From: Tabrizicola fusiformis
GTDB taxonomy: Bacteria; Pseudomonadota; Alphaproteobacteria; Rhodobacterales; Rhodobacteraceae
Assembly (NCBI RefSeq): GCF_013328815.1
Contig: NZ_JABUHN010000001.1
Span: 186,001-250,000, forward strand
Direction of reading: 5' to 3'
Length of the DNA: 64,000 bases
Made by a program: the position numbers and the translations under genes. Positions 1 to 64,000 of this stretch are shown here, in pieces (position 1 is the stretch's first letter; the number at the start of each line of letters is the position of its first letter). Under the pieces are notes generated by a model that saw nothing but the letters and a program-made list of their open reading frames with translations, had not been told where the DNA came from and did not search any database.

Positions 1-885
1 TCGTCGAGCTATATCGCACCCGAGATGAAGGCGCTGGATGACGATTTCCGCGCCAAGGGGCTGGTTTCGGTCAATGAGGTCGGCCTTGATCCGGGCATCG
101 ACCACCTGATGGCGCATGACCTTGTGGCGCGCTACCGCGCCTCGGCCGCCTATCACCCCGATAATGTGCTGAGTTTCTTCAGCTATTGTGGCGGTGTGCC
201 GAAGATTCCCAACGCTTTCCGCTATAAGTTCAGTTGGGCCCCGGCGGGGGTGCTGAAGGCGCTGCGCTCGCCCTCGCGCTCTTTGCGGAATTTCTCGGAA
301 TTGCGGGTCAACCGGCCTTGGGACGCGATCACCGCCTATGACGCGCCGCTGCCGCAACCGGAAAGCTTTGAGGTTTATCCCAACCGCGACAGCTATCCTT
401 TCCTGACCGATTACCGCTTTGATCCGGCATGGAAAGTGCGCGATTTCGTGCGGGGAACCATCCGGCTGAATGGCTGGGCCGAAGCATGGGCGCCGATCTT
501 TGCCGAGATCGAGGGGCTGGAAGGCGCCAGCGCCGCCGAAGTGGATGCCGCCCTGACCGCCCGCGCCAATGCTTTGCTGAAGGAAAACGCCTATGCGCCC
601 GGTGAGCCGGACCGCGTTGTGCTGTTCGTCAGCCTGAAGGCCGAGCGCGAGGGACGCGCCGTCTTCCACGAAACCTGGGCGATGGATGCCTGGGGCGATG
701 CCCGTGGTTCGGCCATGGGGCGGCTGGTGTCGGTGCCGGTGTCGCTGGCCATCGAGGCGGTGCAGGCGCGCGAGATTGCGGCGGGGGTGCATCCTGCGCC
801 ACATGATCCCCGGCTGATCGCCCGCTGGATGGGCGAGATCGGCAAGCTGGCGCAATATCTGCACCGGGTTGACCATCTGGCCTGA
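1..885 (+). CDS. saccharopine dehydrogenase-like protein, C-terminal part (5' end outside window)
   Basis: The reading frame is open from base 1, so the gene begins upstream of the window and only about 294 residues are visible. The first residues, SSSYIAPEM, fit the segment after the NAD-binding domain in saccharopine dehydrogenase-family proteins, followed by the catalytic/dimerisation domain (NEVGLDPGIDH, and a C-terminal RLVSVPVSLAIEAV stretch). Family members carry out NAD(P)-dependent oxidoreduction at the saccharopine step of lysine metabolism or related amine chemistry; which substrate is used here cannot be read from the fragment. The family assignment is firm, the substrate is not. 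Confidence 0.8.
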   Translation, partial: SSSYIAPEMKALDDDFRAKGLVSVNEVGLDPGIDHLMAHDLVARYRASAAYHPDNVLSFFSYCGGVPKIPNAFRYKFSWAPAGVLKALRSPSRSLRNFSELRVNRPWDAITAYDAPLPQPESFEVYPNRDSYPFLTDYRFDPAWKVRDFVRGTIRLNGWAEAWAPIFAEIEGLEGASAAEVDAALTARANALLKENAYAPGEPDRVVLFVSLKAEREGRAVFHETWAMDAWGDARGSAMGRLVSVPVSLAIEAVQAREIAAGVHPAPHDPRLIARWMGEIGKLAQYLHRVDHLA

Positions 886-983
886 AGCAAGGCGGCGCCT
901 CCACGTCGCGTCGCCGACCCTGTTGCGCCCGCGCCGCCCTGACCCCTTGGCGCGGGTGGCGCCGCCGGGGGCCCGCCCCCGGC

Positions 984-1011
984 CCCCGGGGATATTTTCG
1001 CCAAGATGAAA
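984..1011 (+). repeat. intergenic GGATATTT motif, copy 1
   Basis: The core GGGGATATTTTCGCCAAG is followed by ATGAAA. The same core recurs at 29489 and 35653 on this strand and in diverged form at 28236 and 34313 on the other strand. This copy lies in the 267-base gap between the saccharopine dehydrogenase-like gene and the heparinase-like gene, in otherwise very GC-rich sequence with no other recognisable element. Confidence 0.6.
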
Positions 1012-1152
1012 TCTGCGGCCTTTGTCCTGGTCCGGATATCCCCGGCGGAGGCAGGCCGGCCAAAGGTGCGGCGGGTGACAGGGGGGCTTTGAAAAGCTAT
1101 GGTCCGTTCCGAGCCCCGGGCAACAGGGGATGGGCAGGACGGGCGAATCATC

Positions 1153-2862
1153 ATGGGGCGGGCAAGCCTTGGCAATCGGCTGGCGATGTGGCGTGCGCTT
1201 CGGGCGCGGGCCGCGACGGGCTTTGTCTCGCAGCCCGAGCCGCGTTCGATCGGGTTGCACGCCCGGGGGCGGCAGTTGCTGGCGGGGAATTTCCTGTTCG
1301 CTGGCCCGCTGGTCGAGGCGCCGGGACTTTCGATCTGGGACGTGGCGAGCGTCGAGCCGGGATTTCTCGACGGTGCGCATGGTTTTGCCTGGCTGGACGA
1401 TCTGGCCGCGGTGGGGGATGCGGCGGCGCGGGCGCGGGCGCAGGATTGGCTCTGGCAATGGATCGCGCGCTATGGGCAGGGGCAGGGGCCGGGCTGGACC
1501 CCCGATCTGACCGGGCGGCGGCTGATCCGCTGGATCAACCATGCATTGTTTCTGCTGACGGCGCGCGACCGCGCGGCCAGCGACCTGTTCTATCGCCAGC
1601 TCGCGGCGCAGACGTTGTTTCTGTCGCGGCGCTGGTCCCATGCCGCGCCCGGTCTGCCGCGGATCGAGGCGCTGACCGGGCTGGTTTCCGCGACGCTGGC
1701 CCTGACCGGGATGGAGGCGCTTGCCGCTCCGGCGATTGCCGCGCTGGCCGAGCATTGCGGGCGGGAGGTGGATGGCGAGGGCGGCATTCCCACCCGCAAC
1801 CCCGAGGAATTGCTCGAGGTGTTCACCTTGCTGACCTGGGCCGAGACGGCTCTGTCGGAAACCGGGCGGCTTCCGCCCTCGTCGCTGCTGGCGGCGCTGG
1901 AGCGGATGGCGCCGGCGCTGCGCCTGCTGCGTCATGCCGATGGCGGGCTGGCGCGGTTTCATGGCGGCGGGCGGGGGGCCGAAGGGCGGCTGGAACAGGC
2001 GCTGTCGGTGGCGGGGGTGAAGCCGACATCGCAGGGCGGCTTTGGCCTTGCCATGGGGTTTGCCCGGTTGCAGGGTGGGCGCACCACGCTGATCGTCGAT
2101 GCCGCGGCGCCACCGGATGGGCGGGCGGGGGCGGCGGCTCATGCCTCGACCCTGGCGATGGAGGTGACTTCGGGGCGGCGGCCGCTGGTGGTGTCTTGCG
2201 GATCGGGGCTGCGCTTTGGCGCCGAGTGGCGGCAGGCCGGGCGGGCCACGCCTTCACATTCGGTGCTGGGGCTGGACGGCTATTCCTCGTCCCGGCTGGA
2301 TGCGCGGGGCGATGTACTGGCCGACCGGGCGGCGGTGACCTTGCTGCGGCAAGGGGGGGATGCCGAAGGGGTGCATCTGCATCTGGCGCATGACGGCTGG
2401 CTGACAACGCATGGGCTGATCCATCGGCGCGACTTGCATCTGTCGGCGGACGGGCGCCGCCTGCGCGGCAGCGACGATCTGATTGCCGAAACCCCGGCGG
2501 CCCGCCAGCGATTCGAGCGGCTGCTGGCGCGCGGTGGGCTGGAGGGGGTGGCCTGGTCGCTGCGGTTCCACCTGCATCCCGATGTCGATGCCGCGCTGGA
2601 CCTTGGCGGCACGGCGGTTTCGCTGGCCCTGAAAAGCGGTGAGATCTGGGTATTCCGTCATGAAAGCGGCGCGAAACTGTCGCTCGACCCCTCGGTCTAT
2701 CTGGAAAATGGGCGGTTGAAGCCGCGACCGGCGCGTCAGATCGTCCTTTCTGGCCGCGCGGTGGGGATCGAGACCAAGCTGGGCTGGACCTTGGCGAAGG
2801 CGCAGGATACTCCGCTGGCCATCCGCGATCTGGACCGCGACGAGATGCCGGTCCCTCTGTGA
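1153..2862 (+). CDS. heparinase II/III-family protein
   Basis: About 569 residues: an alpha-helical N-terminal part rich in Trp and Arg ([24 protein letters not shown]) followed after roughly residue 300 by a beta-rich C-terminal part, as in heparinase II/III-like proteins. The family contains polysaccharide lyases acting on acidic glycans, but many proteobacterial members near purH/lspA have no shown activity, so the substrate is unknown. No signal peptide is visible. The frame is open from ATG 1099; ATG 1153 ([10 protein letters not shown]) was chosen because the preceding residues look non-conserved, but no clear ribosome site supports either start. It ends 14 bases before purH and is probably co-transcribed with it. 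Confidence 0.75.
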
Positions 2863-2876
2863 CGCAAGGGCAGACC

Positions 2877-4460
2877 ATGACCAATCTTGTCCCCATCGGC
2901 CGCGCGCTGATTTCCGTATCCGACAAATCGGGCCTTCTGGACCTCGCCCGGGCGCTGCACGCGCAGGGGGTAGAGCTGATTTCCACCGGCGGCACCTCTG
3001 GCATGTTGCGCACGGCGGGCCTGCCGGTGCGCGATGTGTCCGACGTGACGGGCTTTCCCGAAATGATGGATGGCCGGGTCAAGACGCTGCACCCGGCGGT
3101 GCATGGCGGCCTTCTGGCGCTGCGCGACGATGACGAGCATCTGGTGGCGATGGCCGCCCATGGGATCGAGCCGATCGACCTTCTGATCGTGAACCTTTAC
3201 CCGTTCGAGGAAACCGTGGCCAAGGGTGCCGACCACGCCACCTGCATCGAGAACATCGACATCGGCGGTCCGGCGATGATCCGCGCGGCATCGAAGAACC
3301 ACAAGTTCGTGGCGGTGGTCACCGATCCCACCGATTATGCCGGGCTGCTTGACCAGATGAAGGCGCATCACGGGGCGACCACGCTGGCCTTTCGCCAGAA
3401 GCTGGCGCTGACGGCCTATTCGCGCACTGCCGCCTATGACACCGCCGTTTCGACATGGCTTGCGGGTGAGATCAAGGAACCCGCGCCGCGCTATCGCTCT
3501 TTCGCGGGCAAGCTGGCGCAGACGCTGCGCTATGGCGAGAACCCGCATCAGAAGGCGGCCTTCTACACCGATGGCAGCCGCCGCGAGGGTGTGGCGACCG
3601 CGCGTCAGTGGCAGGGCAAGGAGCTGTCCTACAACAACATCAACGACACCGACGCGGCCTTTGAACTGGTGGCCGAGTTTACCCAAGGCCCGGCCTGCGC
3701 GATCATCAAACACGCCAATCCCTGCGGCGTGGGGCAGGCGGGCAGCCTGAAGGACGCCTATCTGCGGGCGTATCACTGTGACCAGACCTCGGCCTTTGGC
3801 GGGATCGTGGCGCTGAACCAGCCCTTGGATGCCGAAACCGCGGAAGAGATCGTGAAGATCTTCACCGAAGTCGTGATCGCCCCCGGTGCGAGTGATGAGG
3901 CCAAGGCGATTTTCGCGGCCAAGAAGAACCTGCGCCTTTTGACCACCGCCGCGCTGCCTGACCCAAAGACGGGCAATCTGGCCTTCCGTCAGGTTGCGGG
4001 CGGCTTTCTGGTGCAGGATTCGGATGTGGACAGCATCACCGCCGCCGATCTGAAGGTGGTGACCAAACGCGCGCCGACCCCGGCGGAACTGGCCGACCTG
4101 CTGTTCGCATGGAAAGTGGCCAAGCATGTGAAATCCAACGCCATCGTCTATGTGAAGGATGGCGCGACCGTGGGCGTCGGTGCTGGCCAGATGAGCCGCG
4201 TGGACAGCACCCGGATCGCCGCCCGCAAGGCCGAAGACATGGCCGAGGCGCTGGGCCTGCCCGGGCCGCTGACCAAAGGGTCGGTCGTCGCCTCGGATGC
4301 CTTCTTCCCGTTCCCCGACGGTCTTCTGACCGCGGCTGAGGCCGGGGCGACGGCGGTTATCCAGCCGGGGGGCAGCATGAACGACCCCGCGGTGATCGAA
4401 GCGGCGGATGCGGCAGGGCTGGCCATGGTCTTCACCGGCCAGCGCCATTTCCGGCACTGA
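2877..4460 (+). CDS. purH: bifunctional AICAR formyltransferase/IMP cyclohydrolase
   Basis: Catalyses the last two steps of de novo IMP synthesis in the cytoplasm: formyl transfer from 10-formyl-tetrahydrofolate to AICAR and ring closure of FAICAR. The 527-residue length matches the family (E. coli 529). The N-terminal cyclohydrolase (MGS-like) domain shows [26 protein letters not shown] and [12 protein letters not shown]; the C-terminal formyltransferase domain shows [24 protein letters not shown] and the C-terminal [14 protein letters not shown] at 2859 keeps the frame, but ATG 2877 is preceded by CAAGGG at a good distance and gives the usual N-terminus [11 protein letters not shown]. It is followed after one base by lspA. 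Confidence 0.97.
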
Positions 4461-4461
4461 C

Positions 4462-4947
4462 ATGCGCCGCCTTGTCATCTCGGGACTTGTGACCTTCGCG
4501 GCGGATCAACTGTCCAAGCTGGCGGTGATCCGTCTGGTCGGGTTGCGCGAGCGGGGGGAGGTCGATGTGATCGACCCGCTTCTGAACCTGCGCTGGGCCG
4601 AGAATCGGGGGGTCAACTTCGGCCTGTTCTCGAATGATGCGGACCTTGCGCGCTGGGGTCTGATCCTGATTGCGCTGGCGATTTCGGCCTGGGTGGTGAT
4701 CTGGGTGCGCCGGGCGAAATTCGGCCCATGGTCGGAACTGTCGGCGGGGCTTCTGGTGGGCGGTGCGCTGGGCAATGTGGTGGACCGGCTGGCCTATGGT
4801 TATGTGGCCGATTTCCTGAACATGACCTGCTGCGGCATCGAGAATCCCTATTCCTTCAACGTTGCCGATATTGCGGTTTTTGCCGGGGCGCTGGGACTGG
4901 TGCTGTTCACCAACCCGCCCAAGACGCGCAAACGCCGGGCGGGCTGA
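4462..4947 (+). CDS. lspA: lipoprotein signal peptidase (signal peptidase II)
   Basis: Inner-membrane aspartic protease that removes signal peptides from prolipoproteins after lipidation. The 161-residue protein has four hydrophobic segments and both catalytic aspartates: D108 in GNVVDRL and D136 in FNVADIAVF; the conserved NRGVNFGLF loop is also present. It starts one base after the purH stop; an in-frame ATG at 4408 lies inside purH and is unlikely. The next gene encodes a lipoprotein, one of several likely substrates in this window. Confidence 0.97.
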
Positions 4948-5039
4948 CGCCGCAAGGGACCGCGCGGCGACAAGACCCCGTGACGCGGGCCGGGCGATAG
5001 GCTAAGACGACGCAGAGACAGGTGGCGGAGGCGGCAGGC

Positions 5040-5576
5040 ATGACGGCAGCTCGGGTGGTTCTCGCGGTTGCGGGCGTGGCGCTGTTGTCGCTGACGGCCT
5101 GCGGCAGGGGCGACCGTCAGCCGATTCTGATGAACGTCACCTCCGACACCAACGGGCCGGACGAATTTGCCATCCTGCCGCCCAAGGCGCTGGAGCTGCC
5201 GGAAGATCTGGCGACCCTGCCGGAACCCACGCCGGGCGGTTCCAACCTGACGGACCCCAACCCCCATGCCGATGCCATCGTGGCGCTGGGCGGCAATCCG
5301 GCCAAGGCGGGCGGCATTCCATCGGCGGATGCGGCGCTTTACGCCCGCGCCAACCGCTATGGCACCGAGGCGGGCATCCGCAACACCCTCGCCTCGGAAG
5401 ACCTTGAGTTCCGGCGCAAGAACAACGGCCGGGTGTTGGAGCGGATGTTCAATGTGAACGTCTATTTCAAGGCGTATCGCAAGATGGCGCTGGATCAGCA
5501 CCGCGAGCTGGAGCGCTGGCGTCAGGCGGGGGTGCGCACCCCCTCGGCCCCGCCGCGTCTGCCCAAGGAGAAGTGA
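5040..5576 (+). CDS. DUF3035-family lipoprotein
   Basis: A 178-residue protein with a short hydrophobic N-terminus ending in the lipobox LTAC (Cys21), so it should be lipidated and processed by the LspA encoded just upstream. The mature part is polar with Pro-rich stretches (LPPKALELPEDLATLPEPTP) and a C-terminal helical region rich in Arg and Lys. DUF3035 is found in this position (after lspA, before M16 peptidases) in Rhodobacteraceae; no function is established. ATG 5040 was chosen over GTG 5022 because GGAGG lies about 9 bases upstream of it and it gives a clean signal sequence. Confidence 0.85.
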   Translation: MTAARVVLAVAGVALLSLTACGRGDRQPILMNVTSDTNGPDEFAILPPKALELPEDLATLPEPTPGGSNLTDPNPHADAIVALGGNPAKAGGIPSADAALYARANRYGTEAGIRNTLASEDLEFRRKNNGRVLERMFNVNVYFKAYRKMALDQHRELERWRQAGVRTPSAPPRLPKEK

Positions 5577-5656
5577 TCGTCCTGTCGGATGGCGGGCCTT
5601 GCGCCTGCCGCCCGGCTGCGTAGCTTGGCGCGGCAAGCCCAAGCCGCGAGGAAGCG

Positions 5657-6994
5657 ATGCCGCGACGCCTTTTCGGACCCCTCTGCCTTCTGGCCCTTGG
5701 CGCAGCGCCCGCGCTGGGCGATGAGGTGACCTCATACACCCTCGACAACGGAATGCAGGTGGTGGTGATCGAAGATCACCGCGCTCCGGTCGTCACGCAG
5801 ATGGTCTGGTATCGCATCGGTTCCTCGGACGAGCCTCCGGGCCATTCCGGCATTGCGCATTTTCTGGAACACCTGATGTTTCAGGGCACCGACGATCTGG
5901 CCGCGGGGGAGCTTTCGGCCACGGTGGAAGAGAATGGCGGCACCGACAACGCCTTTACCAGTTATGATTATACCGCCTATTTCCAACGGGTTGCTGCCGA
6001 CCGTCTGGGCCTGATGATGCAGATGGAGGCCGACCGGATGCGCGACCTCCAACTGACCGAAGACGATGTTGCAACCGAACGTCAGGTCATTCTGGAAGAG
6101 CGTTCGCAACGCACTGACAGCGACCCCGGCGCGCTTTTGAATGAACAGATGTCGGCGGCGCAGTTCCTGAACCATCCTTACGGCATTCCGGTGATCGGCT
6201 GGCGCCATGAGATGGAGAAGCTGTCGCGCAAGGATGCGCTGGATTTCTATCAGGCCAATTATGCGCCCAATAATGCGATCCTTGTGGTCGCTGGCGACGT
6301 GCAGCCCGAGGCCGTTCTGGCCCTTGCCAAGGAATATTATGGCCCCGTGGCGCCTTCGGACCGGATCGTGCCGCGCGACCGCCCGCAAGAGCCGCCGCAA
6401 CTGGCCGAGCGCCGCCTTGTGCTGTCGGATGAGCGGGTTTCAGAGCCCTATCTGATCCGCAGCTATCTGGCCCCCGAGCGGAATACCGGCGACCAGAAAG
6501 AGGCGGCGGCGCTGACCATTCTGGCGCAGTTGCTGGGGGGCGACCCGATCAATTCGGTTCTGGCGAAATCGCTGCAATTCGACCGCAAGATCGCGGTCTG
6601 GGCGGCGGCGGGCTATGATGGCACCACCGTCGATCCCGACACTTTCAGCCTTTACGCCTCACCCGTGCCGGGCACCTCGCTGGCCGATCTTGAGGCGGCG
6701 ATGGACGAGGTGATTGCGAAGTTCCTGAAGGACGGCCCGGATGCCGAGCAACTGGCGCGGATCAAAACCCAGATACGCGCCTCGGAAATCTATGCCCGCG
6801 ACGATTCCGGCGGGCTGGCGCGCAGCTATGGTCAGGCGCTGGCGGTGGGGCTGACGGTCAAGGATGTGCAGGACTGGCCCGCCATCCTGCAAGCGGTCAC
6901 CGCCGAAGATGTGATGGCCGCCGCCGCCAAGGTCTTGAACCGCGATCAGGCCGTCACCGGCTGGCTGACCGCCAAAAAGGGGGAAGCCCAATGA
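5657..6994 (+). CDS. M16-family zinc metallopeptidase, catalytic subunit
   Basis: 445 residues with an N-terminal signal peptide (cleavage likely after PALG, residue 21), so periplasmic. The inverted zinc motif HXXEH is present as HFLEH (H68, E71, H72) and the distal ligand is E148 in VILEER, the expected 76 residues later. The family cleaves small peptides in a closed two-lobed chamber. It overlaps the following M16 gene by four bases (ATGA), and that partner lacks the zinc motif, matching known bacterial M16B heterodimers in which one subunit is catalytic and the other supplies substrate-binding residues. GAGGAA sits just before the ATG. Confidence 0.93.
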   Translation: MPRRLFGPLCLLALGAAPALGDEVTSYTLDNGMQVVVIEDHRAPVVTQMVWYRIGSSDEPPGHSGIAHFLEHLMFQGTDDLAAGELSATVEENGGTDNAFTSYDYTAYFQRVAADRLGLMMQMEADRMRDLQLTEDDVATERQVILEERSQRTDSDPGALLNEQMSAAQFLNHPYGIPVIGWRHEMEKLSRKDALDFYQANYAPNNAILVVAGDVQPEAVLALAKEYYGPVAPSDRIVPRDRPQEPPQLAERRLVLSDERVSEPYLIRSYLAPERNTGDQKEAAALTILAQLLGGDPINSVLAKSLQFDRKIAVWAAAGYDGTTVDPDTFSLYASPVPGTSLADLEAAMDEVIAKFLKDGPDAEQLARIKTQIRASEIYARDDSGGLARSYGQALAVGLTVKDVQDWPAILQAVTAEDVMAAAAKVLNRDQAVTGWLTAKKGEAQ

Positions 6995-8298
6995 TCCTGC
7001 GTTCGCTGGCCGTTCTTGTGGCACTGGCCCTGCCCGTGCAGGCCGAAACCGCCATTCAGGCCGTCACCTCGCCCGGCGGGATCAAGGCCTGGCTGGTCGA
7101 AGATCACACCATCCCCTTCGTGGCGCTGGAGCTGCGGTTTCAGGGCGGCAACTCGCTCGACTTGGCCGGCAAGCGGGGGGCGGTCAACCTGATGACCGCC
7201 ACGCTTGAAGAAGGCGCGGGCGCCATGGATTCGCAAGGCTTTGCCGCCGCACGCGATTCGCTGGCGGCGCAGATCGGGTTTTCCTCTGATGGTGACGGGG
7301 TTTCCGTCTCGTCGCAGTTCCTCACTGAAAACCGGGATCAGGGTGTGACCCTGCTGCGCGAGGCGCTGGTGAACCCGCGGTTCGATCAGGATGCGGTGGA
7401 TCGGGTGAAGGGGCAGGTTCTGGCCAATTTGCGCGCCGGCGCCGAAGACCCGGGCACCATCGCGGGCGATCTTATGGCGGCGCGCACCTATGGCAGCCAT
7501 CCCTATGGCAGCAACGGCGACGGCACGATTGACAGTGTCACCGCCCTGACCCGCGACGATGTGGTGACGGCGTGGAAGGGCGCGATTGCCCGCGACCGGG
7601 TGTTCGTCTCGGCCGCAGGTGATATTTCGCCCGAGGATCTGGGCAAACTGCTGGACCGGCTTCTGGGTGACCTGCCCGCCACCGGGGCGCCCCTGCCCGG
7701 CAAGGCGGAGATCACGCTGAAAGGCGGGCTGATGCTGAAACCCTATCCGGGGCCGCAGTCGGTGGTGCAGTTCACCCAAGGCGGCATCCGTTTTGACGAC
7801 CCGGATTATTTTGCCGCCGTCCTCCTGAACGAAATCCTTGGCGGCGGGCGGTTTTCGGCGCGGCTGATGACCGAGGTGCGCGAAAAGCGCGGGCTGACCT
7901 ATGGCATTGGCACGGGGCTGGCTAGCTATGACCATGCCGAAACGCTGGTCGGGCAGTTTCAGGCCAGCAACGAAAAGGTGGCCGAGGCGATCAAGGTGAT
8001 CCGCGCGGAATGGGCCAAGGTCGCGGCAGAAGGCGTGACGCCCGAAGAGCTTGCCCGCGCCAAGACCTATATGACCGGCGCCTATCCGCTGCGCTTTGAC
8101 GGCAACAGCACGATTGCCTCGATCCTTGTCGGAATGCAGATCATGGGCCTGCCCACCGATTATCCGCGCACCCGCAATCAGCGGGTCGAGGCGGTGACGC
8201 TGGAGGATGTGAAGCGCGTGGCGGCGCGGCTGATCAAGCCGGATGAGTTGTTCTTCGTGGTGGTCGGCGGGGCGACCGGACTTACCCCCACCGAATAG
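6991..8298 (+). CDS. M16-family protein lacking the zinc motif (non-catalytic partner)
   Basis: 435 residues with a signal peptide (ALPVQA, about residue 18). Where catalytic M16 subunits have HXXEH this protein reads NLMTATLEEG, so zinc cannot bind in the usual way. The Arg/Tyr motif used by non-catalytic partners to bind substrate is intact (REKRGLTYGIGTGL, around residue 290). The start codon overlaps the stop of the catalytic M16 gene, implying translational coupling and a 1:1 periplasmic heterodimer. The fold assignment is sure; heterodimer formation is inferred from the pair arrangement. Confidence 0.92.
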   Translation: MILRSLAVLVALALPVQAETAIQAVTSPGGIKAWLVEDHTIPFVALELRFQGGNSLDLAGKRGAVNLMTATLEEGAGAMDSQGFAAARDSLAAQIGFSSDGDGVSVSSQFLTENRDQGVTLLREALVNPRFDQDAVDRVKGQVLANLRAGAEDPGTIAGDLMAARTYGSHPYGSNGDGTIDSVTALTRDDVVTAWKGAIARDRVFVSAAGDISPEDLGKLLDRLLGDLPATGAPLPGKAEITLKGGLMLKPYPGPQSVVQFTQGGIRFDDPDYFAAVLLNEILGGGRFSARLMTEVREKRGLTYGIGTGLASYDHAETLVGQFQASNEKVAEAIKVIRAEWAKVAAEGVTPEELARAKTYMTGAYPLRFDGNSTIASILVGMQIMGLPTDYPRTRNQRVEAVTLEDVKRVAARLIKPDELFFVVVGGATGLTPTE

Positions 8299-8355
8299 GG
8301 CCGAAACGGGAACATTCCCTTGGCCGAATCTCAGCCGCCTGCTAGTGATAGGGGC

Positions 8356-10188
8356 ATGACCCTTCATGCCCCCCATATGCAGGATGCTGCGCGCCCTGTC
8401 ATTCGCCCGCTGGACGAAGCCGCCATCAACCGCATCGCTGCGGGTGAGGTGGTGGAACGGCCTGCTTCGGCGGTGAAGGAACTGGTGGAAAATGCGCTGG
8501 ATGCCGGGGCGCGGCGCATCGCGGTGGATTATTCCGCCGGGGGCAAGGTGCTGATCCGCGTCACCGATGATGGCTGCGGCATGACGGCGGAAGATCTGCC
8601 GCTCGCCGTGGCCCGTCATGCCACGTCCAAGATCGACGGCAGCGACCTGCTGAACATCACCAGTTTCGGTTTCCGGGGCGAGGCGCTGGCCTCGCTCGGT
8701 TCGGTCGGGCGGCTGACCATCACCTCGCGGGCCGAAGGGCACGAGGCGGCGCAGATCGCGGTGACGGGCGGGCGCGTGGCGCCGGTGCGCCCGGCGGCGC
8801 TGTCGCGCGGCACGGTGATCGAGCTGCGCGACCTCTTCTATGCAACCCCCGCCCGGCTGAAATTCCTGCGCAGCGACCGGGCCGAGGCGCAGGCGATTGC
8901 CGATGTCATCCGCCGCCTGTCGATGGCCGAACCCATGGTGGGCTTTACCCTGTCCGAAATCGCCGAGGGTGAGGCGCCGCGCGTGATCTTCCGCGCCGAT
9001 CCGCAACCGGGCGATTTCTTTGACGCGCTGCAGGGGCGGCTGACGCAGGTGCTGGGCGCGGCCTTTACCACCAACGCCCTGCGCATTGATGTCGAGCGCG
9101 AGGGGCTGCACCTTACCGGCTATGCCGCACTGCCGACCTATTCGCGCGGCTCTTCGGTGCAGCAGTTCGTTTTCGTCAATGGCCGCCCGGTTCTGGACCG
9201 GATGCTTCTGGGTGCGCTGCGGGTGGCCTATTTCGATTTCCTGTCGCGCGACCGTCACCCCGCCGCCGTGCTGAACCTGATCTGCGACCCTGAGCGGGTG
9301 GATGTGAACGTCCACCCCGCCAAGGCCGAGGTGCGCTTTCGCGAGCCCGAGGCGGTGCGCAGCCTGATCATCACCGGGTTGCGCACGGCTTTGTCGGGGG
9401 CGGGCCACCGCGCCAGCAGCACCGTGGCCGATGCGACGCTGGCCGCCCTCCGCCCCGAGGCGCCCCGCATCTATCAGATGGACCGTCCGTCGCAGACTAG
9501 CTTTGCCCGCGCCACGCTCTGGCAGGCACCGGAAACCCCGATGCCCGCCCCCGGTTTTGCCGAGGCGCCCATGGCCCGGGTCGAAGCGCCGCCAGAGGCG
9601 GTCGAGACCTTTCCGCTGGGCGCCGCCCGCGCACAGGTGCATGAGAATTACATCATCGCCCAGACCGCCACCGGCATGGTGATCGTCGATCAGCACGCCG
9701 CGCATGAACGGCTGGTTTATGAGCGCCTGAAACGCCAGATGGCGGAAACCGGCATCAAGGCGCAGGCCCTGCTGATCCCCGAGATTGTCGAGCTTTCGCC
9801 CAATGATTCCGCCCGCCTGATGGAGGTGGCAGCCGATCTTGCCCGGCTGGGTCTTGTCATCGAACCCTTTGGCGGCAGCGCCGTCGCCGTGCGCGAAACG
9901 CCGGCCATTTTGGGCAATGTTTCGGCGGCGGCCCTGTTGCAGGATGTGCTGGACGAGATTTCCGACCTTGGCCGCAGCGACACGCTGCAAACCCGGATTG
10001 AGGCGATCCTGAGCCGGATGGCCTGCCATGGCTCGATCCGCTCGGGCCGCCAGATGCGCGCCGATGAGATGAACGCGCTGCTGCGCGAGATGGAGGCAAC
10101 GCCGCATTCCGGCCAGTGCAACCACGGCCGCCCCACCTATGTCGAGCTGAAGCTGCACGACATCGAACGTCTGTTCGGCCGCAAATGA
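8356..10188 (+). CDS. mutL: DNA mismatch repair protein MutL (endonuclease type)
   Basis: A 610-residue MutL. The N-terminal GHKL ATPase has NRIAAGEVVERP, the catalytic Glu in LVENALDAGA (E45), DDGCGM and GFRGEALASL. The C-terminal domain carries DQHAAHERLVYE starting at residue 445, the DQHAX2EX4E metal motif of the nicking MutL class, plus ACHGSIR and QCNHGRP, so it likely nicks DNA itself, as expected where MutH is absent. The frame is open from a TTG at 8320; ATG 8356, preceded by AGGGG, was chosen, with ATG 8377 also possible. The stop overlaps the rmuC start (ATGA). Confidence 0.96.
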   Translation: MTLHAPHMQDAARPVIRPLDEAAINRIAAGEVVERPASAVKELVENALDAGARRIAVDYSAGGKVLIRVTDDGCGMTAEDLPLAVARHATSKIDGSDLLNITSFGFRGEALASLGSVGRLTITSRAEGHEAAQIAVTGGRVAPVRPAALSRGTVIELRDLFYATPARLKFLRSDRAEAQAIADVIRRLSMAEPMVGFTLSEIAEGEAPRVIFRADPQPGDFFDALQGRLTQVLGAAFTTNALRIDVEREGLHLTGYAALPTYSRGSSVQQFVFVNGRPVLDRMLLGALRVAYFDFLSRDRHPAAVLNLICDPERVDVNVHPAKAEVRFREPEAVRSLIITGLRTALSGAGHRASSTVADATLAALRPEAPRIYQMDRPSQTSFARATLWQAPETPMPAPGFAEAPMARVEAPPEAVETFPLGAARAQVHENYIIAQTATGMVIVDQHAAHERLVYERLKRQMAETGIKAQALLIPEIVELSPNDSARLMEVAADLARLGLVIEPFGGSAVAVRETPAILGNVSAAALLQDVLDEISDLGRSDTLQTRIEAILSRMACHGSIRSGRQMRADEMNALLREMEATPHSGQCNHGRPTYVELKLHDIERLFGRK

Positions 10189-11342
10189 TCACGCTGTTTG
10201 GCCAGAATTTCGCATGGAATTCACCCGAGGCTTTGGTGGTGGGCGGGCTCGTCTTGCTGCTCCTTGCCGTGCTGTTGCTGATCCTGCGGACGGCGGGCCG
10301 CTCGGCGCAGGCGGCCGAACCGCTGATGCGGGAAATGGGCTGGCTCTCGCAGCGGGTGCAAAGCCTGTCGGACGGGCAGGAACGGTTGGCGGGCGGCCTG
10401 CACCATGTCAGCGAAAATCAGGCGGTCAGCCAGTCGGCCATGCTGCAACTGATGGAACAGCGTCTGGCCGAAGTCAGCCGACAGATGGGCGAAAGCCTGC
10501 ACGGCTCCTCCACCCGCACCGCGCGCAGCTTGGGCGAGTTGCAGCAGCGGCTTGAGACCATCGACAAGGCGCAGGAGAAGATTGAGAAGCTGTCGGGCAA
10601 CGTCCTGTCCTTGCAGGATATTCTGTCGAACAAGCAGACCCGCGGCGCCTTTGGCGAAATCCAGCTCAATGACATCGTGCAAAAGGCGCTGCCATCCGAC
10701 GCCTTCACCATGCAGGCCACGCTGTCCAACGGCAAGCGCGCCGATTGCCTTGTGCATCTGCCGCAGCCACCCGGCCCCATCGTGATCGACGCCAAATTTC
10801 CGCTGGAAGCCTATGAGGCGATCCGCCGTGCCGAAACTCCGCGGCAGGCGCAAGAGGCGGCGACCCTGATGCGCGGCGCGTTGCGTCAGCATATCCGCGC
10901 CATTGCCGAGAAATACATTCTCGAAGGCGAAACCGCCGATGGTGCGTTGATGTTCCTGCCTTCGGAAGCAGTCTATGCCGAATTGCACGCGAATTTCCCC
11001 GAACTCGTGCGCGAGGGGTTCGCGGCGCGGGTCTGGATCGTGTCGCCCACCACCTGCATGGCCACGCTGAACACCATGCGCGCCGTGCTGAAAGATGCGC
11101 GGATGCGCGAACAGGCGGGCGCCATCCGCAAGGAACTGGCCGAGCTTTACAAGGATGTCGAACGGCTCTCGGACCGGGTGGGCAATCTGGACCGCCACTT
11201 CGGGCAGGCGGCGAAGGATATCGAAGAGATCAGGATTTCCTCTGACAAGGCCGCCCGCCGCGCCCGCCGTCTGGACAATTTCGACTTTGAGGAACTGGCC
11301 CCGCAATCGGCCCCGCCCATCGCGCCGCAGGCTGCCGAATGA
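10185..11342 (+). CDS. rmuC: DNA recombination protein RmuC homologue
   Basis: 385 residues: one N-terminal membrane segment (ALVVGGLVLLLLAVLLLIL, about residues 15-33), a long coiled coil (about 45-150), then the RmuC nuclease-like core with RGAFGEIQL, VIDAKFPLEAY and ALMFLPSEAVYAEL. RmuC limits short inverted-repeat-mediated rearrangements in E. coli; the core is related to restriction endonuclease folds. It is translationally coupled to mutL by a four-base overlap, an informative pairing of two genome-stability genes, and its own stop overlaps the next gene by four bases. Confidence 0.93.
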   Translation: MITLFGQNFAWNSPEALVVGGLVLLLLAVLLLILRTAGRSAQAAEPLMREMGWLSQRVQSLSDGQERLAGGLHHVSENQAVSQSAMLQLMEQRLAEVSRQMGESLHGSSTRTARSLGELQQRLETIDKAQEKIEKLSGNVLSLQDILSNKQTRGAFGEIQLNDIVQKALPSDAFTMQATLSNGKRADCLVHLPQPPGPIVIDAKFPLEAYEAIRRAETPRQAQEAATLMRGALRQHIRAIAEKYILEGETADGALMFLPSEAVYAELHANFPELVREGFAARVWIVSPTTCMATLNTMRAVLKDARMREQAGAIRKELAELYKDVERLSDRVGNLDRHFGQAAKDIEEIRISSDKAARRARRLDNFDFEELAPQSAPPIAPQAAE

Positions 11343-11833
11343 TCCGCCATCTGAGCGCCGCTGATTTCCGCCCCATGCCATGGGCCAATGGCAAGGGCGT
11401 CACTGTCGAGATGGCCCGCGCCGACGGGTCGGAGGGAATGCTCTGGCGGTTGTCGCGGGCGAGTGTGGTTGAAAACGGGCCCTTCTCGATTTTTCCGGGG
11501 GTAGAGCGGAACCTGACGGTCCTGACCGGCCCGGGTTTCGATCTGGTGGGGGAAGGGGTGCATCTGGCGGCCCGGCCGATGCAGCCCGTGGCATTTGCCG
11601 GCGATGTTGCGGTGCGGGCCGAAGGCGTTTCGGCGCCTTCGGACGATTTCAACGTGATGACCGCCCGCGCCCTGCCGCGCCCGCAGGTGCGGGTGCTGAC
11701 GGTGGTAGAACGGCTGATACCGCCCCCGGGCGGGTTGCTGGCGGTTTACCGGCCCGACCTTGCCGAACTGATCCTGACGGATGAACCGCTGGACCATCCG
11801 GGCGCCGCGATTGCGGTGTTTCTGAACCTTTAA
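11339..11833 (+). CDS. HutD/Ves-family protein
   Basis: A 164-residue cupin-like protein with the family hallmarks MPWANGKGVTVEMAR near the N-terminus, MLWRLSRASV and a central FPGVERNLTVLTGPG segment. HutD-type proteins accompany histidine utilisation genes in some bacteria and are thought to limit or sense urocanate or formimino-glutamate; here no hut gene is nearby. The ATG overlaps the rmuC stop. It converges on chrR with only three bases between the stop codons, so no separate terminator fits there. Confidence 0.85.
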   Translation: MIRHLSAADFRPMPWANGKGVTVEMARADGSEGMLWRLSRASVVENGPFSIFPGVERNLTVLTGPGFDLVGEGVHLAARPMQPVAFAGDVAVRAEGVSAPSDDFNVMTARALPRPQVRVLTVVERLIPPPGGLLAVYRPDLAELILTDEPLDHPGAAIAVFLNL

Positions 11834-11836
11834 GGC

Positions 11837-12493
11837 TCAGATACGGAACAGCGGCTGCAACAGCCGTGGCAACAGCGCGTTGAAGCGCAGCGGCGCATCG
11901 GTGGCGGCAAGGCAGATGCAATCCACCCCCGGTTCGGCAACCGGCTGATGATCAAGCTCTTGCCCGGCGACTTCCACATCGCCGGGACCGAAACGAGCGG
12001 TTTCATCGCGGAAGGCGCCTTGCAGCACCAGCGTCAGTTCGGTTCCCCGATGGCCGTGGTCGGGCACCGCCACCCCCGCCGGGATGTGCAACAGCCGGGC
12101 CGTCGCGCGGCGCGAGGTGGGCAGGATCGCCTGACGCACCCCCATGCCAAGCGGCCGCCAGCGCACCGTTTCAAGCCCGCCGCCGATCCAATCGGCCAGC
12201 GGCCCGGGCAGCGGCCCTTGCCGCATCGCCGGGCGCTGGACAGGCGCGGGGCGGTCCAGCCGCGACAGGCAGGCGGCAAGGCCCCGCTCCAGCGCGTCGT
12301 CGGTCATCGCCTCTGCCTCCGTGTCCAGCACGGCACCGCCAAGCGCCTCATAGGCGCCCAGCCGCGCCCGGCATTCGTCACAGAGGGAAACATGGCTGGC
12401 GGCGACCAGCGCAAAGGCTTCGGGCAGGGTGCCCGCAGCATAGGACATCAACAGGTCATCGGTCAAGTGGTGGGTGATCGGATAGTGGGCCAT
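11837..12493 (-). CDS. chrR: anti-sigma factor ChrR (zinc, cupin)
   Basis: 218 residues that closely follow Rhodobacter ChrR, the zinc-dependent anti-sigma factor that holds RpoE until singlet oxygen appears. The N-terminal anti-sigma domain has the zinc ligands H9, H34, C38 and C41 (THHL and SHVSLCDEC). The C-terminal cupin domain keeps the second zinc site H146, H148, E152 and H182 (PDHGHRGTELTLVLQGAF), as well as C192/C194 in DCICLAATDAPLRFN. The start lies three bases after the rpoE stop, so both are made from one mRNA. Confidence 0.96.
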   Translation of the reverse strand: MAHYPITHHLTDDLLMSYAAGTLPEAFALVAASHVSLCDECRARLGAYEALGGAVLDTEAEAMTDDALERGLAACLSRLDRPAPVQRPAMRQGPLPGPLADWIGGGLETVRWRPLGMGVRQAILPTSRRATARLLHIPAGVAVPDHGHRGTELTLVLQGAFRDETARFGPGDVEVAGQELDHQPVAEPGVDCICLAATDAPLRFNALLPRLLQPLFRI

Positions 12494-12496
12494 GGT

Positions 12497-13039
12497 CTAA
12501 CTCATTCGCGTGCGCAGCCGGTCCAGCGCAAGGCGGAGGCGCGATTTGATCGTGCCCAGCGGCAGGCCGGTTTCGGCGGCCAGTTCGCTGTGCGAGCGCT
12601 CGCCCCAGAAGGCGCGCTGCACCAGTGCGCGCTGTTTTTCGGGCAGGTCGGCAAGGGCCTGGGCCAGGCGGCGATTTTCCTCGGCCGCCTCGAACAGCTC
12701 TGCCTGATCGGGTTCGGTGCCATCCTGCATCCAGAGCAGGTCTTCCGGCTCGGGCCGCCGGTCGCGGCGGGCAAGGTCGATGCGGCGGTTGCGGGCGATG
12801 GTGAAAACCCAGGTCGCCACCCCGGCGCGGGCCGGATCGTAAAGATGCGCCTTGTGCCAGAGGGTGGCCATCACATCCTGCGCGCATTCCTCGGCCAGCG
12901 CGGCCTCGGTGCCTGATTTGATCAGGAAGCCCTTGATCCGCGGGGCGAAATGACGAAACAGCGCGGCAAAGGCCGCGCGATCCTGCCGGTCGCGCACCGC
13001 GGTCATAAGGGCCGCAAGATCGGGCTCGGTTGCGGTCAC
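12497..13039 (-). CDS. rpoE: ECF sigma factor RpoE (singlet-oxygen response)
   Basis: A 180-residue group-4 sigma factor: region 2 includes AEECAQDVMATLWHKAHLYD and WVFTIARNRRID; region 4 includes LPEKQRALVQRAFWG and LAAETGLPLGTIKSRLRLAL. Together with chrR it forms the stress module that in Rhodobacter responds to singlet oxygen. The frame stays open to ATG 13141, but GTG 13039 is preferred: AGGAAAGGG precedes it, the protein then has the family length, and a candidate promoter upstream would put the transcript start at about 13140, leaving no leader for the upstream ATG. Confidence 0.94.
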   Translation of the reverse strand: MTATEPDLAALMTAVRDRQDRAAFAALFRHFAPRIKGFLIKSGTEAALAEECAQDVMATLWHKAHLYDPARAGVATWVFTIARNRRIDLARRDRRPEPEDLLWMQDGTEPDQAELFEAAEENRRLAQALADLPEKQRALVQRAFWGERSHSELAAETGLPLGTIKSRLRLALDRLRTRMS

Positions 13040-13146
13040 GGCTGCCCTTTCCTGCGCGGTCTGCCCTTCTGCTGCCGCAGCATAGCGGCGGCGCAGCGGG
13101 GCTGCACGGCAAATCTGGAAAGGGGCGGTTTGCGCGGTCATGGCGG

Positions 13147-13175
13147 GGATACGGGCCAGCGCGGTCCCTGGATCA
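13147..13175 (-). promoter_or_regulatory. candidate RpoE-dependent autoregulatory promoter of rpoE-chrR
   Basis: On the reverse strand TGATCC (13175-13170) is followed after exactly 18 bases by TATCC (13151-13147). The known Rhodobacter RpoE consensus is TGATCC, 18-base spacer, then a TA-rich -10 usually written TAAGA. The -35 is perfect; the -10 matches only at TA. Position and orientation are right for rpoE-chrR, with about a 100-base leader to GTG 13039. Confidence 0.55.
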
Positions 13176-13189
13176 CCCGTGAAGGTGCC

Positions 13190-14449
13190 TCAATCGCGGG
13201 TCAGGCAGACCATGAAGAACCCGTCCATGCCACCGCGATCCGCCCAATAATCCGGCCGCAGCCGCAAGGCCCCTTCGGCGGTGATCCAGTCCGGCGCGAT
13301 GCCGGGCAGCGCGGGGGGCAGAACCCGCAGCCCCGGATGGCGGGCAAGGGCGGCGGTCAGTTGCGCCTCGCCCTCTTCCGGCAAGAGCGAGCAGGTGCAA
13401 TAGACCAGCCGCCCCCCCGGCCTGAGCCACGCCAGCGCCCGGTCCAGAAGCTGCGCCTGCAAGGCAACCAGCCCCGGCAGCTCTGAGCCATCCTTGACGA
13501 AAGGCAGGTCGGGATGGCGGCGCAGCGTGCCGCTGGCCGAACAGGGCGCATCCAGCAGGATTGCATCGAACGGCGCGCCGGGTTGCCAGATCAGGGCATC
13601 GGCGGCAATGACCTCTGCCCGCAGGCCGGTGCGGGAGAGATTTTCGCACAGCCGGCCAAGGCGCGGTTCCGAGATATCCAGAGCCGTCACCTCTGCCCCG
13701 GCAGCGGCGAGTTGCAGCGTCTTGCCCCCCGGTGCCGCGCACAGGTCCAGCACCCGCTGCCCGGCGACAGCCCCCAGCAGCGGTGCGGCCAAGGCAGCAG
13801 CGGCATCCTGCACCCACCAGCCACCTGCGGCATATCCGGGCAGGGCGGAAACCTGCCCCGTCTCGTCCAGCCGGAGGCTGCCAGTGGGCAAAGTTTGCCC
13901 GGCGGGCGCGTCGGCCCCGGGGCGCAACGTCAGATCCAGGGGCGGCGGGGCGGCAAAGACCGCCTCCATCGCACTGACCGCCTCGCGCCCCCAGGCGTGG
14001 ACCAGCGGCTGGCGCAACCAGCGTGGCAAGCGTTGCGCCGGGCCGGGCAGGCGCAAATCGGGGGGAAGCTGCCGCAAGACGGCATTGACGAGACCGGCCT
14101 GATGCATCGTCTTGCGACCCGCCCGCATCAGACCCACCGCTTCGTTCACCACGCCGTGCGGGGCGGCCCCACCGGCCAATTCCACCACCGCCAGCCGCAG
14201 CACGTTCATCGCCATCAGCGGCGGCGCCCGGCGCAAAAGGGGGGACAGCAGCCGGTCTGCCGGCTCGACTGCGCGCAGAACCGCCAGTGTCAGCCGCTGC
14301 GCCCGGGCGCGTTCCGGTCCCGAAAGCCCCGCAAGCGGGCCATCTTCGGTCAGAAGCTGCGACAGAAGCCGTCCTTCGCCCAGAACAGCGTTCAGCAGGG
14401 CCACCGCGCCACCCCGCGCCGTCTGTCCTGCCGGTTTTGCCTGCGCCAT
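13190..14449 (-). CDS. rsmB: 16S rRNA m5C967 methyltransferase RsmB-like
   Basis: 419 residues. The N-terminal 130 residues form a NusB-like RNA-binding domain; the rest is a SAM-dependent m5C methyltransferase with SAM motif LDLCAAPGGKT (about 234-244), the release cysteine C303 in DAPCSASG and the nucleophile C353 in YCTCSLLPEE. It methylates cytosine in small-subunit rRNA. ATG 14449 has AAGGA seven bases upstream, better than the in-frame start at 14467. It is divergent from the DUF1674 gene across 81 bases. The rpoE promoter candidate lies before the stop, so rpoE need not depend on rsmB transcription. Confidence 0.93.
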   Translation of the reverse strand: MAQAKPAGQTARGGAVALLNAVLGEGRLLSQLLTEDGPLAGLSGPERARAQRLTLAVLRAVEPADRLLSPLLRRAPPLMAMNVLRLAVVELAGGAAPHGVVNEAVGLMRAGRKTMHQAGLVNAVLRQLPPDLRLPGPAQRLPRWLRQPLVHAWGREAVSAMEAVFAAPPPLDLTLRPGADAPAGQTLPTGSLRLDETGQVSALPGYAAGGWWVQDAAAALAAPLLGAVAGQRVLDLCAAPGGKTLQLAAAGAEVTALDISEPRLGRLCENLSRTGLRAEVIAADALIWQPGAPFDAILLDAPCSASGTLRRHPDLPFVKDGSELPGLVALQAQLLDRALAWLRPGGRLVYCTCSLLPEEGEAQLTAALARHPGLRVLPPALPGIAPDWITAEGALRLRPDYWADRGGMDGFFMVCLTRD

Positions 14450-14530
14450 TCCGCCATCCTTGCCCAAAGCCGCCCTGCGCGCCTATATCACTGGCAGCGC
14501 CCGCAAGACCAGACGGCGCGAGGAGTGCGC

Positions 14531-14707
14531 ATGTCCGATCCCAAACCCGATCTTCCGCCCGCCGCCCGGCGCGCCCTTGCCGAAGCCGAAGCCCGCCGCA
14601 AGGCCACCCCGCCGCAGCATCTGCCGACCGAATTGGGCGGGCGCGATGGGCCAGAGCCGGTGCGCTATGGCGACTGGGAAAAAAAAGGCCTCGCCGTCGA
14701 TTTCTAG
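14531..14707 (+). CDS. DUF1674 / SDHAF4-like small protein
   Basis: A 58-residue protein ending in the diagnostic block PTELGGRDGPEPVRYGDWE followed by KKGLAVDF. This is the DUF1674 family, which includes the mitochondrial succinate dehydrogenase assembly factor SDHAF4 (Sdh8); a role in SDH flavoprotein assembly is therefore plausible but inferred. AGGAG lies six bases before the ATG. It faces away from rsmB and is followed immediately by a pair of strong AT-rich hairpins. Confidence 0.9.
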   Translation: MSDPKPDLPPAARRALAEAEARRKATPPQHLPTELGGRDGPEPVRYGDWEKKGLAVDF

Positions 14708-14716
14708 GCCGTTGCG

Positions 14717-14771
14717 AAGATTTTTCGTCCGAAAAATCTTCTTGCAGAAAAGTTTTCGCCGAAAACTTTTC
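14717..14771. terminator. tandem AT-rich double hairpin after the DUF1674 gene
   Basis: Two perfect inverted repeats stand side by side: AAGATTTTTCG/CGAAAAATCTT (11-base arms, loop TC, 14717-14740) and GAAAAGTTTTCG/CGAAAACTTTTC (12-base arms, one-base centre, 14747-14771). They fill the space between the convergent DUF1674 gene and the 14782-15156 gene, so a two-way terminator is the simplest reading. The same layout recurs at 37827-37872. Confidence 0.75.
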
Positions 14772-14781
14772 GGGCCCCGGA

Positions 14782-15156
14782 TCAGCCCGCCGTTTCCAGA
14801 CAATGGCGCCGGAAGGCACGTTTGAGCATGTCCAGCTCGGCGCGCAACAGGTCGATCTCGGCGCGCAGGTCGTCTTCCATGGCGACGCCGGTGATGATGG
14901 TGAAATGCTGCAGCTTTTCGCCGGTTCCGGTATCCCGGATCAGGAAGGTCTGCACGCCTTCGCTGAGGGCTTCGACCGGCACCGGCACCTTGACCAGCCA
15001 GTCGCCCGGACGCTCGGTCACGGCGGTGACCGTCACGCCGGGGATGGTTTTCTCAAGATGCACGACGTCGAGCGAGGGCATGGCCGAGGAACCGGCCAGA
15101 ATGCCTTCCCAGATTCCGGCCCGGATGCGCGTTTTTGTCAGGGTGATATCGCTCAT
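14782..15156 (-). CDS. hypothetical protein with C-terminal coiled coil
   Basis: 124 residues, no signal peptide and no recognised domain. The first 95 residues look like a compact beta-rich domain (VTVTAVTERPGDWLVKVPVP); the last 30 form an acidic-basic coiled coil (DDLRAEIDLLRAELDMLKRA). It follows the DUF6478 gene by eight bases and is surely co-expressed with it. ATG 15156 has GAGG about six bases upstream; a GTG at 15168 overlapping the previous stop is the alternative. The function is unknown; the coiled coil suggests an oligomer or a partner for the DUF6478 protein. Confidence 0.75.
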   Translation of the reverse strand: MSDITLTKTRIRAGIWEGILAGSSAMPSLDVVHLEKTIPGVTVTAVTERPGDWLVKVPVPVEALSEGVQTFLIRDTGTGEKLQHFTIITGVAMEDDLRAEIDLLRAELDMLKRAFRRHCLETAG

Positions 15157-15164
15157 GTCGGGCC

Positions 15165-15938
15165 TCACAACTCGGCGCGCGGGCGGCGGCTGAAGGTCAC
15201 GTCGCGCAGGATGATCTGGTTCATTTCGGGGCCTTCAAAGATCAGGTCCACCCACAGCCGTTCGACCCGCTTTTCGTTCAGTTTGGAATAGGCAAGGTCG
15301 AATTCCACCATCACCTCTTCTTCGTTCAGGGGCAGTTCGCGGACGATCTGCTCCACATTCGGGCCGTGCTTGATGTTCAGCCGCGCGAAGATTTCCAGCG
15401 GCTTTTCCATTTCGACGATCACGTCCAGCCGGATCAGATGCTTGAGCCGCAACCCCTGTGCCGCCTCAGGCGGCAGGTCGATCACCAGCGACAGGAAGGA
15501 ACCGTCAAAGCGGAACACATCCATGCGAAAGCCGAAAGGGGCGATGTCGGCTTCGCGCGTGTTGCGGATCTGGCGGACGGTCAGTTCGCTGCGGCGGCAG
15601 TCGTGAAAGATGGTGGCGCCGGGATTGATTTCGGCCTTGCCGGGCACGGTGGCAAAGCCGGGCACCGGGATCGGGCCTTTCCACAATTCGGGACGCCAGG
15701 CCCAGTCGGTGCCCAGCGGCTTGCGTATGAAGTTCGAGCCGATGACAGGCAGCGCCAGCCGGTGTTCGGCAAGATGGATCACCCGGTCAAGGTTGCGGCG
15801 CAGGCTGCGGGCGCGGGCCCGCAGGGAGCGCAGGCTTTCCAGATCGGTGCCCGCGGCGGTATCGGCGGCGGCGGCCCAGCGGCGCAGCATCCGTTTGTGC
15901 AGCATCCGGTCCAGAAGCCCTGACATCACCCCCGACAT
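15165..15938 (-). CDS. DUF6478-family protein
   Basis: 257 residues. A basic helical N-terminus (HKRMLRRWAAAAD, SLRARARSLRRNLDRVIHLAEHRL) is followed by a beta-rich domain with many conserved aromatic residues (GTDWAWRPELWKGP, IFHDCRRSELTVRQIRNT). I recognise it as the DUF6478 family described in Rhodobacteraceae; no function is known. There is no export signal. It is the first gene of a two-gene unit with the coiled-coil protein at 14782. The start may be ATG 15938 or 15926; neither has a decisive ribosome site. Confidence 0.75.
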   Translation of the reverse strand: MSGVMSGLLDRMLHKRMLRRWAAAADTAAGTDLESLRSLRARARSLRRNLDRVIHLAEHRLALPVIGSNFIRKPLGTDWAWRPELWKGPIPVPGFATVPGKAEINPGATIFHDCRRSELTVRQIRNTREADIAPFGFRMDVFRFDGSFLSLVIDLPPEAAQGLRLKHLIRLDVIVEMEKPLEIFARLNIKHGPNVEQIVRELPLNEEEVMVEFDLAYSKLNEKRVERLWVDLIFEGPEMNQIILRDVTFSRRPRAEL

Positions 15939-16050
15939 TGCCGAAACCTGCCCTTTTCCGTCCGGGCATTGTTTGCCGCCCGGAAACGATTCGTTTATTC
16001 ATCAAAGGAGTAAAGACTCCCTCAGCAGGGGTCTACGAGGAAGTTATTTC

Positions 16051-16626
16051 TCAACTGCGGTTGGCCGCGGTCATTGCGGCCAGAAGCCGGTCGATCAGCT
16101 TGCGCCCCTCGGCCGGGGACAGGGGCACGGCGGGGGTTCCGGTGGCCGAGACGGTGACAAGGCGGCCCTTCAGGCCGACGATGCCGCGCCAGTATTCTCC
16201 CACTTCGCGGTCGGTCAGATGCAGCAGCAGCGCATCGCCCGCGCCAATAGCCTCGATCACCCGGATATCGCGGGCGCGTCCGTCACGCGACAGCGTGGCA
16301 CGGCCCTGCGGCGAGGTGAAGAATGCAGCAAGGGCCTTCCCACCCGCCGTCATTACCCCTGATGAACCGCCTTGCCCGACGGCGACCGTGACCAGCGCCG
16401 GGGGCACGCTTGCCGTATCGGCGCAGCGGCCCATGATCACCACGGCGCTGTCGCCCTTTTCGCGGCTGGCACCCCGGTCCACGCAATAACCTGCGGGCAC
16501 CGCAACCGTCAGCGCCCCGTTCAGGACGGGCGCGCTGCGGGTGGTGCCGAAACCGCCCTCGACCTGGCACGCGGCCAGAGCGAGGGCGCAAAGCAAGGCC
16601 GCGGCCTTACTGATCCATGTAGACAT
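16051..16626 (-). CDS. predicted lipoprotein of unknown function
   Basis: 191 residues beginning MSTWISKAAALLCALALAAC, a typical signal peptide with lipobox LAAC (Cys20), so an envelope lipoprotein. The mature part is a small alanine/valine-rich domain with two cysteines (YCVDRG, GRCADT) that could pair, and a GEYWRGIVGLKGRLVTVSA segment. No family was recognised. Its ATG lies 20 bases inside the 3' end of ilvD, indicating coupled translation, although a functional link to IlvD is not evident. The start inside ilvD is chosen because only it gives a signal peptide. Confidence 0.8.
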   Translation of the reverse strand: MSTWISKAAALLCALALAACQVEGGFGTTRSAPVLNGALTVAVPAGYCVDRGASREKGDSAVVIMGRCADTASVPPALVTVAVGQGGSSGVMTAGGKALAAFFTSPQGRATLSRDGRARDIRVIEAIGAGDALLLHLTDREVGEYWRGIVGLKGRLVTVSATGTPAVPLSPAEGRKLIDRLLAAMTAANRS

Positions 16627-18340
16627 GCGACTCGGCCTTGGCGCCGGGATGGGTGACGGCGCCGTAACGGGCCGATCCCACCAGACGGGAATATTTCCAC
16701 AGCGCACCGGCGTTATAGTCGGTCTTGCGCGGGCCTTTCCATTCCGCCTTGCGTTTGGCCAGTTCCTCATCCGACAGCGCCACCGAAAGCTCGCCGGTCA
16801 GGGCGTTCAGGGTGATGATGTCGCCGGTCTTCAAGAGGGCAATCGGCCCGCCATGCGCCGCCTCCGGCCCCACATGGCCCACGCAGAAACCGCGCGTCGC
16901 GCCCGAGAAGCGGCCATCGGTGATCAGCGCCACCTTCTTGCCCATGCCTTGGCCGGACAGGGCGGCGGTGGTGGACAGCATCTCGCGCATCCCCGGGCCG
17001 CCGGCGGGGCCTTCGTTGCGGATGACGATGACTTCGCCTTCCTTGTAGGTGCGGGCCTTGACCGCCTCGAACGCCTCTTCCTCGCGTTCAAAGACGCGGG
17101 CCGGGCCGGTAAAGACCTGCTCGGCCTCGGTCATGCCCGCCACCTTCACGATGGCGCCATCGGGGGCAAGGTTGCCGCGCAGGCCAACAACGCCGCCGGT
17201 CTTGGTGATCGGGGCGGAAACCGGATAGATCACGCGGCCATCGGCCTCACCCGTGATTTCTTCAAGGCTTTCGCCCAGCGATTTGCCCGAAGCCGTGATG
17301 CAGTCCAGATGCAGCAGGCCAGCCTTGGCCAGTTCCTTCATGACCACCGGCACGCCGCCGACTTCATAGAGGTCTTTGGCCACATATTTGCCGCCCGGAC
17401 GCAGATCGACGAAATAGGGCGTGTCGCGCATGATGTCGGCCACGTCGAACAGGTCAAAGTCGATCCCCGCCTCATGGGCAATCGCCGGAAGGTGCAGCGC
17501 GCCGTTGGTCGAGCCGCCGGTGCAGGCCACCACGCGGGCGGCATTCTCAAGGCTCTTGCGGGTGACGATGTGGCGCGCCCGGATGTTCTTTTCGATCAGA
17601 TGCATCACGGCGACGCCCGACGCCTCGCCATACTGGTCGCGGCTTTCATAGGGCGCCGGGGCGCCGGACGAATTCAGCAGCGCCAGACCCAGCGCCTCGG
17701 ACACGCAAGCCATGGTGTTGGCGGTGTATTGCGCGCCACAGGCCCCCGAGGACGGGCAGGCCACCCGCTCCATGATGTCCAGCTCGGCCTCTGACAGGTT
17801 GCCGGCCTGTACTTTGCCCACAGCTTCGAACATGTCCTGAACGGTGATGTCCTGTCCCTTGTAGCGGCCGGGCAGGATCGAACCGCCATAGATGAACACG
17901 CTCGGCACGTTCAGGCGAACCATGGCCATCATCATGCCCGGCAGCGACTTGTCGCAACCGGCAAGGCCGACGATCGCGTCATAGCAATGGCCGCGCATCG
18001 TCAGTTCCACCGTGTCGGCAATCGCATCGCGCGAGGCGAGCGAAGAGCGCATCCCCTCATGCCCCATCGCAATCCCGTCGGTCACGGTGATGGTGGTGAA
18101 TTCGCGCGGGGTGCCGCCGCCCTTCTTGACGCCGTGCTTGACGATCTGCGCCTGACGGTTCAGCGCGATGTTGCAGGGCGCCGCCTCGTTCCAGCAGGTG
18201 GCGACGCCAACCCAGGGCTGATGCACCTCTTCCTCGGTGATGCCCATGGCGTAGAAATAGCTGCGGTGCGGCGCGCGGGCCGGGCCTTCGGTGACATGGC
18301 GGCTGGGCAGCCGGGATTTGTCGAAGCGCTGATTACGCAT
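16607..18340 (-). CDS. ilvD: dihydroxy-acid dehydratase
   Basis: 577 residues, full length. Dehydrates dihydroxy-isovalerate and dihydroxy-methylvalerate in valine and isoleucine synthesis, using an Fe-S cluster. The cluster cysteines are visible in ATCWNEAAPCN, GLAGCDKSLPGM and ACPSSGACGAQYTANTM; the catalytic-region signature TDGRFSGATRG is near the C-terminus. GGAGGA lies seven bases before the ATG. It is divergent from the membrane protein gene at 18473 across 132 bases, where both promoters must lie. Confidence 0.97.
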   Translation of the reverse strand: MRNQRFDKSRLPSRHVTEGPARAPHRSYFYAMGITEEEVHQPWVGVATCWNEAAPCNIALNRQAQIVKHGVKKGGGTPREFTTITVTDGIAMGHEGMRSSLASRDAIADTVELTMRGHCYDAIVGLAGCDKSLPGMMMAMVRLNVPSVFIYGGSILPGRYKGQDITVQDMFEAVGKVQAGNLSEAELDIMERVACPSSGACGAQYTANTMACVSEALGLALLNSSGAPAPYESRDQYGEASGVAVMHLIEKNIRARHIVTRKSLENAARVVACTGGSTNGALHLPAIAHEAGIDFDLFDVADIMRDTPYFVDLRPGGKYVAKDLYEVGGVPVVMKELAKAGLLHLDCITASGKSLGESLEEITGEADGRVIYPVSAPITKTGGVVGLRGNLAPDGAIVKVAGMTEAEQVFTGPARVFEREEEAFEAVKARTYKEGEVIVIRNEGPAGGPGMREMLSTTAALSGQGMGKKVALITDGRFSGATRGFCVGHVGPEAAHGGPIALLKTGDIITLNALTGELSVALSDEELAKRKAEWKGPRKTDYNAGALWKYSRLVGSARYGAVTHPGAKAESHVYMDQ

Positions 18341-18472
18341 GGCGGTTCCTCCGGGAATTGGCTTGGGGCAAGGGAATAAAGGGGCTGGCGGGCAGCGGCA
18401 AGCGTGATTGCGCGCCCCGGGGGCTGGACTTTGCGGCGCCTGCACGCCAGCCTGCCGGAAAGGGGTGGTGTG

Positions 18473-19369
18473 ATGACGCTGAACGGTCTGGCCTTTCAAT
18501 ATGTCACGGCGCTCGAGCAATGGCCGGCGATCCCCTATCTGATGCCGCTGCCCGGTTTTGTTCTGGGCCTCATACTGCCAAGCCCCGGGCAGTATATTGC
18601 GCGCGGGCCGCATTGGCTGGCCGTTTTGCTGCTGATCCTTTTGCTGACGGTGGAGCAATTCGCGTGGTTTGCCATGCCCGTCGCCGTGCGGGCCGATCTG
18701 TTCTGGCTGTTGCCGTTCGGCGATGTTCTGTCGGCGCTGATCGTCGGCGTCATGCTGGCGCGGCTGGGCAAGGCGCGGTCGCGCGATGCCTTTGGCCATG
18801 CCGGATGGGCCTTTCTGCAAATGCTGCCGCTGCTGAACCTGCCTTTGTTGCTGACCGCCTCGCGCGAGGGAACCGAGGGGCAGCGGCGCCTGTTGCCGTC
18901 GTGGGATCTGCCTGCCGCCGCCGTGATGGTGATGGGCATTTCGCTGGTTGTGATGAACAAGGGGATGGCGGCCGTGCTGGAAACCCGGCTTGAGCCTGTC
19001 ATCGCCGAAGCTTCGCAAGAGCTGGTGTTTTCAGACCACTTCCTGCGCTACCAGATCGAGGCGCGGGGGCTGCCTTCGGTGATCGCCGAGGTTGCCGCCG
19101 GGCAACCCGATCCGCTGCTGGTCGAGCCGGGGCACCGCATTCTGAAGGTGGAGGCGCGCGGTTCGGCACTGCACATCTTTCACGAGCTTGACGAACCCGA
19201 GGCCGAGGAGCTGGACGCAGCTTACCGCCGTGCGCTGATCAGTGACACATGCAGCGGGCTGGCATGGCTGTTGGAATCTGGAGGCACCGTCGCGCGCCAT
19301 TTCGCGCGCAAGCATGACGGGTGGGAATTTGAAGTGCTGAACATCCGCAACGAGGATTGCCTTGTCTGA
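18473..19369 (+). CDS. membrane protein of unknown function
   Basis: 298 residues with about four to five hydrophobic segments in the first 165 residues (PLPGFVLGLILPS, WLAVLLLILLLTVEQFAW, LLPFGDVLSALIVGVMLA, AAAVMVMGISLVVM), then a soluble C-terminal domain of about 130 residues. No family was recognised. ATG 18473 is preceded by GGAAAGGGG; an upstream in-frame start at 18404 is less likely. The end overlaps the TTG start of the M23 peptidase gene by eight bases, which links the two; a role in the cell envelope is an inference from that coupling. Confidence 0.8.
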   Translation: MTLNGLAFQYVTALEQWPAIPYLMPLPGFVLGLILPSPGQYIARGPHWLAVLLLILLLTVEQFAWFAMPVAVRADLFWLLPFGDVLSALIVGVMLARLGKARSRDAFGHAGWAFLQMLPLLNLPLLLTASREGTEGQRRLLPSWDLPAAAVMVMGISLVVMNKGMAAVLETRLEPVIAEASQELVFSDHFLRYQIEARGLPSVIAEVAAGQPDPLLVEPGHRILKVEARGSALHIFHELDEPEAEELDAAYRRALISDTCSGLAWLLESGGTVARHFARKHDGWEFEVLNIRNEDCLV

Positions 19370-20261
19370 CATCATCGCGCGTCTTTCGGGCCAGCCCGAC
19401 CTTTACACCGCCCTGCGCGCCCTTGCCGGACAGGCGCCTGACCTGACGCTGGCGCAGGTTCATGCCGCGCTGGCGGCGGGGGATGGTGTGGCGCAGGATA
19501 CGGCGCGGCGGCTCGCCTCGGTCGATCAGGGGTTGTTGGCGGCGGTGATGCGCGCCGGGCGCGGCCTGCCTGCGGTGGCGGGTGCGGCGGCGGTGCGGGC
19601 GCATATCGAAAGCACAAGCCCGGCGCCGCTCTTCCTGCCCGAAATCGGCAACGGCCCGACAATCGCCCTGCTGACCCGGGGCGAGGTGCCGGATATGCCC
19701 GCCTTTTCCGACCGCGCCTTTGATGCGTGGTTTGCCGCTAAAGGCGTGCCCTATGGCTTGGGCAGCTATGGCGAAAAGCGCAGCGTCTACGCCACCGACC
19801 AGTTTGCCGATGCCGCCAGCCCCGAGCGGCGGGTGATCCACCTTGGCATTGATGTTTTCGCCCCCGCAGGGACGCCGCTCTATGCGCCGCTGCCGGGTAA
19901 GGTGCGGCATCTGACCTATAACGCCGACCCGCTGGATTATGGCCACACCCTTATTGTGGAACATCAGGCCGGGGAGGTAGCCTTCTTCACCCTCTACGGC
20001 CATCTTGCGGGGACTTTGCCGGGCCTGTTGACGGTCGGGCAAGAGGTGGAGGCGGGGCAGATCATCGCCCATCTGGGCGACTGGCCGGAAAATGGCGGCT
20101 GGGCGCCGCATGTGCATTTCCAGATTGTCACCGACCTTCTGGCGCAAAGGGACGGGAACTTCTTTGGCGTGGGGCAGGAAAGCCTTTGGGATATCTGGCA
20201 AAGCATCTCGCCGGACCCCAATCTGATCCTGCGGCTGGACCCGGCGCGGTTCCGTCTCTGA
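19362..20261 (+). CDS. M23-family zinc metallopeptidase
   Basis: 299 residues. The C-terminal half is an M23 (LytM-like) domain with the zinc ligands H160 and D164 (HLGIDVFAPAGTPLYAPL) and the HxH pair H250/H252 (APHVHFQI), plus H214 in FFTLYGHLAG. The pattern, including the NADPLDYGHTLIVEH stretch, resembles the M23 module that sits between kinase-like and aminotransferase domains in certain large fused proteins; here it stands alone. No signal peptide or membrane segment is seen, odd for a peptidoglycan endopeptidase. The TTG start overlaps the end of the membrane protein gene. Confidence 0.87.
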   Translation: MSDIIARLSGQPDLYTALRALAGQAPDLTLAQVHAALAAGDGVAQDTARRLASVDQGLLAAVMRAGRGLPAVAGAAAVRAHIESTSPAPLFLPEIGNGPTIALLTRGEVPDMPAFSDRAFDAWFAAKGVPYGLGSYGEKRSVYATDQFADAASPERRVIHLGIDVFAPAGTPLYAPLPGKVRHLTYNADPLDYGHTLIVEHQAGEVAFFTLYGHLAGTLPGLLTVGQEVEAGQIIAHLGDWPENGGWAPHVHFQIVTDLLAQRDGNFFGVGQESLWDIWQSISPDPNLILRLDPARFRL

Positions 20262-20393
20262 CCCGCCGTTTCGTTTCCCTGCCATCAACGATAGCCCATA
20301 ATACCCCGGATCGGTCGCGTCCGCGCCGCGATCCTGCCCGATTTCGGGATCAATAACGCTCCATCTGCCCTCGCTGCCAACCTGGGGAAAACA

Positions 20394-21299
20394 ATGGATC
20401 GTCTGACTGAAATGGAAGCCTTTGCCACGGTCGTAGACCAAGGCGGCTTCACCGATGCCGCCAAGAAGATGGGCATCTCGAAATCTGCCGTGTCGAAACA
20501 CGTTTCGGCACTGGAGGCCCGCCTTGGCGCGCGGCTACTCAACCGCACCACCCGCCGCGTTTCGCCGACCGAGATCGGGCTGGCCTATTACGACCGCGCC
20601 CGCCGCGTTCTGAACGATGCGGGCGAGGCGGATGCGCTGGTCACCTCGATGCAATCGGCGCCGTCGGGGTTGCTGCGCATCAGCGTTGCCACCGATTTCG
20701 GGGTGAACCTCTTGTCGCCCATTCTGGGGGATTTCCTGCTGGAATATCCCGACATCACCGTGAACATGGTGCTGAACAACCGCTATGTGGAACTGATCAG
20801 CGAAGGCTTCGACCTTGCCATCCGGGTGGGGGAGCTGGAAGACAGTTCACTTCGCGCCCGCAAGCTGACCGAGACGACCAAGCGGATGATCGCCTCGCCG
20901 TCCTATTTCCAGAAATACGGCCGGCCGATGAAGATCGACGATCTGAACGACCACAAGCTGCTGCATTATTCCAATCAGGCCAATGGCAATGTCTGGAAGA
21001 TTTCCGCCCCCTCGGGCGAAAAGCGGCAGGTGCGCACGGCGGGCTGGCTGACGGTGAATGACGGTCAAAGTCTGCTCAACGCCGCGATTTCCGGCCTTGG
21101 CATCGCCTATCTGCCCAGCTTCCTTTACGCGGATGCGATGAAACAAGGTCAGGTCGAAGAGGCCATTCCCGGTCTGCCGGTCGAGGTTCTGGGCATCTAT
21201 GCCGTCTATCCGCCGGGCCGCTTTACCCAGCCCAAGGTGCGCGCCTTCATCGACTTTCTGGCGCGGCGCTATATCGACAAGGGCCCCGACAACTGGTGA
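20394..21299 (+). CDS. LysR-family transcriptional regulator
   Basis: 301 residues, the normal LysR length. The N-terminal winged helix-turn-helix is clear (VVDQGGFTDAAKKMGISKSA, about residues 14-33, then VSKHVSALEARLGARLLNRT), followed by the LysR effector-binding domain (SGLLRISVATDFGVNLL). Members bind upstream of divergent target genes, but here the neighbours are co-oriented (M23 gene) or convergent (OmpA gene), so the target cannot be named. GGGGAAAA lies before the ATG. The 132-base upstream gap may hold its own autoregulatory site, though no clear T-N11-A palindrome was identified. Confidence 0.92.
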   Translation: MDRLTEMEAFATVVDQGGFTDAAKKMGISKSAVSKHVSALEARLGARLLNRTTRRVSPTEIGLAYYDRARRVLNDAGEADALVTSMQSAPSGLLRISVATDFGVNLLSPILGDFLLEYPDITVNMVLNNRYVELISEGFDLAIRVGELEDSSLRARKLTETTKRMIASPSYFQKYGRPMKIDDLNDHKLLHYSNQANGNVWKISAPSGEKRQVRTAGWLTVNDGQSLLNAAISGLGIAYLPSFLYADAMKQGQVEEAIPGLPVEVLGIYAVYPPGRFTQPKVRAFIDFLARRYIDKGPDNW

Positions 21300-21341
21300 G
21301 GGGCCGCAGGCCCCCACCATCCGATCCGCACGACAGTTTCC

Positions 21342-22364
21342 TCAAGGCGCGAGCAACTTGGTCGAGGTCGAAATGACCTCGACCCTTCTGTTTTTCTGCC
21401 GCCCCTCATCGGTCTGGTTCGAGGCGCGGGGTGCCAGATAGCCCACCCCCTCGGCCTGCACCTGTCCGCTGCCCACACCCAGCCGGTTGATCAGATAGGC
21501 GCGCACGCTTTCCGCCCGCGCCTTGGACAGCCGGATATTGCCCGCCAGCGCGCCCGAGGCATCGGTATGGCCGACCAGCGTGACCTGCCGCGCCGGATCG
21601 GCCGTCAGCCAACCGGCAAGCGCGGTGAGCGAGGCGAAATCACCCGTGGCCAATTCGGCCTTGCCGGTGGCAAAGACCAGATCCTCCAGCACCTCGGGCT
21701 GCCCCAGTTCCAGACGCTTGCCCAGATTGGCAGCGCTTTCCACCGTGGTTCCGGGGGGCGGGGCGGGCAGGGCAAAGGCCGACTGGTCGGGCACCGGCGC
21801 GATGAAGGGCGATTTGGTCGAAGTGGTCAAGAGCGGCGCCGGACGCAGCCCCCTGCCGATCCGTGTCACCTGAACAAAACCGTCATGTGCCGACCGGCTG
21901 ACCAGCAACGCGACGAATTCCGGCCCGGACGGGCCGCTGCGCTCGGCCGCGAGATAGCGGAAATCGCCCAGATCAACATGCATGTCCGGTTCGGGCAGAA
22001 CATCGGTGCCAAAGCGGAAGTCGAACCCGCCACAGGCTTCGGTCTCGCATTCGTAAAGCGCGGAGAAGCCTTCCGCGGCCAGTTGTTCGCGCAGGGGTGC
22101 GATGAGTTCCAGCGTCGAAAGCCCGGGCGTGGCGATTTTCCACGCCGTCTGTTCCAGCGCGCCCTCGGTCTGCTGTGTCGGCAGGGCGCCCGCCGCATAG
22201 GGCCCGATCGGCAGGCGGAAGGTGGTCGAAGGATCGGTCCGGCTGGCCGTGGTTTCCGCTGGGCCGGGCAGCATCAGGTCAAACCCAAGCGCGGGCTGCG
22301 CAACCATCACGGTCGCAGCCAAGGCCGCAGCACAGCGCCGCAACGGGGCAATCCGGGTCTTCAC
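21342..22364 (-). CDS. OmpA-family peptidoglycan-binding protein
   Basis: 340 residues with a signal peptide (cleavage near PALG, residue 27) and no lipobox. The C-terminal 115 residues are an OmpA-like domain (LVGHTDASGALAGNIRLSKA, RAESVRAYLINRLGV, GRQKNRRVEV) that binds diaminopimelate in peptidoglycan. The N-terminal 200 residues have no clear family; one cysteine pair (YECETEACGGF) may form a disulphide. It is likely a periplasmic cell-wall-associated protein. It lies 21 bases after the GNAT gene stop on the same strand and converges on the LysR gene. Confidence 0.87.
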   Translation of the reverse strand: MKTRIAPLRRCAAALAATVMVAQPALGFDLMLPGPAETTASRTDPSTTFRLPIGPYAAGALPTQQTEGALEQTAWKIATPGLSTLELIAPLREQLAAEGFSALYECETEACGGFDFRFGTDVLPEPDMHVDLGDFRYLAAERSGPSGPEFVALLVSRSAHDGFVQVTRIGRGLRPAPLLTTSTKSPFIAPVPDQSAFALPAPPPGTTVESAANLGKRLELGQPEVLEDLVFATGKAELATGDFASLTALAGWLTADPARQVTLVGHTDASGALAGNIRLSKARAESVRAYLINRLGVGSGQVQAEGVGYLAPRASNQTDEGRQKNRRVEVISTSTKLLAP

Positions 22365-22385
22365 CTGCTCTGGCCTCTTCTGGGC

Positions 22386-23078
22386 TCACTTCTGTCGATA
22401 GTGGTATTGTCCCACAAGCTTCATGCCGAGAGAAGCATAAAGACCCCGGGCCGCCGCATTCGCCTCGGTCACCACCAGCGCCAATGTAACAGCGCCCTGA
22501 TCCAGTGCCCATGCGGCAGCGGCCCGCAGGATATTGTGCGCGGAACCTTGCCGACGCAGGGCGGGCACCACCTCAAGCGCGTGCAACATGGCGATATCGC
22601 CGTGACAGGCGACAAAGGCCACGCCTGCCGCACGGTCCTGTGCCCGGCCCAGGATCACGCATTTCGGCCCCGCAGCCCGTTCCATCACCGCAAGCCGCGC
22701 CGCACCGATGCCCGCGTCGGCCCAAAGCGCGCGGGCAATCTCCATCGGCGGCCAATGCGGGAAGGTGGTCATCCGTTCCGGCGGCGCGACGCCCGCCACC
22801 GGCATGGCATAGGCCAGCACCGGATCGACCACGCGGTAGCCCCGCGCGGCAAGGGCGCTGTCCAGCGCCTCTTCGCCCGGGCGGATCAGGAACAGCGGTT
22901 CGGCCATCGCCGCTTCGGCGGCATCAAGGTCGGCGGCGGCAAAGGGCCCTTCAAGGCTTGCCGCAGAAACCCGCTTGCCCCCCCCGGCACCATCGCGCAG
23001 GCAGAGTGGGCCAAGGCGCCAATCGCGGGCAGCGGGCCATGTCGCCTCCATCGCGGCGAAAAGCGCATCCTGCTTCAT
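22386..23078 (-). CDS. GNAT-family N-acetyltransferase
   Basis: 230 residues. The C-terminal 130 residues show the GNAT acetyl-CoA-binding motif VVPALRRQGSAHNILRAAA and the following AALGLYASLGM-like segment (AAARGLYASLGMKLVGQYHY). The N-terminal 100 residues may be a second, degenerate GNAT-like half. The substrate is unknown. The start overlaps the stop of the CinA-type gene by four bases (ATGA), so the two are translationally coupled. Confidence 0.87.
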   Translation of the reverse strand: MKQDALFAAMEATWPAARDWRLGPLCLRDGAGGGKRVSAASLEGPFAAADLDAAEAAMAEPLFLIRPGEEALDSALAARGYRVVDPVLAYAMPVAGVAPPERMTTFPHWPPMEIARALWADAGIGAARLAVMERAAGPKCVILGRAQDRAAGVAFVACHGDIAMLHALEVVPALRRQGSAHNILRAAAAWALDQGAVTLALVVTEANAAARGLYASLGMKLVGQYHYRQK

Positions 23079-23794
23079 CCGAACAGCGCCACAAGCTTGA
23101 CCATGGCGGCATCCAGCCGCCCCGGATCGGTGCCGCGCACCACCAGATTGGTGCCATAGGCGCCATTCTGGTTGAACGGATATGATCCCATGGTCAGGTC
23201 GGGGAACTCGGCCGCAAGCGCCGCAAAGGGCGTGGCAATCTCGCCCTCGCCCCGGTTCACCCGCAGGCTTTGCGACAAGAGCGGCGCGCCCCCGGTCAGC
23301 GTCGGCAGCACGCTGGCCACCATCGCCTGAAAGATCCCCGGCACCCCCGCCATCACATGCACATTGTCCAGACTGAACCCCGGCGCGATCGACACCGGAT
23401 TGTCGATCAGCCGCGCCCCCTCGGGGATACGCGCCATCCGCTGCCGCGCCTCGTTGAAGGGCTGGCCGGAGCGGTCATAATGCGCCTGAAGCAGCGCCAT
23501 CGCATCGGCCCGGTGCCCGATGGCCACGCCAAAGGCGGCGGCAATGGCATCGGCGGTGATGTCATCATGGGTCGGCCCGATCCCGCCCGAGGTGAACACC
23601 GTGTCATAGCGCCCGCGCAGCGCATTCACCGCCGCGACGATATCGCCGTGATCGTCGGCCACCATGCGCGCCTCTTGCAGGCGGATGCCGATGCGGGTCA
23701 ACTCGCCGGCCAGATAATGCATGTTGGAATCGCGGGTCCGGCCCGAGAGGATTTCGTCTCCGATCACCAGCATGGCTGCGGTGGGATTGCTCAT
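23075..23794 (-). CDS. CinA/MoaB-like molybdopterin-binding domain protein
   Basis: 239 residues. The N-terminal 170 residues form the MoCF/CinA N-terminal domain with GDEILSGRTRDSN and TSGGIGPTHDDIT, as in the competence/damage-inducible CinA family. The C-terminal nicotinamide-nucleotide amidase domain of full CinA is absent, so this is the short single-domain form, and pyrophosphatase-like activity is possible but unproven. ATG 23794 has AGAGG seven bases upstream; an in-frame start at 23890 gives an unconserved extension. It is divergent from map across 132 bases. Confidence 0.88.
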   Translation of the reverse strand: MSNPTAAMLVIGDEILSGRTRDSNMHYLAGELTRIGIRLQEARMVADDHGDIVAAVNALRGRYDTVFTSGGIGPTHDDITADAIAAAFGVAIGHRADAMALLQAHYDRSGQPFNEARQRMARIPEGARLIDNPVSIAPGFSLDNVHVMAGVPGIFQAMVASVLPTLTGGAPLLSQSLRVNRGEGEIATPFAALAAEFPDLTMGSYPFNQNGAYGTNLVVRGTDPGRLDAAMVKLVALFG

Positions 23795-23926
23795 GTTGCA
23801 CCTCTTTGTCGCAACTCCGGGTATAGGCCGGTGCCGGCGGATGTCAAAGCGGCGGCTTGGCCCTGCGCCACTGGCAAATCCCTGCGCCATGGCCTATCTA
23901 GGGTCCGAACCGCAAAGAGGCTGACC

Positions 23927-24757
23927 TTGGAAGATACCCGTGGCCGCGTGACCAAAGACGGCATCCGCATCTATCAGGAGGCGGATTTTGCAGGAATGCG
24001 CGCGGCGGGGGGCATTGCCGCCGAAATCCTTGATATGGTGGGGCCGCTGGTCAAACCCGGCGCCACCACCGGCGAGATCGACGATTTCATCCGCGAAGAG
24101 ATCGTGCGGCGCGGCGTCACCTCGGCCACCATCGGTTACAAAGGCTATCAGCACGCCTCTTGTATCAGCGTGAACCACGTCGTCTGCCACGGCATTCCGG
24201 GCAGCAAGGTTCCGGGCCGCAGCAATGACGTGCTGCAACCCGGCGACATCCTGAACATCGACGTGACGGTGATCGTGGATGGCTGGTTCGGCGATACCAG
24301 CCGGATGTATGTGGCGGGCACGCCCAAACCCTTTGCCCAGCGGCTGATCAATGTCACCCACGAAGGGCTGATGCGCGGCATCTCGGCGGTAAAGCCCGGC
24401 AACACCTTTGGCGACATCGGCCATGCGATCCAGACCCATGTCGAGGCTGCCCGCATGTCGGTGGTGCGCGATTTCTGCGGCCATGGCCTTGGCCGGGTGT
24501 TTCACGCACCGCCGAATGTGCTGCATTATGGCCGCGCGGGCAGCGGGCCGGTGCTGGAAGAGGGCATGTTCTTCACCATCGAGCCGATGGTGAACCTCGG
24601 CCGGCCCGAGACCAAGGTGCTGGCTGACGACTGGACCGCCATCACCCGCGACAAATCGCTTTCCGCGCAATATGAGCATTCGGTCGGCGTCACCGCGACG
24701 GGTTGCGAGATTTTCACCCTGTCGCCCGCAGGTAAATTCTTTAGCCCGAACGACTGA
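23927..24757 (+). CDS. map: type I methionine aminopeptidase
   Basis: 276 residues. Removes the initiator methionine from new proteins. The metal ligands are visible: D in NIDVTVIVDGWFGD (two Asp), H in GHGLGRVFH, E in TIEPM and E in YEHSVGV. The reading frame runs open far upstream (to 23270) without conserved sequence; TTG 23927 was chosen because AGAGG lies seven bases before it and the protein then begins with the usual DTRGRVTKDGIRIY. The gene is followed by a REPIN-like palindrome doublet that separates it from convergent rsmD. Confidence 0.95.
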   Translation: MEDTRGRVTKDGIRIYQEADFAGMRAAGGIAAEILDMVGPLVKPGATTGEIDDFIREEIVRRGVTSATIGYKGYQHASCISVNHVVCHGIPGSKVPGRSNDVLQPGDILNIDVTVIVDGWFGDTSRMYVAGTPKPFAQRLINVTHEGLMRGISAVKPGNTFGDIGHAIQTHVEAARMSVVRDFCGHGLGRVFHAPPNVLHYGRAGSGPVLEEGMFFTIEPMVNLGRPETKVLADDWTAITRDKSLSAQYEHSVGVTATGCEIFTLSPAGKFFSPND

Positions 24758-24766
24758 AGCCGGGCA

Positions 24767-24836
24767 GGAAAGGTGCGTGAAATCACGCACCCTACGGCAT
24801 CACATGGGTAGGGTGCGTGATTTCACGCACCTTTCC
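24767..24836. repeat. REPIN-like doublet of inverted palindromes (also a likely two-way terminator)
   Basis: Two perfect 29-base inverted arms (24767-24795 and 24808-24836) flank a 12-base centre. Each arm itself contains a near-perfect palindrome, GGTGCGTGA-AA-TCACGCACC on the left and GGTGCGTGA-TT-TCACGCACC on the right, and the arms end in CCTAC/GTAGG. This nested layout is that of two REP units in opposite orientation. It lies between convergent map and rsmD; the last 14 bases overlap the rsmD 3' end. An element of the same design lies at 34406-34472. Confidence 0.8.
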
Positions 24837-25404
24837 CGGGAGCATCCGGCGCCCGCAGGATCGTGACCAGCGTGTCGCCGTATTTGCGCTGATCCAGCAT
24901 ATCGAACCCCTCAGGCGGCAGCGGGGCCATGCCTTCTTCCCAGACCACCAGCGCCCCCGGTGCGATCCAGCCGCCCTCGCGGCACGAGGCAAGGCTGACC
25001 TCACCCAGCGTCTTGCCATAGGGCGGGTCAAGGAACAACAGATCATAGCCCGCGCCCCGGTTTGGCCCCATCCGGGTGGCATCGCGGCGCCAGACATCGG
25101 TGACGCCCATCGCCTGCATCAACTCGATGTTGCGCCGCAACAGCGCCCGCGCCGCCGTGCCGTCATCGACAAAGGCCACCCGCGCCGCGCCGCGCGACAG
25201 CGCCTCAAGCCCCAGCGCGCCGGTGCCTGCAAACAGGTCCAGCACCCGCGCGCCGGTGATCGGGTCGCCGTAACCGCCATTGATCAGCAGGTTGAAAATC
25301 GCCTCGCGCACCCGGTCCGAGGTGGGCCGCAGATGGGCCTTCGGGTCACCCTCGCCCACCGCCGCCAATTGCAGCCCGCGCCGCGCGCCACCGATGATCC
25401 TCAT
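24823..25404 (-). CDS. rsmD: 16S rRNA m2G966 methyltransferase
   Basis: 193 residues. Methylates G966 of 16S rRNA in the assembled 30S subunit. SAM motif DLFAGTGALGLEALSRGA (about residues 56-73) and the catalytic NPPY-type motif, here LDPPYGKTLG, are present, along with the N-terminal MRIIGGARRG and LRPTSDRVREAIFN blocks. The last residues are encoded within the right arm of the palindrome doublet at 24767-24836, so that element may have supplied the present C-terminus. Confidence 0.95.
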   Translation of the reverse strand: MRIIGGARRGLQLAAVGEGDPKAHLRPTSDRVREAIFNLLINGGYGDPITGARVLDLFAGTGALGLEALSRGAARVAFVDDGTAARALLRRNIELMQAMGVTDVWRRDATRMGPNRGAGYDLLFLDPPYGKTLGEVSLASCREGGWIAPGALVVWEEGMAPLPPEGFDMLDQRKYGDTLVTILRAPDAPGKGA

Positions 25405-25438
25405 GCCGGTCTCCTGCGCGGCAAGGCGGCGCGGCCCG

Positions 25439-26644
25439 TCACTTCAGCAGGGCTTTCAGATCGCTGCCCGCATCGGCCACCAGCGCCGGGTCAGGCGATT
25501 TTCCCGCCTCGATCAGCCGCTTGCCCACCATATATGCGCGCGGATCGTTCATCGCATCCACCGCCAGCAACTCCGCCCCGCGGTAATACCAGAACGAGAC
25601 CGAACCGCCTTCGCCCCCCCGCGTCACTATCCGGTCGTAGCCGCTGTTCAGCCCGGCGATTTGCAGTTTGCAGTCATATTGATCCGACCAGAACCATGGC
25701 TTGGCCTCATAAGCCTTGCCCGCGCCCAGAATATTGGCCGCCACGCATTCCGCCTGATCAATCGCATTGCCCACCGATTCCAGCCGGATGCGCCCGCCTT
25801 TCCACGGGAAGCTGGCGCAATCGCCCGCCGCCCAGACATGCGGGTCGCTGGTGCGGCCTTGGGCATCGGTGCGGATGCCGTTTTCAATCGCCAATCCGGC
25901 CGCCTCGGCCAGTTCCGCGCCCGGGGTGATACCCACCCCGGCAATCACGAAATCGGCGGGCAGTTCGCGGCCGTCCGACAGGCGCACGCCGGTCACGCGC
26001 CCCTCGCCCAGCAAACGCTCCAGCCCGGTCGCCTCAAGGATCTCGGCACCATGGGCCCCATGCAGTGCGCGAAACCAGTCCGAGGTTTCCGGTGCCGCCA
26101 CCCGTTGCAGGATGCGCGGGGCCATCTCGATCACCGTCACCGCGACGCCCAGCTTGCGCGCCACTGCCGCCGCCTCAAGCCCGATATAGCCGCCGCCCAC
26201 CACAACCAGCCGCCGCCCCGGCACAAACTCGGCCCGCATGGCATCGACATCGGCCAGTGTGCGCACCGCATAGACCCCGGCCAGATCGCCACCGATCGCC
26301 GCAGGCAGGCGCCGCGGCCGTGACCCGGTGGTCAGCACCAGATCGTCATAATGCAGCACCTCGCCGCCCACAGTCACCGTCTGCGCTGCGGGATCAACCG
26401 CCGTCACCGCCGCGCCAAGCCGCAGGGTGATCCGCTGCTCGGCATAAAACTCGGGGCTGCGCAGCCAAAGCCGCTCCTGCTCCATCTCGCCCAGCAGATA
26501 GGCTTTCGACAGCGGCGGGCGCTGATAGGGCGGGGCTGCTTCTTCGCCGATCAGGGTGATCTCGCCGTCAAAGCCAAGGGCCCGCAGCTTGGCCGTCACA
26601 GCCGATCCGGCCTGCCCGGCCCCCACCACCACGACATGCGACAT
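25439..26644 (-). CDS. FAD-dependent ferredoxin/rubredoxin-type reductase
   Basis: 401 residues. An FAD-binding GAGQAGSA motif at the N-terminus, an NAD-binding GGGYIGLEAAAVA motif near residue 150, and the second FAD motif VWAAGDCASF near residue 270, then the reductase C-terminal domain with PWFWSDQYDCKLQIAG. This is the BphA4/ThcD class that transfers electrons from NAD(P)H to a small ferredoxin or rubredoxin for oxygenases or P450s. No ferredoxin, oxygenase or P450 gene is adjacent, so the partner is elsewhere. It is divergent from the peroxiredoxin gene across 77 bases. Confidence 0.92.
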   Translation of the reverse strand: MSHVVVVGAGQAGSAVTAKLRALGFDGEITLIGEEAAPPYQRPPLSKAYLLGEMEQERLWLRSPEFYAEQRITLRLGAAVTAVDPAAQTVTVGGEVLHYDDLVLTTGSRPRRLPAAIGGDLAGVYAVRTLADVDAMRAEFVPGRRLVVVGGGYIGLEAAAVARKLGVAVTVIEMAPRILQRVAAPETSDWFRALHGAHGAEILEATGLERLLGEGRVTGVRLSDGRELPADFVIAGVGITPGAELAEAAGLAIENGIRTDAQGRTSDPHVWAAGDCASFPWKGGRIRLESVGNAIDQAECVAANILGAGKAYEAKPWFWSDQYDCKLQIAGLNSGYDRIVTRGGEGGSVSFWYYRGAELLAVDAMNDPRAYMVGKRLIEAGKSPDPALVADAGSDLKALLK

Positions 26645-26721
26645 GTGAAACCCCCTCTGGTCCTGTCCCGGCGCGGAGCCTATATCCCGATGCAGAGGAA
26701 ACGCAACGCGCGAGGGACCAA

Positions 26722-27210
26722 ATGACGATTTCCGTGGGCGACAAGCTGCCCCAGGCCAATCTGCTGCAAATGGGCGCCAATGGCGCCGAAACCGTGGCGC
26801 TGGGCGACAAGCTCGCCGGGCGCAAGGTGGTGATTTTCGGGCTGCCCGGCGCCTTTACCGGCACCTGCACCACCTCGCATGTGCCCAGCTTCCTGCGTGT
26901 GCGGGAAAAGCTGGCGGCAAAGGGTGTGGATGAGGTGATCTGCATTGCCGTCAACGACCCCTTCGTGATGAAGGCTTGGGGCGAGGCGACCGGCGCGGCG
27001 GCAGGCGGCATCACCTTCCTTGCCGATGCCGACAGCAGCTTTACCAAGGCTATCGGGCAGGAATTCTCGGTGCCGCATCTGGGTTTTGCCGACCGCAGCA
27101 AGCGTTTCGCGCTTTATGCCGAAGATGGCGTGGTCAAGGTGCTGAACCAAGGTCAGGAAACCTCGGCCTGCGAGATTTCGGGCGGCGAGGCGATGCTCGA
27201 CGCGATCTGA
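26722..27210 (+). CDS. peroxiredoxin, Prx5 type
   Basis: 162 residues. Reduces hydrogen peroxide and organic hydroperoxides through the peroxidatic Cys49 in the motif PGAFTGTCTTSHVPSF. C150 in ETSACEIS lies where the human Prx5 resolving cysteine sits, so an atypical two-cysteine mechanism is possible; C74 is also present. No glutaredoxin domain is fused. CGAGGGA precedes the ATG. With the divergent FAD reductase it shares a 77-base promoter region; shared oxidative-stress control is plausible, but no RpoE-type site was found there. Confidence 0.94.
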   Translation: MTISVGDKLPQANLLQMGANGAETVALGDKLAGRKVVIFGLPGAFTGTCTTSHVPSFLRVREKLAAKGVDEVICIAVNDPFVMKAWGEATGAAAGGITFLADADSSFTKAIGQEFSVPHLGFADRSKRFALYAEDGVVKVLNQGQETSACEISGGEAMLDAI

Positions 27211-27228
27211 ACAACCGGGCTGCGCCGG

Positions 27229-27603
27229 TTATTCCGGCGCGCCCTTTGCATGAATCTTGCACAGGCAGTCCACCGGCTCGGAATGGTTGCGCACCACCGT
27301 TGCCTCTCCCGCCAGCTTGTCCATCTTCTGCGCCAGCTCGATATCCAGCGCCGAAAGCCCGTCGCAATCATGGGTGGTCAGGGTTACATCCACCACATTA
27401 TAGGTGTTGGACCATTCGGGATGGTGGTTCAGCTTCTCCGCCACCAAGGCGGCGCGCGACATGAAGCCCCAGGCTTCGGAAAAACTGCGGAACTTCCATA
27501 TCTTGCGGATCGCATCGCGGTCGGGCACCGCACCCCAGCCCGCTTCACCCAAGGCGGGCAGCCGGGTTACGCGGTCTTCGTCCGACAACAGAACGGCGGC
27601 CAT
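27229..27603 (-). CDS. pterin-4a-carbinolamine dehydratase with C-terminal extension
   Basis: 124 residues. The core has the PCD signature [19 protein letters not shown] and [19 protein letters not shown]. The enzyme dehydrates 4a-hydroxytetrahydrobiopterin in pterin recycling and may also act in molybdopterin-related metabolism. The usual core ends near residue 97; here about 27 more residues follow, including [10 protein letters not shown] with a CxC pair, which is unusual. AAGGAG precedes the ATG. It starts four bases after the GST stop, so the two are co-transcribed; no phenylalanine hydroxylase gene is near. Confidence 0.9.
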
Positions 27604-27607
27604 CGCC

Positions 27608-28210
27608 CTACTCCTTTTTCATCAGCGCATCATCCAGCGCATTCGCCCGCGCCAGTGCGGGCCGCTCCTTGATCCCGTCCCAATAGCCCGACAGCACCGC
27701 ATTGCCGGGCAGGGTGCCAAAGCGCAGACCCCAGCCGATCTGGCTGCCGACATAGACATCCGCCGCGCTGAAGGCATCGCCGCAGAAATAGCGCCGCCCG
27801 TCGAGATGCCCGGTCAGCGTCGCCACCACATCCTCGATGCAGCCATAGCCGACGGCCCGGCGCCTGTCGGGGCTGGGCACCCAACCCATCGCGGTATTGA
27901 CCACCGCCTGCTCCACCGGCCCGGCACCGAAGAACATCCAGCGATAGAAGGCGCCACGCTCGGCAGGCATCAGCCCTGCCTGCGGATAGGCATCGGCGAG
28001 AAAACAGCAGATCGCGGCCACCTCTGTCACCACCCCGCCGGGATGCACCAGCGCGGGCACCTTGCCCATCGGGTTCACCGCCAGATAATCGGGGGCCTTC
28101 ATGCTGGTGGCATAGTCCAGCACCACGGTTTCATAGGGCTGGGCCACCTCCTCCAGCATCCAGCGCGCAATCCGCCCGCGTGACATCGGGTGTGTGTAGA
28201 ATGTCAGCAT
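27608..28210 (-). CDS. glutathione S-transferase-family protein
   Basis: 200 residues. An N-terminal thioredoxin-like domain ([20 protein letters not shown], with [15 protein letters not shown] carrying the cis-Pro) is followed by the helical C-terminal domain ([21 protein letters not shown]). The position after HPMS suggests a serine-type active site rather than tyrosine. The substrate is unknown. It is first in a two-gene unit with the pterin dehydratase. The ribosome site before ATG 28210 is weak. Confidence 0.92.
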
Positions 28211-28235
28211 CTGCGTTGTTACCCATCCTCTCTCT

Positions 28236-28260
28236 GCAAATATCCCACGGGGGTCCGGGG
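28236..28260 (-). repeat. intergenic GGATATTT motif, copy 5 (diverged)
   Basis: On the reverse strand it reads CCCCCGTGGGATATTTGCAG, sharing the GGATATTT centre and the C-rich approach with the copies at 984, 29489 and 35653 but without the CCAAGATGAA tail. It lies between the DUF482 gene stop and the GST start. Confidence 0.4.
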
Positions 28261-28285
28261 GTGTGAAACCCCCGGTCCTGCCGGG

Positions 28286-29443
28286 TCAGTCTGCCGCCCC
28301 GCCTCGCCGGAAGGGGCCATAGGCGGTCAGCACCTCGATCTCTTCATCCACCGCGCGCCGCTCGCCCTCCAGATACTGCGCCACCGCCTTGCGAAAGCCG
28401 GGGTCGGCGATCCAGTGCAGCGAATGCACCGGGGCGGGCAGATAGCCGCGCGCCAGCTTGTGTTCGCCCTGCGCCCCCGCCTCGACCCGCAGGCCATGGG
28501 CGATGGCGAAATCCATCGCCTGATAATAGCACAGTTCGAAATGCAGGCAGGGATAATCCGCCAGCGCCCCCCAGTAGCGGCCAAAAAGCGTGCCGCGTCC
28601 GATCAGGTTCAGCGCGCCCGCAACCGGCTGCGTGCCGTCATAGGCCAGCACCAGCAGCACATCCGCGCGCATCGTGGCGTGCATCTCGTCAAAGAAGGCG
28701 CGGGTCAGATAGGGGCGGCCCCATTTGCGGCTGCCGGTGTCCTGATAAAAGCTCCACATCGCGGCCCAATGTTCCGGGCGCAGCGCATCGCCGGTCAGCG
28801 CGCGGATCGTCAGCCCATGGGCGCGGGCCACCTCGCGCTCTTTGCGGATCATCTTGCGCTTGCGGCTGGAAAGCTGGCCGAGAAAGTCGTCGAAACTGCC
28901 GTAACCGGGGTTTTCCCAGTGATATTGCTGGGTGACCCGGTGCAGCGTGCCCTCATGTCCCGCCAGCGCGTCCGCCTCTTCCCCGGTGCAGAAGGTGACA
29001 TGCAGCGAGGAAAGGCCGTTTGAGCGTGTCAGCGCGATGGCCGCTTCGAGCAGCGCGGGGCGAAGGGAGGCGGGCCCCAGAAACCGCCGCCCGGTGGCGG
29101 GCGTAAAGGGCACGGCCACCTGCAATTTGGGGTAATACTGCCCGCCGGCCCGCTCATAGGCTTCGGCCCAGCCCTGATCGAAGATGTATTCGCCCTGGCT
29201 GTGGGTCTTGACGTAAAGCGGCAGGGCGGCCAGTGCCCGCCCGCCCTGCCGCAGCACAAGGGGCCGCGCGCTCCACCCCGTGCCCGGCCCGGTGGAGGCG
29301 GAACGGTCCAGAGCCGACAGAAAGCGGTGGGTGGTGAAGGGGTCGTCCGGGCGGCCCTCCGCCGCCTCGGGGCAGGCCAGCGCATCCCATTCGGCGGCGG
29401 GGATGGCGGCCATACCATCGAGGAGATGCGCTTCAAGGTCCAT
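28286..29443 (-). CDS. DUF482 / peptidogalycan-biosynthesis-like GNAT-fold protein
   Basis: 385 residues of the DUF482 family (FemAB-like double GNAT fold). Recognisable blocks are YPKLQVAVPFTPATGRRFLG, SSLHVTFCTGEE, SSRKRKMIRKEREVARAHGL and GEHKLARGYLPAPVHSLHWI. The family is widespread in proteobacteria and often annotated as peptidoglycan-related, with no proven reaction. ATG 29443 has AAAGGG eight bases upstream; the open frame up to 29506 runs into the repeat motif at 29489 and is not believed to be coding. Confidence 0.88.
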   Translation of the reverse strand: MDLEAHLLDGMAAIPAAEWDALACPEAAEGRPDDPFTTHRFLSALDRSASTGPGTGWSARPLVLRQGGRALAALPLYVKTHSQGEYIFDQGWAEAYERAGGQYYPKLQVAVPFTPATGRRFLGPASLRPALLEAAIALTRSNGLSSLHVTFCTGEEADALAGHEGTLHRVTQQYHWENPGYGSFDDFLGQLSSRKRKMIRKEREVARAHGLTIRALTGDALRPEHWAAMWSFYQDTGSRKWGRPYLTRAFFDEMHATMRADVLLVLAYDGTQPVAGALNLIGRGTLFGRYWGALADYPCLHFELCYYQAMDFAIAHGLRVEAGAQGEHKLARGYLPAPVHSLHWIADPGFRKAVAQYLEGERRAVDEEIEVLTAYGPFRRGGAAD

Positions 29444-29488
29444 CCGGTCGCCCTTTGCCACGGCGGGGGCTGTCTGCCCCCGTGCCCC

Positions 29489-29513
29489 CGAGGATATTTT
29501 CGCCAAGATGAAA
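29489..29513 (+). repeat. intergenic GGATATTT motif, copy 2
   Basis: CGAGGATATTTTCGCCAAGA then TGAAA: identical to copy 1 over AGGATATTT-type core and CGCCAAGATGAAA tail. It lies between the phosphodiesterase stop and the DUF482 start and is oriented opposite to these genes. Confidence 0.6.
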
Positions 29514-29533
29514 TGGGGCAGGCAGGAAAGCGG

Positions 29534-30304
29534 TCAAGCCGGGAACGGCGCGGCGTAGTTTTCGAAGGTGATGTTCTGCGCCACGGTCCGCGCCTTTGCC
29601 TCATCCGCGGGCGAGCGGATCGTCCATGTCAGGATTGCAGCGCCCTGTGCCTTCAGCTCGGCCACGCGCGGGCGACCAAGGTCGGCGGCTTCGTGGCTGA
29701 TGAAGCTGGCGCCGGTGCGGTTGTAATCGGGGATGGCGCGGAGTTCGTCGCAGCGCGCCGGGTCAAGCGGCGCCCAGCCTTCGTAATCATAGGCGGCGGT
29801 GGTCAGGCCGCGCGGGATTGCCGGCGCCAGCCGGGCCAGATGGGCCATCACATGCGGGTTGAACGACATCAGCGCGACCGGGCCGCGATAGGCCGCAAGG
29901 GCAGCAGCAGTGGCGGCCTCAAGCCTGCCGTCGGTGTCTGACATGGTGTCGGTCGGGTCTTTCAGCTCGATCAGCAGCGGCACGCGGCCTGCGACAAGGT
30001 CCAGCATCTGCGCGAGGCCGGGGGCGGGTTCGGCACAATCCTTCAACCCGATGGCCTGCATTTCGGCCAGAGTGTAGTCGCGGACAAAGCCGGTGGCTGT
30101 GGTCAGCCGTTCCAGCCATTCGTCGTGGAACACAAGCGCCTGCCCGTCTTTCGTCAGTTGCAGGTCGCATTCGATGCCATAGCCCGCGACAAGCGCCGCC
30201 CGCATCGCGGGAAGCGAATTCTCGGGCCGCCCTTCGCTGCGCTTGTGATAGGCGCGATGGGCGATCGGGGTGGTCAGAAAGATTTCGGGCAGGGCCGCGC
30301 GCAT
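29534..30304 (-). CDS. glycerophosphodiester phosphodiesterase
   Basis: 256 residues. Hydrolyses glycerophosphodiesters to an alcohol and glycerol-3-phosphate, recycling phospholipid head groups. The TIM-barrel GDPD signature is complete: IAHRAYHKRSEGRPENSL with the catalytic HR, GIECDLQLTKDG with metal ligands, and VFHDEWLERLT with the second catalytic His. No signal peptide, so it is a cytoplasmic form. The start ATG shares one base with the RidA stop (TGATG), so translation is coupled. Confidence 0.95.
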   Translation of the reverse strand: MRAALPEIFLTTPIAHRAYHKRSEGRPENSLPAMRAALVAGYGIECDLQLTKDGQALVFHDEWLERLTTATGFVRDYTLAEMQAIGLKDCAEPAPGLAQMLDLVAGRVPLLIELKDPTDTMSDTDGRLEAATAAALAAYRGPVALMSFNPHVMAHLARLAPAIPRGLTTAAYDYEGWAPLDPARCDELRAIPDYNRTGASFISHEAADLGRPRVAELKAQGAAILTWTIRSPADEAKARTVAQNITFENYAAPFPA

Positions 30305-30765
30305 CAGGCGATCTCGAAAATGCCTTCGATCTCGACCGCGACGCCGAAGGGCAGCGAGGCGGCGGAGACGGCCGAGCGGGCGTGGCGACCGGCCTCGCCC
30401 AGTGCCGCGACCATGAAGTCGGAGGCGCCGTTGATCACCTTGGGCTGGTCCGTGAACTCGGGGGTGGAGTTGACGAAGCCCACCAGTTTCACCGCCCGCA
30501 CCACGCGGGACAGGTCGCCACCGCAGGCTTTCTTCAACTGCGCCAAGAGCGAGATGGCGCAGGCACGGGCGGCATCGGCGCCCTGTTCCACGCTCATGTC
30601 GGCGCCGAGACGGCCCTTGATCTGGCCTGCGGCATTGGCGCTGATCTGGCCCGAGATGTGGACAAGATTGCCCACCACCACGAAGGGCACATAATTGGCC
30701 GCCGGGGCGGGGGCGTCGGGCAGGGTAACGCCCAGTTCGGCGAGGCGGGTTTCGATGGCGGACAT
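30304..30765 (-). CDS. RidA-family protein
   Basis: 153 residues of the RidA/YjgF/UK114 fold. Members hydrolyse reactive enamine/imine intermediates released by PLP enzymes. The conserved arginine sits in HARSAVSAASLPFGVAVEIE; the N-terminal half has VVVGNLVHISGQIS. At 153 residues it is the longer RidA subtype rather than the 128-residue archetype, so activity may differ. AAGGGG precedes the ATG. It is first in a two-gene unit with the phosphodiesterase. Confidence 0.93.
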   Translation of the reverse strand: MSAIETRLAELGVTLPDAPAPAANYVPFVVVGNLVHISGQISANAAGQIKGRLGADMSVEQGADAARACAISLLAQLKKACGGDLSRVVRAVKLVGFVNSTPEFTDQPKVINGASDFMVAALGEAGRHARSAVSAASLPFGVAVEIEGIFEIA

Positions 30766-30996
30766 GGGCGGGCCCCTTGCTGTGCTGCTTTGCCGCGCAG
30801 GCTAGCCGGGCAGCGGCGCGGGGGCAAGCGGGGATATCGCGCGGGTTTTGTAAGTTTTTCCTTTTCATATCAGGTCTTTGCCTGTTGTGAGCGATGATTT
30901 CCGTTGCAACTGGCCTGCCCGGCCCGGCTTGCCCCCACCGATGCAAGCGGATAGCCTGCCCGCCAACCCATTGCCCAACCCATGCGGAGAGTTTCC

Positions 30997-31242
30997 ATGA
31001 GCCAGCGCCTTCACCTCGTCTTTGGCGGCGAGTTGGTCAGCCCGCAGAAGAACGTCTTCAGGGATGTCTCGCAAATACACATCGTCGGCATGTTCCCCGA
31101 CTATGCCAGTGCCTTTTCGGCCTGGAAGGCCGAGGCGCAGCGCACGGTGGACAATGCCCATATGCGCTATTTCATCGCCCATATTCACCGCCTGCGCGAC
31201 GAGGCGGCGCCGGGTTCCGAGACCGAGGAACTGGGGGCCTGA
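30997..31242 (+). CDS. DUF4170-family small protein
   Basis: 81 residues. The blocks HIVGMFPDYASAFSAWKAEA and RTVDNAHMRYFIAHIHRL are characteristic of DUF4170, a short alphaproteobacterial family commonly placed before the WaaA-like gene and lpxK. It has no signal peptide or membrane segment. GGAGA lies six bases before the ATG. It starts a run of three forward genes that end with lpxK, so a role connected to lipid A assembly is possible but purely contextual. The 231-base upstream gap must contain the promoter; no confident -35/-10 was seen. Confidence 0.88.
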   Translation: MSQRLHLVFGGELVSPQKNVFRDVSQIHIVGMFPDYASAFSAWKAEAQRTVDNAHMRYFIAHIHRLRDEAAPGSETEELGA

Positions 31243-31255
31243 GCCCCGCCTGACC

Positions 31256-32422
31256 ATGGCGCTGTCGATTGGCCGCAGGCTTTACAATCTGACCGGGCGG
31301 CGGGAGCCGTCTTCGGGGCAGGGATGGCCAGCGCGCCCGCCGGGGCGGCTGGTCTGGTTTCATGCGCCGCGCCCCGAAGCGGCGCAGGGACTGGCCGAAC
31401 TGGCGCGGCGGCTGATCGAAGAGGATGGTCTGGCGGTGCTGGGCACCGGCGCCGCCGGTGCGCTGCCCCCCCCGGCCGAGCATCAATCTGATGTGCGCGC
31501 TTTTCTGGACCATTGGCGCCCCGAACTGATCGCCGTCTCCGAGGGCGAGGTGCGCCCGGCACTGTTCCACGAGGCTGAGGCGCGACGCATTCCCGTGCTG
31601 CTGCTGGACGGGCGTGAGCCTTCGCTGCCGCTGGGGCGCGATGGCTGGTTTCCGGGCCTGTTGCGCGGGGCGCTGGCCACGGTGCGCACGGTTCTGGCGG
31701 TGGATGAGGCGGCGGCACGGGCCTTTCGCCGGGCGGGCGCGTTGCAGGTCGAAGTGGCCGGGCGGATGGAAGAGGAAAGCACCGCGTTGCCCTGCCTTGA
31801 GGCCGAGCGCGCCTCGCTGGCGGGGCTGATGGCAACGCGGCCGGTCTGGCTGGCCGCCGATGTGCCGGTGGGCGAAGAGGCGGCGGTGTGCCAAGCGCAC
31901 CGCGCCGCGCTGCGGCTGGCGCATCGGCTGCTGTTGATCCTTGTGCCACAGGATCCGGCGCGGGCGGCGGACTTGGCAAAGCACATGCAGGAGGTTGAGG
32001 GCTGGACCGTCGCGCTGCGGTGCCGCGATGAAGAGCCGGACCCGGAGACCGAGGTTTACATCGTTGATAACCCGCAGGAATATGGCCTCTGGTATAGGCT
32101 GGCGCCGGTAACCTTTCTGGGGGGCAGCCTCGCCGGGCAGGGGGCGGCGCGCAACCCGATGGAGCCTGCCGCGCTGGGATCGGCCATATTGCACGGGCCG
32201 CGGGCCGGGGGGTATGGCACGGCCTTTGGTCGGCTGGGGGCTGCGCGGGCGGCGCGGGCCGTTGCCTCGGGCAGCGATCTGGCCGAGGCGCTGGGCGATC
32301 TTCTGGCGCCCGACAAGGCGGCGCGGTTGGCGCAGGCGGCATGGGCGGTGTCTTCGGACGGGGCCGAGGTGACCGACAGCGTGCTGGACCTGATCCGCCG
32401 CCTGACCGATGGGGCGGCCTGA
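31256..32422 (+). CDS. WaaA/KdtA-like glycosyltransferase (GT30), possibly altered active site
   Basis: 388 residues. The C-terminal half is close to Kdo transferase: [40 protein letters not shown] and [11 protein letters not shown] match the GGSL...HNPLEPAALG region that binds CMP-Kdo. In the N-terminal half the usual WVHAVSVGE motif, which supplies the catalytic Glu, reads [11 protein letters not shown], and the EIWPNL-type motif reads EGEVRPALF. It lies 13 bases after DUF4170 and overlaps lpxK, fitting addition of Kdo to lipid A, but it may be a paralogue with a different role. Confidence 0.82.
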
Positions 32423-33414
32423 TGCGCGCCCCGGGGTTCTGGAACAATCCGCCCGAGGCGCCGGGGCTTCTGGCCCGGTTGCTGGCACCGCTGGGTGCGA
32501 TCTATGCGGCGGCGACGGCGCGGCGGGTGGCACGGCCCGGCTACCGCGCCGCGGTGCCGGTGATCTGCATTGGCAACCTGAATGCGGGGGGCACCGGCAA
32601 GACGCCCACGGCCATCGCCCTTGCGCTGCGGCTGGTGGTGGCCGGGCGCGACGTTCATCTGGTCAGCCGTGGCTATGGCGGGCGGCTGGAGGGGCCGGTG
32701 CGCGTGGACCCGGCCCGGCATTCGGCGGCGGATGTGGGCGACGAGCCCCTGCTGATGTCGGCCTTTGCGCCGGTCTGGGTGGCAAAGGACCGGGCGGCGG
32801 GCGTGCAGGCCGCCGAGGCGGCAGGGGCAAAGGTGATCCTGCTGGATGACGGGTTTCAGAACCCGGCGGTGGCCAAGGATCTGTCCATCGTGGTGGTCGA
32901 TGCCGAAACCGGCTTTGGCAACGGGCTTTGCCTGCCCGCCGGGCCGCTGCGCGAGCCGGTTGCGGCGGGGCTAGCGCGGGCCGATCTGGTGCTGGCCATC
33001 GGTCCGGCGCCGGCGCAGGCCGGTTTTCGCGCCCGCTGGGGCGCGGCGCTGGGGGGGGTGCCTGTGCTGACGGGGCATCTGGCGCCGGTGCAGATGGGCA
33101 TGGACTGGCAGGGGGAGCGGGTGCTGGCCTTTGCCGGAATCGGGCGGCCCGAGAAATTCTTTGCCACCCTGCGCGAACTGGGGGCGGTGCTGGTCCGCGC
33201 CGAGCCGCTGGACGATCACGCGCCGCTGTCCGAAGCCCTGCTGCTGCGGCTGGAGGCCGAGGCTTTTGCGAAAGGCGCCCAGCTTGTCACCACCGAAAAG
33301 GATGCCGCACGCCTGCCCGCCGCCTTTCGCGCCCGGGTGCTGACGCTGGTGGTGCGGCTGCATTTCGACGACGACGCGCCATTGCAGCGGGCGCTGGCGG
33401 CGTTGGGCCTTTAG
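32422..33414 (+). CDS. lpxK: tetraacyldisaccharide 4'-kinase
   Basis: 330 residues. Phosphorylates the 4' position of the lipid A disaccharide precursor at the inner membrane. The Walker A motif is GGTGKT in [28 protein letters not shown] contains the conserved catalytic-region aspartates and [10 protein letters not shown] is the C-terminal signature. The ATG shares a base with the stop of the WaaA-like gene (TGATG). The stop overlaps by four bases the stop of the convergent gene at 33411. Confidence 0.95.
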
Positions 33415-34295
33415 TATCCGTTGAACTCGAACACGTCCGAAACCTTGGCCAGCACGCCTTCGGTGACCGAACCGAGGCCCGGCATCTGCACGCCCGATCC
33501 GCCCTCAATCGGGATCATCCCGGGCTTAGTGGCAACAAAGCCCTGACTGTCCGAGAAATTCAGCATGGCCAGCCGCATCGTGCCGCCGATGCTGGCCGAG
33601 CCGAGCGTGGCACCCGCATCCTGATAGAGCTGCGCGCGGGTGTTGAAGTTATACAGCTCCACCGGGCGCGAGGTGGTGAATTTGGTGGGCGGCCCCGCCT
33701 TGGTGACCGAACCGGGGCCGGGGATCTTGGGGATCGAAATGCCGATGCCGACCCCGGTATAGAAGAAGAAACAGGTCTTCTTGCGGATCAGATCGGTGAT
33801 CTGGAAAAAGAAATTGTCGGCCTGCCCAAGGATCGAAGCCGACCCGCCGCCGACGACGCGGATTTCAAACTTGGTCGCCTCGGGCGGTTTGGGGGCGACG
33901 GGCACCGGGCGCGGCGGCGGCTTGGTGGCATAGACCATCACATCCACCGCCCGGTAATAGCCGGAATTGTCGCTGGCATCGGGGCCGCTCTGGCTGTCGC
34001 CAAAGCCGGTTTGCTGCTGAAAATTGACATTCTCGGCATAGGTGGCGATGCGCTCTTTCACCGCCTTGATCCGCTGTTCGGACAGCACGGTGTTGAAGGC
34101 CGAATTGCCCCTGCGGCTGGCATAGCCGAAAAGATCGACCCATGGCCCGATCATGCCCTTGATGACCGGGGCAACCTCGGTATCCAGATACTGGATATGC
34201 GAGGTCAGAAGCTTGGCTTCGCTGGTTACGAAATTGCACAGGCGCGCGGCGGATTTCGCCGAGGTGCCCGTGATGCGCTGAACGTCATCGGCCAT
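33411..34295 (-). CDS. uncharacterised protein with OmpA-like N-terminal domain and no signal peptide
   Basis: 294 residues, no signal peptide, lipobox or membrane helix. Residues about 30-125 resemble an OmpA-like fold: [39 protein letters not shown] and [11 protein letters not shown] parallel the GHAS...N..LS..RA..V..Y and NRRVEV parts of OmpA C-terminal domains. After a Pro-rich linker ([20 protein letters not shown]) comes an unrecognised domain with Phe-rich and Gly-Pro-rich stretches ([38 protein letters not shown]). It lies where the partner of pheS might be expected. The function is unknown; codon use is like its neighbours. Confidence 0.7.
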
Positions 34296-34312
34296 GGGGG
34301 ACTCACAAGGAT

Positions 34313-34335
34313 TTGGGTCAAATATCCCCGGAGCC
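34313..34335 (-). repeat. intergenic GGATATTT motif, copy 4 (diverged)
   Basis: On the reverse strand GGCTCCGGGGATATTTGACC, which shares the CTCCGG...GGGGATATTTG context with copy 3 at 35653. It lies just upstream of the OmpA-like gene start. Confidence 0.5.
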
Positions 34336-34405
34336 TATGCGGCGCCTGTCCTTGCGGCAAGAGCGGCGATTCCAGACCTGTCGCTGTTTGGGGGCGGCAG
34401 GCGGG

Positions 34406-34472
34406 AGGATGAGCAGATTGCCCATCCTACGGGCGGCAGGCGAAAGCGGAGGATGGGCAATCTGCCCATCCT
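34406..34472. repeat. REPIN-like doublet of inverted palindromes
   Basis: Unit 1 (34406-34428) contains GGATGAGCA-GAT-TGCCCATCC; unit 2 (34450-34472) contains GGATGGGCA-ATC-TGCCCATCC. Unit 2 is the reverse complement of unit 1 with one mismatch, separated by 21 bases. The direct repeat GGGCGGCAGGCG precedes each unit (34392 and 34431). The layout is the same as the doublet at 24767-24836 though the sequence differs. It lies between pheS and the OmpA-like gene. Confidence 0.75.
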
Positions 34473-34480
34473 TGCCCAAC

Positions 34481-35563
34481 TTACCGCGAAAGCCCGCCCG
34501 GCAGGTTCGGCATGTCCAGCGCGGCAAAGCCATAATGGCGCAGCCAGCGCAGGTCGCTTTCAAAGAAGGCGCGCAGGTCGGGGATGCCGTATTTCAGCAT
34601 GGCGATCCGGTCGATGCCCATGCCAAAGGCAAAGCCCTGCCACTGGGTCGGATCAACCCCTGCCGCCGCCAGAACCTTGGGGTGGACCATGCCAGAGCCG
34701 AGAATTTCCATCCACTTGTCGCCTTGGCCGATCTTGAGCTGACCGCCTTCCCAGGAACAGCGGATATCCACTTCGGCCGAAGGTTCGGTGAAGGGGAAGT
34801 GGCTGGCGCGGAAGCGCAGTTCGACCGAGGGCACTTCAAAGAAGGCGCGGCAGAATTCCTCAAGCGTCCATTTCAGGTTGGCCATGCTGATGTCGCGGTC
34901 AATCGCCAGCCCCTCGACCTGATGGAACATCGGGGTGTGGGTCTGGTCCATGTCCATCCGGTAGACGCGGCCCGGCGCGATGACCCGGATCGGCGCGCCC
35001 TGTTCGGCCATGGCGCGGATCTGAACCGGGCTGGTATGGGTGCGCAGCACATGCGGCGGGCGGTTGTCGCCGGGCGCACGGTGCATGAAGAAGGTGTCAT
35101 GTTCCTGCCGCGCCGGGTGTTCCGGCGGGATGTTCAGCGCGTCGAAGTTATACCAGTCGCTCTCCACCTGCGGCCCTTCGGCCACGGCAAAGCCCATATC
35201 GCCGAAAATCGCGGTCAGCTCTTCCATCACCTGGCTGACGGGGTGGATGGTGCCCATCCGGCGCGGCCGGCCGGGCAGGGTCACGTCCAGCCATTCCGAG
35301 CGCAGGCGTTCGTCCAGCGCGGCATCGGCCAGCGCGGCCTTCTTGGCGCGCAGCGCGGCGTCGATTTCATCCTTGAGCGCGTTGAGGCTGACCCCGGCCG
35401 TTTTGCGCGTTTCGGGGTCCATCTTGCCCAAGGTCGCCATCAGGGCCGAAATCTCGCCCTTCTTGCCAAGGGCGGCAAGGCGCACCTCTTCCAGCGCCGC
35501 CTCGCCCGTCGCATTGGCGGCGGCGGTCAGGTATTTGGCCTTGAGCGTGTCGAGCCCGTCCAT
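34481..35563 (-). CDS. pheS: phenylalanyl-tRNA synthetase alpha subunit
   Basis: 360 residues. Catalytic subunit of the alpha2-beta2 enzyme that charges tRNA-Phe. An N-terminal coiled coil (about 1-90) is followed by the class II core with motif 2 [20 protein letters not shown] / [20 protein letters not shown] and motif 3 [17 protein letters not shown]. The beta-subunit gene pheT, often directly downstream, is not here: a REPIN-like element and the OmpA-like orphan follow instead. The separation may be normal in this group or mark a rearrangement. Confidence 0.96.
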
Positions 35564-35652
35564 GGGAGCCTCCTGCAGGATCGGGATGGTTGCTAGCGGG
35601 CGAGGGGCCGAAATGCAAGCGGCGCGCGGGGGAAGGGGGCGGGAGCCTCCGG

Positions 35653-35677
35653 CGGGGATATTTGGGCCAAGATGAAG
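35653..35677 (+). repeat. intergenic GGATATTT motif, copy 3
   Basis: CGGGGATATTTGGGCCAAGA then TGAAG, preceded by GCCTCCGG. It lies between the tlpA-type gene stop and the pheS start, oriented opposite to both. Confidence 0.6.
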
Positions 35678-35680
35678 GGC

Positions 35681-36223
35681 CTAGGGTTGGGTCAGGGCCG
35701 TCAGCAGGGCAATCGCCTCGGGGCTGTCCCATTCGGCATCGCCGATCAGGCGGGCAACCTCTTGCCCTTCGGGGTTGACGATCAGGGTGACGGGCAGGCC
35801 GAAGACCCCCAATTGGCGCGACAGGGCGGATTTGGGATCACGCAGCGTCGGCAGGGTGGTGATGGCGGCATCGGCGTAGAAGCGGGCAATCGCCTCGGGG
35901 TCATTGCGGCCGGTGGCGACGGGCAGAACGGCGATGCCGGGCATCGCCGCCTGCAGCCGGTCAAGCGAGGGCATTTCGCGGCGGCAGGGCGCGCACCAGG
36001 TGGCCCAGAAGTTCAGCACCAGCCACTTGCCTTTCCAGTTCGACAGCGGCACCTCGCCATCCTTCGCATCGGTCAGGATTGCTTCGGGCAGGGCGGCGGG
36101 TGGTTCGGTGAGAATGAGTTTCTTCATCTCGCCGGTCTGGAGCGGGCCGAGATCGGTCGCAGGTGCGGGATTTGCACCAAGCGTCAAGGCCGTATAAAGG
36201 ACCGCAAGCAGCAGGTTGCGCAT
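35681..36223 (-). CDS. TlpA-family thiol:disulfide oxidoreductase
   Basis: 180 residues with an N-terminal hydrophobic signal or anchor ([13 protein letters not shown]). The thioredoxin fold carries the CxxC active site C77-A-P-C80 in [14 protein letters not shown], followed by [15 protein letters not shown] with the cis-Pro loop. Such proteins reduce disulphides in the periplasm, for example in cytochrome c or oxidase copper-centre maturation; the actual target is unknown. It is divergent from argH with only 26 bases between the starts, so the promoters overlap. ATG 36223 gives the signal sequence directly. Confidence 0.92.
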
Positions 36224-36249
36224 TTCCCACACTCTCCCAGAGGCATCCC

Positions 36250-37653
36250 ATGACCGACCCCGTTCAGACCCAAGCCGCCAACGCCATGTGGGGCGGGCGT
36301 TTCGCCGAGGGGCCGGACGCGATCATGACGGCGATCAACGCCTCGATCGGGTTTGACCAGCGGCTTTATGCGCAGGACATCGCGGGCAGTCGGGCCCATG
36401 CCGCGATGCTGGCGGCGCAGGGCATCCTGAGCGATAGCGATGCAAAGGCGATCGGGGAAGGGCTGCTCACGGTCTTGTCAGAGATTGAGGGCGGCAAGTT
36501 CGTGTTTTCCACCGCGCTGGAGGATATTCACCTGAACGTCGAAAGCCGGTTGACCGAGATCGTCGGCGAGGCGGGCAAGCGGCTGCACACCGGGCGCAGT
36601 CGGAATGATCAGGTGGCCGTGGATTTCCGGCTCTGGGTGCGTGATCAGTGCGACGCGGCGATTTCCGGGCTTGAGGCGCTGATGCGGGCCTTTCTGGCGC
36701 AGGCCGAGGCGGGGGCGGATTGGGTGATGCCGGGCTTCACCCATCTGCAAACCGCGCAGCCGGTGACCTGGGGCCATCACATGATGGCCTATGTCGAGAT
36801 GTTCGCCCGCGACCGTTCGCGCTTTCAGGACGCCCGCAGGCGGATGAACGAATGCCCCCTGGGGGCGGCGGCGCTGGCGGGGACGTCTTTCCCGATTGAC
36901 CGGCACATGACAGCGGCGGCGCTGGGCTTTGACCGGCCCACCGCCAACAGCCTTGATTCGGTGTCGGACCGCGATTTCGCGCTGGAATTCCTGTCGGCGG
37001 CCAGCATTTGCGCCATGCACCTGTCGCGCTTTGCCGAGGAATTGGTCATCTGGTCTTCGGCGCAGTTCCGTTTCGTGCGGCTGTCGGACAAATGGACCAC
37101 CGGGTCTTCGATCATGCCGCAGAAGAAGAACCCCGATGCCGCCGAATTGCTGCGCTCCAAGCTGGGCCGGGTGCTGGGGGCGACGGTGGCGCTCTTTACC
37201 GTGATGAAGGGCCTTGCGCTGACCTATTCCAAGGACATGCAGGAAGACAAGGAGCAGACCTTCGACGCCGCCGACACGCTGATGCTGGGGCTGGCGGCGA
37301 TGACCGGCATGGTCAGCGACATGGCCGCCAACCGCGAGGGGCTGAAGGCGGCGGCGGCCAGCGGCTTTTCCACGGCGACCGATCTTGCCGACTGGCTGGT
37401 GCGGGCGCTGGGCCTGCCGTTCCGCGATGCCCACCACGTCACCGGAACGCTGGTGGCCATGGCGGAAAAGGCCGGGATCGACCTGCCCGACCTGACGCTG
37501 GAACAGATGCAATCGGTTCATGCCGGTATCAGCGCCGAGGTGTTTGCCGTGCTGGGGGTGGAAAACTCGGTCCGTTCGCGCACCTCTTATGGCGGAACCT
37601 CGCCGGTGCGGGTGGTTGAGCAGATTGCCCGCTGGAAGGCGGCGCTGGCCTAG
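36250..37653 (+). CDS. argH: argininosuccinate lyase
   Basis: 467 residues. Last step of arginine synthesis: argininosuccinate to arginine and fumarate. The fumarase/aspartase superfamily signature [12 protein letters not shown] is present with the catalytic serine at about 286-287; [11 protein letters not shown] and [16 protein letters not shown] are the other two active-site blocks. An open frame extends upstream into the tlpA leader, but ATG 36250 gives the family N-terminus. It is followed after 36 bases by a 40-residue lipoprotein gene. Confidence 0.97.
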
Positions 37654-37689
37654 GGCAGGGTGCGGGCCGGAACACCGGAAAGGCCCGAC

Positions 37690-37812
37690 ATGACCCGCGC
37701 AATCGCCTTGCTTTGCCTCGTGACCCTTGCCGCCTGCGGCGCCGACGGAGAACCGCAGGCGCCCGGTGTCACGCTGGGCGGCACGGCCTCGGCAGGGGTG
37801 GTGGTAAAGTAG
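37690..37812 (+). CDS. 40-residue lipoprotein between argH and lysA
   Basis: A very short gene: MTRAIALLCLVTLAAC is a signal peptide with lipobox LAAC (Cys16), then only 24 residues, GADGEPQAPGVTLGGTASAG and VVVK. GGAAAGG lies about seven bases before the ATG, and codon use is normal for the genome. Tiny lipoproteins of this type occur in the same place in related Rhodobacteraceae, which supports it being real; the function is unknown. A strong double hairpin follows 14 bases after the stop. Confidence 0.82.
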   Translation: MTRAIALLCLVTLAACGADGEPQAPGVTLGGTASAGVVVK

Positions 37813-37826
37813 CCAAGGGCGCGCCG

Positions 37827-37872
37827 CAAATTTCTTGCAAGAAATTTGGCAAGGATTTTTGAAAATCCTTGC
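37827..37872. terminator. tandem AT-rich double hairpin before lysA
   Basis: A perfect 22-base palindrome CAAATTTCTTG/CAAGAAATTTG (37827-37848) is directly followed by GCAAGGATTTT-TG-AAAATCCTTGC (37849-37872). It separates the argH-lipoprotein unit from lysA on the same strand, so it may end argH transcripts or attenuate read-through into lysA. The same two-hairpin design is seen at 14717-14771. Confidence 0.7.
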
Positions 37873-37940
37873 GCGCGCCGCGGCTTGCGTTGCTCGCCAC
37901 GATGGGCGTGTTATACCCGGCCCGACAGTGCGGAGGCCCC

Positions 37941-39206
37941 ATGGACCATTTCCTTTATCGTGACGGCCTTTTGCATGCCGAGGGCGTGGCGATCCCCGAT
38001 ATTGCGGCCACGCTGGGCACGCCGTTTTACGTCTATTCGGCGGCCACGCTGACCCGGCATTACCGGCTTTTCACCGAGGCGCTGGCGCCTTTGCCGCATC
38101 TGGTCTGCTTTGCCATCAAATCCTTGTCCAACGTCGCGGTGCTGAAGCTGTTGGGCGATCTGGGCGCCGGGATGGATGTGGTTTCGGGCGGGGAATATCT
38201 GCGCGCCAAGGCGGCGGGCGTGCCCGGTGACCGCATTGTCTTTTCCGGCGTCGGCAAGACGCGCGAGGAGATGCGTTTGGCGCTTGAGGGCGGCGTCCGG
38301 CAGTTCAACCTTGAGAGTGAACCGGAAATGCGCGCCCTGTCCGAAGTGGCGACGGCGCTGGGCGTGGTGGCGCCGGTCACGGTGCGGGTGAACCCGGATG
38401 TTGACGCCAAGACCCATGCCAAGATCGCCACCGGCAAGAGCGAGAACAAGTTCGGCATTCCCATCGCGCGGGCGCGGGAGGTCTATGCCGAAATCGCCCG
38501 CCTGCCCGGCCTCAAGGTGGTGGGCATCGACGTGCATATCGGCAGCCAGTTGACCGAGCTTGCCCCGTTCGAGGCGGCATTCCAGAAGGTGCGGGAATTG
38601 ACGCTGGCGCTGCGGGCCGATGGTCATGACATCCGGCGGCTGGACTTGGGCGGGGGGCTGGGCATTCCCTACACCCGCTCGAACGAAGCGCCGCCCCTGC
38701 CCACCGATTACGGCGCCATGATCAAGCGCACCCTTGGCGATCTGGGCTGCGAGATCGAGATCGAGCCGGGGCGGCTGATTTCAGGCAATTCGGGCCTGCT
38801 GGTCAGTCAGGTGATCTATGTAAAGAACGGTGAGGGGCGCGATTTCCTGATCCTTGATGCCGCGATGAACGATCTGGTCCGCCCCTCGATGTATGAGGCG
38901 CATCACGACATCATTCCGGTGGCCGAAGCGATTCCCGGCAGCCCGACCCAGCCCTTTGACGTGGTGGGCCCGGTCTGCGAGACCGGCGACACCTTTGGCA
39001 AAGGCCGCGAATTGCCGCTGATGGCCGAGGGCGATCTGGTCGCCTTCCGTTCGGCCGGGGCCTATGGCGCGGTGATGGCCAGCGAATACAATTCCCGCCC
39101 GCTGGTGCCCGAAGTGCTGGTGCAGGGGGATCACTTCGCCGTCATCCGGGCAAGGCCAAGCTTTGATGAAATCCTCAAGCGGGATATCCTTCCCGAATGG
39201 CTTTAG
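37941..39206 (+). CDS. lysA: diaminopimelate decarboxylase
   Basis: 421 residues. Makes lysine from meso-diaminopimelate, using PLP. K60 in CFAIKSLSN forms the Schiff base; VDVHIGSQL-type GIDVHIGSQL, DLGGGLGIPY, EPGRLISGNSG and the substrate-binding cysteine in VCETGDTFGKGR are present. ATG 37941 is preceded by CGGAGG; a start at 37869 would read through the hairpin flank. The stop is 14 bases from the next gene, whose ribosome site AAGGAGG lies in the gap. Confidence 0.96.
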   Translation: MDHFLYRDGLLHAEGVAIPDIAATLGTPFYVYSAATLTRHYRLFTEALAPLPHLVCFAIKSLSNVAVLKLLGDLGAGMDVVSGGEYLRAKAAGVPGDRIVFSGVGKTREEMRLALEGGVRQFNLESEPEMRALSEVATALGVVAPVTVRVNPDVDAKTHAKIATGKSENKFGIPIARAREVYAEIARLPGLKVVGIDVHIGSQLTELAPFEAAFQKVRELTLALRADGHDIRRLDLGGGLGIPYTRSNEAPPLPTDYGAMIKRTLGDLGCEIEIEPGRLISGNSGLLVSQVIYVKNGEGRDFLILDAAMNDLVRPSMYEAHHDIIPVAEAIPGSPTQPFDVVGPVCETGDTFGKGRELPLMAEGDLVAFRSAGAYGAVMASEYNSRPLVPEVLVQGDHFAVIRARPSFDEILKRDILPEWL

Positions 39207-39220
39207 GCCCAAGGAGGGTC

Positions 39221-41737
39221 ATGGAACGGCTGGACGCGCCCGAGGTTCTCAAGCGGATCGAAACGCCGCTGCGGCTGACCCATGCCGGGCTTTGGGCCGA
39301 GCGGCTGGCGCGGGCGTTCTGGCCGCTGTGGTCGCTGTCCATTGCCGTGCTGGCCGCGCTGGCCTTTGGCTTGCAGGACCATCTGCCGCTGGATGCCTTC
39401 TGGTATGGCACGGTTTCCCTGGCGCTGGGGCTGGTCTGGGCGCTGGTCCATGGGGCGCGGCGGTTCCGCCGCCCGACCCGGGCCGAGGCGATGGCGCGGC
39501 TGGACGCGCGGCTGCCGGGCCAGCCCCTTGCGGCACTGGCCGATGCGCAGGCGCTGGGGCTTGGCGATCCGGCCTCGCAGGCGGTCTGGGCGGCGCACCG
39601 GGCGCGGATGGCGGCGCGCGCCGCCGGGGCGCGGGCGGTGGCACCCGATCTGCGCCTTTCCGACCGCGACCCCTATGCGCTGCGCTATATGGCGCTGACC
39701 GCGCTGGTGATGGCGGTGTTCTTCGGCTCGCTCTGGCGGGTGGTGACGGTGGCGGGGCTGGTGCCGGGCGGTGCCGAGGCGGCGCAGAGCGGCCCGACCT
39801 GGGAGGGTTGGGTGCAGCCGCCTGCCTATACCGGCAAGCCCGCGCTCTACCTTGCCGACCAGACCGGCGACACGCTGCGCTTGCCCGCGGGCAGCCGCGT
39901 GCAACTGCGGTTCTATGGTGAGCCGGGCGGGCTGATCCTGTCGGAAACCGTCTCGGCCCGGACCGAGGTGCCGCCTGCTTCGGAAATGAAGCAGGAATTT
40001 ATCGTCCTGCAATCGGGCCGCTTGCAGATCGAGGGCCGGGGCGGGCGTGACTGGCAGGTCGAGGTGATCCCTGATGGCGCCCCCACGGTTGAGGTCAAGG
40101 CCGAGATCAGACGCGAGGCCGATGGCCGCTTTCGTCAGGAGTTCAGCGCCAGCGACGATTATGGCGTGACCAAGGGGCAGGTGGTGATCCGCCTCGACCT
40201 TGCTGCGGTTGACCGCCGCTTTGGTCTGGCCACCGAACCCGATGCCATCCCTGAAATGGTGCTGGACCTGCCGATGCCGGTGCGCGGTGACCGCAAGAAG
40301 TTCACCGAACTTCTGGTCGATGATCTGTCGAAGACGCTGCTGTCGAACCAGCCGGTGACGATGAGCTATTCGGTCACCGATGCCTCTGGTCAGGTGGCCG
40401 AGGCGCCGCCTCTGTCGGTGACGCTGCCCGGACGGCGGTTCTTTGACCCGTTCGCTGCCGCAGTGGTGGAAATGCGCCGCGATCTGATGTGGAGCCTTGC
40501 GAATGGCCCCCGCGTTTCGCAGGTGCTGCGGGCCATGGTCTGGAAACCCGAAGGTCTGTTGCGCAATGCGGCCGCGCTGACCCGGTTGCAGGCGGTGATG
40601 GCGCGGCTGGACGCGGGCCTTGCCGCGCCCGCCCTTGACCCTGCGCTGCGCGACGAAGTGGCCGAAGAGCTGTGGCAGATTGCCCTGATGGTCGAAGAGG
40701 GCGACCTCGCCTCGGCCCGCGACCGGCTGCGCCGCGCGCAGGACCGGCTGGACGAGGCGATCCGCAACGGCGCCTCGCCCGAAGAAATTCAGGAGCTGAT
40801 GGACGAGATGCGTCAGGCCCTGAACGACTATATGCGCGAGATGGCCGAAGAGGCCGAGCGCAACGGCGAAGACCCGCAGCAGCCGAGCGGCCCGACCATC
40901 GAGATGAGCCAGGATCAGTTGCAGCAGATGCTGGATGAGTTGCAGCGTCTGATGGAGGAAGGCAAGACCGCCGAAGCCGCCGAGCTGATGGAACAACTGC
41001 GCCAGTTCATGGAAAACATGCAGTTGAGCGAAGGACAGGGCGGTCAGGGTCAGGGTGGCCCGGGTCAGCAGGCCATGCGCGAGTTGGGCGACACGCTGCG
41101 CGGGCAGCAGGATTTGTCCGACGATGCCTTCCGCGATTTGCAGGACGGCCAGCCGGGCAACCCTGAGGGCGAGCAGCCGGGCGAAGGGCAGGGCGAGCAG
41201 GGCCAGAACCCCGGTGAGGGCCAGCAGCCCGGCGACAGCCTTGCCGAGCGTCAGGGCGACCTGCGCCGCCAGATCGAGCGGCTGGAGCGCGGCGGGCGCC
41301 TGCCCGGCGACGGCAGTGAACGCGGCGAGGCGGGGCGGCGTCAGCTTGACCGTTCGGGCGAGGCCATGCGCGAGGCAGAGCGGGCGCTGCGCGACGGCGA
41401 TCTGCCCGGCGCGCTCGACCGGCAGGCCGAGGCGATGGAGGCGCTGCGCGAGGGGATGCGCGAGTTCGGCGAGGCGCTGGCCGAAGAAAGCCGGCGCGAA
41501 GGCGAAACCCGGATGGGCGACGCCGAAGGCCAGGACGATCCGCGCGCCGGGCGCGATCCCTTGGGTCGGCAGACTGGCGAAGGGTCGCGGATCGGGTCGG
41601 ACCGCAACATGGTTCAGGAACAGGATATCCGCCGCCGCGCCGAAGAATTGCTGGATGAAATCCGCCGCCGTTCGGGCGAATTGACCCGGCCCGAGGGCGA
41701 ACGCGACTATCTCAAGCGGTTGCTGGAGCTGTTCTGA
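39221..41737 (+). CDS. TIGR02302 (DUF4175) membrane protein with low-complexity C-terminus
   Basis: 838 residues. Two adjacent membrane helices near the N-terminus (LWSLSIAVLAALAFGL, TVSLALGLVWALVHG), a third near residue 165 (ALTALVMAVFFGSLWRVV), a large probably periplasmic beta-rich region (residues about 190-420), then a long helical region and a Gln/Gly/Glu/Pro-rich tract (about 600-690, for example EGQGGQGQGGPGQQ) and an acidic-basic helical end. This is the alphaproteobacterial TIGR02302/DUF4175 family, of unknown function and usually after lysA. AAGGAGG lies just before the ATG. Confidence 0.92.
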   Translation: MERLDAPEVLKRIETPLRLTHAGLWAERLARAFWPLWSLSIAVLAALAFGLQDHLPLDAFWYGTVSLALGLVWALVHGARRFRRPTRAEAMARLDARLPGQPLAALADAQALGLGDPASQAVWAAHRARMAARAAGARAVAPDLRLSDRDPYALRYMALTALVMAVFFGSLWRVVTVAGLVPGGAEAAQSGPTWEGWVQPPAYTGKPALYLADQTGDTLRLPAGSRVQLRFYGEPGGLILSETVSARTEVPPASEMKQEFIVLQSGRLQIEGRGGRDWQVEVIPDGAPTVEVKAEIRREADGRFRQEFSASDDYGVTKGQVVIRLDLAAVDRRFGLATEPDAIPEMVLDLPMPVRGDRKKFTELLVDDLSKTLLSNQPVTMSYSVTDASGQVAEAPPLSVTLPGRRFFDPFAAAVVEMRRDLMWSLANGPRVSQVLRAMVWKPEGLLRNAAALTRLQAVMARLDAGLAAPALDPALRDEVAEELWQIALMVEEGDLASARDRLRRAQDRLDEAIRNGASPEEIQELMDEMRQALNDYMREMAEEAERNGEDPQQPSGPTIEMSQDQLQQMLDELQRLMEEGKTAEAAELMEQLRQFMENMQLSEGQGGQGQGGPGQQAMRELGDTLRGQQDLSDDAFRDLQDGQPGNPEGEQPGEGQGEQGQNPGEGQQPGDSLAERQGDLRRQIERLERGGRLPGDGSERGEAGRRQLDRSGEAMREAERALRDGDLPGALDRQAEAMEALREGMREFGEALAEESRREGETRMGDAEGQDDPRAGRDPLGRQTGEGSRIGSDRNMVQEQDIRRRAEELLDEIRRRSGELTRPEGERDYLKRLLELF

Positions 41738-41768
41738 CCGGATCCCGGCGCAGCACGACGGTTCCGAA

Positions 41769-41810
41769 AAAGCGGCGGCGCAGCCCGTTCACGGGCTGCG
41801 CCGCCGCTTT
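41769..41810. terminator. two-way GC-rich terminator hairpin
   Basis: Perfect 19-base arms AAAGCGGCGGCGCAGCCCG and their complement with loop TTCA, flanked by A-rich sequence on the left (GAAAA) and TTT on the right. It sits between the convergent TIGR02302 and zinc-ribbon genes, so it can stop transcription from both sides. Confidence 0.9.
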
Positions 41811-41849
41811 GCTGCAAAGGACAGACGAGTGCTGCGCGCCGCCCGTGGC

Positions 41850-42710
41850 TCAGTTCGCGCCGGTCTGGCCGCGCAAGACGCCGATCAGCCATTGCACACC
41901 GCTGTCCAGCGAGGTCCGCGCGGCATCGACCGCCGCGACATAGGCCGTCAGCGCCGGCGCCGCGCCCGGGATCTGCTGCGCCAGACGTGGTGCCATGGCG
42001 TAAAGCGCGATGATCACCGTGGCCAGGACCACCATCAACAGAAAGCCATTGCGAAAGCCGTTCGAACGAGGGCGTTCCATGGTGGCGGAAACTGCCCCCG
42101 CCTCACCCGAGCGGCGCTCGGATGTGGCGCGCAGGGTGGAATTGATCTCTTCGATCTCGGGCAGCATCTCGCGCCGGGTCTGCGGCTTGGCAGGGACCGG
42201 CGGCTCGGGCGCGACCCCTTTCATGCGGGCGATGCGGCGGGCAACCGGGTCGGCTGCGGCGGGCGCCGCCGGGGGGGGCGTCAGACCCATTTCGGTCTGC
42301 GTCTCGATCGGGGCGGGGGTTTCGGCGCGGCGGGCGCCCAACTCGCGCTCGGCCTCTTCGCGCAGCACGGCCAGCACGCTTTCGTCGATCGAACGGGCCG
42401 CGGGCGCGACAGGTGCAGGATCGGGTGCGACAGTCTCATCCCCGTCCGCCTGCCCTGACGGAGAGGCGTCTTCGGGGGCCGGTGTCTCTTCGGTCGGCAC
42501 ATCGGCGACCGTCTGGCGGGGGGGGGGGGCGGGCGGCGGCGTGAACAGCGCCTCTTCCGCGGCAAGTTCCGCCTCGACCGCAGCGGGAAGCTGGAACCAG
42601 GCGTGGCCGCAGTTGGAACATTGCACATCGCGCCCGGTGTCGGGGATCACCGTGGCATCAACCTCGTATTCCGCGTCGCAGTTTGGGCAGACTAGGCGCA
42701 TCGGGGTCAT
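41850..42710 (-). CDS. zinc-ribbon membrane protein (MJ0042-type finger)
   Basis: 286 residues. The N-terminus has two CxxC knuckles, CPNCDAEYEVD and VQCSNCGHAW, the MJ0042/zinc_ribbon_4 domain. A long Pro/Ala/Glu-rich disordered linker follows (about 45-205), then one membrane helix (GFLLMVVLATVIIALYAMA, about 222-240) and a short C-terminal tail, probably periplasmic. Such proteins lie divergent to ftsE in many alphaproteobacteria; the function is unknown. The start may be ATG 42710 or 42701. The gap to ftsE is 169 bases. Confidence 0.9.
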   Translation of the reverse strand: MTPMRLVCPNCDAEYEVDATVIPDTGRDVQCSNCGHAWFQLPAAVEAELAAEEALFTPPPAPPPRQTVADVPTEETPAPEDASPSGQADGDETVAPDPAPVAPAARSIDESVLAVLREEAERELGARRAETPAPIETQTEMGLTPPPAAPAAADPVARRIARMKGVAPEPPVPAKPQTRREMLPEIEEINSTLRATSERRSGEAGAVSATMERPRSNGFRNGFLLMVVLATVIIALYAMAPRLAQQIPGAAPALTAYVAAVDAARTSLDSGVQWLIGVLRGQTGAN

Positions 42711-42879
42711 GTTCCGCAGGCTGTCACAGGGTTTTTGTCAGGCGTTTCGTCGTTGTTGTAGCAACGATATTGCCATTCTGGAAGCCTTTGTCGATGTTTG
42801 CGCAATCGCGCCAATTGAAACCGCCGCGTTTCCGGGCGATGGTTGCAGGTGCAAGACAGGGCTGGCAAAGGACGGACAG

Positions 42880-43551
42880 GTGATCTCCTTCGAGAATGTC
42901 GCCTATAACTATGGCGGCGGAGAGCTTTTGTCCGATATCAGCCTGCGCCTTGCGCCGGGGTCGTTCCACTTTCTGACCGGACCTTCGGGGGCGGGCAAAA
43001 CGACCTTTCTCAAGCTCTGCTATGCCGAATTGCTGCCGACTGCCGGGCGCGTCACGCTGTTTGACCGCGAGGTGCGGGGGCTGGCGCGCGATGATGTGGC
43101 GATGACGCGGCGGCGCATCGGGGTGGTGCATCAGGATTGCCAGTTTCTGGATCACCTGCCTTTGGGCGACAATGTGGCCCTGCCCCTGACGGTGGCGGGG
43201 CGGCCCGGGGCGGCGCGCGATCTGGCCGATCTTCTGGCCTGGGTTGGGCTGGAGCGGCTGACCGATGCCTTGCCGCCCTCGCTTTCGGGTGGGGAGCGGC
43301 AGCGGGCCGCGCTGGCCCGGGCGATCATCATGGGGCCGGATGTGATCCTTGCCGACGAGCCGACCGGCAACCTTGACTGGGAAATGTCGCTGCGGCTGCT
43401 GACGCTGCTGGTGGAGCTGAACCGGATGGGCAAGACGGTGCTGGTCGCCACCCATGACCTGAACCTGATCCGGCAGGCCAAAAGCCAGATACCGGCGCGG
43501 GTGCTGCGCATTGCCAAGCGGCGGATACAGCTTGCGGGGGCCGATCTGTGA
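42880..43551 (+). CDS. ftsE: cell division ATP-binding protein FtsE
   Basis: 223 residues. ABC ATPase that with FtsX couples septal peptidoglycan hydrolysis to division. Walker [11 protein letters not shown]-loop [12 protein letters not shown], signature [14 protein letters not shown], Walker [13 protein letters not shown] and H-loop VATHDLNLI are all present. The frame is open far upstream without conserved sequence; GTG 42880 was chosen because AAAGGA lies about eight bases before it and the protein then starts [15 protein letters not shown], as in FtsE. It overlaps ftsX by four bases. Confidence 0.95.
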
Positions 43552-44444
43552 CCCGTCTGTCGCTCTCGCGCCTGCTGGCCCCCGGCCCTGCCGATGCGGT
43601 GGTGCCGCCCAGCGGCCATACCGCCTGGCTGACCCTCTTCACCGCCGGGGCGATGACCTTTCTGGCGGTCTTTGCGCTGGCCCTTGCGCTGGCCTCCGGG
43701 CGGCTGGCCGAGCGGTGGGCGGGCGCGCTGGAACGCACGGCAACGGTGCGGCTTTCGGCCCCGGAAGACCAGATCGACCGGCAGGTCAAGGCGGTGCTGG
43801 CGCTGTTGTCCACCACCCCCGGCATCGCCAGCGCCCGCGCGCTGGACGAAGAGGAGCAGCGCAAGTTGCTGGAACCGTGGTTCGGCCCCGACCTGCCGGT
43901 GCAGGCGCTGCCCTTGCCCCGGCTGATCGAGGTGGTCGAGGATGGCGCGGGCTATGACGCCGAGGGGCTGCGCCTGCGCCTGACGGCCGAGGCGCCGGGG
44001 GCCGTGCTGGACGATCACGCCCGCTGGCGGCGGCCCTTGGCGGTGGCGGCGGCGCGGCTGGTGCTGCTGGGGTGGCTGTCGATCGGGCTGATCGGGCTGA
44101 CGATGGCTGCGATGATCACGCTGGCGGCCAATGCGGCGCTGGCGGCCAATGCGCAGGTGATCCGGGTCTTGCGGCTGGTCGGCGCCCGCGACAGTTATAT
44201 CGCCCGCGCCTTCGTGCGGCGCTTTACCCTGCGCGCGCTGGCGGGGGCCGGGGTGGGCGCCGTTGCCGGCATGATCGGAATTGCCGCCCTGCCCGGTGCC
44301 GAGGCCGCAGGCGGGTTCCTGACCGGCCTCGGGTTTCAGGGGGCGGGCTGGCTCTTGCCGTTGCTTTTGCCGTTTCTGGCCGGGGGCGTGGCCTTTGCCG
44401 CCACCCGTGCGGCCGCCTTCCGCAAGCTGAGGGAGTTTCACTGA
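43548..44444 (+). CDS. ftsX: cell division permease-like protein FtsX
   Basis: 298 residues with four membrane helices: one near residue 35 ([19 protein letters not shown]), three near the C-terminus ([52 protein letters not shown]). The loop after helix 1 (about 55-160) is the periplasmic domain that contacts murein-hydrolase activators. GTG start overlapping the ftsE stop (GTGA). Its stop shares one base with the plsC start, so ftsE, ftsX and plsC are a coupled unit. Confidence 0.94.
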
Positions 44445-45199
44445 TGGTCAATCCGCTGCGCTGGCTGATGTCCTTGCTGTTCATCATCCAGATGTATCTG
44501 GCCATGGCGGTGATCGCGGTGGTCTTTGCGCCCTTCGCGCTGTTCAGCCGGGCCGCAGCGGTGCGGGCTTGCCACGCCTTCTGCGGCTGGACGCTCTTTT
44601 CGCTGCGGTTGCTTTGCGGGCTGCGCTGCGAGGTGCGCGGCACGCCCCCCACGGATGAGGTGATGATCGCCGCCAAGCATCAGAGCTTTCTTGACATCAT
44701 CATGATCTACAACGCCGTTCCACGCGGCAAGTTCATCATGAAGCGTGAGTTGATGTATGCGCCCTTTCTTGGCCAGTATGCGCTGGCCATCGGCTGTGTG
44801 CCGGTGGACCGCGGCAAGCGCGGCGCGGCGATTGCCAAGATGCGGGCCGATGTGGCCCGCGGTGCCAGCGATCCGGGGCAGTTGATCATCTATCCGCAGG
44901 GCACCCGGGTCGCGCCGGGGGCGGTGCGGCCCTACAAGGTGGGCACGGGGTTGCTTTATCAGCAGCTTGAGCAGCCCTGCGTGCCGGTGGCGGCCAATGT
45001 CGGGCTGTTCTGGCCCAAGCGTGGCATCCTGCGCAAGCCGGGCCTTGCCGTGGTCGAGTTCCTGCCGCCCATCGCCCCGGGGCTGCCGGTTGGCCCCTTT
45101 ATGGAAGCGTTGGAGGTGCAGATCGAAACCGCATCGGACCGGCTGTTGGCCGAGGCGGGGTTCCGGCAGGAAAGGCCCGCCGATGGCAACGCGCGCTGA
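44444..45199 (+). CDS. plsC: 1-acyl-sn-glycerol-3-phosphate acyltransferase
   Basis: 251 residues. Makes phosphatidic acid at the inner membrane. An N-terminal hydrophobic anchor ([20 protein letters not shown]) precedes the catalytic HX4D motif, H-Q-S-F-L-D in [12 protein letters not shown]; the substrate motif usually PEGTR is PQGTR ([12 protein letters not shown]), so Gln replaces Glu. [13 protein letters not shown] is the fourth motif. Co-transcribed with ftsEX, linking membrane lipid supply to division. Its 3' end overlaps the TfoX-type gene by 17 bases. Confidence 0.94.
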
Positions 45200-45506
45200 A
45201 ACCGTTGCACCGATCCTTGACGCCATTCCCGGCGCCACCGCGCGCAAGATGTTCGGCGAATATGCCGTGTATCTTGACGGGCGGGTCGTGGCGCTGATCT
45301 GCGACGACATGCTGTTTCTCAAGGATTTGCCCGAAGCGCGGGTGCTGCTGGACGGCGCGGAAACCGGCGCGCCCTATCCGGGCGCCAAACCGCATCTGAT
45401 TGCCGACCCCTGGCTGGACGAGCCCGAGGTTCTGGCCGCTGCCGCCCGCGCACTGGCCGCCGTTCTGCCGCTGCCGAAGCCCAAGCCGAAAAGGAAGCCC
45501 CGCTGA
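45183..45506 (+). CDS. TfoX/Sxy N-terminal domain protein
   Basis: 107 residues. The TfoX N-terminal domain is seen in ATARKMFGEYAVYLDGRVVA and DDMLFLKDL; the C-terminal TfoX domain is absent and the protein ends in a basic Lys/Pro tail (LPLPKPKPKRKPR). Full-length TfoX/Sxy regulates competence in gammaproteobacteria; a single-domain version in this family has no shown role. AGGAAAGG lies before the ATG. It shares one base with the next gene (TGATG). Confidence 0.9.
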   Translation: MATRAETVAPILDAIPGATARKMFGEYAVYLDGRVVALICDDMLFLKDLPEARVLLDGAETGAPYPGAKPHLIADPWLDEPEVLAAAARALAAVLPLPKPKPKRKPR

Positions 45507-46111
45507 TGGAGTGGATCACCGATCTGGATGCGCTGCATGGCCATTACGGCACCCCGATGCAGCCCGCGTTGCGCAAGGTTACCGCACAGCTTACCCCGGC
45601 CTACCGCGCCTTCATTCAGGCATCGCGGTTCTGCGTGCTGACCACGGTCGGCCCCGAAGGCACCGACGGCAGCCCGCGCGGCGACGAAGGCCCGGTGGTG
45701 ACGGTCGAGGATGCCCAGACCCTGCTTTTGCCCGACTGGAAGGGCAATGAGCGGATCGACAGCCTGCGCAATATTCTGCGCGACGGGCGGGTGAGCCTGT
45801 ATTTCATGGTGCCGGGTTCCACCATTTCGGTGCGGGTCAACGGCACCGCGCGGCTGACCGCCGATGCCGCCCTGCGCGCCCGGTTCGAGCGGGACGGCAA
45901 GAACCCCCGCACGGTGATCGTGATCCGCGTGGGCGAGGTCTATTCGCAATGCGCGCGGGCGCTGCAACGCTCGGCTCTGTGGACCAGCGGCGATTTGTCG
46001 GGTGGTTTGCCGACCGTCGGCCAGATGCTGCAAGAGGCCAGCGCGGGCGAGATCGACGGCGCCGCCTATGACGCCGAACGCGCCACGCGGGCGCACCTGG
46101 GCTGGTGGTAG
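45506..46111 (+). CDS. pyridoxamine 5'-phosphate oxidase-fold FMN enzyme (DR_2398 type)
   Basis: 201 residues with the split-barrel flavin-binding fold: FCVLTTVGPEGTDGSPRGDE, TLLLPDWKGNERIDSLRNIL and VRVNGTARLTAD are typical of the PPOX-class DR_2398 family. FMN or F420 binding and a small-molecule redox role are likely; the substrate is unknown. It closes the ftsE-ftsX-plsC-tfoX-PPOX run and converges without a gap on the gene at 46112, so transcription termination must occur inside one of the genes. Confidence 0.9.
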   Translation: MEWITDLDALHGHYGTPMQPALRKVTAQLTPAYRAFIQASRFCVLTTVGPEGTDGSPRGDEGPVVTVEDAQTLLLPDWKGNERIDSLRNILRDGRVSLYFMVPGSTISVRVNGTARLTADAALRARFERDGKNPRTVIVIRVGEVYSQCARALQRSALWTSGDLSGGLPTVGQMLQEASAGEIDGAAYDAERATRAHLGWW

Positions 46112-46606
46112 TCAGCTTATCGGGCAATCGGTGACGGCAAGGTCCAGTGCCAGCTTGGCTTTCGGTCCGTAATCAAGGCCGGATACGTTGATATAAAGCG
46201 CATTTCCGCTGCGATAGACCGCTTCGGGGCGGATCGGCATGGTGGTTTCCGCCCGGTCGATCCGCGCCTCGGAAAAGACCAGACAATCGCCCTTGAAATG
46301 CAGCACATAGCCGTTGAAGGCGGCGGGCCAGAAGTTCCCCTGCGCCTCGGGATAGCTGAGTTCGATCCGGCCCGGTGTGATTTCAACCTGCACCGGCACC
46401 ACGTCAAAGCCAAGGGCGTGACCCTCCGGCCCCATGCCGAATTCCACGCCCTGACCGACTTTCACCGTCACGCCCTCGCTTTCGAACAGGGGTGCGGCGG
46501 GGTCGTCCCATGTCAGGACATTCATCGTGACAAGTCGCCCTTCCAGCGTGCCGCCAGGGGCGGGCGTGGCGGTCAGCAGGGCAAGCAACAGGAACAGTCG
46601 GCGCAT
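46112..46606 (-). CDS. exported protein of unknown function
   Basis: 164 residues with an N-terminal signal peptide (MRRLFLLLALLTATPAPGG, cleavage near residue 18-20) and no lipobox. The mature protein is beta-rich and compact, with two cysteines (GDCLVF and TDCPIS) that could form a disulphide. No family was recognised. ATG 46606 is chosen: GGAGA lies six bases before it, whereas the ATG at 46612 lies almost on that site. Confidence 0.78.
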   Translation of the reverse strand: MRRLFLLLALLTATPAPGGTLEGRLVTMNVLTWDDPAAPLFESEGVTVKVGQGVEFGMGPEGHALGFDVVPVQVEITPGRIELSYPEAQGNFWPAAFNGYVLHFKGDCLVFSEARIDRAETTMPIRPEAVYRSGNALYINVSGLDYGPKAKLALDLAVTDCPIS

Positions 46607-46686
46607 GGGCATTCTCCGGCAGGCAGCGGCATCAGAATGCCGTGCCGCGCCCTGCCTGTCGCGTGACAAAACCCGTCAGGTGCGGA

Positions 46687-47646
46687 TCAGGCCGCCAGCC
46701 CCTTGGACCCCATGTCGAGGAACTTCTGCCGACGGTCCTTGATCAGCGCGTCCGGCTTCTTGCCCGAAAGCTCCTTGAGCATGGCTTCAATCGCCTTGCC
46801 CACCGCCTCGACGGTTTCCTTGCGGCCACGCTGGGCGCCGCCAAGCGGTTCCTTGACGATCCGGTCGATCACGCCCAGCTTTTGCAGGTCTTGCGCGGTC
46901 AGGCGCAGCGCCTCGGCGGCTTCGCGCATCTTGTCGGCATCCTTCCACAGGATCGAGGCGCATCCTTCGGGGCTGATCACCGAATAGACCGAATGTTCCA
47001 GCATGGCGATCCGGTTCGCCGTGGCAAAGGCCACGGCCCCGCCCGATCCGCCCTCGCCGATCACCACCGAAATCAGCGGCACGCCGATCTCAAGGCATTT
47101 CTCGGTAGAACGTGCAATCGCTTCGGCCTGCCCGCGCTCTTCGGCGCCCTTGCCCGGATAGGCGCCGGGCGTGTCGATCAGGGTGATCACCGGCAGGCGG
47201 AAACGGTCGGCCATCTCCATCAGCCGCACCGCCTTGCGATAGCCTTCGGGGCGGGCCATGCCAAAGTTGCGCTCGATCCGGCTTTTGGTGTCATTGCCCT
47301 TTTCATGGCCGATCACGATGACCGGCTGATCGTTGAACCGGGCAAGACCGCCCATCACCGCATGATCGTCGGCAAAGCCGCGGTCACCGGCAAGGGGGGT
47401 ATATTCGCTGAACAGCGCGTCGATGTAATCCTTGGTATGGGGGCGGTCGGGATGGCGGGCCACAAGGCATTTCTGCCAGGGCGTCAGCGCCTTGTAGAGG
47501 TCTTTGAGCAGGGTATCCGCCTTGCGGTCCAGCCCCTCGGCCTCTTTGGCGACATCCATCGCCGGATTGGCCCGGGCCAGCGCCCGCAATTCTTCGGCCT
47601 TGCCTTCGATTTCGGCGAGGGGCTTTTCGAAATCCAGATAGTTCAT
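46687..47646 (-). CDS. accA: acetyl-CoA carboxylase carboxyltransferase subunit alpha
   Basis: 319 residues, full length. With AccD transfers carboxyl from biotin to acetyl-CoA in fatty acid synthesis. The crotonase-like core shows [48 protein letters not shown] and the oxyanion-loop region [13 protein letters not shown], with [18 protein letters not shown] downstream. The N-terminal helix ([20 protein letters not shown]) is typical. It stands alone; accD is not in the window. Confidence 0.97.
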
Positions 47647-47739
47647 CGGGCACTCCGCAACGGACCGTCCCTATATGGCCAAAGGGGGGGCAAGATGCAA
47701 CTCGGCAAGATTTAGGGCGCGGGGAACGGTGGCCAACCC

Positions 47740-47776
47740 GGCAAAAAGCTGCGCCCCGTAGAAGACTACGGGGCGC
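47740..47776 (-). terminator. rho-independent terminator after mcl1
   Basis: On the reverse strand GCGCCCCGTAG-TCTT-CTACGGGGCGC (11-base arms, 47776-47751) is followed by AGC and then TTTTT (47747-47743). It lies about 135 bases past the malyl-CoA lyase stop and upstream of accA, so it separates those two co-oriented genes. Confidence 0.85.
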
Positions 47777-47910
47777 GCTCTTCCTCCCGAGGATGCGGCG
47801 TCGGGCCTCCTTTCCCTTCGCCGCGCGGGTATGACGTGGCGTCACTGTCGAATCGTGACGCTTCGGTAACAGGTCTGCCCGTTTCGCAGGCATCCTGTCA
47901 ACGGGTTCGA

Positions 47911-48870
47911 TCACGAGGATGCGATCAACTCGGCCTGTTTGACGATGACTTCGGCCTGTTTGATGCTGGCGATGTCCACCAGACGGCCCTTGTAGACCGT
48001 CGCCCCCTCGCCCCGGGCCTTGGCGGCCTCCATCGCGGCAAGGATTTCGCGGGCTTCGGCCACGGCAGCCTCCGAGGGAGTAAAGACCTCATTGGCCAAT
48101 GCCACCTGCTTGGGGTGGATCGCCCATTTGCCGACCATGCCCAGCGTGGCCGAGCGGCGGGCCTGCGCACGGAACCCCTCGTCATCCGAGAAATCGCCGA
48201 AGGGCCCGTCCACCGGCAGCACGCCATGGGTGCGGCAGGCGGCCACGATGGCGGCCTGCGCCCAGTGCCAGGGGTCGGACCAGTGCCGCGCGCCCTCACG
48301 CAGCATGTAGTAATTCTCCTGCGTGCCGCCGATGCCGGTGGTCTGCATTCCCATGGAGGCCGCGAAATCGGCTGCCCCCAGGCTCATCGCCTGCAGCCGG
48401 GGGGAGGAGGCCGCGATTTCCTCGACATGGGCAATCCCGGCGGCCGATTCGATGATCACCTCAAAGCTGATCGGCTTCGTCCGCCCCATTGCCCGCTCGA
48501 TCCCGGTGACAAGTGCATCCACCGCATAGACATCGGCGGCGCAGCCGACCTTGGGAATCATGATCTGGTCCAGCCGGTCGCCCGCCTGCTCCAGCAGGTC
48601 CACCACATCCCGATACCAGAAGGGCGTGTCCAGCCCGTTGATCCGCACCGACAGCGTCTTGCGGCCCCAGTCGATGGTGTTGATCGTCTGAATGATATTC
48701 GCCCGCGCCTGCGGTTTGTCCGTGGGCGCCACCGAATCCTCAAGATCAAGGTTGATCACATCCGCCGCCGATGCCGCCATCTTCTCGAACAGCGCGGGCC
48801 GCGAGCCGGGGCCGAACAACTGGCAGCGGTTGGGGCGGGCGGGGGCGGGCGGTTGCAGGCGGAAGCTCAT
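47911..48870 (-). CDS. mcl1: L-malyl-CoA/beta-methylmalyl-CoA lyase
   Basis: 319 residues, nearly identical in pattern to Mcl1 of Rhodobacter sphaeroides. It cleaves beta-methylmalyl-CoA to glyoxylate and propionyl-CoA, and malyl-CoA to glyoxylate and acetyl-CoA, in the ethylmalonyl-CoA pathway for acetate assimilation. CitE-like TIM barrel: NLDLEDSVAP with the CoA/metal-site acidic residues, the metal Glu in SFEVIIESAAGIAHVEE, and LGAADFAASMGM; the swap-in C-terminal region VGKWAIHPKQVALAN is conserved. It is divergent from the caspase-like gene across 171 AT-richer bases. Confidence 0.96.
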   Translation of the reverse strand: MSFRLQPPAPARPNRCQLFGPGSRPALFEKMAASAADVINLDLEDSVAPTDKPQARANIIQTINTIDWGRKTLSVRINGLDTPFWYRDVVDLLEQAGDRLDQIMIPKVGCAADVYAVDALVTGIERAMGRTKPISFEVIIESAAGIAHVEEIAASSPRLQAMSLGAADFAASMGMQTTGIGGTQENYYMLREGARHWSDPWHWAQAAIVAACRTHGVLPVDGPFGDFSDDEGFRAQARRSATLGMVGKWAIHPKQVALANEVFTPSEAAVAEAREILAAMEAAKARGEGATVYKGRLVDIASIKQAEVIVKQAELIASS

Positions 48871-49041
48871 CGCAGGGTCTCTCGGCAAGGATGTTTCGTC
48901 TGAATTGCGTATGGCGATATATTGTTGCGCATTTGCTTGCAAGCTGAATTTGCGGATGCAGCATCGCAGATGCGGCATGACAAATCTCGTCACGCCGCCG
49001 CAGCCCCTTGCCCGGTCGGCAGGGGGCGGTATCTTTCGGCC

Positions 49042-51000
49042 ATGACCCGGTTTAATGCGCCCCTTGCCCTGCTGGCCCTGCTTGCCGTTCCTGCGGAGGC
49101 CGAGACGCGGGCGCTGCTGGTCGGCGTGTCGGATTACACCGTGCTGGATGCCGACCTGAAAGGCCCTGCCGACGATGTGCGCCTGATGGCCGGGGTGCTG
49201 GCGGCGCGCGGTGTGGCGCCGGGGGCGATGGTGGCGCTGACCTCGGACGCCAGCGGGCTGGACCCGGCGATTGCAACCGGCCAGCCGACCCGTGCCGCGA
49301 TCCTGCAGGCGATGGTGGCGCTTGAGACCGGTGCCGCGCCGGGTGATACGGTGGTTTTCTACTTCTCTGGCCATGGCGCAGAGGCGCCCGACCTGAGCGG
49401 CGACGAGGGCGGCGGCTATGACGAAATCCTGCTGCCCGCCGATGCCGCGGGCTGGAAAGGCGCCATCGGTGCGGTGGAAAACGCCATTATGGACGACGAA
49501 TTGCAGGATTGGGCGCAGGGCGTGCTGGCCAGGGGGGTGAAGCTGGTCGGGCTAATCGACGCCTGCCATTCCGCCACCGGCTTTCGCGCGGTCGGCGGGG
49601 CGGGCGTGCCGCGCGGGCTGGGGGCCGAGGCGCTGTCGATCCCGGCGGGGGTGGCATCCGCCCCCCCCGGCCCCCCTGCGCCGCCGCTGACAGGGGAGTT
49701 TGTGTTCCTTTACTCCTCGCAATCCGATCAGCGCAGTTTTGAATATCCGCTGGCCGATGGCAGCGGCTGGCATGGCGAGTTCACCTTGTGACTGGCGCAA
49801 ATCCTGCAGGCAGCGCCCGGTGCCAGTTGGGCGCAGGTGCTGGCCGCGACCTCGGATGCGATGGTGCAGGGACCGGCGCGGCAGGTGCCCGATGGCGAGG
49901 GGCCGCTGTTGCAGGCGCCGGTTTTCGGCACGGGCGCGGTGGCGCTGCGCCATGCCATCAAGGCAAGGGCGTTGTCTGCCGGCCTGCTGCAAGGGCTGGC
50001 CGAGGGCGATACGGTGGCCTTCTTTGCCGCTCCTGCCGGGGGCGAGATGCTGGGCGAGGCGGTGCTGACCGGGGTCGAGGCGCGCAGCGCCGGGCTGTCG
50101 GGCATGGTGCCGCAGGGCGCGCTTTGGGCCGAGGTGGTGGCCCCGGCGCCCCCGCCGCCGCTGCGGCTGGCGGTGCCGGTGAAGGCGGATGGTGCGGATT
50201 ATGACCGCTGGAAGGCGGCGCTGCCAGAGGCTGCCAAGGGCGAGGTTGATCTGGTGCCGATCCTGACCGGCGGTCAGGTTGCGCTGGTTGGGCCGGACGG
50301 CGTGCTGGACCCGGGTGGCCCCGGCTCGACCCCGCGGATTGCGCTTGAGGGCAGCGAAACCGAGGCGATGGCGGTGGAGCGCGTGCTGACCGCCGCAGGT
50401 CATTCCCTGCGGCTGCGCAAGCTTCTGGCGGGGCTCGCCGGGCGCAGCCTGACTGGCAAACCGGCGCTGGAGGCGCGCTATGAGCGGCGCCCGGGCCGCG
50501 ACGGGGGCGGCCAATGCACCGATTTCGGCCCGAAAGAGCCGGTGGACCCGGCCCGCGGCCTGCAGCCCTGCGATCAGCTTTGGGTGACCTTCACCAATGT
50601 TTCCGGCAAGGTGCTGGATGTCTCGGCGCTGTATTTCAACGCCGATTTCACCATCTCGCCGGTCTGGCCGCAGGCGGGCCTGTCCAACAGGCTGGCCCCC
50701 GGCGAAAGCGCGCGGGCCGGGCTGCAGATCCTGCCCGGCTCAACCGGGTTCGAGGAGTTGCTGCTGCTTGCCGTGCCGGTGGGCGAGGATGGCGCGCGCG
50801 CCGACCTGACCCGGCTGGCGGAACCGGCGATGACCCGCAGCTTTGCCAGCCTCAGCGGGCCGGCCGAAAACTGGATCGAAGACTGGATGACGGGCGGCAG
50901 CGTCACGCGGGGCTTTTCCACCCGCCCCGCTGCCGTCATGATGCTGCGGCAGCCGGTGCGGCTTGGCGCCGGGTCTGCCTTGGGAGAGGGACAAGAATGA
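49042..51000 (+). pseudogene. caspase-family (C14) periplasmic protease gene interrupted by one in-frame TGA
   Basis: The first half (49042-49791, 249 residues) has a signal peptide (cleavage near AEA, residue 20) and a complete caspase-like p20 domain: H111 in FYFSGHGAEAPD and C175 in LIDACHSATGFR. Codon 250 is TGA (49789-49791); the same frame then continues open to 51000, which would give 652 residues, with domain-like sequence right after the stop (LAQILQAAPGASWAQVLAAT). There is no frameshift or second lesion. Either a recent nonsense change, TGA read-through or a sequencing error. If truncated, a secreted catalytic half is still made. Overlaps the protease gene downstream by four bases. 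Confidence 0.85.
49789..49817 (+). other. in-frame TGA codon followed by a short hairpin
   Basis: TGA at 49789-49791 is followed by C (TGAC, a context known to allow read-through in some systems) and by GGCGC (49794-49798) that can pair with GCGCC (49813-49817). The hairpin is short and its loop lacks the known bacterial selenocysteine loop pattern, so it is recorded as sequence structure only. Confidence 0.35.
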
Positions 51001-52040
51001 ACCGTTTGCTGATTGCCGCCCTGATGCTGGCGCTGCCCTGTGCGGCGCTGGCCGAGGACAAGCCCTTTGCGCTGAAACCGGCGGGCAAGAACCCCTATGA
51101 ATACGCCCGCTCGGGCGCCAAGGCCGCGCATGAGGCGGCTGCGCGGGCGGCAGGCGGCGGCAAGGTGATCGGCGGGGCGGTGGCGGCCGAAGGGGCCTGG
51201 CCCTGGCAGGTGGCGCTGATGATCAACGGTGCGCCGGTCTCGCCCGACGGGCAGTTCTGCGGCGGCTCGATGATCCTTGACCAATGGGTGCTGACGGCGG
51301 CGCATTGCGTGCATATGGCCGATGACGCGGGCAACTGGGCCGATCTGGAACCGGCCAAGATCTCGGTTCTGGTGGGCACCAACACCATCGCGCCGGGCAA
51401 GGGCGATCTGGTGGGCGTGGCGGGCATCTACCGCCATCCCGATTATGTCGGCACCGCCTTTGACCATGACATCGCCCTGATCAAGCTGACCCGCGCGCCG
51501 CAGGTGCCCTATGCCACCATTCAGGTGCCCGACGCCCAGTTCGGCGACCTGTTGGACCAGCCGGGCGTGGTGACGGTCGTCACCGGCTGGGGCCTGACCG
51601 AAGGCGGCGCGCATCCCGAGGCCATGCATCAGACCGAGATTCAGATGATGGACCGCAACCAGTGCAATCAGGCCATGCTGGAGGCGCGTGCCGAAGCGGC
51701 GGTGGACGGGTTCGGTTATGCCGTTGGCGTTCTCAGCCTGAAAGAGGAAGACGCCTATGCGCTGTGGGACGAACTCGTCGCCCGCGCCCCGGCACCGATG
51801 AGCCAGAACATGCTGTGTTCCGGCACGTTCGAGGGCGGCAAGACCGCCTGTTCGGGCGACAGCGGCGGGCCCTTGGTGGTGCCCTTGGAGGATGGCAGCT
51901 ATATTCAGGCAGGTGTGGTCAGTTGGGGCCTTTCGGCGGCCGACGGAAAGGGCTGCGAGGAAACGGCCCTCTTCTCGGCCTATACGCGGGTGTCGAATTT
52001 CCTGCCTTGGCTTGAGGCGACGATCGACGCCCATCCGTAA
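50997..52040 (+). CDS. trypsin-fold (S1) serine protease, secreted zymogen
   Basis: 347 residues. A signal peptide (cleavage near ALA, residue 19) is followed by a propeptide to K56, then VIGGAVAAEGAWPWQVAL, the typical new N-terminus after zymogen cleavage. The triad is H103 (LTAAHC), D158 (DHDIALIKL) and S289 (CSGDSGGPL). The S1-pocket residue six before the serine is T283, not the Asp of true trypsin, so it should not prefer Lys or Arg. The start overlaps the caspase-gene stop (ATGA), which couples them and suggests a joint periplasmic function. Confidence 0.93.
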   Translation: MNRLLIAALMLALPCAALAEDKPFALKPAGKNPYEYARSGAKAAHEAAARAAGGGKVIGGAVAAEGAWPWQVALMINGAPVSPDGQFCGGSMILDQWVLTAAHCVHMADDAGNWADLEPAKISVLVGTNTIAPGKGDLVGVAGIYRHPDYVGTAFDHDIALIKLTRAPQVPYATIQVPDAQFGDLLDQPGVVTVVTGWGLTEGGAHPEAMHQTEIQMMDRNQCNQAMLEARAEAAVDGFGYAVGVLSLKEEDAYALWDELVARAPAPMSQNMLCSGTFEGGKTACSGDSGGPLVVPLEDGSYIQAGVVSWGLSAADGKGCEETALFSAYTRVSNFLPWLEATIDAHP

Positions 52041-52127
52041 GTGGCTTTGCCTGCGGTTTCTGCCCCCGTGACAGCGCGCCGTGAATCGGCTATGTGCGGG
52101 AAAGCGCAGCAGGAAGGGACGCGACAG

Positions 52128-52262
52128 ATGGCCGAACACAAGCAGGGCAGCATGGATATCCGGGCTCAGGAAAAGACCTTCGCGGGCTTTGTGAAGCTGT
52201 CAACCTGGGGTGCGGTGATCTCTATCCTCGTGCTGATCTTCATGGCTCTGGCCAACGCCTGA
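52128..52262 (+). CDS. aa3-type cytochrome c oxidase subunit IV
   Basis: 44 residues: HKQGSMDIRAQEKTFAGFVK then one membrane helix (WGAVISILVLIFMALANA). This is the small subunit IV of the Rhodobacter/Paracoccus aa3 oxidase, identified by the MDIRAQEKTFAGF block; it spans the inner membrane beside subunits I and III. AGGAAGGGA lies upstream of the ATG. The main oxidase genes are not in this window, so this is the usual distant subunit IV locus. Confidence 0.93.
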   Translation: MAEHKQGSMDIRAQEKTFAGFVKLSTWGAVISILVLIFMALANA

Positions 52263-52285
52263 ACCGACCAAGCGGAGCGCCTCAG

Positions 52286-52918
52286 ATGACCCCGTTCAAG
52301 GCGCTTGCGCTGATTGCCGCCCTTGCCCTGTCCGCCTGCTCGACCGCCGAGCCGGTCTGGGCGCCCGATACGGCGGTGGCCGCGGCCCATTACGTTGCCC
52401 CGGGCCCGAAGACCATCACGCTCTTCACCGTGGTCAGCACCCGCAGCGGATCAGGCGCGCATTCGGGCCTGCTGATCAACGGGTCGGAACGGGTGATGTT
52501 CGATCCCGCCGGCACATGGCACCACCCGGCCCTGCCCGAGCGCAATGACGTGCATTTCGGCGTGACCGACCGGATGGTGAGTTTCTACATCGACTATCAT
52601 GCGCGTGAGACGTTTGATGTGATCGAGCAGACGCTTGTGGTGTCACCCGAGATCGCCGATCTGGTGATGGCGCGGGCCAAAGCCTATGGTGCGGTGCCCA
52701 AGGCGCAATGCGCCCATTCCATCACCTCGATCCTGTCGGGCGTTCCGGGCTTTGAAAGCATCCCGGGCACATGGTTCCCCAACAAGCTCTCCGACGCTTT
52801 CGGCAAGTTGCCGGGTGTCACGACGCGCCGGATCACCGATGATGATGCCGACGACAATCACGGCGTTCTCTTGGTGCAGCAAAAGCAGGAAGTCCTGCCG
52901 CCCAAGGAAAGCGACTAA
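52286..52918 (+). CDS. lipoprotein with possible permuted papain (NlpC-like) fold
   Basis: 210 residues. A signal peptide ending in the lipobox LSAC (Cys18). The mature part has GSGAHSGLLINGSERVMFDP near its start, FYIDYHARETFDVIEQTLVV in the middle and KAQCAHSITSIL further on. A His in a strand followed later by a Cys at a helix start is the order of catalytic residues in permuted NlpC/P60 proteins such as YiiX, so a peptidase or amidase acting in the envelope is possible; this is inference from motif order only. GGAG precedes the ATG. Confidence 0.78.
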   Translation: MTPFKALALIAALALSACSTAEPVWAPDTAVAAAHYVAPGPKTITLFTVVSTRSGSGAHSGLLINGSERVMFDPAGTWHHPALPERNDVHFGVTDRMVSFYIDYHARETFDVIEQTLVVSPEIADLVMARAKAYGAVPKAQCAHSITSILSGVPGFESIPGTWFPNKLSDAFGKLPGVTTRRITDDDADDNHGVLLVQQKQEVLPPKESD

Positions 52919-52932
52919 GGCCGGAGGGCCCC

Positions 52933-53517
52933 TTGCGGATCGACGGTTGTGTTCTGGCGGGGGGCGAGGGGCGGCGGATGGGGGCCGACAAGGCGCTTGT
53001 CCTGCTCGCCGGGCGGCCCCTCTTGTCGCATGTGATCGACCGTTTTGCACCGCAGGTGGATCGGCTCTGGCTGTCGGCCAATGGCGATGCGGCGCGGTTC
53101 GCCCGCTTTGGCCTGACCGTCCTGCCCGATGCGGCGCCGATGGGGCCGCTTTCGGGTGTGCTGGCGGGTTTGCGGCGCGCGGCGGCAGAGGGGGCGACGG
53201 CGCTGGTCACCGTGCCGGTGGACAGCCCCTTTGTTCCCGGCGATCTGGTGCCCCGCCTCTGCCTTGCCGCCGAGACCGCGCCGCATGGCATGGCCATTGC
53301 CCGCGCGGGCGGGCGGGTCCATCCGGTCTTTGCGCTCTGGCCTGTGGCCATGGCGGGGCCGCTGGCGGATTTCCTTGCCTCGGGCGTCAAGCCCCGGCTG
53401 ATGGATTTCGCGGCGCAGGCCGCGCTGGCCGATTTTCCCGATGACGGCAGTTTCGACAATCTCAACACGCCCGAAGACCTTGCCGCGGCAGAGGCGCTGT
53501 TGCAGGCCGCGCGATGA
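52933..53517 (+). CDS. mobA: molybdenum cofactor guanylyltransferase
   Basis: 194 residues. Attaches GMP to molybdopterin to give the MGD cofactor of DMSO-reductase-family enzymes. The nucleotide-binding motif LAGGEGRRMGADKALVLLAG is at residues 8-27, LVTVPVDSPFVPGDLV holds the metal-binding aspartate and NLNTPEDLAAAEALL ends the protein. The start is TTG 52933, with GGAGGG before it. It overlaps the next gene by four bases. Confidence 0.94.
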   Translation: MRIDGCVLAGGEGRRMGADKALVLLAGRPLLSHVIDRFAPQVDRLWLSANGDAARFARFGLTVLPDAAPMGPLSGVLAGLRRAAAEGATALVTVPVDSPFVPGDLVPRLCLAAETAPHGMAIARAGGRVHPVFALWPVAMAGPLADFLASGVKPRLMDFAAQAALADFPDDGSFDNLNTPEDLAAAEALLQAAR

Positions 53518-54344
53518 GCCGGTTTGACAGCGTGGTGGTGGTGGACTGGTCCGCCGCTTCGGTCCTTTCGCCCGCCCGCCCGTCGCCGGATGCCGTCTGG
53601 ATTGGCCGGAACGGGCAGGAAAGCCGCTATTTCCGGGGTCGGGCGTTGGCCGAGGCGGCGCTGCGCGACCTGATTGCGCAGGAACTGGCGGCAGGGCGCA
53701 GGCTTTTGATCGGGTTCGACTTTCCCTTCGGCTATCCGGCGGGTTTTGCCGCCCGGCTGACCGGAGAGGCATCGGCGCGGGCGGTCTGGTCCTGGCTTGC
53801 GGCGCGGATCATGGACGGGCCGGACAATGCCAACAACCGCTTTGCGCTGGCGGCGGTGATCAACCGGCAGATGGGTGGGGCGGGGCCGTTCTGGGGCTGC
53901 CCGCCGGGGCTGAACCTGCCGGGGTTGCCGGCGCGCAAGACGGTGAATTACGCCGCCCTTGGCCTGTCCGAGCGTCGTGCGGTCGAGCGGCTGGTGCCCC
54001 GCGCGCAGCCGGTCTGGAAGCTTTACACCACCGGCGCCGCGGGCAGTCAGGCGCTCATGGGCCTGCCGATGATCCACCGGCTGGCGTCGCTCCCCGGCGT
54101 GGCGGTCTGGCCGTTCGATGCGCCCGAGGCGCCGGTGGTGCTGGCCGAGGTCTATCCCTCGCTCCTCGCCCGGGCGGTGGCGGCTGACACCAACCCCCTG
54201 CGGGATGAGGTGCAGGTGCGCCTCTTGTCGCGGGCGCTGGCCCGGGTGGATCTGGCGCCTTTGCTGGACGTGCCCGAGGCGGCGCGCGAAGAGGGCTGGA
54301 TTCTGGGCGCGGGTCATGTGGCCGCGTTGGAGGCGGCGCTGTGA
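53514..54344 (+). CDS. uncharacterised protein, possibly RNase H-fold, coupled to mobA
   Basis: 276 residues, no export signal. VVVVDWSAASVLSP near the N-terminus and RRLLIGFDFPFGYPAG are reminiscent of the acidic strands of DUF429-type RNase H-like proteins; a GCPPGLNLPGLPARKTVNYA block is also notable. In some genomes it is labelled a molybdopterin-guanine dinucleotide protein from its place beside mobA, but nothing in the sequence shows that chemistry. Overlaps mobA (ATGA) and the following GNAT gene (GTGA), so all three are coupled. Confidence 0.75.
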   Translation: MSRFDSVVVVDWSAASVLSPARPSPDAVWIGRNGQESRYFRGRALAEAALRDLIAQELAAGRRLLIGFDFPFGYPAGFAARLTGEASARAVWSWLAARIMDGPDNANNRFALAAVINRQMGGAGPFWGCPPGLNLPGLPARKTVNYAALGLSERRAVERLVPRAQPVWKLYTTGAAGSQALMGLPMIHRLASLPGVAVWPFDAPEAPVVLAEVYPSLLARAVAADTNPLRDEVQVRLLSRALARVDLAPLLDVPEAAREEGWILGAGHVAALEAAL

Positions 54345-54925
54345 GGGTGACCCTGCGCCATGGCATTCCCGAATCCGCCCGGGACGCGGCAGCGCAGCTT
54401 TACTGGCAGGCGTTTGGCGGCAAGCTGGGCCGGGTTCTGGGGCCAGAGGCACGGGCGCTGCCCTTTGTGCGGGCGGTCATGCGGCCCGATCACGCCATCG
54501 TGGCGCTGGACGATGCCGGGCGGCTTCTGGGCATGGCGGGCTATCGCAGCGCGGAAGGCAGCTTTGCCGGCGGTTCGGTCGAAGAGGTGCGGGCGCACTA
54601 CGGGCGGCTTGGCGCCGCATGGCGCCTGCCGCTGCTCTGGGCGCTGGGGCATGAGGGGCCGGACGATCATTTCGCCCTCGACGGCATCTGCGTGGCCGCA
54701 GATGCGCGCGGTCTGGGCATCGGCAGCGCCTTGGTCGAGGCGATCTGCGACGAGGCCCGGGCGCGCGGCCATGCCGGGGTGCGGCTGGAGGTGGTGGACA
54801 GCAACCCGCGTGCCCGGGCGCTCTATGAACGGCTGGGCTTTCGCGTCACGCGCGAAACCCCGATCGGTGCCCTGCGGCTGGTCTTCGGTTTTCGTGCCGC
54901 GCTGACCATGGTGCGGCCGGTCTGA
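54341..54925 (+). CDS. GNAT-family N-acetyltransferase
   Basis: 194 residues. The acetyl-CoA-binding motif is VAADARGLGIGSALVEAICD (about 118-137), followed by RLEVVDSNPRARALYERLGF, as in RimI-like enzymes. Full-length single GNAT domain; the substrate is not predictable. GTG start overlapping the previous stop. It ends the mobA unit and converges on the histidine kinase gene with 27 bases between stops. Confidence 0.92.
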   Translation: MRVTLRHGIPESARDAAAQLYWQAFGGKLGRVLGPEARALPFVRAVMRPDHAIVALDDAGRLLGMAGYRSAEGSFAGGSVEEVRAHYGRLGAAWRLPLLWALGHEGPDDHFALDGICVAADARGLGIGSALVEAICDEARARGHAGVRLEVVDSNPRARALYERLGFRVTRETPIGALRLVFGFRAALTMVRPV

Positions 54926-54952
54926 CGGGCACATGCTGTCGGGATACCGCGC

Positions 54953-57505
54953 TCATGTGCCGGTCATCGCTTCGGCCACGATCTGGACCGGATGCGCTTC
55001 ATCGGGGCAGAACTCGGCCAGAATGTCCAGAATGGCGCCCTTGCGCAGCGGTTTGGTCATGTAGCGGTCGATCCCGGCGGCAAGGATGCTTTCGGCATCG
55101 CCCTCCATCGCATGGGCGGTCAGCGCCACGATGGGCACATGGCGCCGTCCGGCCTCCAGCTTGCGGATGGCGCGGGCGGCGTCGCGGCCATCCATCTCGG
55201 GCATCGAGATGTCCATGAAGACCAGATCGGGTGCGACGGCGCGGTAAAGCTCGACCGCCTCGCGGCCATTGCCGGCAAAGGTCAGCTCGATCCCGGTTTC
55301 GCGCACCATCTTCTGAAACACCAGTTGATTGGTGCGGTTGTCCTCTGCCGCCAGCACCCGCATCGCCCGCCGCTCACCCGGGGCGAGCGGTGCCGGAAGG
55401 GGCAAAGCCTCTTGCGCGGGATGGGTCAGCGATTGCAGGCGGCGGTAGAGATCGGCCCGCAGCAGCGGTTTTTGCAGGACGGCGGCCAACTCGGCCGCCC
55501 CCGCCTCTTCCCGCGCGGCACCGGGATTCGAGGACAGAAGGATCACCGGCGTTGCGACCCCCACCGCCCGCAACCGCAGCGTCAGGGCAAGGCCGTCCAT
55601 CTCGGGCATTTCGTGGTCGGTGATGATCACGTCGAACTGCGCAGTCTCGGCGGCGGCAAGCGCCTCGGCACCCGAACGGCACAGCACCACCTCGATTCCG
55701 CAGGGCACCAACTGCCGTTCAAGGATGGTGCGGTTGATAAACTGGTCATCCACCACCAGCGCACGGCGGATATCCACCGGCAGCCGCGGCGCCCCCGCCT
55801 CTTCCGCCACCGGCAGCGAGAGGCGGAAACCAAAGCACGAGCCACGGCCGAATTCGCTGTCCACCCAGACGGCGCCCTCCATCCGCTCGATCAGGCGGCG
55901 GGTGATGGCAAGACCCAGCCCGGTGCCCTCGAATTTGCGGTTGGACTGGCTTTCGACCTGATTGAACTCGCCAAAGACATGTTCAAGGTTTTCGGGCGCG
56001 ATGCCGATGCCGGTATCCTCGACCGTCACATGCAGCTCCTGACGGCCCTCGTCCAGCTCAAGACCGACGACGCGGATCAGCACATGACCCGCCTCGGTGA
56101 ACTTGACGGCGTTGCCGATCAGATTGGTCAGAACCTGCCGCAGCCGCCCCGGATCGCCGACATAGCGGGTGGGCAGGAACATGTCGTAGTCGATCATCAG
56201 ATCAAGGCCCTTCTCGCGCGCCCGCGGCTGCAAGAGCATCGTCACCTCATGGATGGTGCGTTCCAGATCGAAGGGTTCGGGGTAAAGCGTCAGCCGTTCC
56301 GCCTCGATCTTGGAATAGTCCAGAATGTCGTTGATGATCACCAGAAGCGCCTCGCCGGACGACCGGATGGTCTCGGCGAACAGGCGCTGTTCCTCGGTCA
56401 GGGCGGTGTCGCAGAGAAGTTCGGCCATCCCCACGACGCCATTCATCGGCGTGCGGATTTCATGGGACATATTGGCAAGAAAGGCCGATTTGGCCCGGCT
56501 GGCCGCCTCGGCCGCCGAACGGGCATCCTCAAGCGCCTTTTGCTGTTCCTTTTCGCGCGTGATGTCCACCCGCAGGCCCACGCGGCCGCCGTCGGGCGTC
56601 ATGTGGTCCTGCGCGCGGATCCAGCGGCCATCGGCAAGCTGCTGCTCCACCGCCGCGCCGGGGTTGCGGTGCTGCGCCAGACGGGTGGCCAGCCATTCCT
56701 CCTCGCGTCCGATGGCATCAAGGTGCTGGCCGCGCGACAGGCCAAAGCGCAGGATATCCTCGAACCGCGCGCCGGGAACCATGGCGGGGGCCGATTCGTG
56801 ATAGGTGTCACGATACCGCTGATTGCAGGTCAAAAGCCTCTCCTCCCTGTCGAAAAGCACGAAACCGTCTGGAATAGCCTCGATCGCGGCCCAGATCCGC
56901 ATCTGGTCGGTGATGTCCAGCACAAGGCTGACCATGTCGCCGTCGCGCGCCCGCCGGTCGGCGATGCGCACCCAGCGCCCGCCCTGCAGCATCAGCTCAA
57001 TCGGCTCGGCCACCTCTCCCTCCCAGCGAGAGAGCATCATGGCAATCCAGTCTTCGGCGCCGCCGGGTGGCAGATCGACCACGCCAGATTGCAGCGCCAC
57101 GCGCAAAAGCTCGGCATAGCCGATGCCCGGCTCCACCCGCTGGCCGTTGAAGACGGCCAGATAGGCGCGGTTGGCGGCGACCAGCCGCGCGTTGGAATCG
57201 AAAACGGCAAAGCCATCCTCGATGGTGTTGATCGAATCCCACAGCCGCCGCTCGGCCATCACGGCGGCGGTATGGGCCTTTTCCAGATCGCCCAGAAAGC
57301 GCGAGTTCTGACCCTTCAGCACCTCGGCCTGGGTCAAGGCGGATTTCACCACCTGACGCTGTTCGACGATCTGGTCCGAAAGGGCGCGGGCGTGCAGGGC
57401 CAGCTTTTCATTGGCGGCAAAAAGCTCACGGCTTTTCTGTTCCAGAAGCCGCTCGGCCGCCAGTCTTGCGCGCCGTTCCTTTGCCAGCCGTTCCGCAATG
57501 TCCAT
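54953..57505 (-). CDS. hybrid sensor histidine kinase with two PAS and two receiver domains
   Basis: 850 residues, soluble (no membrane helices). An N-terminal coiled coil (1-85), PAS-like domains at about 90-200 and 205-318, HisKA with phosphoacceptor H348 in SHEIRTPMNGVVGM, HATPase_c with N-box NLIGNAVKFTEAG, DTGIGI and GTGLGLAI, then receiver 1 (D630 in ITDHEMPEMDG) and receiver 2 (D765 in FMDISMPEMDG). There is no HPt domain, so a separate phosphotransfer protein should exist elsewhere. The input signal is unknown. ATG 57505 has AGGA about eight bases upstream; a longer start at 57538 is less likely. Confidence 0.94.
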   Translation of the reverse strand: MDIAERLAKERRARLAAERLLEQKSRELFAANEKLALHARALSDQIVEQRQVVKSALTQAEVLKGQNSRFLGDLEKAHTAAVMAERRLWDSINTIEDGFAVFDSNARLVAANRAYLAVFNGQRVEPGIGYAELLRVALQSGVVDLPPGGAEDWIAMMLSRWEGEVAEPIELMLQGGRWVRIADRRARDGDMVSLVLDITDQMRIWAAIEAIPDGFVLFDREERLLTCNQRYRDTYHESAPAMVPGARFEDILRFGLSRGQHLDAIGREEEWLATRLAQHRNPGAAVEQQLADGRWIRAQDHMTPDGGRVGLRVDITREKEQQKALEDARSAAEAASRAKSAFLANMSHEIRTPMNGVVGMAELLCDTALTEEQRLFAETIRSSGEALLVIINDILDYSKIEAERLTLYPEPFDLERTIHEVTMLLQPRAREKGLDLMIDYDMFLPTRYVGDPGRLRQVLTNLIGNAVKFTEAGHVLIRVVGLELDEGRQELHVTVEDTGIGIAPENLEHVFGEFNQVESQSNRKFEGTGLGLAITRRLIERMEGAVWVDSEFGRGSCFGFRLSLPVAEEAGAPRLPVDIRRALVVDDQFINRTILERQLVPCGIEVVLCRSGAEALAAAETAQFDVIITDHEMPEMDGLALTLRLRAVGVATPVILLSSNPGAAREEAGAAELAAVLQKPLLRADLYRRLQSLTHPAQEALPLPAPLAPGERRAMRVLAAEDNRTNQLVFQKMVRETGIELTFAGNGREAVELYRAVAPDLVFMDISMPEMDGRDAARAIRKLEAGRRHVPIVALTAHAMEGDAESILAAGIDRYMTKPLRKGAILDILAEFCPDEAHPVQIVAEAMTGT

Positions 57506-57677
57506 TCCGCCGTCCTGACCCTTGGCACCGGGTTTCACCCGGGCGACTCACCAGAACATTCCCGCAACAAGATGAACGGGCGCTTAACGTGACAAATCCT
57601 TTCGCCGCCCCGAGAATCCTTGCGAAGCCGCAGACCCCATGCGAGATTCCCCGCGTTCAGTTTCGGAGGATTTTCAG

Positions 57678-60600
57678 ATGCGCGGTTTTCGCCCGGCCCG
57701 TTTTTTTGCGGTGCTTGCAATTGCTTGGCTCGGGGCGCTGGCCCCCGCACTGACCCCGGCGCTGGCCGATGATCTGATCCCGGACCGCCGTTTCGTGCTG
57801 TCGGAAAACACCGACATGCCGGGCGGCGACCTCACCTCGATTTTCGACACCACGCTGGACGCTTGCGAGCGGGCCTGCCTGACCAACCGCGTCTGCACCG
57901 CCTTCACCTTCAACACCCGCAACGGATCGTGCTTTCCGAAATCGGGCGCGGGCGGGCCCGAGACCTATCAGGGCGCCTATTCCGGCATCGTGATTGAAGG
58001 CGATGCCAAGGCCGAGGCGCTGGCGGCGACGCGGGCGGCGGAACTGACCTTTGTCGGGGCCTGGGAACTGCCCGGCGTGACCGCGCAGGCGGCCAATCTG
58101 GCCAATGCCCATGTCACCAACGGCTACTCCGCCGAAGAGCATCTTGCCGCCGCCGCCGAGGCGGAAGCCAAGGGCGACCTTCTGGAGGCCAGCCGCTTTG
58201 TTGGTGCAGCGCTGAACCTGACCGATACGGCGGCAGATTGGGCCGAATATGCCCGGCTGCTGAATGCGGCGGGTCAAGTTAACCCCGGGTCCAACCGTGG
58301 CCTGCTGGAGCAGGCTTACACAGCCGCCGTCAACGCCTATCTGCGGGCGGACGGCGCCGCGCAACAGCACACGATTCTGGTGACCATGGCCGACGCGCTG
58401 GAAGGTGCCGACCGTGGCCGCGACACGGTGCAGGCGCTGCGTCTGGCGGAAAAGTTGCAGCACCGCGACGATACCGCTGCCGCGCTGGACGATGCCATCG
58501 GCAAATACGGCTTTCGCGTTGCCGATAACGAGGTGCAGGCCGATTCCGCCCGCCCCCGCATCTGCGTGAATTTCACCGAGGATCTGGTGAAGACGGGCGT
58601 GGATTACGCCACCTTCGTCCAGCTTCCCGCACCCGACCTGTCGGTCAGCTTCGACGGCTGGCGGCAGTTGTGTATCGAGGGCCTGACCCATGGCAGCCGC
58701 AATTCGGTGACCTTCCGCGAGGGGCTTCCGGCGGCGGATGGTCAGGTTTTGGCGAAATCGGTCGAGATCACCGCCTATATCCGCGACCGCAACCCCGGGG
58801 TGCGCTTCCCCGGGCGCGGCTATGTCCTGCCGCGCATGGCGGGTGCCTCGATCCCGGTTGAGACGGTGAACACCGAAAAGCTGGAACTGACGCTGTATCG
58901 GGTGACCGACCGCAACCTGCTGCGGGCCACGCAGAACGGCTATTTCGGCTGGCCGATGATGGAATATCAGGAATACGATTTCGGCAGCCAGATCGGCACC
59001 GAGGTCTGGCATGGCGATGCCAGCGTCAAGCAAGAGGTCAACCGCGACCTGACCACCCGCCTGCCGATGGGCGAGGCGATTGATGGCCAACCTGCCGGCG
59101 TCTATGCCCTGCGCGCCGCGGTGCCGGGGGTGGACCCCTATCAGATTGGCGCGGCATGGCAGTGGTTCGTCGTGTCCGACCTTGGCCTGACCACGATGAG
59201 CGGGGTCGATGGGCTGCATGTCTTCGTCCGCTCGCTGGGCACGGCGGCGGCGAAAGAGGGGGTGACGGTTGAACTCCTCAGCCAGACGAACGAGGTTCTG
59301 GGGTCTGCCAAGACCGATGCGCAGGGCTATGTCCGCTTTGATGCCGGGCTGGCGCTTGGCACCGGCGCTGCCGCTCCGGCGATGATCGTGGCGAAAGAGG
59401 GCGACAGCGACCTTGCCTTCCTGTCGATGACCGACCCCGAGTTTGACCTGTCTGACCGTGGGGTGGAAGGGCGCGAAGCCGCGCCGCCGGTTGATGTCTT
59501 CCTGACTACCGACCGGGGCGCCTACCGCGCCGGGGAAACCGTCTATGCCACCGCCCTTGCCCGCGATCCGCAGGCCGAGGCGGTGGAAGGTCTGCCGCTG
59601 ACCGCCGTGCTGCTGCGTCCCGATGGCGTCGAATATTCCCGCGCGCTGGTGCAGGATGGCGGGGCGGGCGGGCATGTCTTTGCCCTGCCGATTGCCGGTT
59701 CCGCCCCGCGCGGTGTCTGGCGGCTTGAGGTTTATGCCGATGCCGATGCTGGCGCCTTGCAGTCGAAGACCTTCCTTGTCGAGGATTTCCTGCCCGAGCG
59801 GATCGACTTTGACCTGACCCTTGACGATCAGGCCGTCCGGCTGGGCGATACCCCGGAACTGACCGTTTCGGCGAAATACCTGTTCGGTGCCCCGGGGGCC
59901 GATCTGGCGGTTGAGGGCGAGGTGCTGCTGCGTGCTGCCAAGGGCCTTGAAGCCTGGCCGGGCTATGTCTTTGGCCGCCATGACCAACCCTTCTCGGCCG
60001 TCATGCAAAGCTTTGGCGGCACCCGCACGGCTGAGGATGGCACCGCGCTGGTCACGCTGGACCTGCCGCCGGTGGATGATCCGGGCCTGCCGCTGGAAAT
60101 GCGCGCCACCGTGCGCGTCGCCGAAGGTTCGGGCCGCCCGGTGGAGCGGCAGGTGACCAAGCTGTTGACGCCCGCGAACCCGCTGATCGGGGTCAAGCCG
60201 CTGTTCGATGCGGTGGTGCCCGAAGGCAGCGAGGCGCGGTTCAGTCTGGTCGGCGTCGGTGCGGATGCGAAGGCGACCCCGATGAAGGTGCGCTGGGAAA
60301 TCACCCGGATCGAGACGAATTATCAATGGTATCAAAGCTATGGCAACTGGAACTGGGAGCCGGTCTATTCCCGCACCCGCGTTGCCGAAGGGCTGTCCGA
60401 CCTGTCGCAGGCGGCGGAAATTGCCGCCAAGGTGGAATGGGGTGAATATGAGCTGAAGGTGGAACGGGTGGATGGCGAGGCCGCCACCTCTACCCTGTTC
60501 TGGGCCGGTTGGTATGCGCCCGCCGATGCCAGCGCCACGCCGGACACGCTGGAACTCTCGCTGGACAAACCCGCCTACAAGCCGGGCGATACCGCCACGC

Positions 60601-63131
60601 TGCGGGTGGTGCCGCGTGCGGCGGGAACGGCGCTGGTCACCGTGCTGTCGAACCGGCTGGTGGCGATGCAGGCGGTTGAGGTGAAAGAGGGCGAAAACCT
60701 GATCCCGCTGGCCGTCACCGATGATTGGGGTGCAGGGGTTTATGTTACCGTTTCGGCGCTGCGGCCGATGGATGTTGCGGCGGGCCGCAACCCGGCCCGA
60801 GCGCTGGGCCTGACCCATGCCACGATTGACCCGGGCACGCGGGCGCTGACGGCGACGATTGAAACCGCCGCCGAAGCCGCCCCGCGCGGGCCGATGGCGG
60901 TGGCGGTCAAGGTCGATGGCGTGGCCGCGGGCGATGCCGCCTTTGTCACCATCGCGGCGATTGATCAGGGCATCCTGAACCTGACCGGCTTTACCCCACC
61001 CGATCCGCAGGGCCATTACTTTGGTCAGCGCAAGCTGGGCGTCGGCATCCGTGACATTTATGGCCGCCTGATCGACGGTCTGAACGGAGCCGAAGGCACC
61101 GTGCGTTCGGGCGGCGATGCGGGCGCGCAGGCGCGACTGCAGGCCCCTCCCCCCACGGAAGAGCTGGTGGCCTATTTCACCGGCCCGATTGCGGTGGATG
61201 CCGATGGCTATGCCCGTGCCAGCTTTGACCTGCCCTCGTTCAACGGCAGCGTGAAGGTGATGGCCGTTGCCTGGTCGAAACGCGGCGTGGGGCAGGCGAA
61301 TGCCGATGTGCTGGTGCGCGATCCGGTGGTGGTCACGGCCAGCCTGCCGCGCTTCCTGTCGCCGGGCGATGAAAGCCGTCTGCTCTTGGAAATCGTCCAT
61401 GCCACCGGGCCTTCGGGCCGGATGAGCCTTGATGTTGCCTCGGCCGGCCTGACGCTGGGCGATGTGCCGTCGGGCTTTGATCTGGGCGACAAGGCCAAGG
61501 CGGTCTTTGCCGTGCCGGTCACGGCGGGGGCGGTCGGCAACCAGACCATTACGGTTTCGCTGACCACACCGGACGGCAAGGTGCTGAAGAAAGAGCTGAC
61601 CGTCCCGGTGCAGGTCAATGACCCGCCGGTGGTGCGCGTCAGCCGTCTGACGCTGGCCAAGGGGCAGTCGTTCACGCTGGACCAGAACGCCTTTGCCGGG
61701 ATGATCCCCGGCACCGCCAAGGCGACGATGGCCGTCGGCCCGATTGCCCGGCTGAACGCGCCCGGCATCCTCGCGGCGCTGGACCGCTATCCCTATGGCT
61801 GCACCGAGCAGATGACCTCCAAGGCGCTGCCGCTGTTGTATTTCGATCAGGTGGCGGTGGCGCTGGACCTGCCGCAGGCCGACAACATCAAGGGCCGGGT
61901 GCAGGAAACCATCACCGAAATCCTGATGAACCAGTCGGCCAATGGCGGCTTTGGCCTCTGGGGGCCTGCCGATGGCGACATGTGGCTGGATGCCTTCGTG
62001 ACCGACTTCCTCAGCCGTGCCAAGGCGCGCGGGTTCGAGGTGCCGGAACTGGCGCTGCGCCGTTCGCTCGACAACTTGCGCAATCAGGTCAACTATCAGC
62101 CCGATTTCGATAAGGGCGGCGAGGCGCTGGCCTATGCGCTGATGGTGCTGGCGCGTGAAGGCGCGGCGGCGGTGGGCGACCTGCGCTATTACGTCGATGT
62201 CAAGGGCGATGCCTTTGCCACCCCGGCGGCGATGGCGCAACTGGGCGCGGCCTTGGCCAGCTATGGCGACCAGCCCCGCGCGGATGCGATGTTCCGCCGT
62301 GCCGCTGTGGCGCTGGATGCGCTGAAAGGCCCGGAGACCGAGCAGATCTTCCGCGCCGATTATGGCACCACCTACCGCGATGCAGCGGCGGTGCTGGCAC
62401 TGGCGGCGGAAACCGGCAGTCAGGCCGTGGACCGCGAGGCGCTGACCACCCGCATCACTCAGGACCGCAGCCTTTCGACGCAAGAGGCAACCTGGGCCCT
62501 GCTGGCGGCCAATGCGCTGATCGACCGCAAAGGGGCCGAGGGCATCACCATCGACGGTGCCCCTGCGGGTGGGCCGCTGGTCAAGGTGCTGGACGCGGGG
62601 GCGACGCAGCCGGTGGCGGTGAAGAACGGCAGCGACGCCGACACGACGCTGACCATCACCACCTATGGCGTGCCGTCGGAACCCGAACCCGCAGGCGGCA
62701 CCGGCTATGCCATCACCCGCAGCTATTACACGCTGGCCGGTGAGGCGGCGACGCTGGACGGGCTCAAGGTGGGTGACCGGCTGGTCGTGGTGCTGGAGGT
62801 GACGCCCTTTGGTCGCGGTGAAGCGCGGCTGATGGTGAACGATCCGCTTCCGGCGGGGCTGGAGATCGACAATCCTAACCTGATCACCGGCGGCTCGACG
62901 CAGGCGCTTGACTGGCTGAACCTGCAATCCGAAGTGGCGCACAGCGAATTCCGGCAGGACCGTTTCCTGACCGCGATTGACCGCTACGACAATCAGCCCT
63001 TCCGGCTGGCCTATATCGTGCGCGCCATCTCGCCCGGCAGTTTCCACCACCCGGCGGCCTCGGTCGAAGACATGTATCGCCCCGACCTGACGGGCCGCAG
63101 CGAGACCGGCCGTCTGGTGATCGCCGAGTAA
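57678..63131 (+). CDS. bacterial alpha-2-macroglobulin with N-terminal PAN-like domain
   Basis: 1817 residues. The signal peptide ends near ALA (residue 30), with no lipobox. A PAN/apple-like module follows (C63, C67, C73, C85 in DACERACLTNRVCTAF and RNGSCFPKS), then the macroglobulin domains (about 290-1300) and the thioester region YGCTEQMTSKALPLLYF with C1375 and Q1378, the residues that form the thioester in bacterial macroglobulins. These proteins trap attacking proteases in the periplasm. GGAGGA precedes the ATG. The next gene, one base away, is pbpC, the standard partner. Confidence 0.94.
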   Translation: MRGFRPARFFAVLAIAWLGALAPALTPALADDLIPDRRFVLSENTDMPGGDLTSIFDTTLDACERACLTNRVCTAFTFNTRNGSCFPKSGAGGPETYQGAYSGIVIEGDAKAEALAATRAAELTFVGAWELPGVTAQAANLANAHVTNGYSAEEHLAAAAEAEAKGDLLEASRFVGAALNLTDTAADWAEYARLLNAAGQVNPGSNRGLLEQAYTAAVNAYLRADGAAQQHTILVTMADALEGADRGRDTVQALRLAEKLQHRDDTAAALDDAIGKYGFRVADNEVQADSARPRICVNFTEDLVKTGVDYATFVQLPAPDLSVSFDGWRQLCIEGLTHGSRNSVTFREGLPAADGQVLAKSVEITAYIRDRNPGVRFPGRGYVLPRMAGASIPVETVNTEKLELTLYRVTDRNLLRATQNGYFGWPMMEYQEYDFGSQIGTEVWHGDASVKQEVNRDLTTRLPMGEAIDGQPAGVYALRAAVPGVDPYQIGAAWQWFVVSDLGLTTMSGVDGLHVFVRSLGTAAAKEGVTVELLSQTNEVLGSAKTDAQGYVRFDAGLALGTGAAAPAMIVAKEGDSDLAFLSMTDPEFDLSDRGVEGREAAPPVDVFLTTDRGAYRAGETVYATALARDPQAEAVEGLPLTAVLLRPDGVEYSRALVQDGGAGGHVFALPIAGSAPRGVWRLEVYADADAGALQSKTFLVEDFLPERIDFDLTLDDQAVRLGDTPELTVSAKYLFGAPGADLAVEGEVLLRAAKGLEAWPGYVFGRHDQPFSAVMQSFGGTRTAEDGTALVTLDLPPVDDPGLPLEMRATVRVAEGSGRPVERQVTKLLTPANPLIGVKPLFDAVVPEGSEARFSLVGVGADAKATPMKVRWEITRIETNYQWYQSYGNWNWEPVYSRTRVAEGLSDLSQAAEIAAKVEWGEYELKVERVDGEAATSTLFWAGWYAPADASATPDTLELSLDKPAYKPGDTATLRVVPRAAGTALVTVLSNRLVAMQAVEVKEGENLIPLAVTDDWGAGVYVTVSALRPMDVAAGRNPARALGLTHATIDPGTRALTATIETAAEAAPRGPMAVAVKVDGVAAGDAAFVTIAAIDQGILNLTGFTPPDPQGHYFGQRKLGVGIRDIYGRLIDGLNGAEGTVRSGGDAGAQARLQAPPPTEELVAYFTGPIAVDADGYARASFDLPSFNGSVKVMAVAWSKRGVGQANADVLVRDPVVVTASLPRFLSPGDESRLLLEIVHATGPSGRMSLDVASAGLTLGDVPSGFDLGDKAKAVFAVPVTAGAVGNQTITVSLTTPDGKVLKKELTVPVQVNDPPVVRVSRLTLAKGQSFTLDQNAFAGMIPGTAKATMAVGPIARLNAPGILAALDRYPYGCTEQMTSKALPLLYFDQVAVALDLPQADNIKGRVQETITEILMNQSANGGFGLWGPADGDMWLDAFVTDFLSRAKARGFEVPELALRRSLDNLRNQVNYQPDFDKGGEALAYALMVLAREGAAAVGDLRYYVDVKGDAFATPAAMAQLGAALASYGDQPRADAMFRRAAVALDALKGPETEQIFRADYGTTYRDAAAVLALAAETGSQAVDREALTTRITQDRSLSTQEATWALLAANALIDRKGAEGITIDGAPAGGPLVKVLDAGATQPVAVKNGSDADTTLTITTYGVPSEPEPAGGTGYAITRSYYTLAGEAATLDGLKVGDRLVVVLEVTPFGRGEARLMVNDPLPAGLEIDNPNLITGGSTQALDWLNLQSEVAHSEFRQDRFLTAIDRYDNQPFRLAYIVRAISPGSFHHPAASVEDMYRPDLTGRSETGRLVIAE

Positions 63132-63132
63132 G

Positions 63133-64000
63133 ATGCGCGCGGCTTGGGTCTTTGCGCTGGCGGCGGGCCTCTGGCTTGCCGCCTACGGGCGCGACCGCTT
63201 TGACTTATGGGTCGATGCAACGGTGCTGCCGCCGCTGGTCGTCTCCACCTCGGTTGAGGTGGTGGACCGGGGCGGGGCGCTGCTGCGCGCCTATACCGTG
63301 GCCGATGGCCGCTGGCGGTTGGCGGTGGACCCGGGGCAGGTGGACCCGGCCTTTCTGGCCGCGCTGGTCGCCTATGAGGACAAGCGGTTCTACGATCACC
63401 CCGGCGTGGACCCGCGCGCGGTGCTGCGCGCGGCCGCGCAGGCGCTGCGCTATGGCCGGGTGGTGTCGGGCGGATCGACCCTGACGATGCAGGTCGCGCG
63501 ACTGCTGGAGGAATCGGGCACCGGCAGGGTGGAGGGCAAGCTGCGGCAGATGCGCGTGGCGCTGGCACTGGAACGGCGGCTGACCAAGGCGCAGATTCTG
63601 GCGCTTTATCTGCACCTTGCCCCCTATGGTGGCAATCTTGAGGGCATCCGTGCCGCCACCCTGTCATGGTTCGGCAAGGAACCGCGCCGCCTGACGCCCG
63701 CCGAGATTGCGCTGCTGGTCGCCATCCCGCAGGCGCCTGAAAGCCGCCGCCCCGACCGCAATATCACCCGCGCCAGCGATGCCCGCGACCGCGTGCTGGA
63801 CCGGATGCAGGGGGCGGTCCTGATCAACGCCGATCAAGCCCGCGCCGCCCGCACCGAACCCGTGCCCGCCACCCGCCGTCCCTTTCCGGCGCTGGCGCCG
63901 CATCTGGCCGACCGCGCCCGTGCCGAAGACCCGACGGCACAGCGCCACGCCCTGACGCTGGACAAAAGCCTGCAAACCGCGCTGGAAAAGCTCGCAGCCG
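63133..64000 (+). CDS. pbpC: penicillin-binding protein 1C, N-terminal part (3' end outside window)
   Basis: 289 residues are visible. One membrane anchor (WVFALAAGLWLAAYG), then the GT51 glycosyltransferase domain with VAYEDKRFYDHPGVDPRAVLR, which contains the catalytic Glu, GGSTLTMQVARLL and KAQILALYLHLAPYGGN. The transpeptidase domain lies beyond the window. PBP1C polymerises and crosslinks peptidoglycan and is regularly paired with alpha-2-macroglobulin, which is thought to guard cell-wall breaches during repair. Starts one base after the macroglobulin stop. Confidence 0.95.
   Translation, partial: MRAAWVFALAAGLWLAAYGRDRFDLWVDATVLPPLVVSTSVEVVDRGGALLRAYTVADGRWRLAVDPGQVDPAFLAALVAYEDKRFYDHPGVDPRAVLRAAAQALRYGRVVSGGSTLTMQVARLLEESGTGRVEGKLRQMRVALALERRLTKAQILALYLHLAPYGGNLEGIRAATLSWFGKEPRRLTPAEIALLVAIPQAPESRRPDRNITRASDARDRVLDRMQGAVLINADQARAARTEPVPATRRPFPALAPHLADRARAEDPTAQRHALTLDKSLQTALEKLAA

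Follow-up and report, generated by a model that had tools for sequence, protein, structure and literature searches.

Which protease converts a bacterial trypsin-type zymogen into its active form, when the specificity pocket of the enzyme itself does not seem suited to its own activation site? This question is raised by two neighbouring genes within a window of 64,000 nucleotides from Tabrizicola fusiformis (the whole stretch of DNA analysed here). The upstream gene encodes a caspase-like protein (CaspA) and the downstream one a serine protease of the S1 family (S1). The sequence-only reading of this DNA had proposed that the caspase-like protein activates its neighbour, both together forming a two-step proteolytic switch. 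Little is known about the natural substrates of bacterial metacaspase-like enzymes.

The serine protease zymogen and its caspase-like neighbour

The S1 gene (50997..52040; like all features of the pair, on the + strand) encodes a predicted exported S1A serine protease zymogen of 347 amino acids (PF00089, E=2e-45). By inspection, the protein is composed of a signal peptide, a pro-segment ending in GGGK56 and a mature part starting with VIGG; the activation site is thus Lys56/Val57 (51162..51167), as had been read from the sequence. The catalytic residues (His103, 51303..51305; Asp158, 51468..51470; Ser289, 51861..51863), together with the GDSGG motif and the IVGG-type N terminus, are those of the S1A trypsin fold. 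Trypsin specificity is recognised by Asp189 or an acidic residue 226, and neither is present in the window protein: alignment to matriptase and TMPRSS6 places Thr283 (51843..51845) at chymotrypsin position 189, the pocket base, and Ser327 at position 226. The earlier claim that Thr283 stands where the pocket Asp should be is therefore confirmed.

This mismatch between a basic P1 residue and a non-acidic pocket is conserved in 67/67 orthologues. When these proteins were read directly, 45 had Lys and 22 had Arg at P1; residue 189 was Thr (60), Gly (3), Ser (2), Val (1) or Leu (1), never acidic, and at position 226 each of the 67 sequences with an aligned residue had Ser. As a control, other bacterial S1A proteases were taken from a phylum-wide search. 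Asp189 was found in 12/12 control zymogens with a basic P1, two of which are near-duplicates, and the six control proteases lacking Asp189 had Tyr, Ser or Met at P1. The control activation sites fit the pocket of their own enzyme and those of the CaspA-linked orthologues never do, which supports activation by another protease. Judging from these residue patterns, it is very likely that S1 needs an external activator.

The complete CaspA frame extends from 49042 to 51000, with its start at 49042. It was compared with metacaspases and with its own orthologues. His111 (49372..49374) and Cys175 align to the His-Cys dyad of the caspase p20 domain; Cys175 is kept in 73/73 orthologues and His111 in 72/73, the sole exception being a fragment at a contig edge. 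The nearest solved relatives, from profile and fold comparison, are the metacaspases of yeast, Candida, Trypanosoma and Arabidopsis, and the C-terminal region of about 370 residues has no Pfam match. Asp45 (49174..49176), invariant in the orthologues, and Asp173, which forms with Ala and the catalytic Cys175 the stretch 49558..49566, are the conserved equivalents of Asp95 and Asp211 in the S1-binding pocket of TbMCA2; pocket residues of this type accommodate basic substrate residues (PMC6426788, PMC4357240). CaspA is thus predicted to be an exported metacaspase-type protease cutting after Lys or Arg. Both CaspA and S1, described before as secreted, carry a putative signal peptide, although these peptides were judged by eye and secretion itself stays a prediction; if both work, the two proteins would share a compartment and CaspA would be well placed to supply the Lys/Arg-specific activity that S1 lacks. 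Peptidase_C14 matches amount to six in the genome of the window, at L001, L002, L003 and L006 besides CaspA and a second caspase-like protein, CaspB.

The CaspA copy of the window is not one open frame, a point overlooked in the sequence-only reading. An in-frame TGA (49789..49791) at codon 250 ends a 5' part that encodes the signal peptide and caspase residues 1-249 (49042..49791), and it falls within the Peptidase_C14 match (PF00656, residues 23-283). The remnant past the stop (49792..51000), comprising the end of the caspase core and the C-terminal region, keeps its coding character and aligns to full-length orthologues. The overlap of four bases with the S1 gene (ATGA, 50997..51000) exists as described in the sequence-only reading; nevertheless, since the CaspA frame is interrupted, it is formed by the 3' remnant of that frame and not by an intact caspase gene. 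Codon 250 is a sense codon in 23/23 orthologues, where it encodes Arg, Ala, Ser, Asn, Gln, Val or Thr (GCG, CGG, CGC, CAA, AGC, AAC and others). In a larger alignment Arg is the commonest residue at this position (38/73), and the stop could have arisen simply, from CGA by one C-to-T change.

The TGA removes the last part of the caspase core together with about 400 residues at the C terminus. In a structure model of CaspA predicted from an 18-sequence alignment (mean pLDDT 77), it sits in helix 246-257, ahead of helix 263-273, strand 282-286 and the entire C-terminal region; the truncated product should consequently lack part of the caspase core. The stop may be either a true mutation or an assembly error. 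Because of this codon the window is probably devoid of a working CaspA, and it is unlikely that the protein is functional in this strain. That the codon is read through or recoded, giving full-length CaspA, is very improbable: the frame is open and coding in character on both sides of the TGA, but neither TGA nor Cys occurs at this position in the 23 orthologues or in the larger set, which makes conserved readthrough unlikely and led to selenocysteine or programmed readthrough being ruled out. An apparent second internal TGA in G037 (L008) was discarded, codon 250 being there Ala (GCG). In a metagenome bin (L160, 1779-3849) the CaspA frame is called in two pieces, representing a second disrupted CaspA or an assembly error.

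The locus and its putative operator in the Rhodobacteraceae

The conserved adjacency of both families was the point on which the proposal of a functional pair could be refuted, and it was found. A protein search detected an S1 orthologue in 22 of 395 genomes of the family, and in 22/22 CaspA lies directly upstream on the same strand. CaspA occurs without an S1 orthologue in G008, and in G025 and G031 the contig ends at that place. When named genomes were scanned, 79 loci were obtained; all came from genera of Rhodobacteraceae/Rhodobacterales or from metagenome bins whose titles give only Rhodobacteraceae, Rhodobacterales or Pseudomonadota. S1 is the next gene after CaspA, mostly less than 100 bp away, in 67 of the 69 loci with enough sequence to show it. 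The linkage is far above chance, and the conservation of locus and pairing is practically certain. Two relatives (L141 and L152) keep CaspA without an adjoining S1, which suggests at least one other role for CaspA.

The pair is conserved, as the two-step switch proposed earlier would require, but it does not stand alone. In most relatives the genes for CaspB and a small PPC-protein, on one strand, are followed on the other by those for an HtrA-like protein, a response regulator, a histidine kinase, sometimes a patatin lipoprotein, CaspA and S1. According to Pfam and NCBIfam, the HtrA-like protein contains Trypsin_2 and PDZ domains, its closest models being Do/HtrA, under their cut-offs; the other products are an OmpR/PhoB-type regulator, a HAMP histidine kinase and a patatin. 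The small PPC-protein has no Pfam match, and its structure model (pLDDT 84) resembles the PPC-type jelly rolls of Tk-SP, KP-43 and collagenases. In many relatives (L082-L087 and others) one or two more genes for PPC-like secreted proteins lie past S1 on the opposite strand. In the genome of the window, the first six genes of the locus (L034) are separated from CaspA and S1 by about 230 kb of the same contig. Another member of its genus (G003, L037) has a reduced locus in which CaspB, the PPC protein and a patatin-type gene remain, whereas the HtrA-like protein, response regulator, kinase, CaspA and S1 were not found there.

Several of these genes share a putative operator. The motif was learned from 48 PPC/HtrA intergenic regions of relatives, and a site with the consensus GTCACATGACAAAGCCCGTCATGA is present in 48/48 of them. 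The 150 bp upstream of genes were then scored, counting scores of at least 7. The operator was found ahead of 44/54 HtrA-type and 68/112 PPC genes, counts that are not independent because these intergenic regions trained the motif, and ahead of 53/76 CaspA genes, which is an independent count; other genes had it in 13/559 cases. Under the same conditions it precedes none of the S1 (0/69), histidine kinase (0/65), patatin (0/45) or CaspB (0/57) genes. Since the operator stands before CaspA and not before S1, S1 would depend on the CaspA promoter, and from these counts CaspA and S1 look like an operator-led unit of their own. In the window the predicted operator is GCGGCATGACAAATCTCGTCACGC (48972..48995, + strand, score 9.3), with one mismatch to the core TGACAAAnnCnGTCA. 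It lies 70 bp before the CaspA start, 70-74 bp being the commonest spacing in relatives, and it is present although the kinase gene is far off (~230 kb).

In the genome of the window the exact core occurs 9 times and its reversed pattern not once; when one mismatch is allowed, the numbers are 49 and 3. These sites precede PPC, DegP-like and several secreted-protein genes. Exact sites per genome average 4.2 where an orthologue of the response regulator is present and 0.8 in family members without it (Mann-Whitney p about 4e-6, a value that is only indicative because related genomes are not independent). This distribution fits binding of the operator by the response regulator of the locus. Matches at L192, L194, L195, L198 and L203 lie ahead of genes for a PPC-like secreted protein, two related secreted proteins of 201-210 residues, a secreted protein of 480 residues and a DegP-like protease, which are candidate members of an envelope regulon.

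Other sites were seen within the window. A strong match (46658-46681, score 23.3, GTCGCGTGACAAAACCCGTCAGGT) lies just upstream of a gene on the - strand (46112-46612) for a predicted secreted protein of 166 residues with no Pfam match, and another operator-like site (score 19.0) is located at 21865-21888. A further one (57584-57607, score 14.7) precedes an alpha-2-macroglobulin gene (57678-63131, +) with a PAN domain, followed by pbpC; this gene was rejected as a member of the module, given that only 3/24 relatives have a clear operator there, and it is regarded as part of a separate a2M-pbpC pair.

Possible activators of the zymogen

The mechanism proposed here is that CaspA and S1 would be the effector end of a cell-envelope proteolysis locus of the Rhodobacteraceae. 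The histidine kinase and the OmpR-type response regulator, whose genes belong to this locus in most relatives, would drive through one operator several units: HtrA-like protein, response regulator and kinase (with or without patatin), PPC-protein and CaspB, and CaspA and S1. The exported zymogen would need a cut after Lys or Arg that its own pocket should be unable to make, CaspA would convert it to the active form, and active S1 would then cut other substrates after uncharged residues. Since CaspA is predicted to cut after Lys/Arg and the zymogen would be unable to cut itself, CaspA is the most likely activator, an assignment that we make with moderate confidence. Counterpoints are that CaspB has the same pocket residues and that S1 of the window is intact despite its interrupted CaspA.

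Related to this, CaspB alone or both caspases redundantly could activate S1, CaspA having other substrates. CaspB carries the two pocket Asp residues (in LKGPANDV and DSCHSG), occurs in every genome of the family sample that has CaspA-S1 and is intact in the genome of the window (L034). However, in 8 of the 395 family genomes CaspB occurs in the absence of CaspA, and S1 is missing from all 8; in the whole sample S1 adjoins CaspA, never CaspB; activation by CaspB is thus considered unlikely. A similarly doubtful explanation is that a different protease, in the envelope or outside the cell, activates S1, or that S1 activates itself in trans in spite of its pocket, and that its position next to CaspA reflects only shared regulation or substrates. 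Co-transcription alone would indeed account for the adjacency, and HtrA-like and DegP-like proteases share the operator, but we know of no preference of HtrA/DegP enzymes for Lys or Arg at P1. Besides, in a PF00089 search of the genome of the window, confined to matches at E<=1e-20, the only S1A trypsin found was S1 itself, though a weaker match or a Lys/Arg protease of another clan may exist as well; and the control zymogens match their own pocket.

It therefore appears reasonably likely, from the comparative sequence evidence, that the locus is an envelope proteolytic module, regulated by its two-component system, in which CaspA activates S1. As to the strain of the window, the nonsense codon and the split locus suggest that the activation step has probably been lost or taken over by CaspB.

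Related systems and significance

CaspA shares with type I metacaspases and bacterial orthocaspases (TbMCA2, yeast and Candida Mca1, MaOC1) the caspase fold, the His-Cys dyad and the two pocket Asp residues tied to Lys/Arg specificity, and it differs from them in its predicted export, its long C-terminal region and its linkage to an S1 zymogen. The chymotrypsinogen-type zymogens of animal digestive and coagulation cascades, which a separate Lys/Arg protease activates, have the S1 fold and a Lys/Arg-(Val/Ile) activation bond that should be out of reach of their own specificity; the present system belongs to bacteria, and the role of activator is proposed for a cysteine protease of the caspase family and not for a serine protease. 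Adjacent genes in which a protease is proposed to activate a proenzyme partner are also found in the caspase-nuclease (canu) pair, with its caspase-family protease, and in the Hachiman/AVAST protease-pronuclease pairs (PMC12799240). Those are antiviral and target a pro-nuclease, whereas the target proposed here is a protease, predicted to be exported, from an envelope locus that includes a two-component system. Peptidases of the caspase and trypsin superfamilies are likewise present in bacterial operons of conflict systems (Kaur et al. 2020, PMC7159879) and of gasdermin/CARD-NLR systems. In the VMAP ternary systems, which have NTPase cores, the caspase-type and trypsin-type peptidases tend to be mutually exclusive (PMC7159879), while here they adjoin, are apparently exported and are accompanied by the kinase and regulator, HtrA, PPC and patatin proteins. 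The CenKR and ChvGI systems of Alphaproteobacteria also place envelope proteins under OmpR-type regulators; nevertheless, their published motifs (TGA-N8-TGA, PMC9275681; TTGC-N3-GCAA, PMC9731502) differ from TGACAAAnnCnGTCA when compared by eye, and assignment of the operator to CenR or ChvI was dropped.

PADLOC returned for the locus only generic single-gene models for the caspase, trypsin-type and patatin proteins, and no published description of it was found in the literature searched, which lay mostly outside subscription journals. There is about an even chance that the locus holds an undescribed envelope zymogen cascade from caspase to serine protease, with two caspases and an HtrA-like protease alongside PPC proteins and a patatin lipoprotein, and governed by its own two-component system through the TGACAAAnnCnGTCA operator, also found ahead of a DegP-like protease gene. 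The association with HtrA-like, DegP-like, PPC and patatin proteins suggests a role in envelope stress or in the turnover of envelope proteins, and the locus may also have a lytic or defence role.

Comparison across genomes yields, in cultured relatives, one candidate substrate of a bacterial metacaspase-like enzyme together with the precise bond, which makes the question directly testable. If the proposal is true, a caspase-family enzyme would act as zymogen activator in the bacterial envelope, in analogy to the trypsin-type cascades of animals, and an envelope proteolysis regulon would be added to the biology of a large environmental bacterial family.
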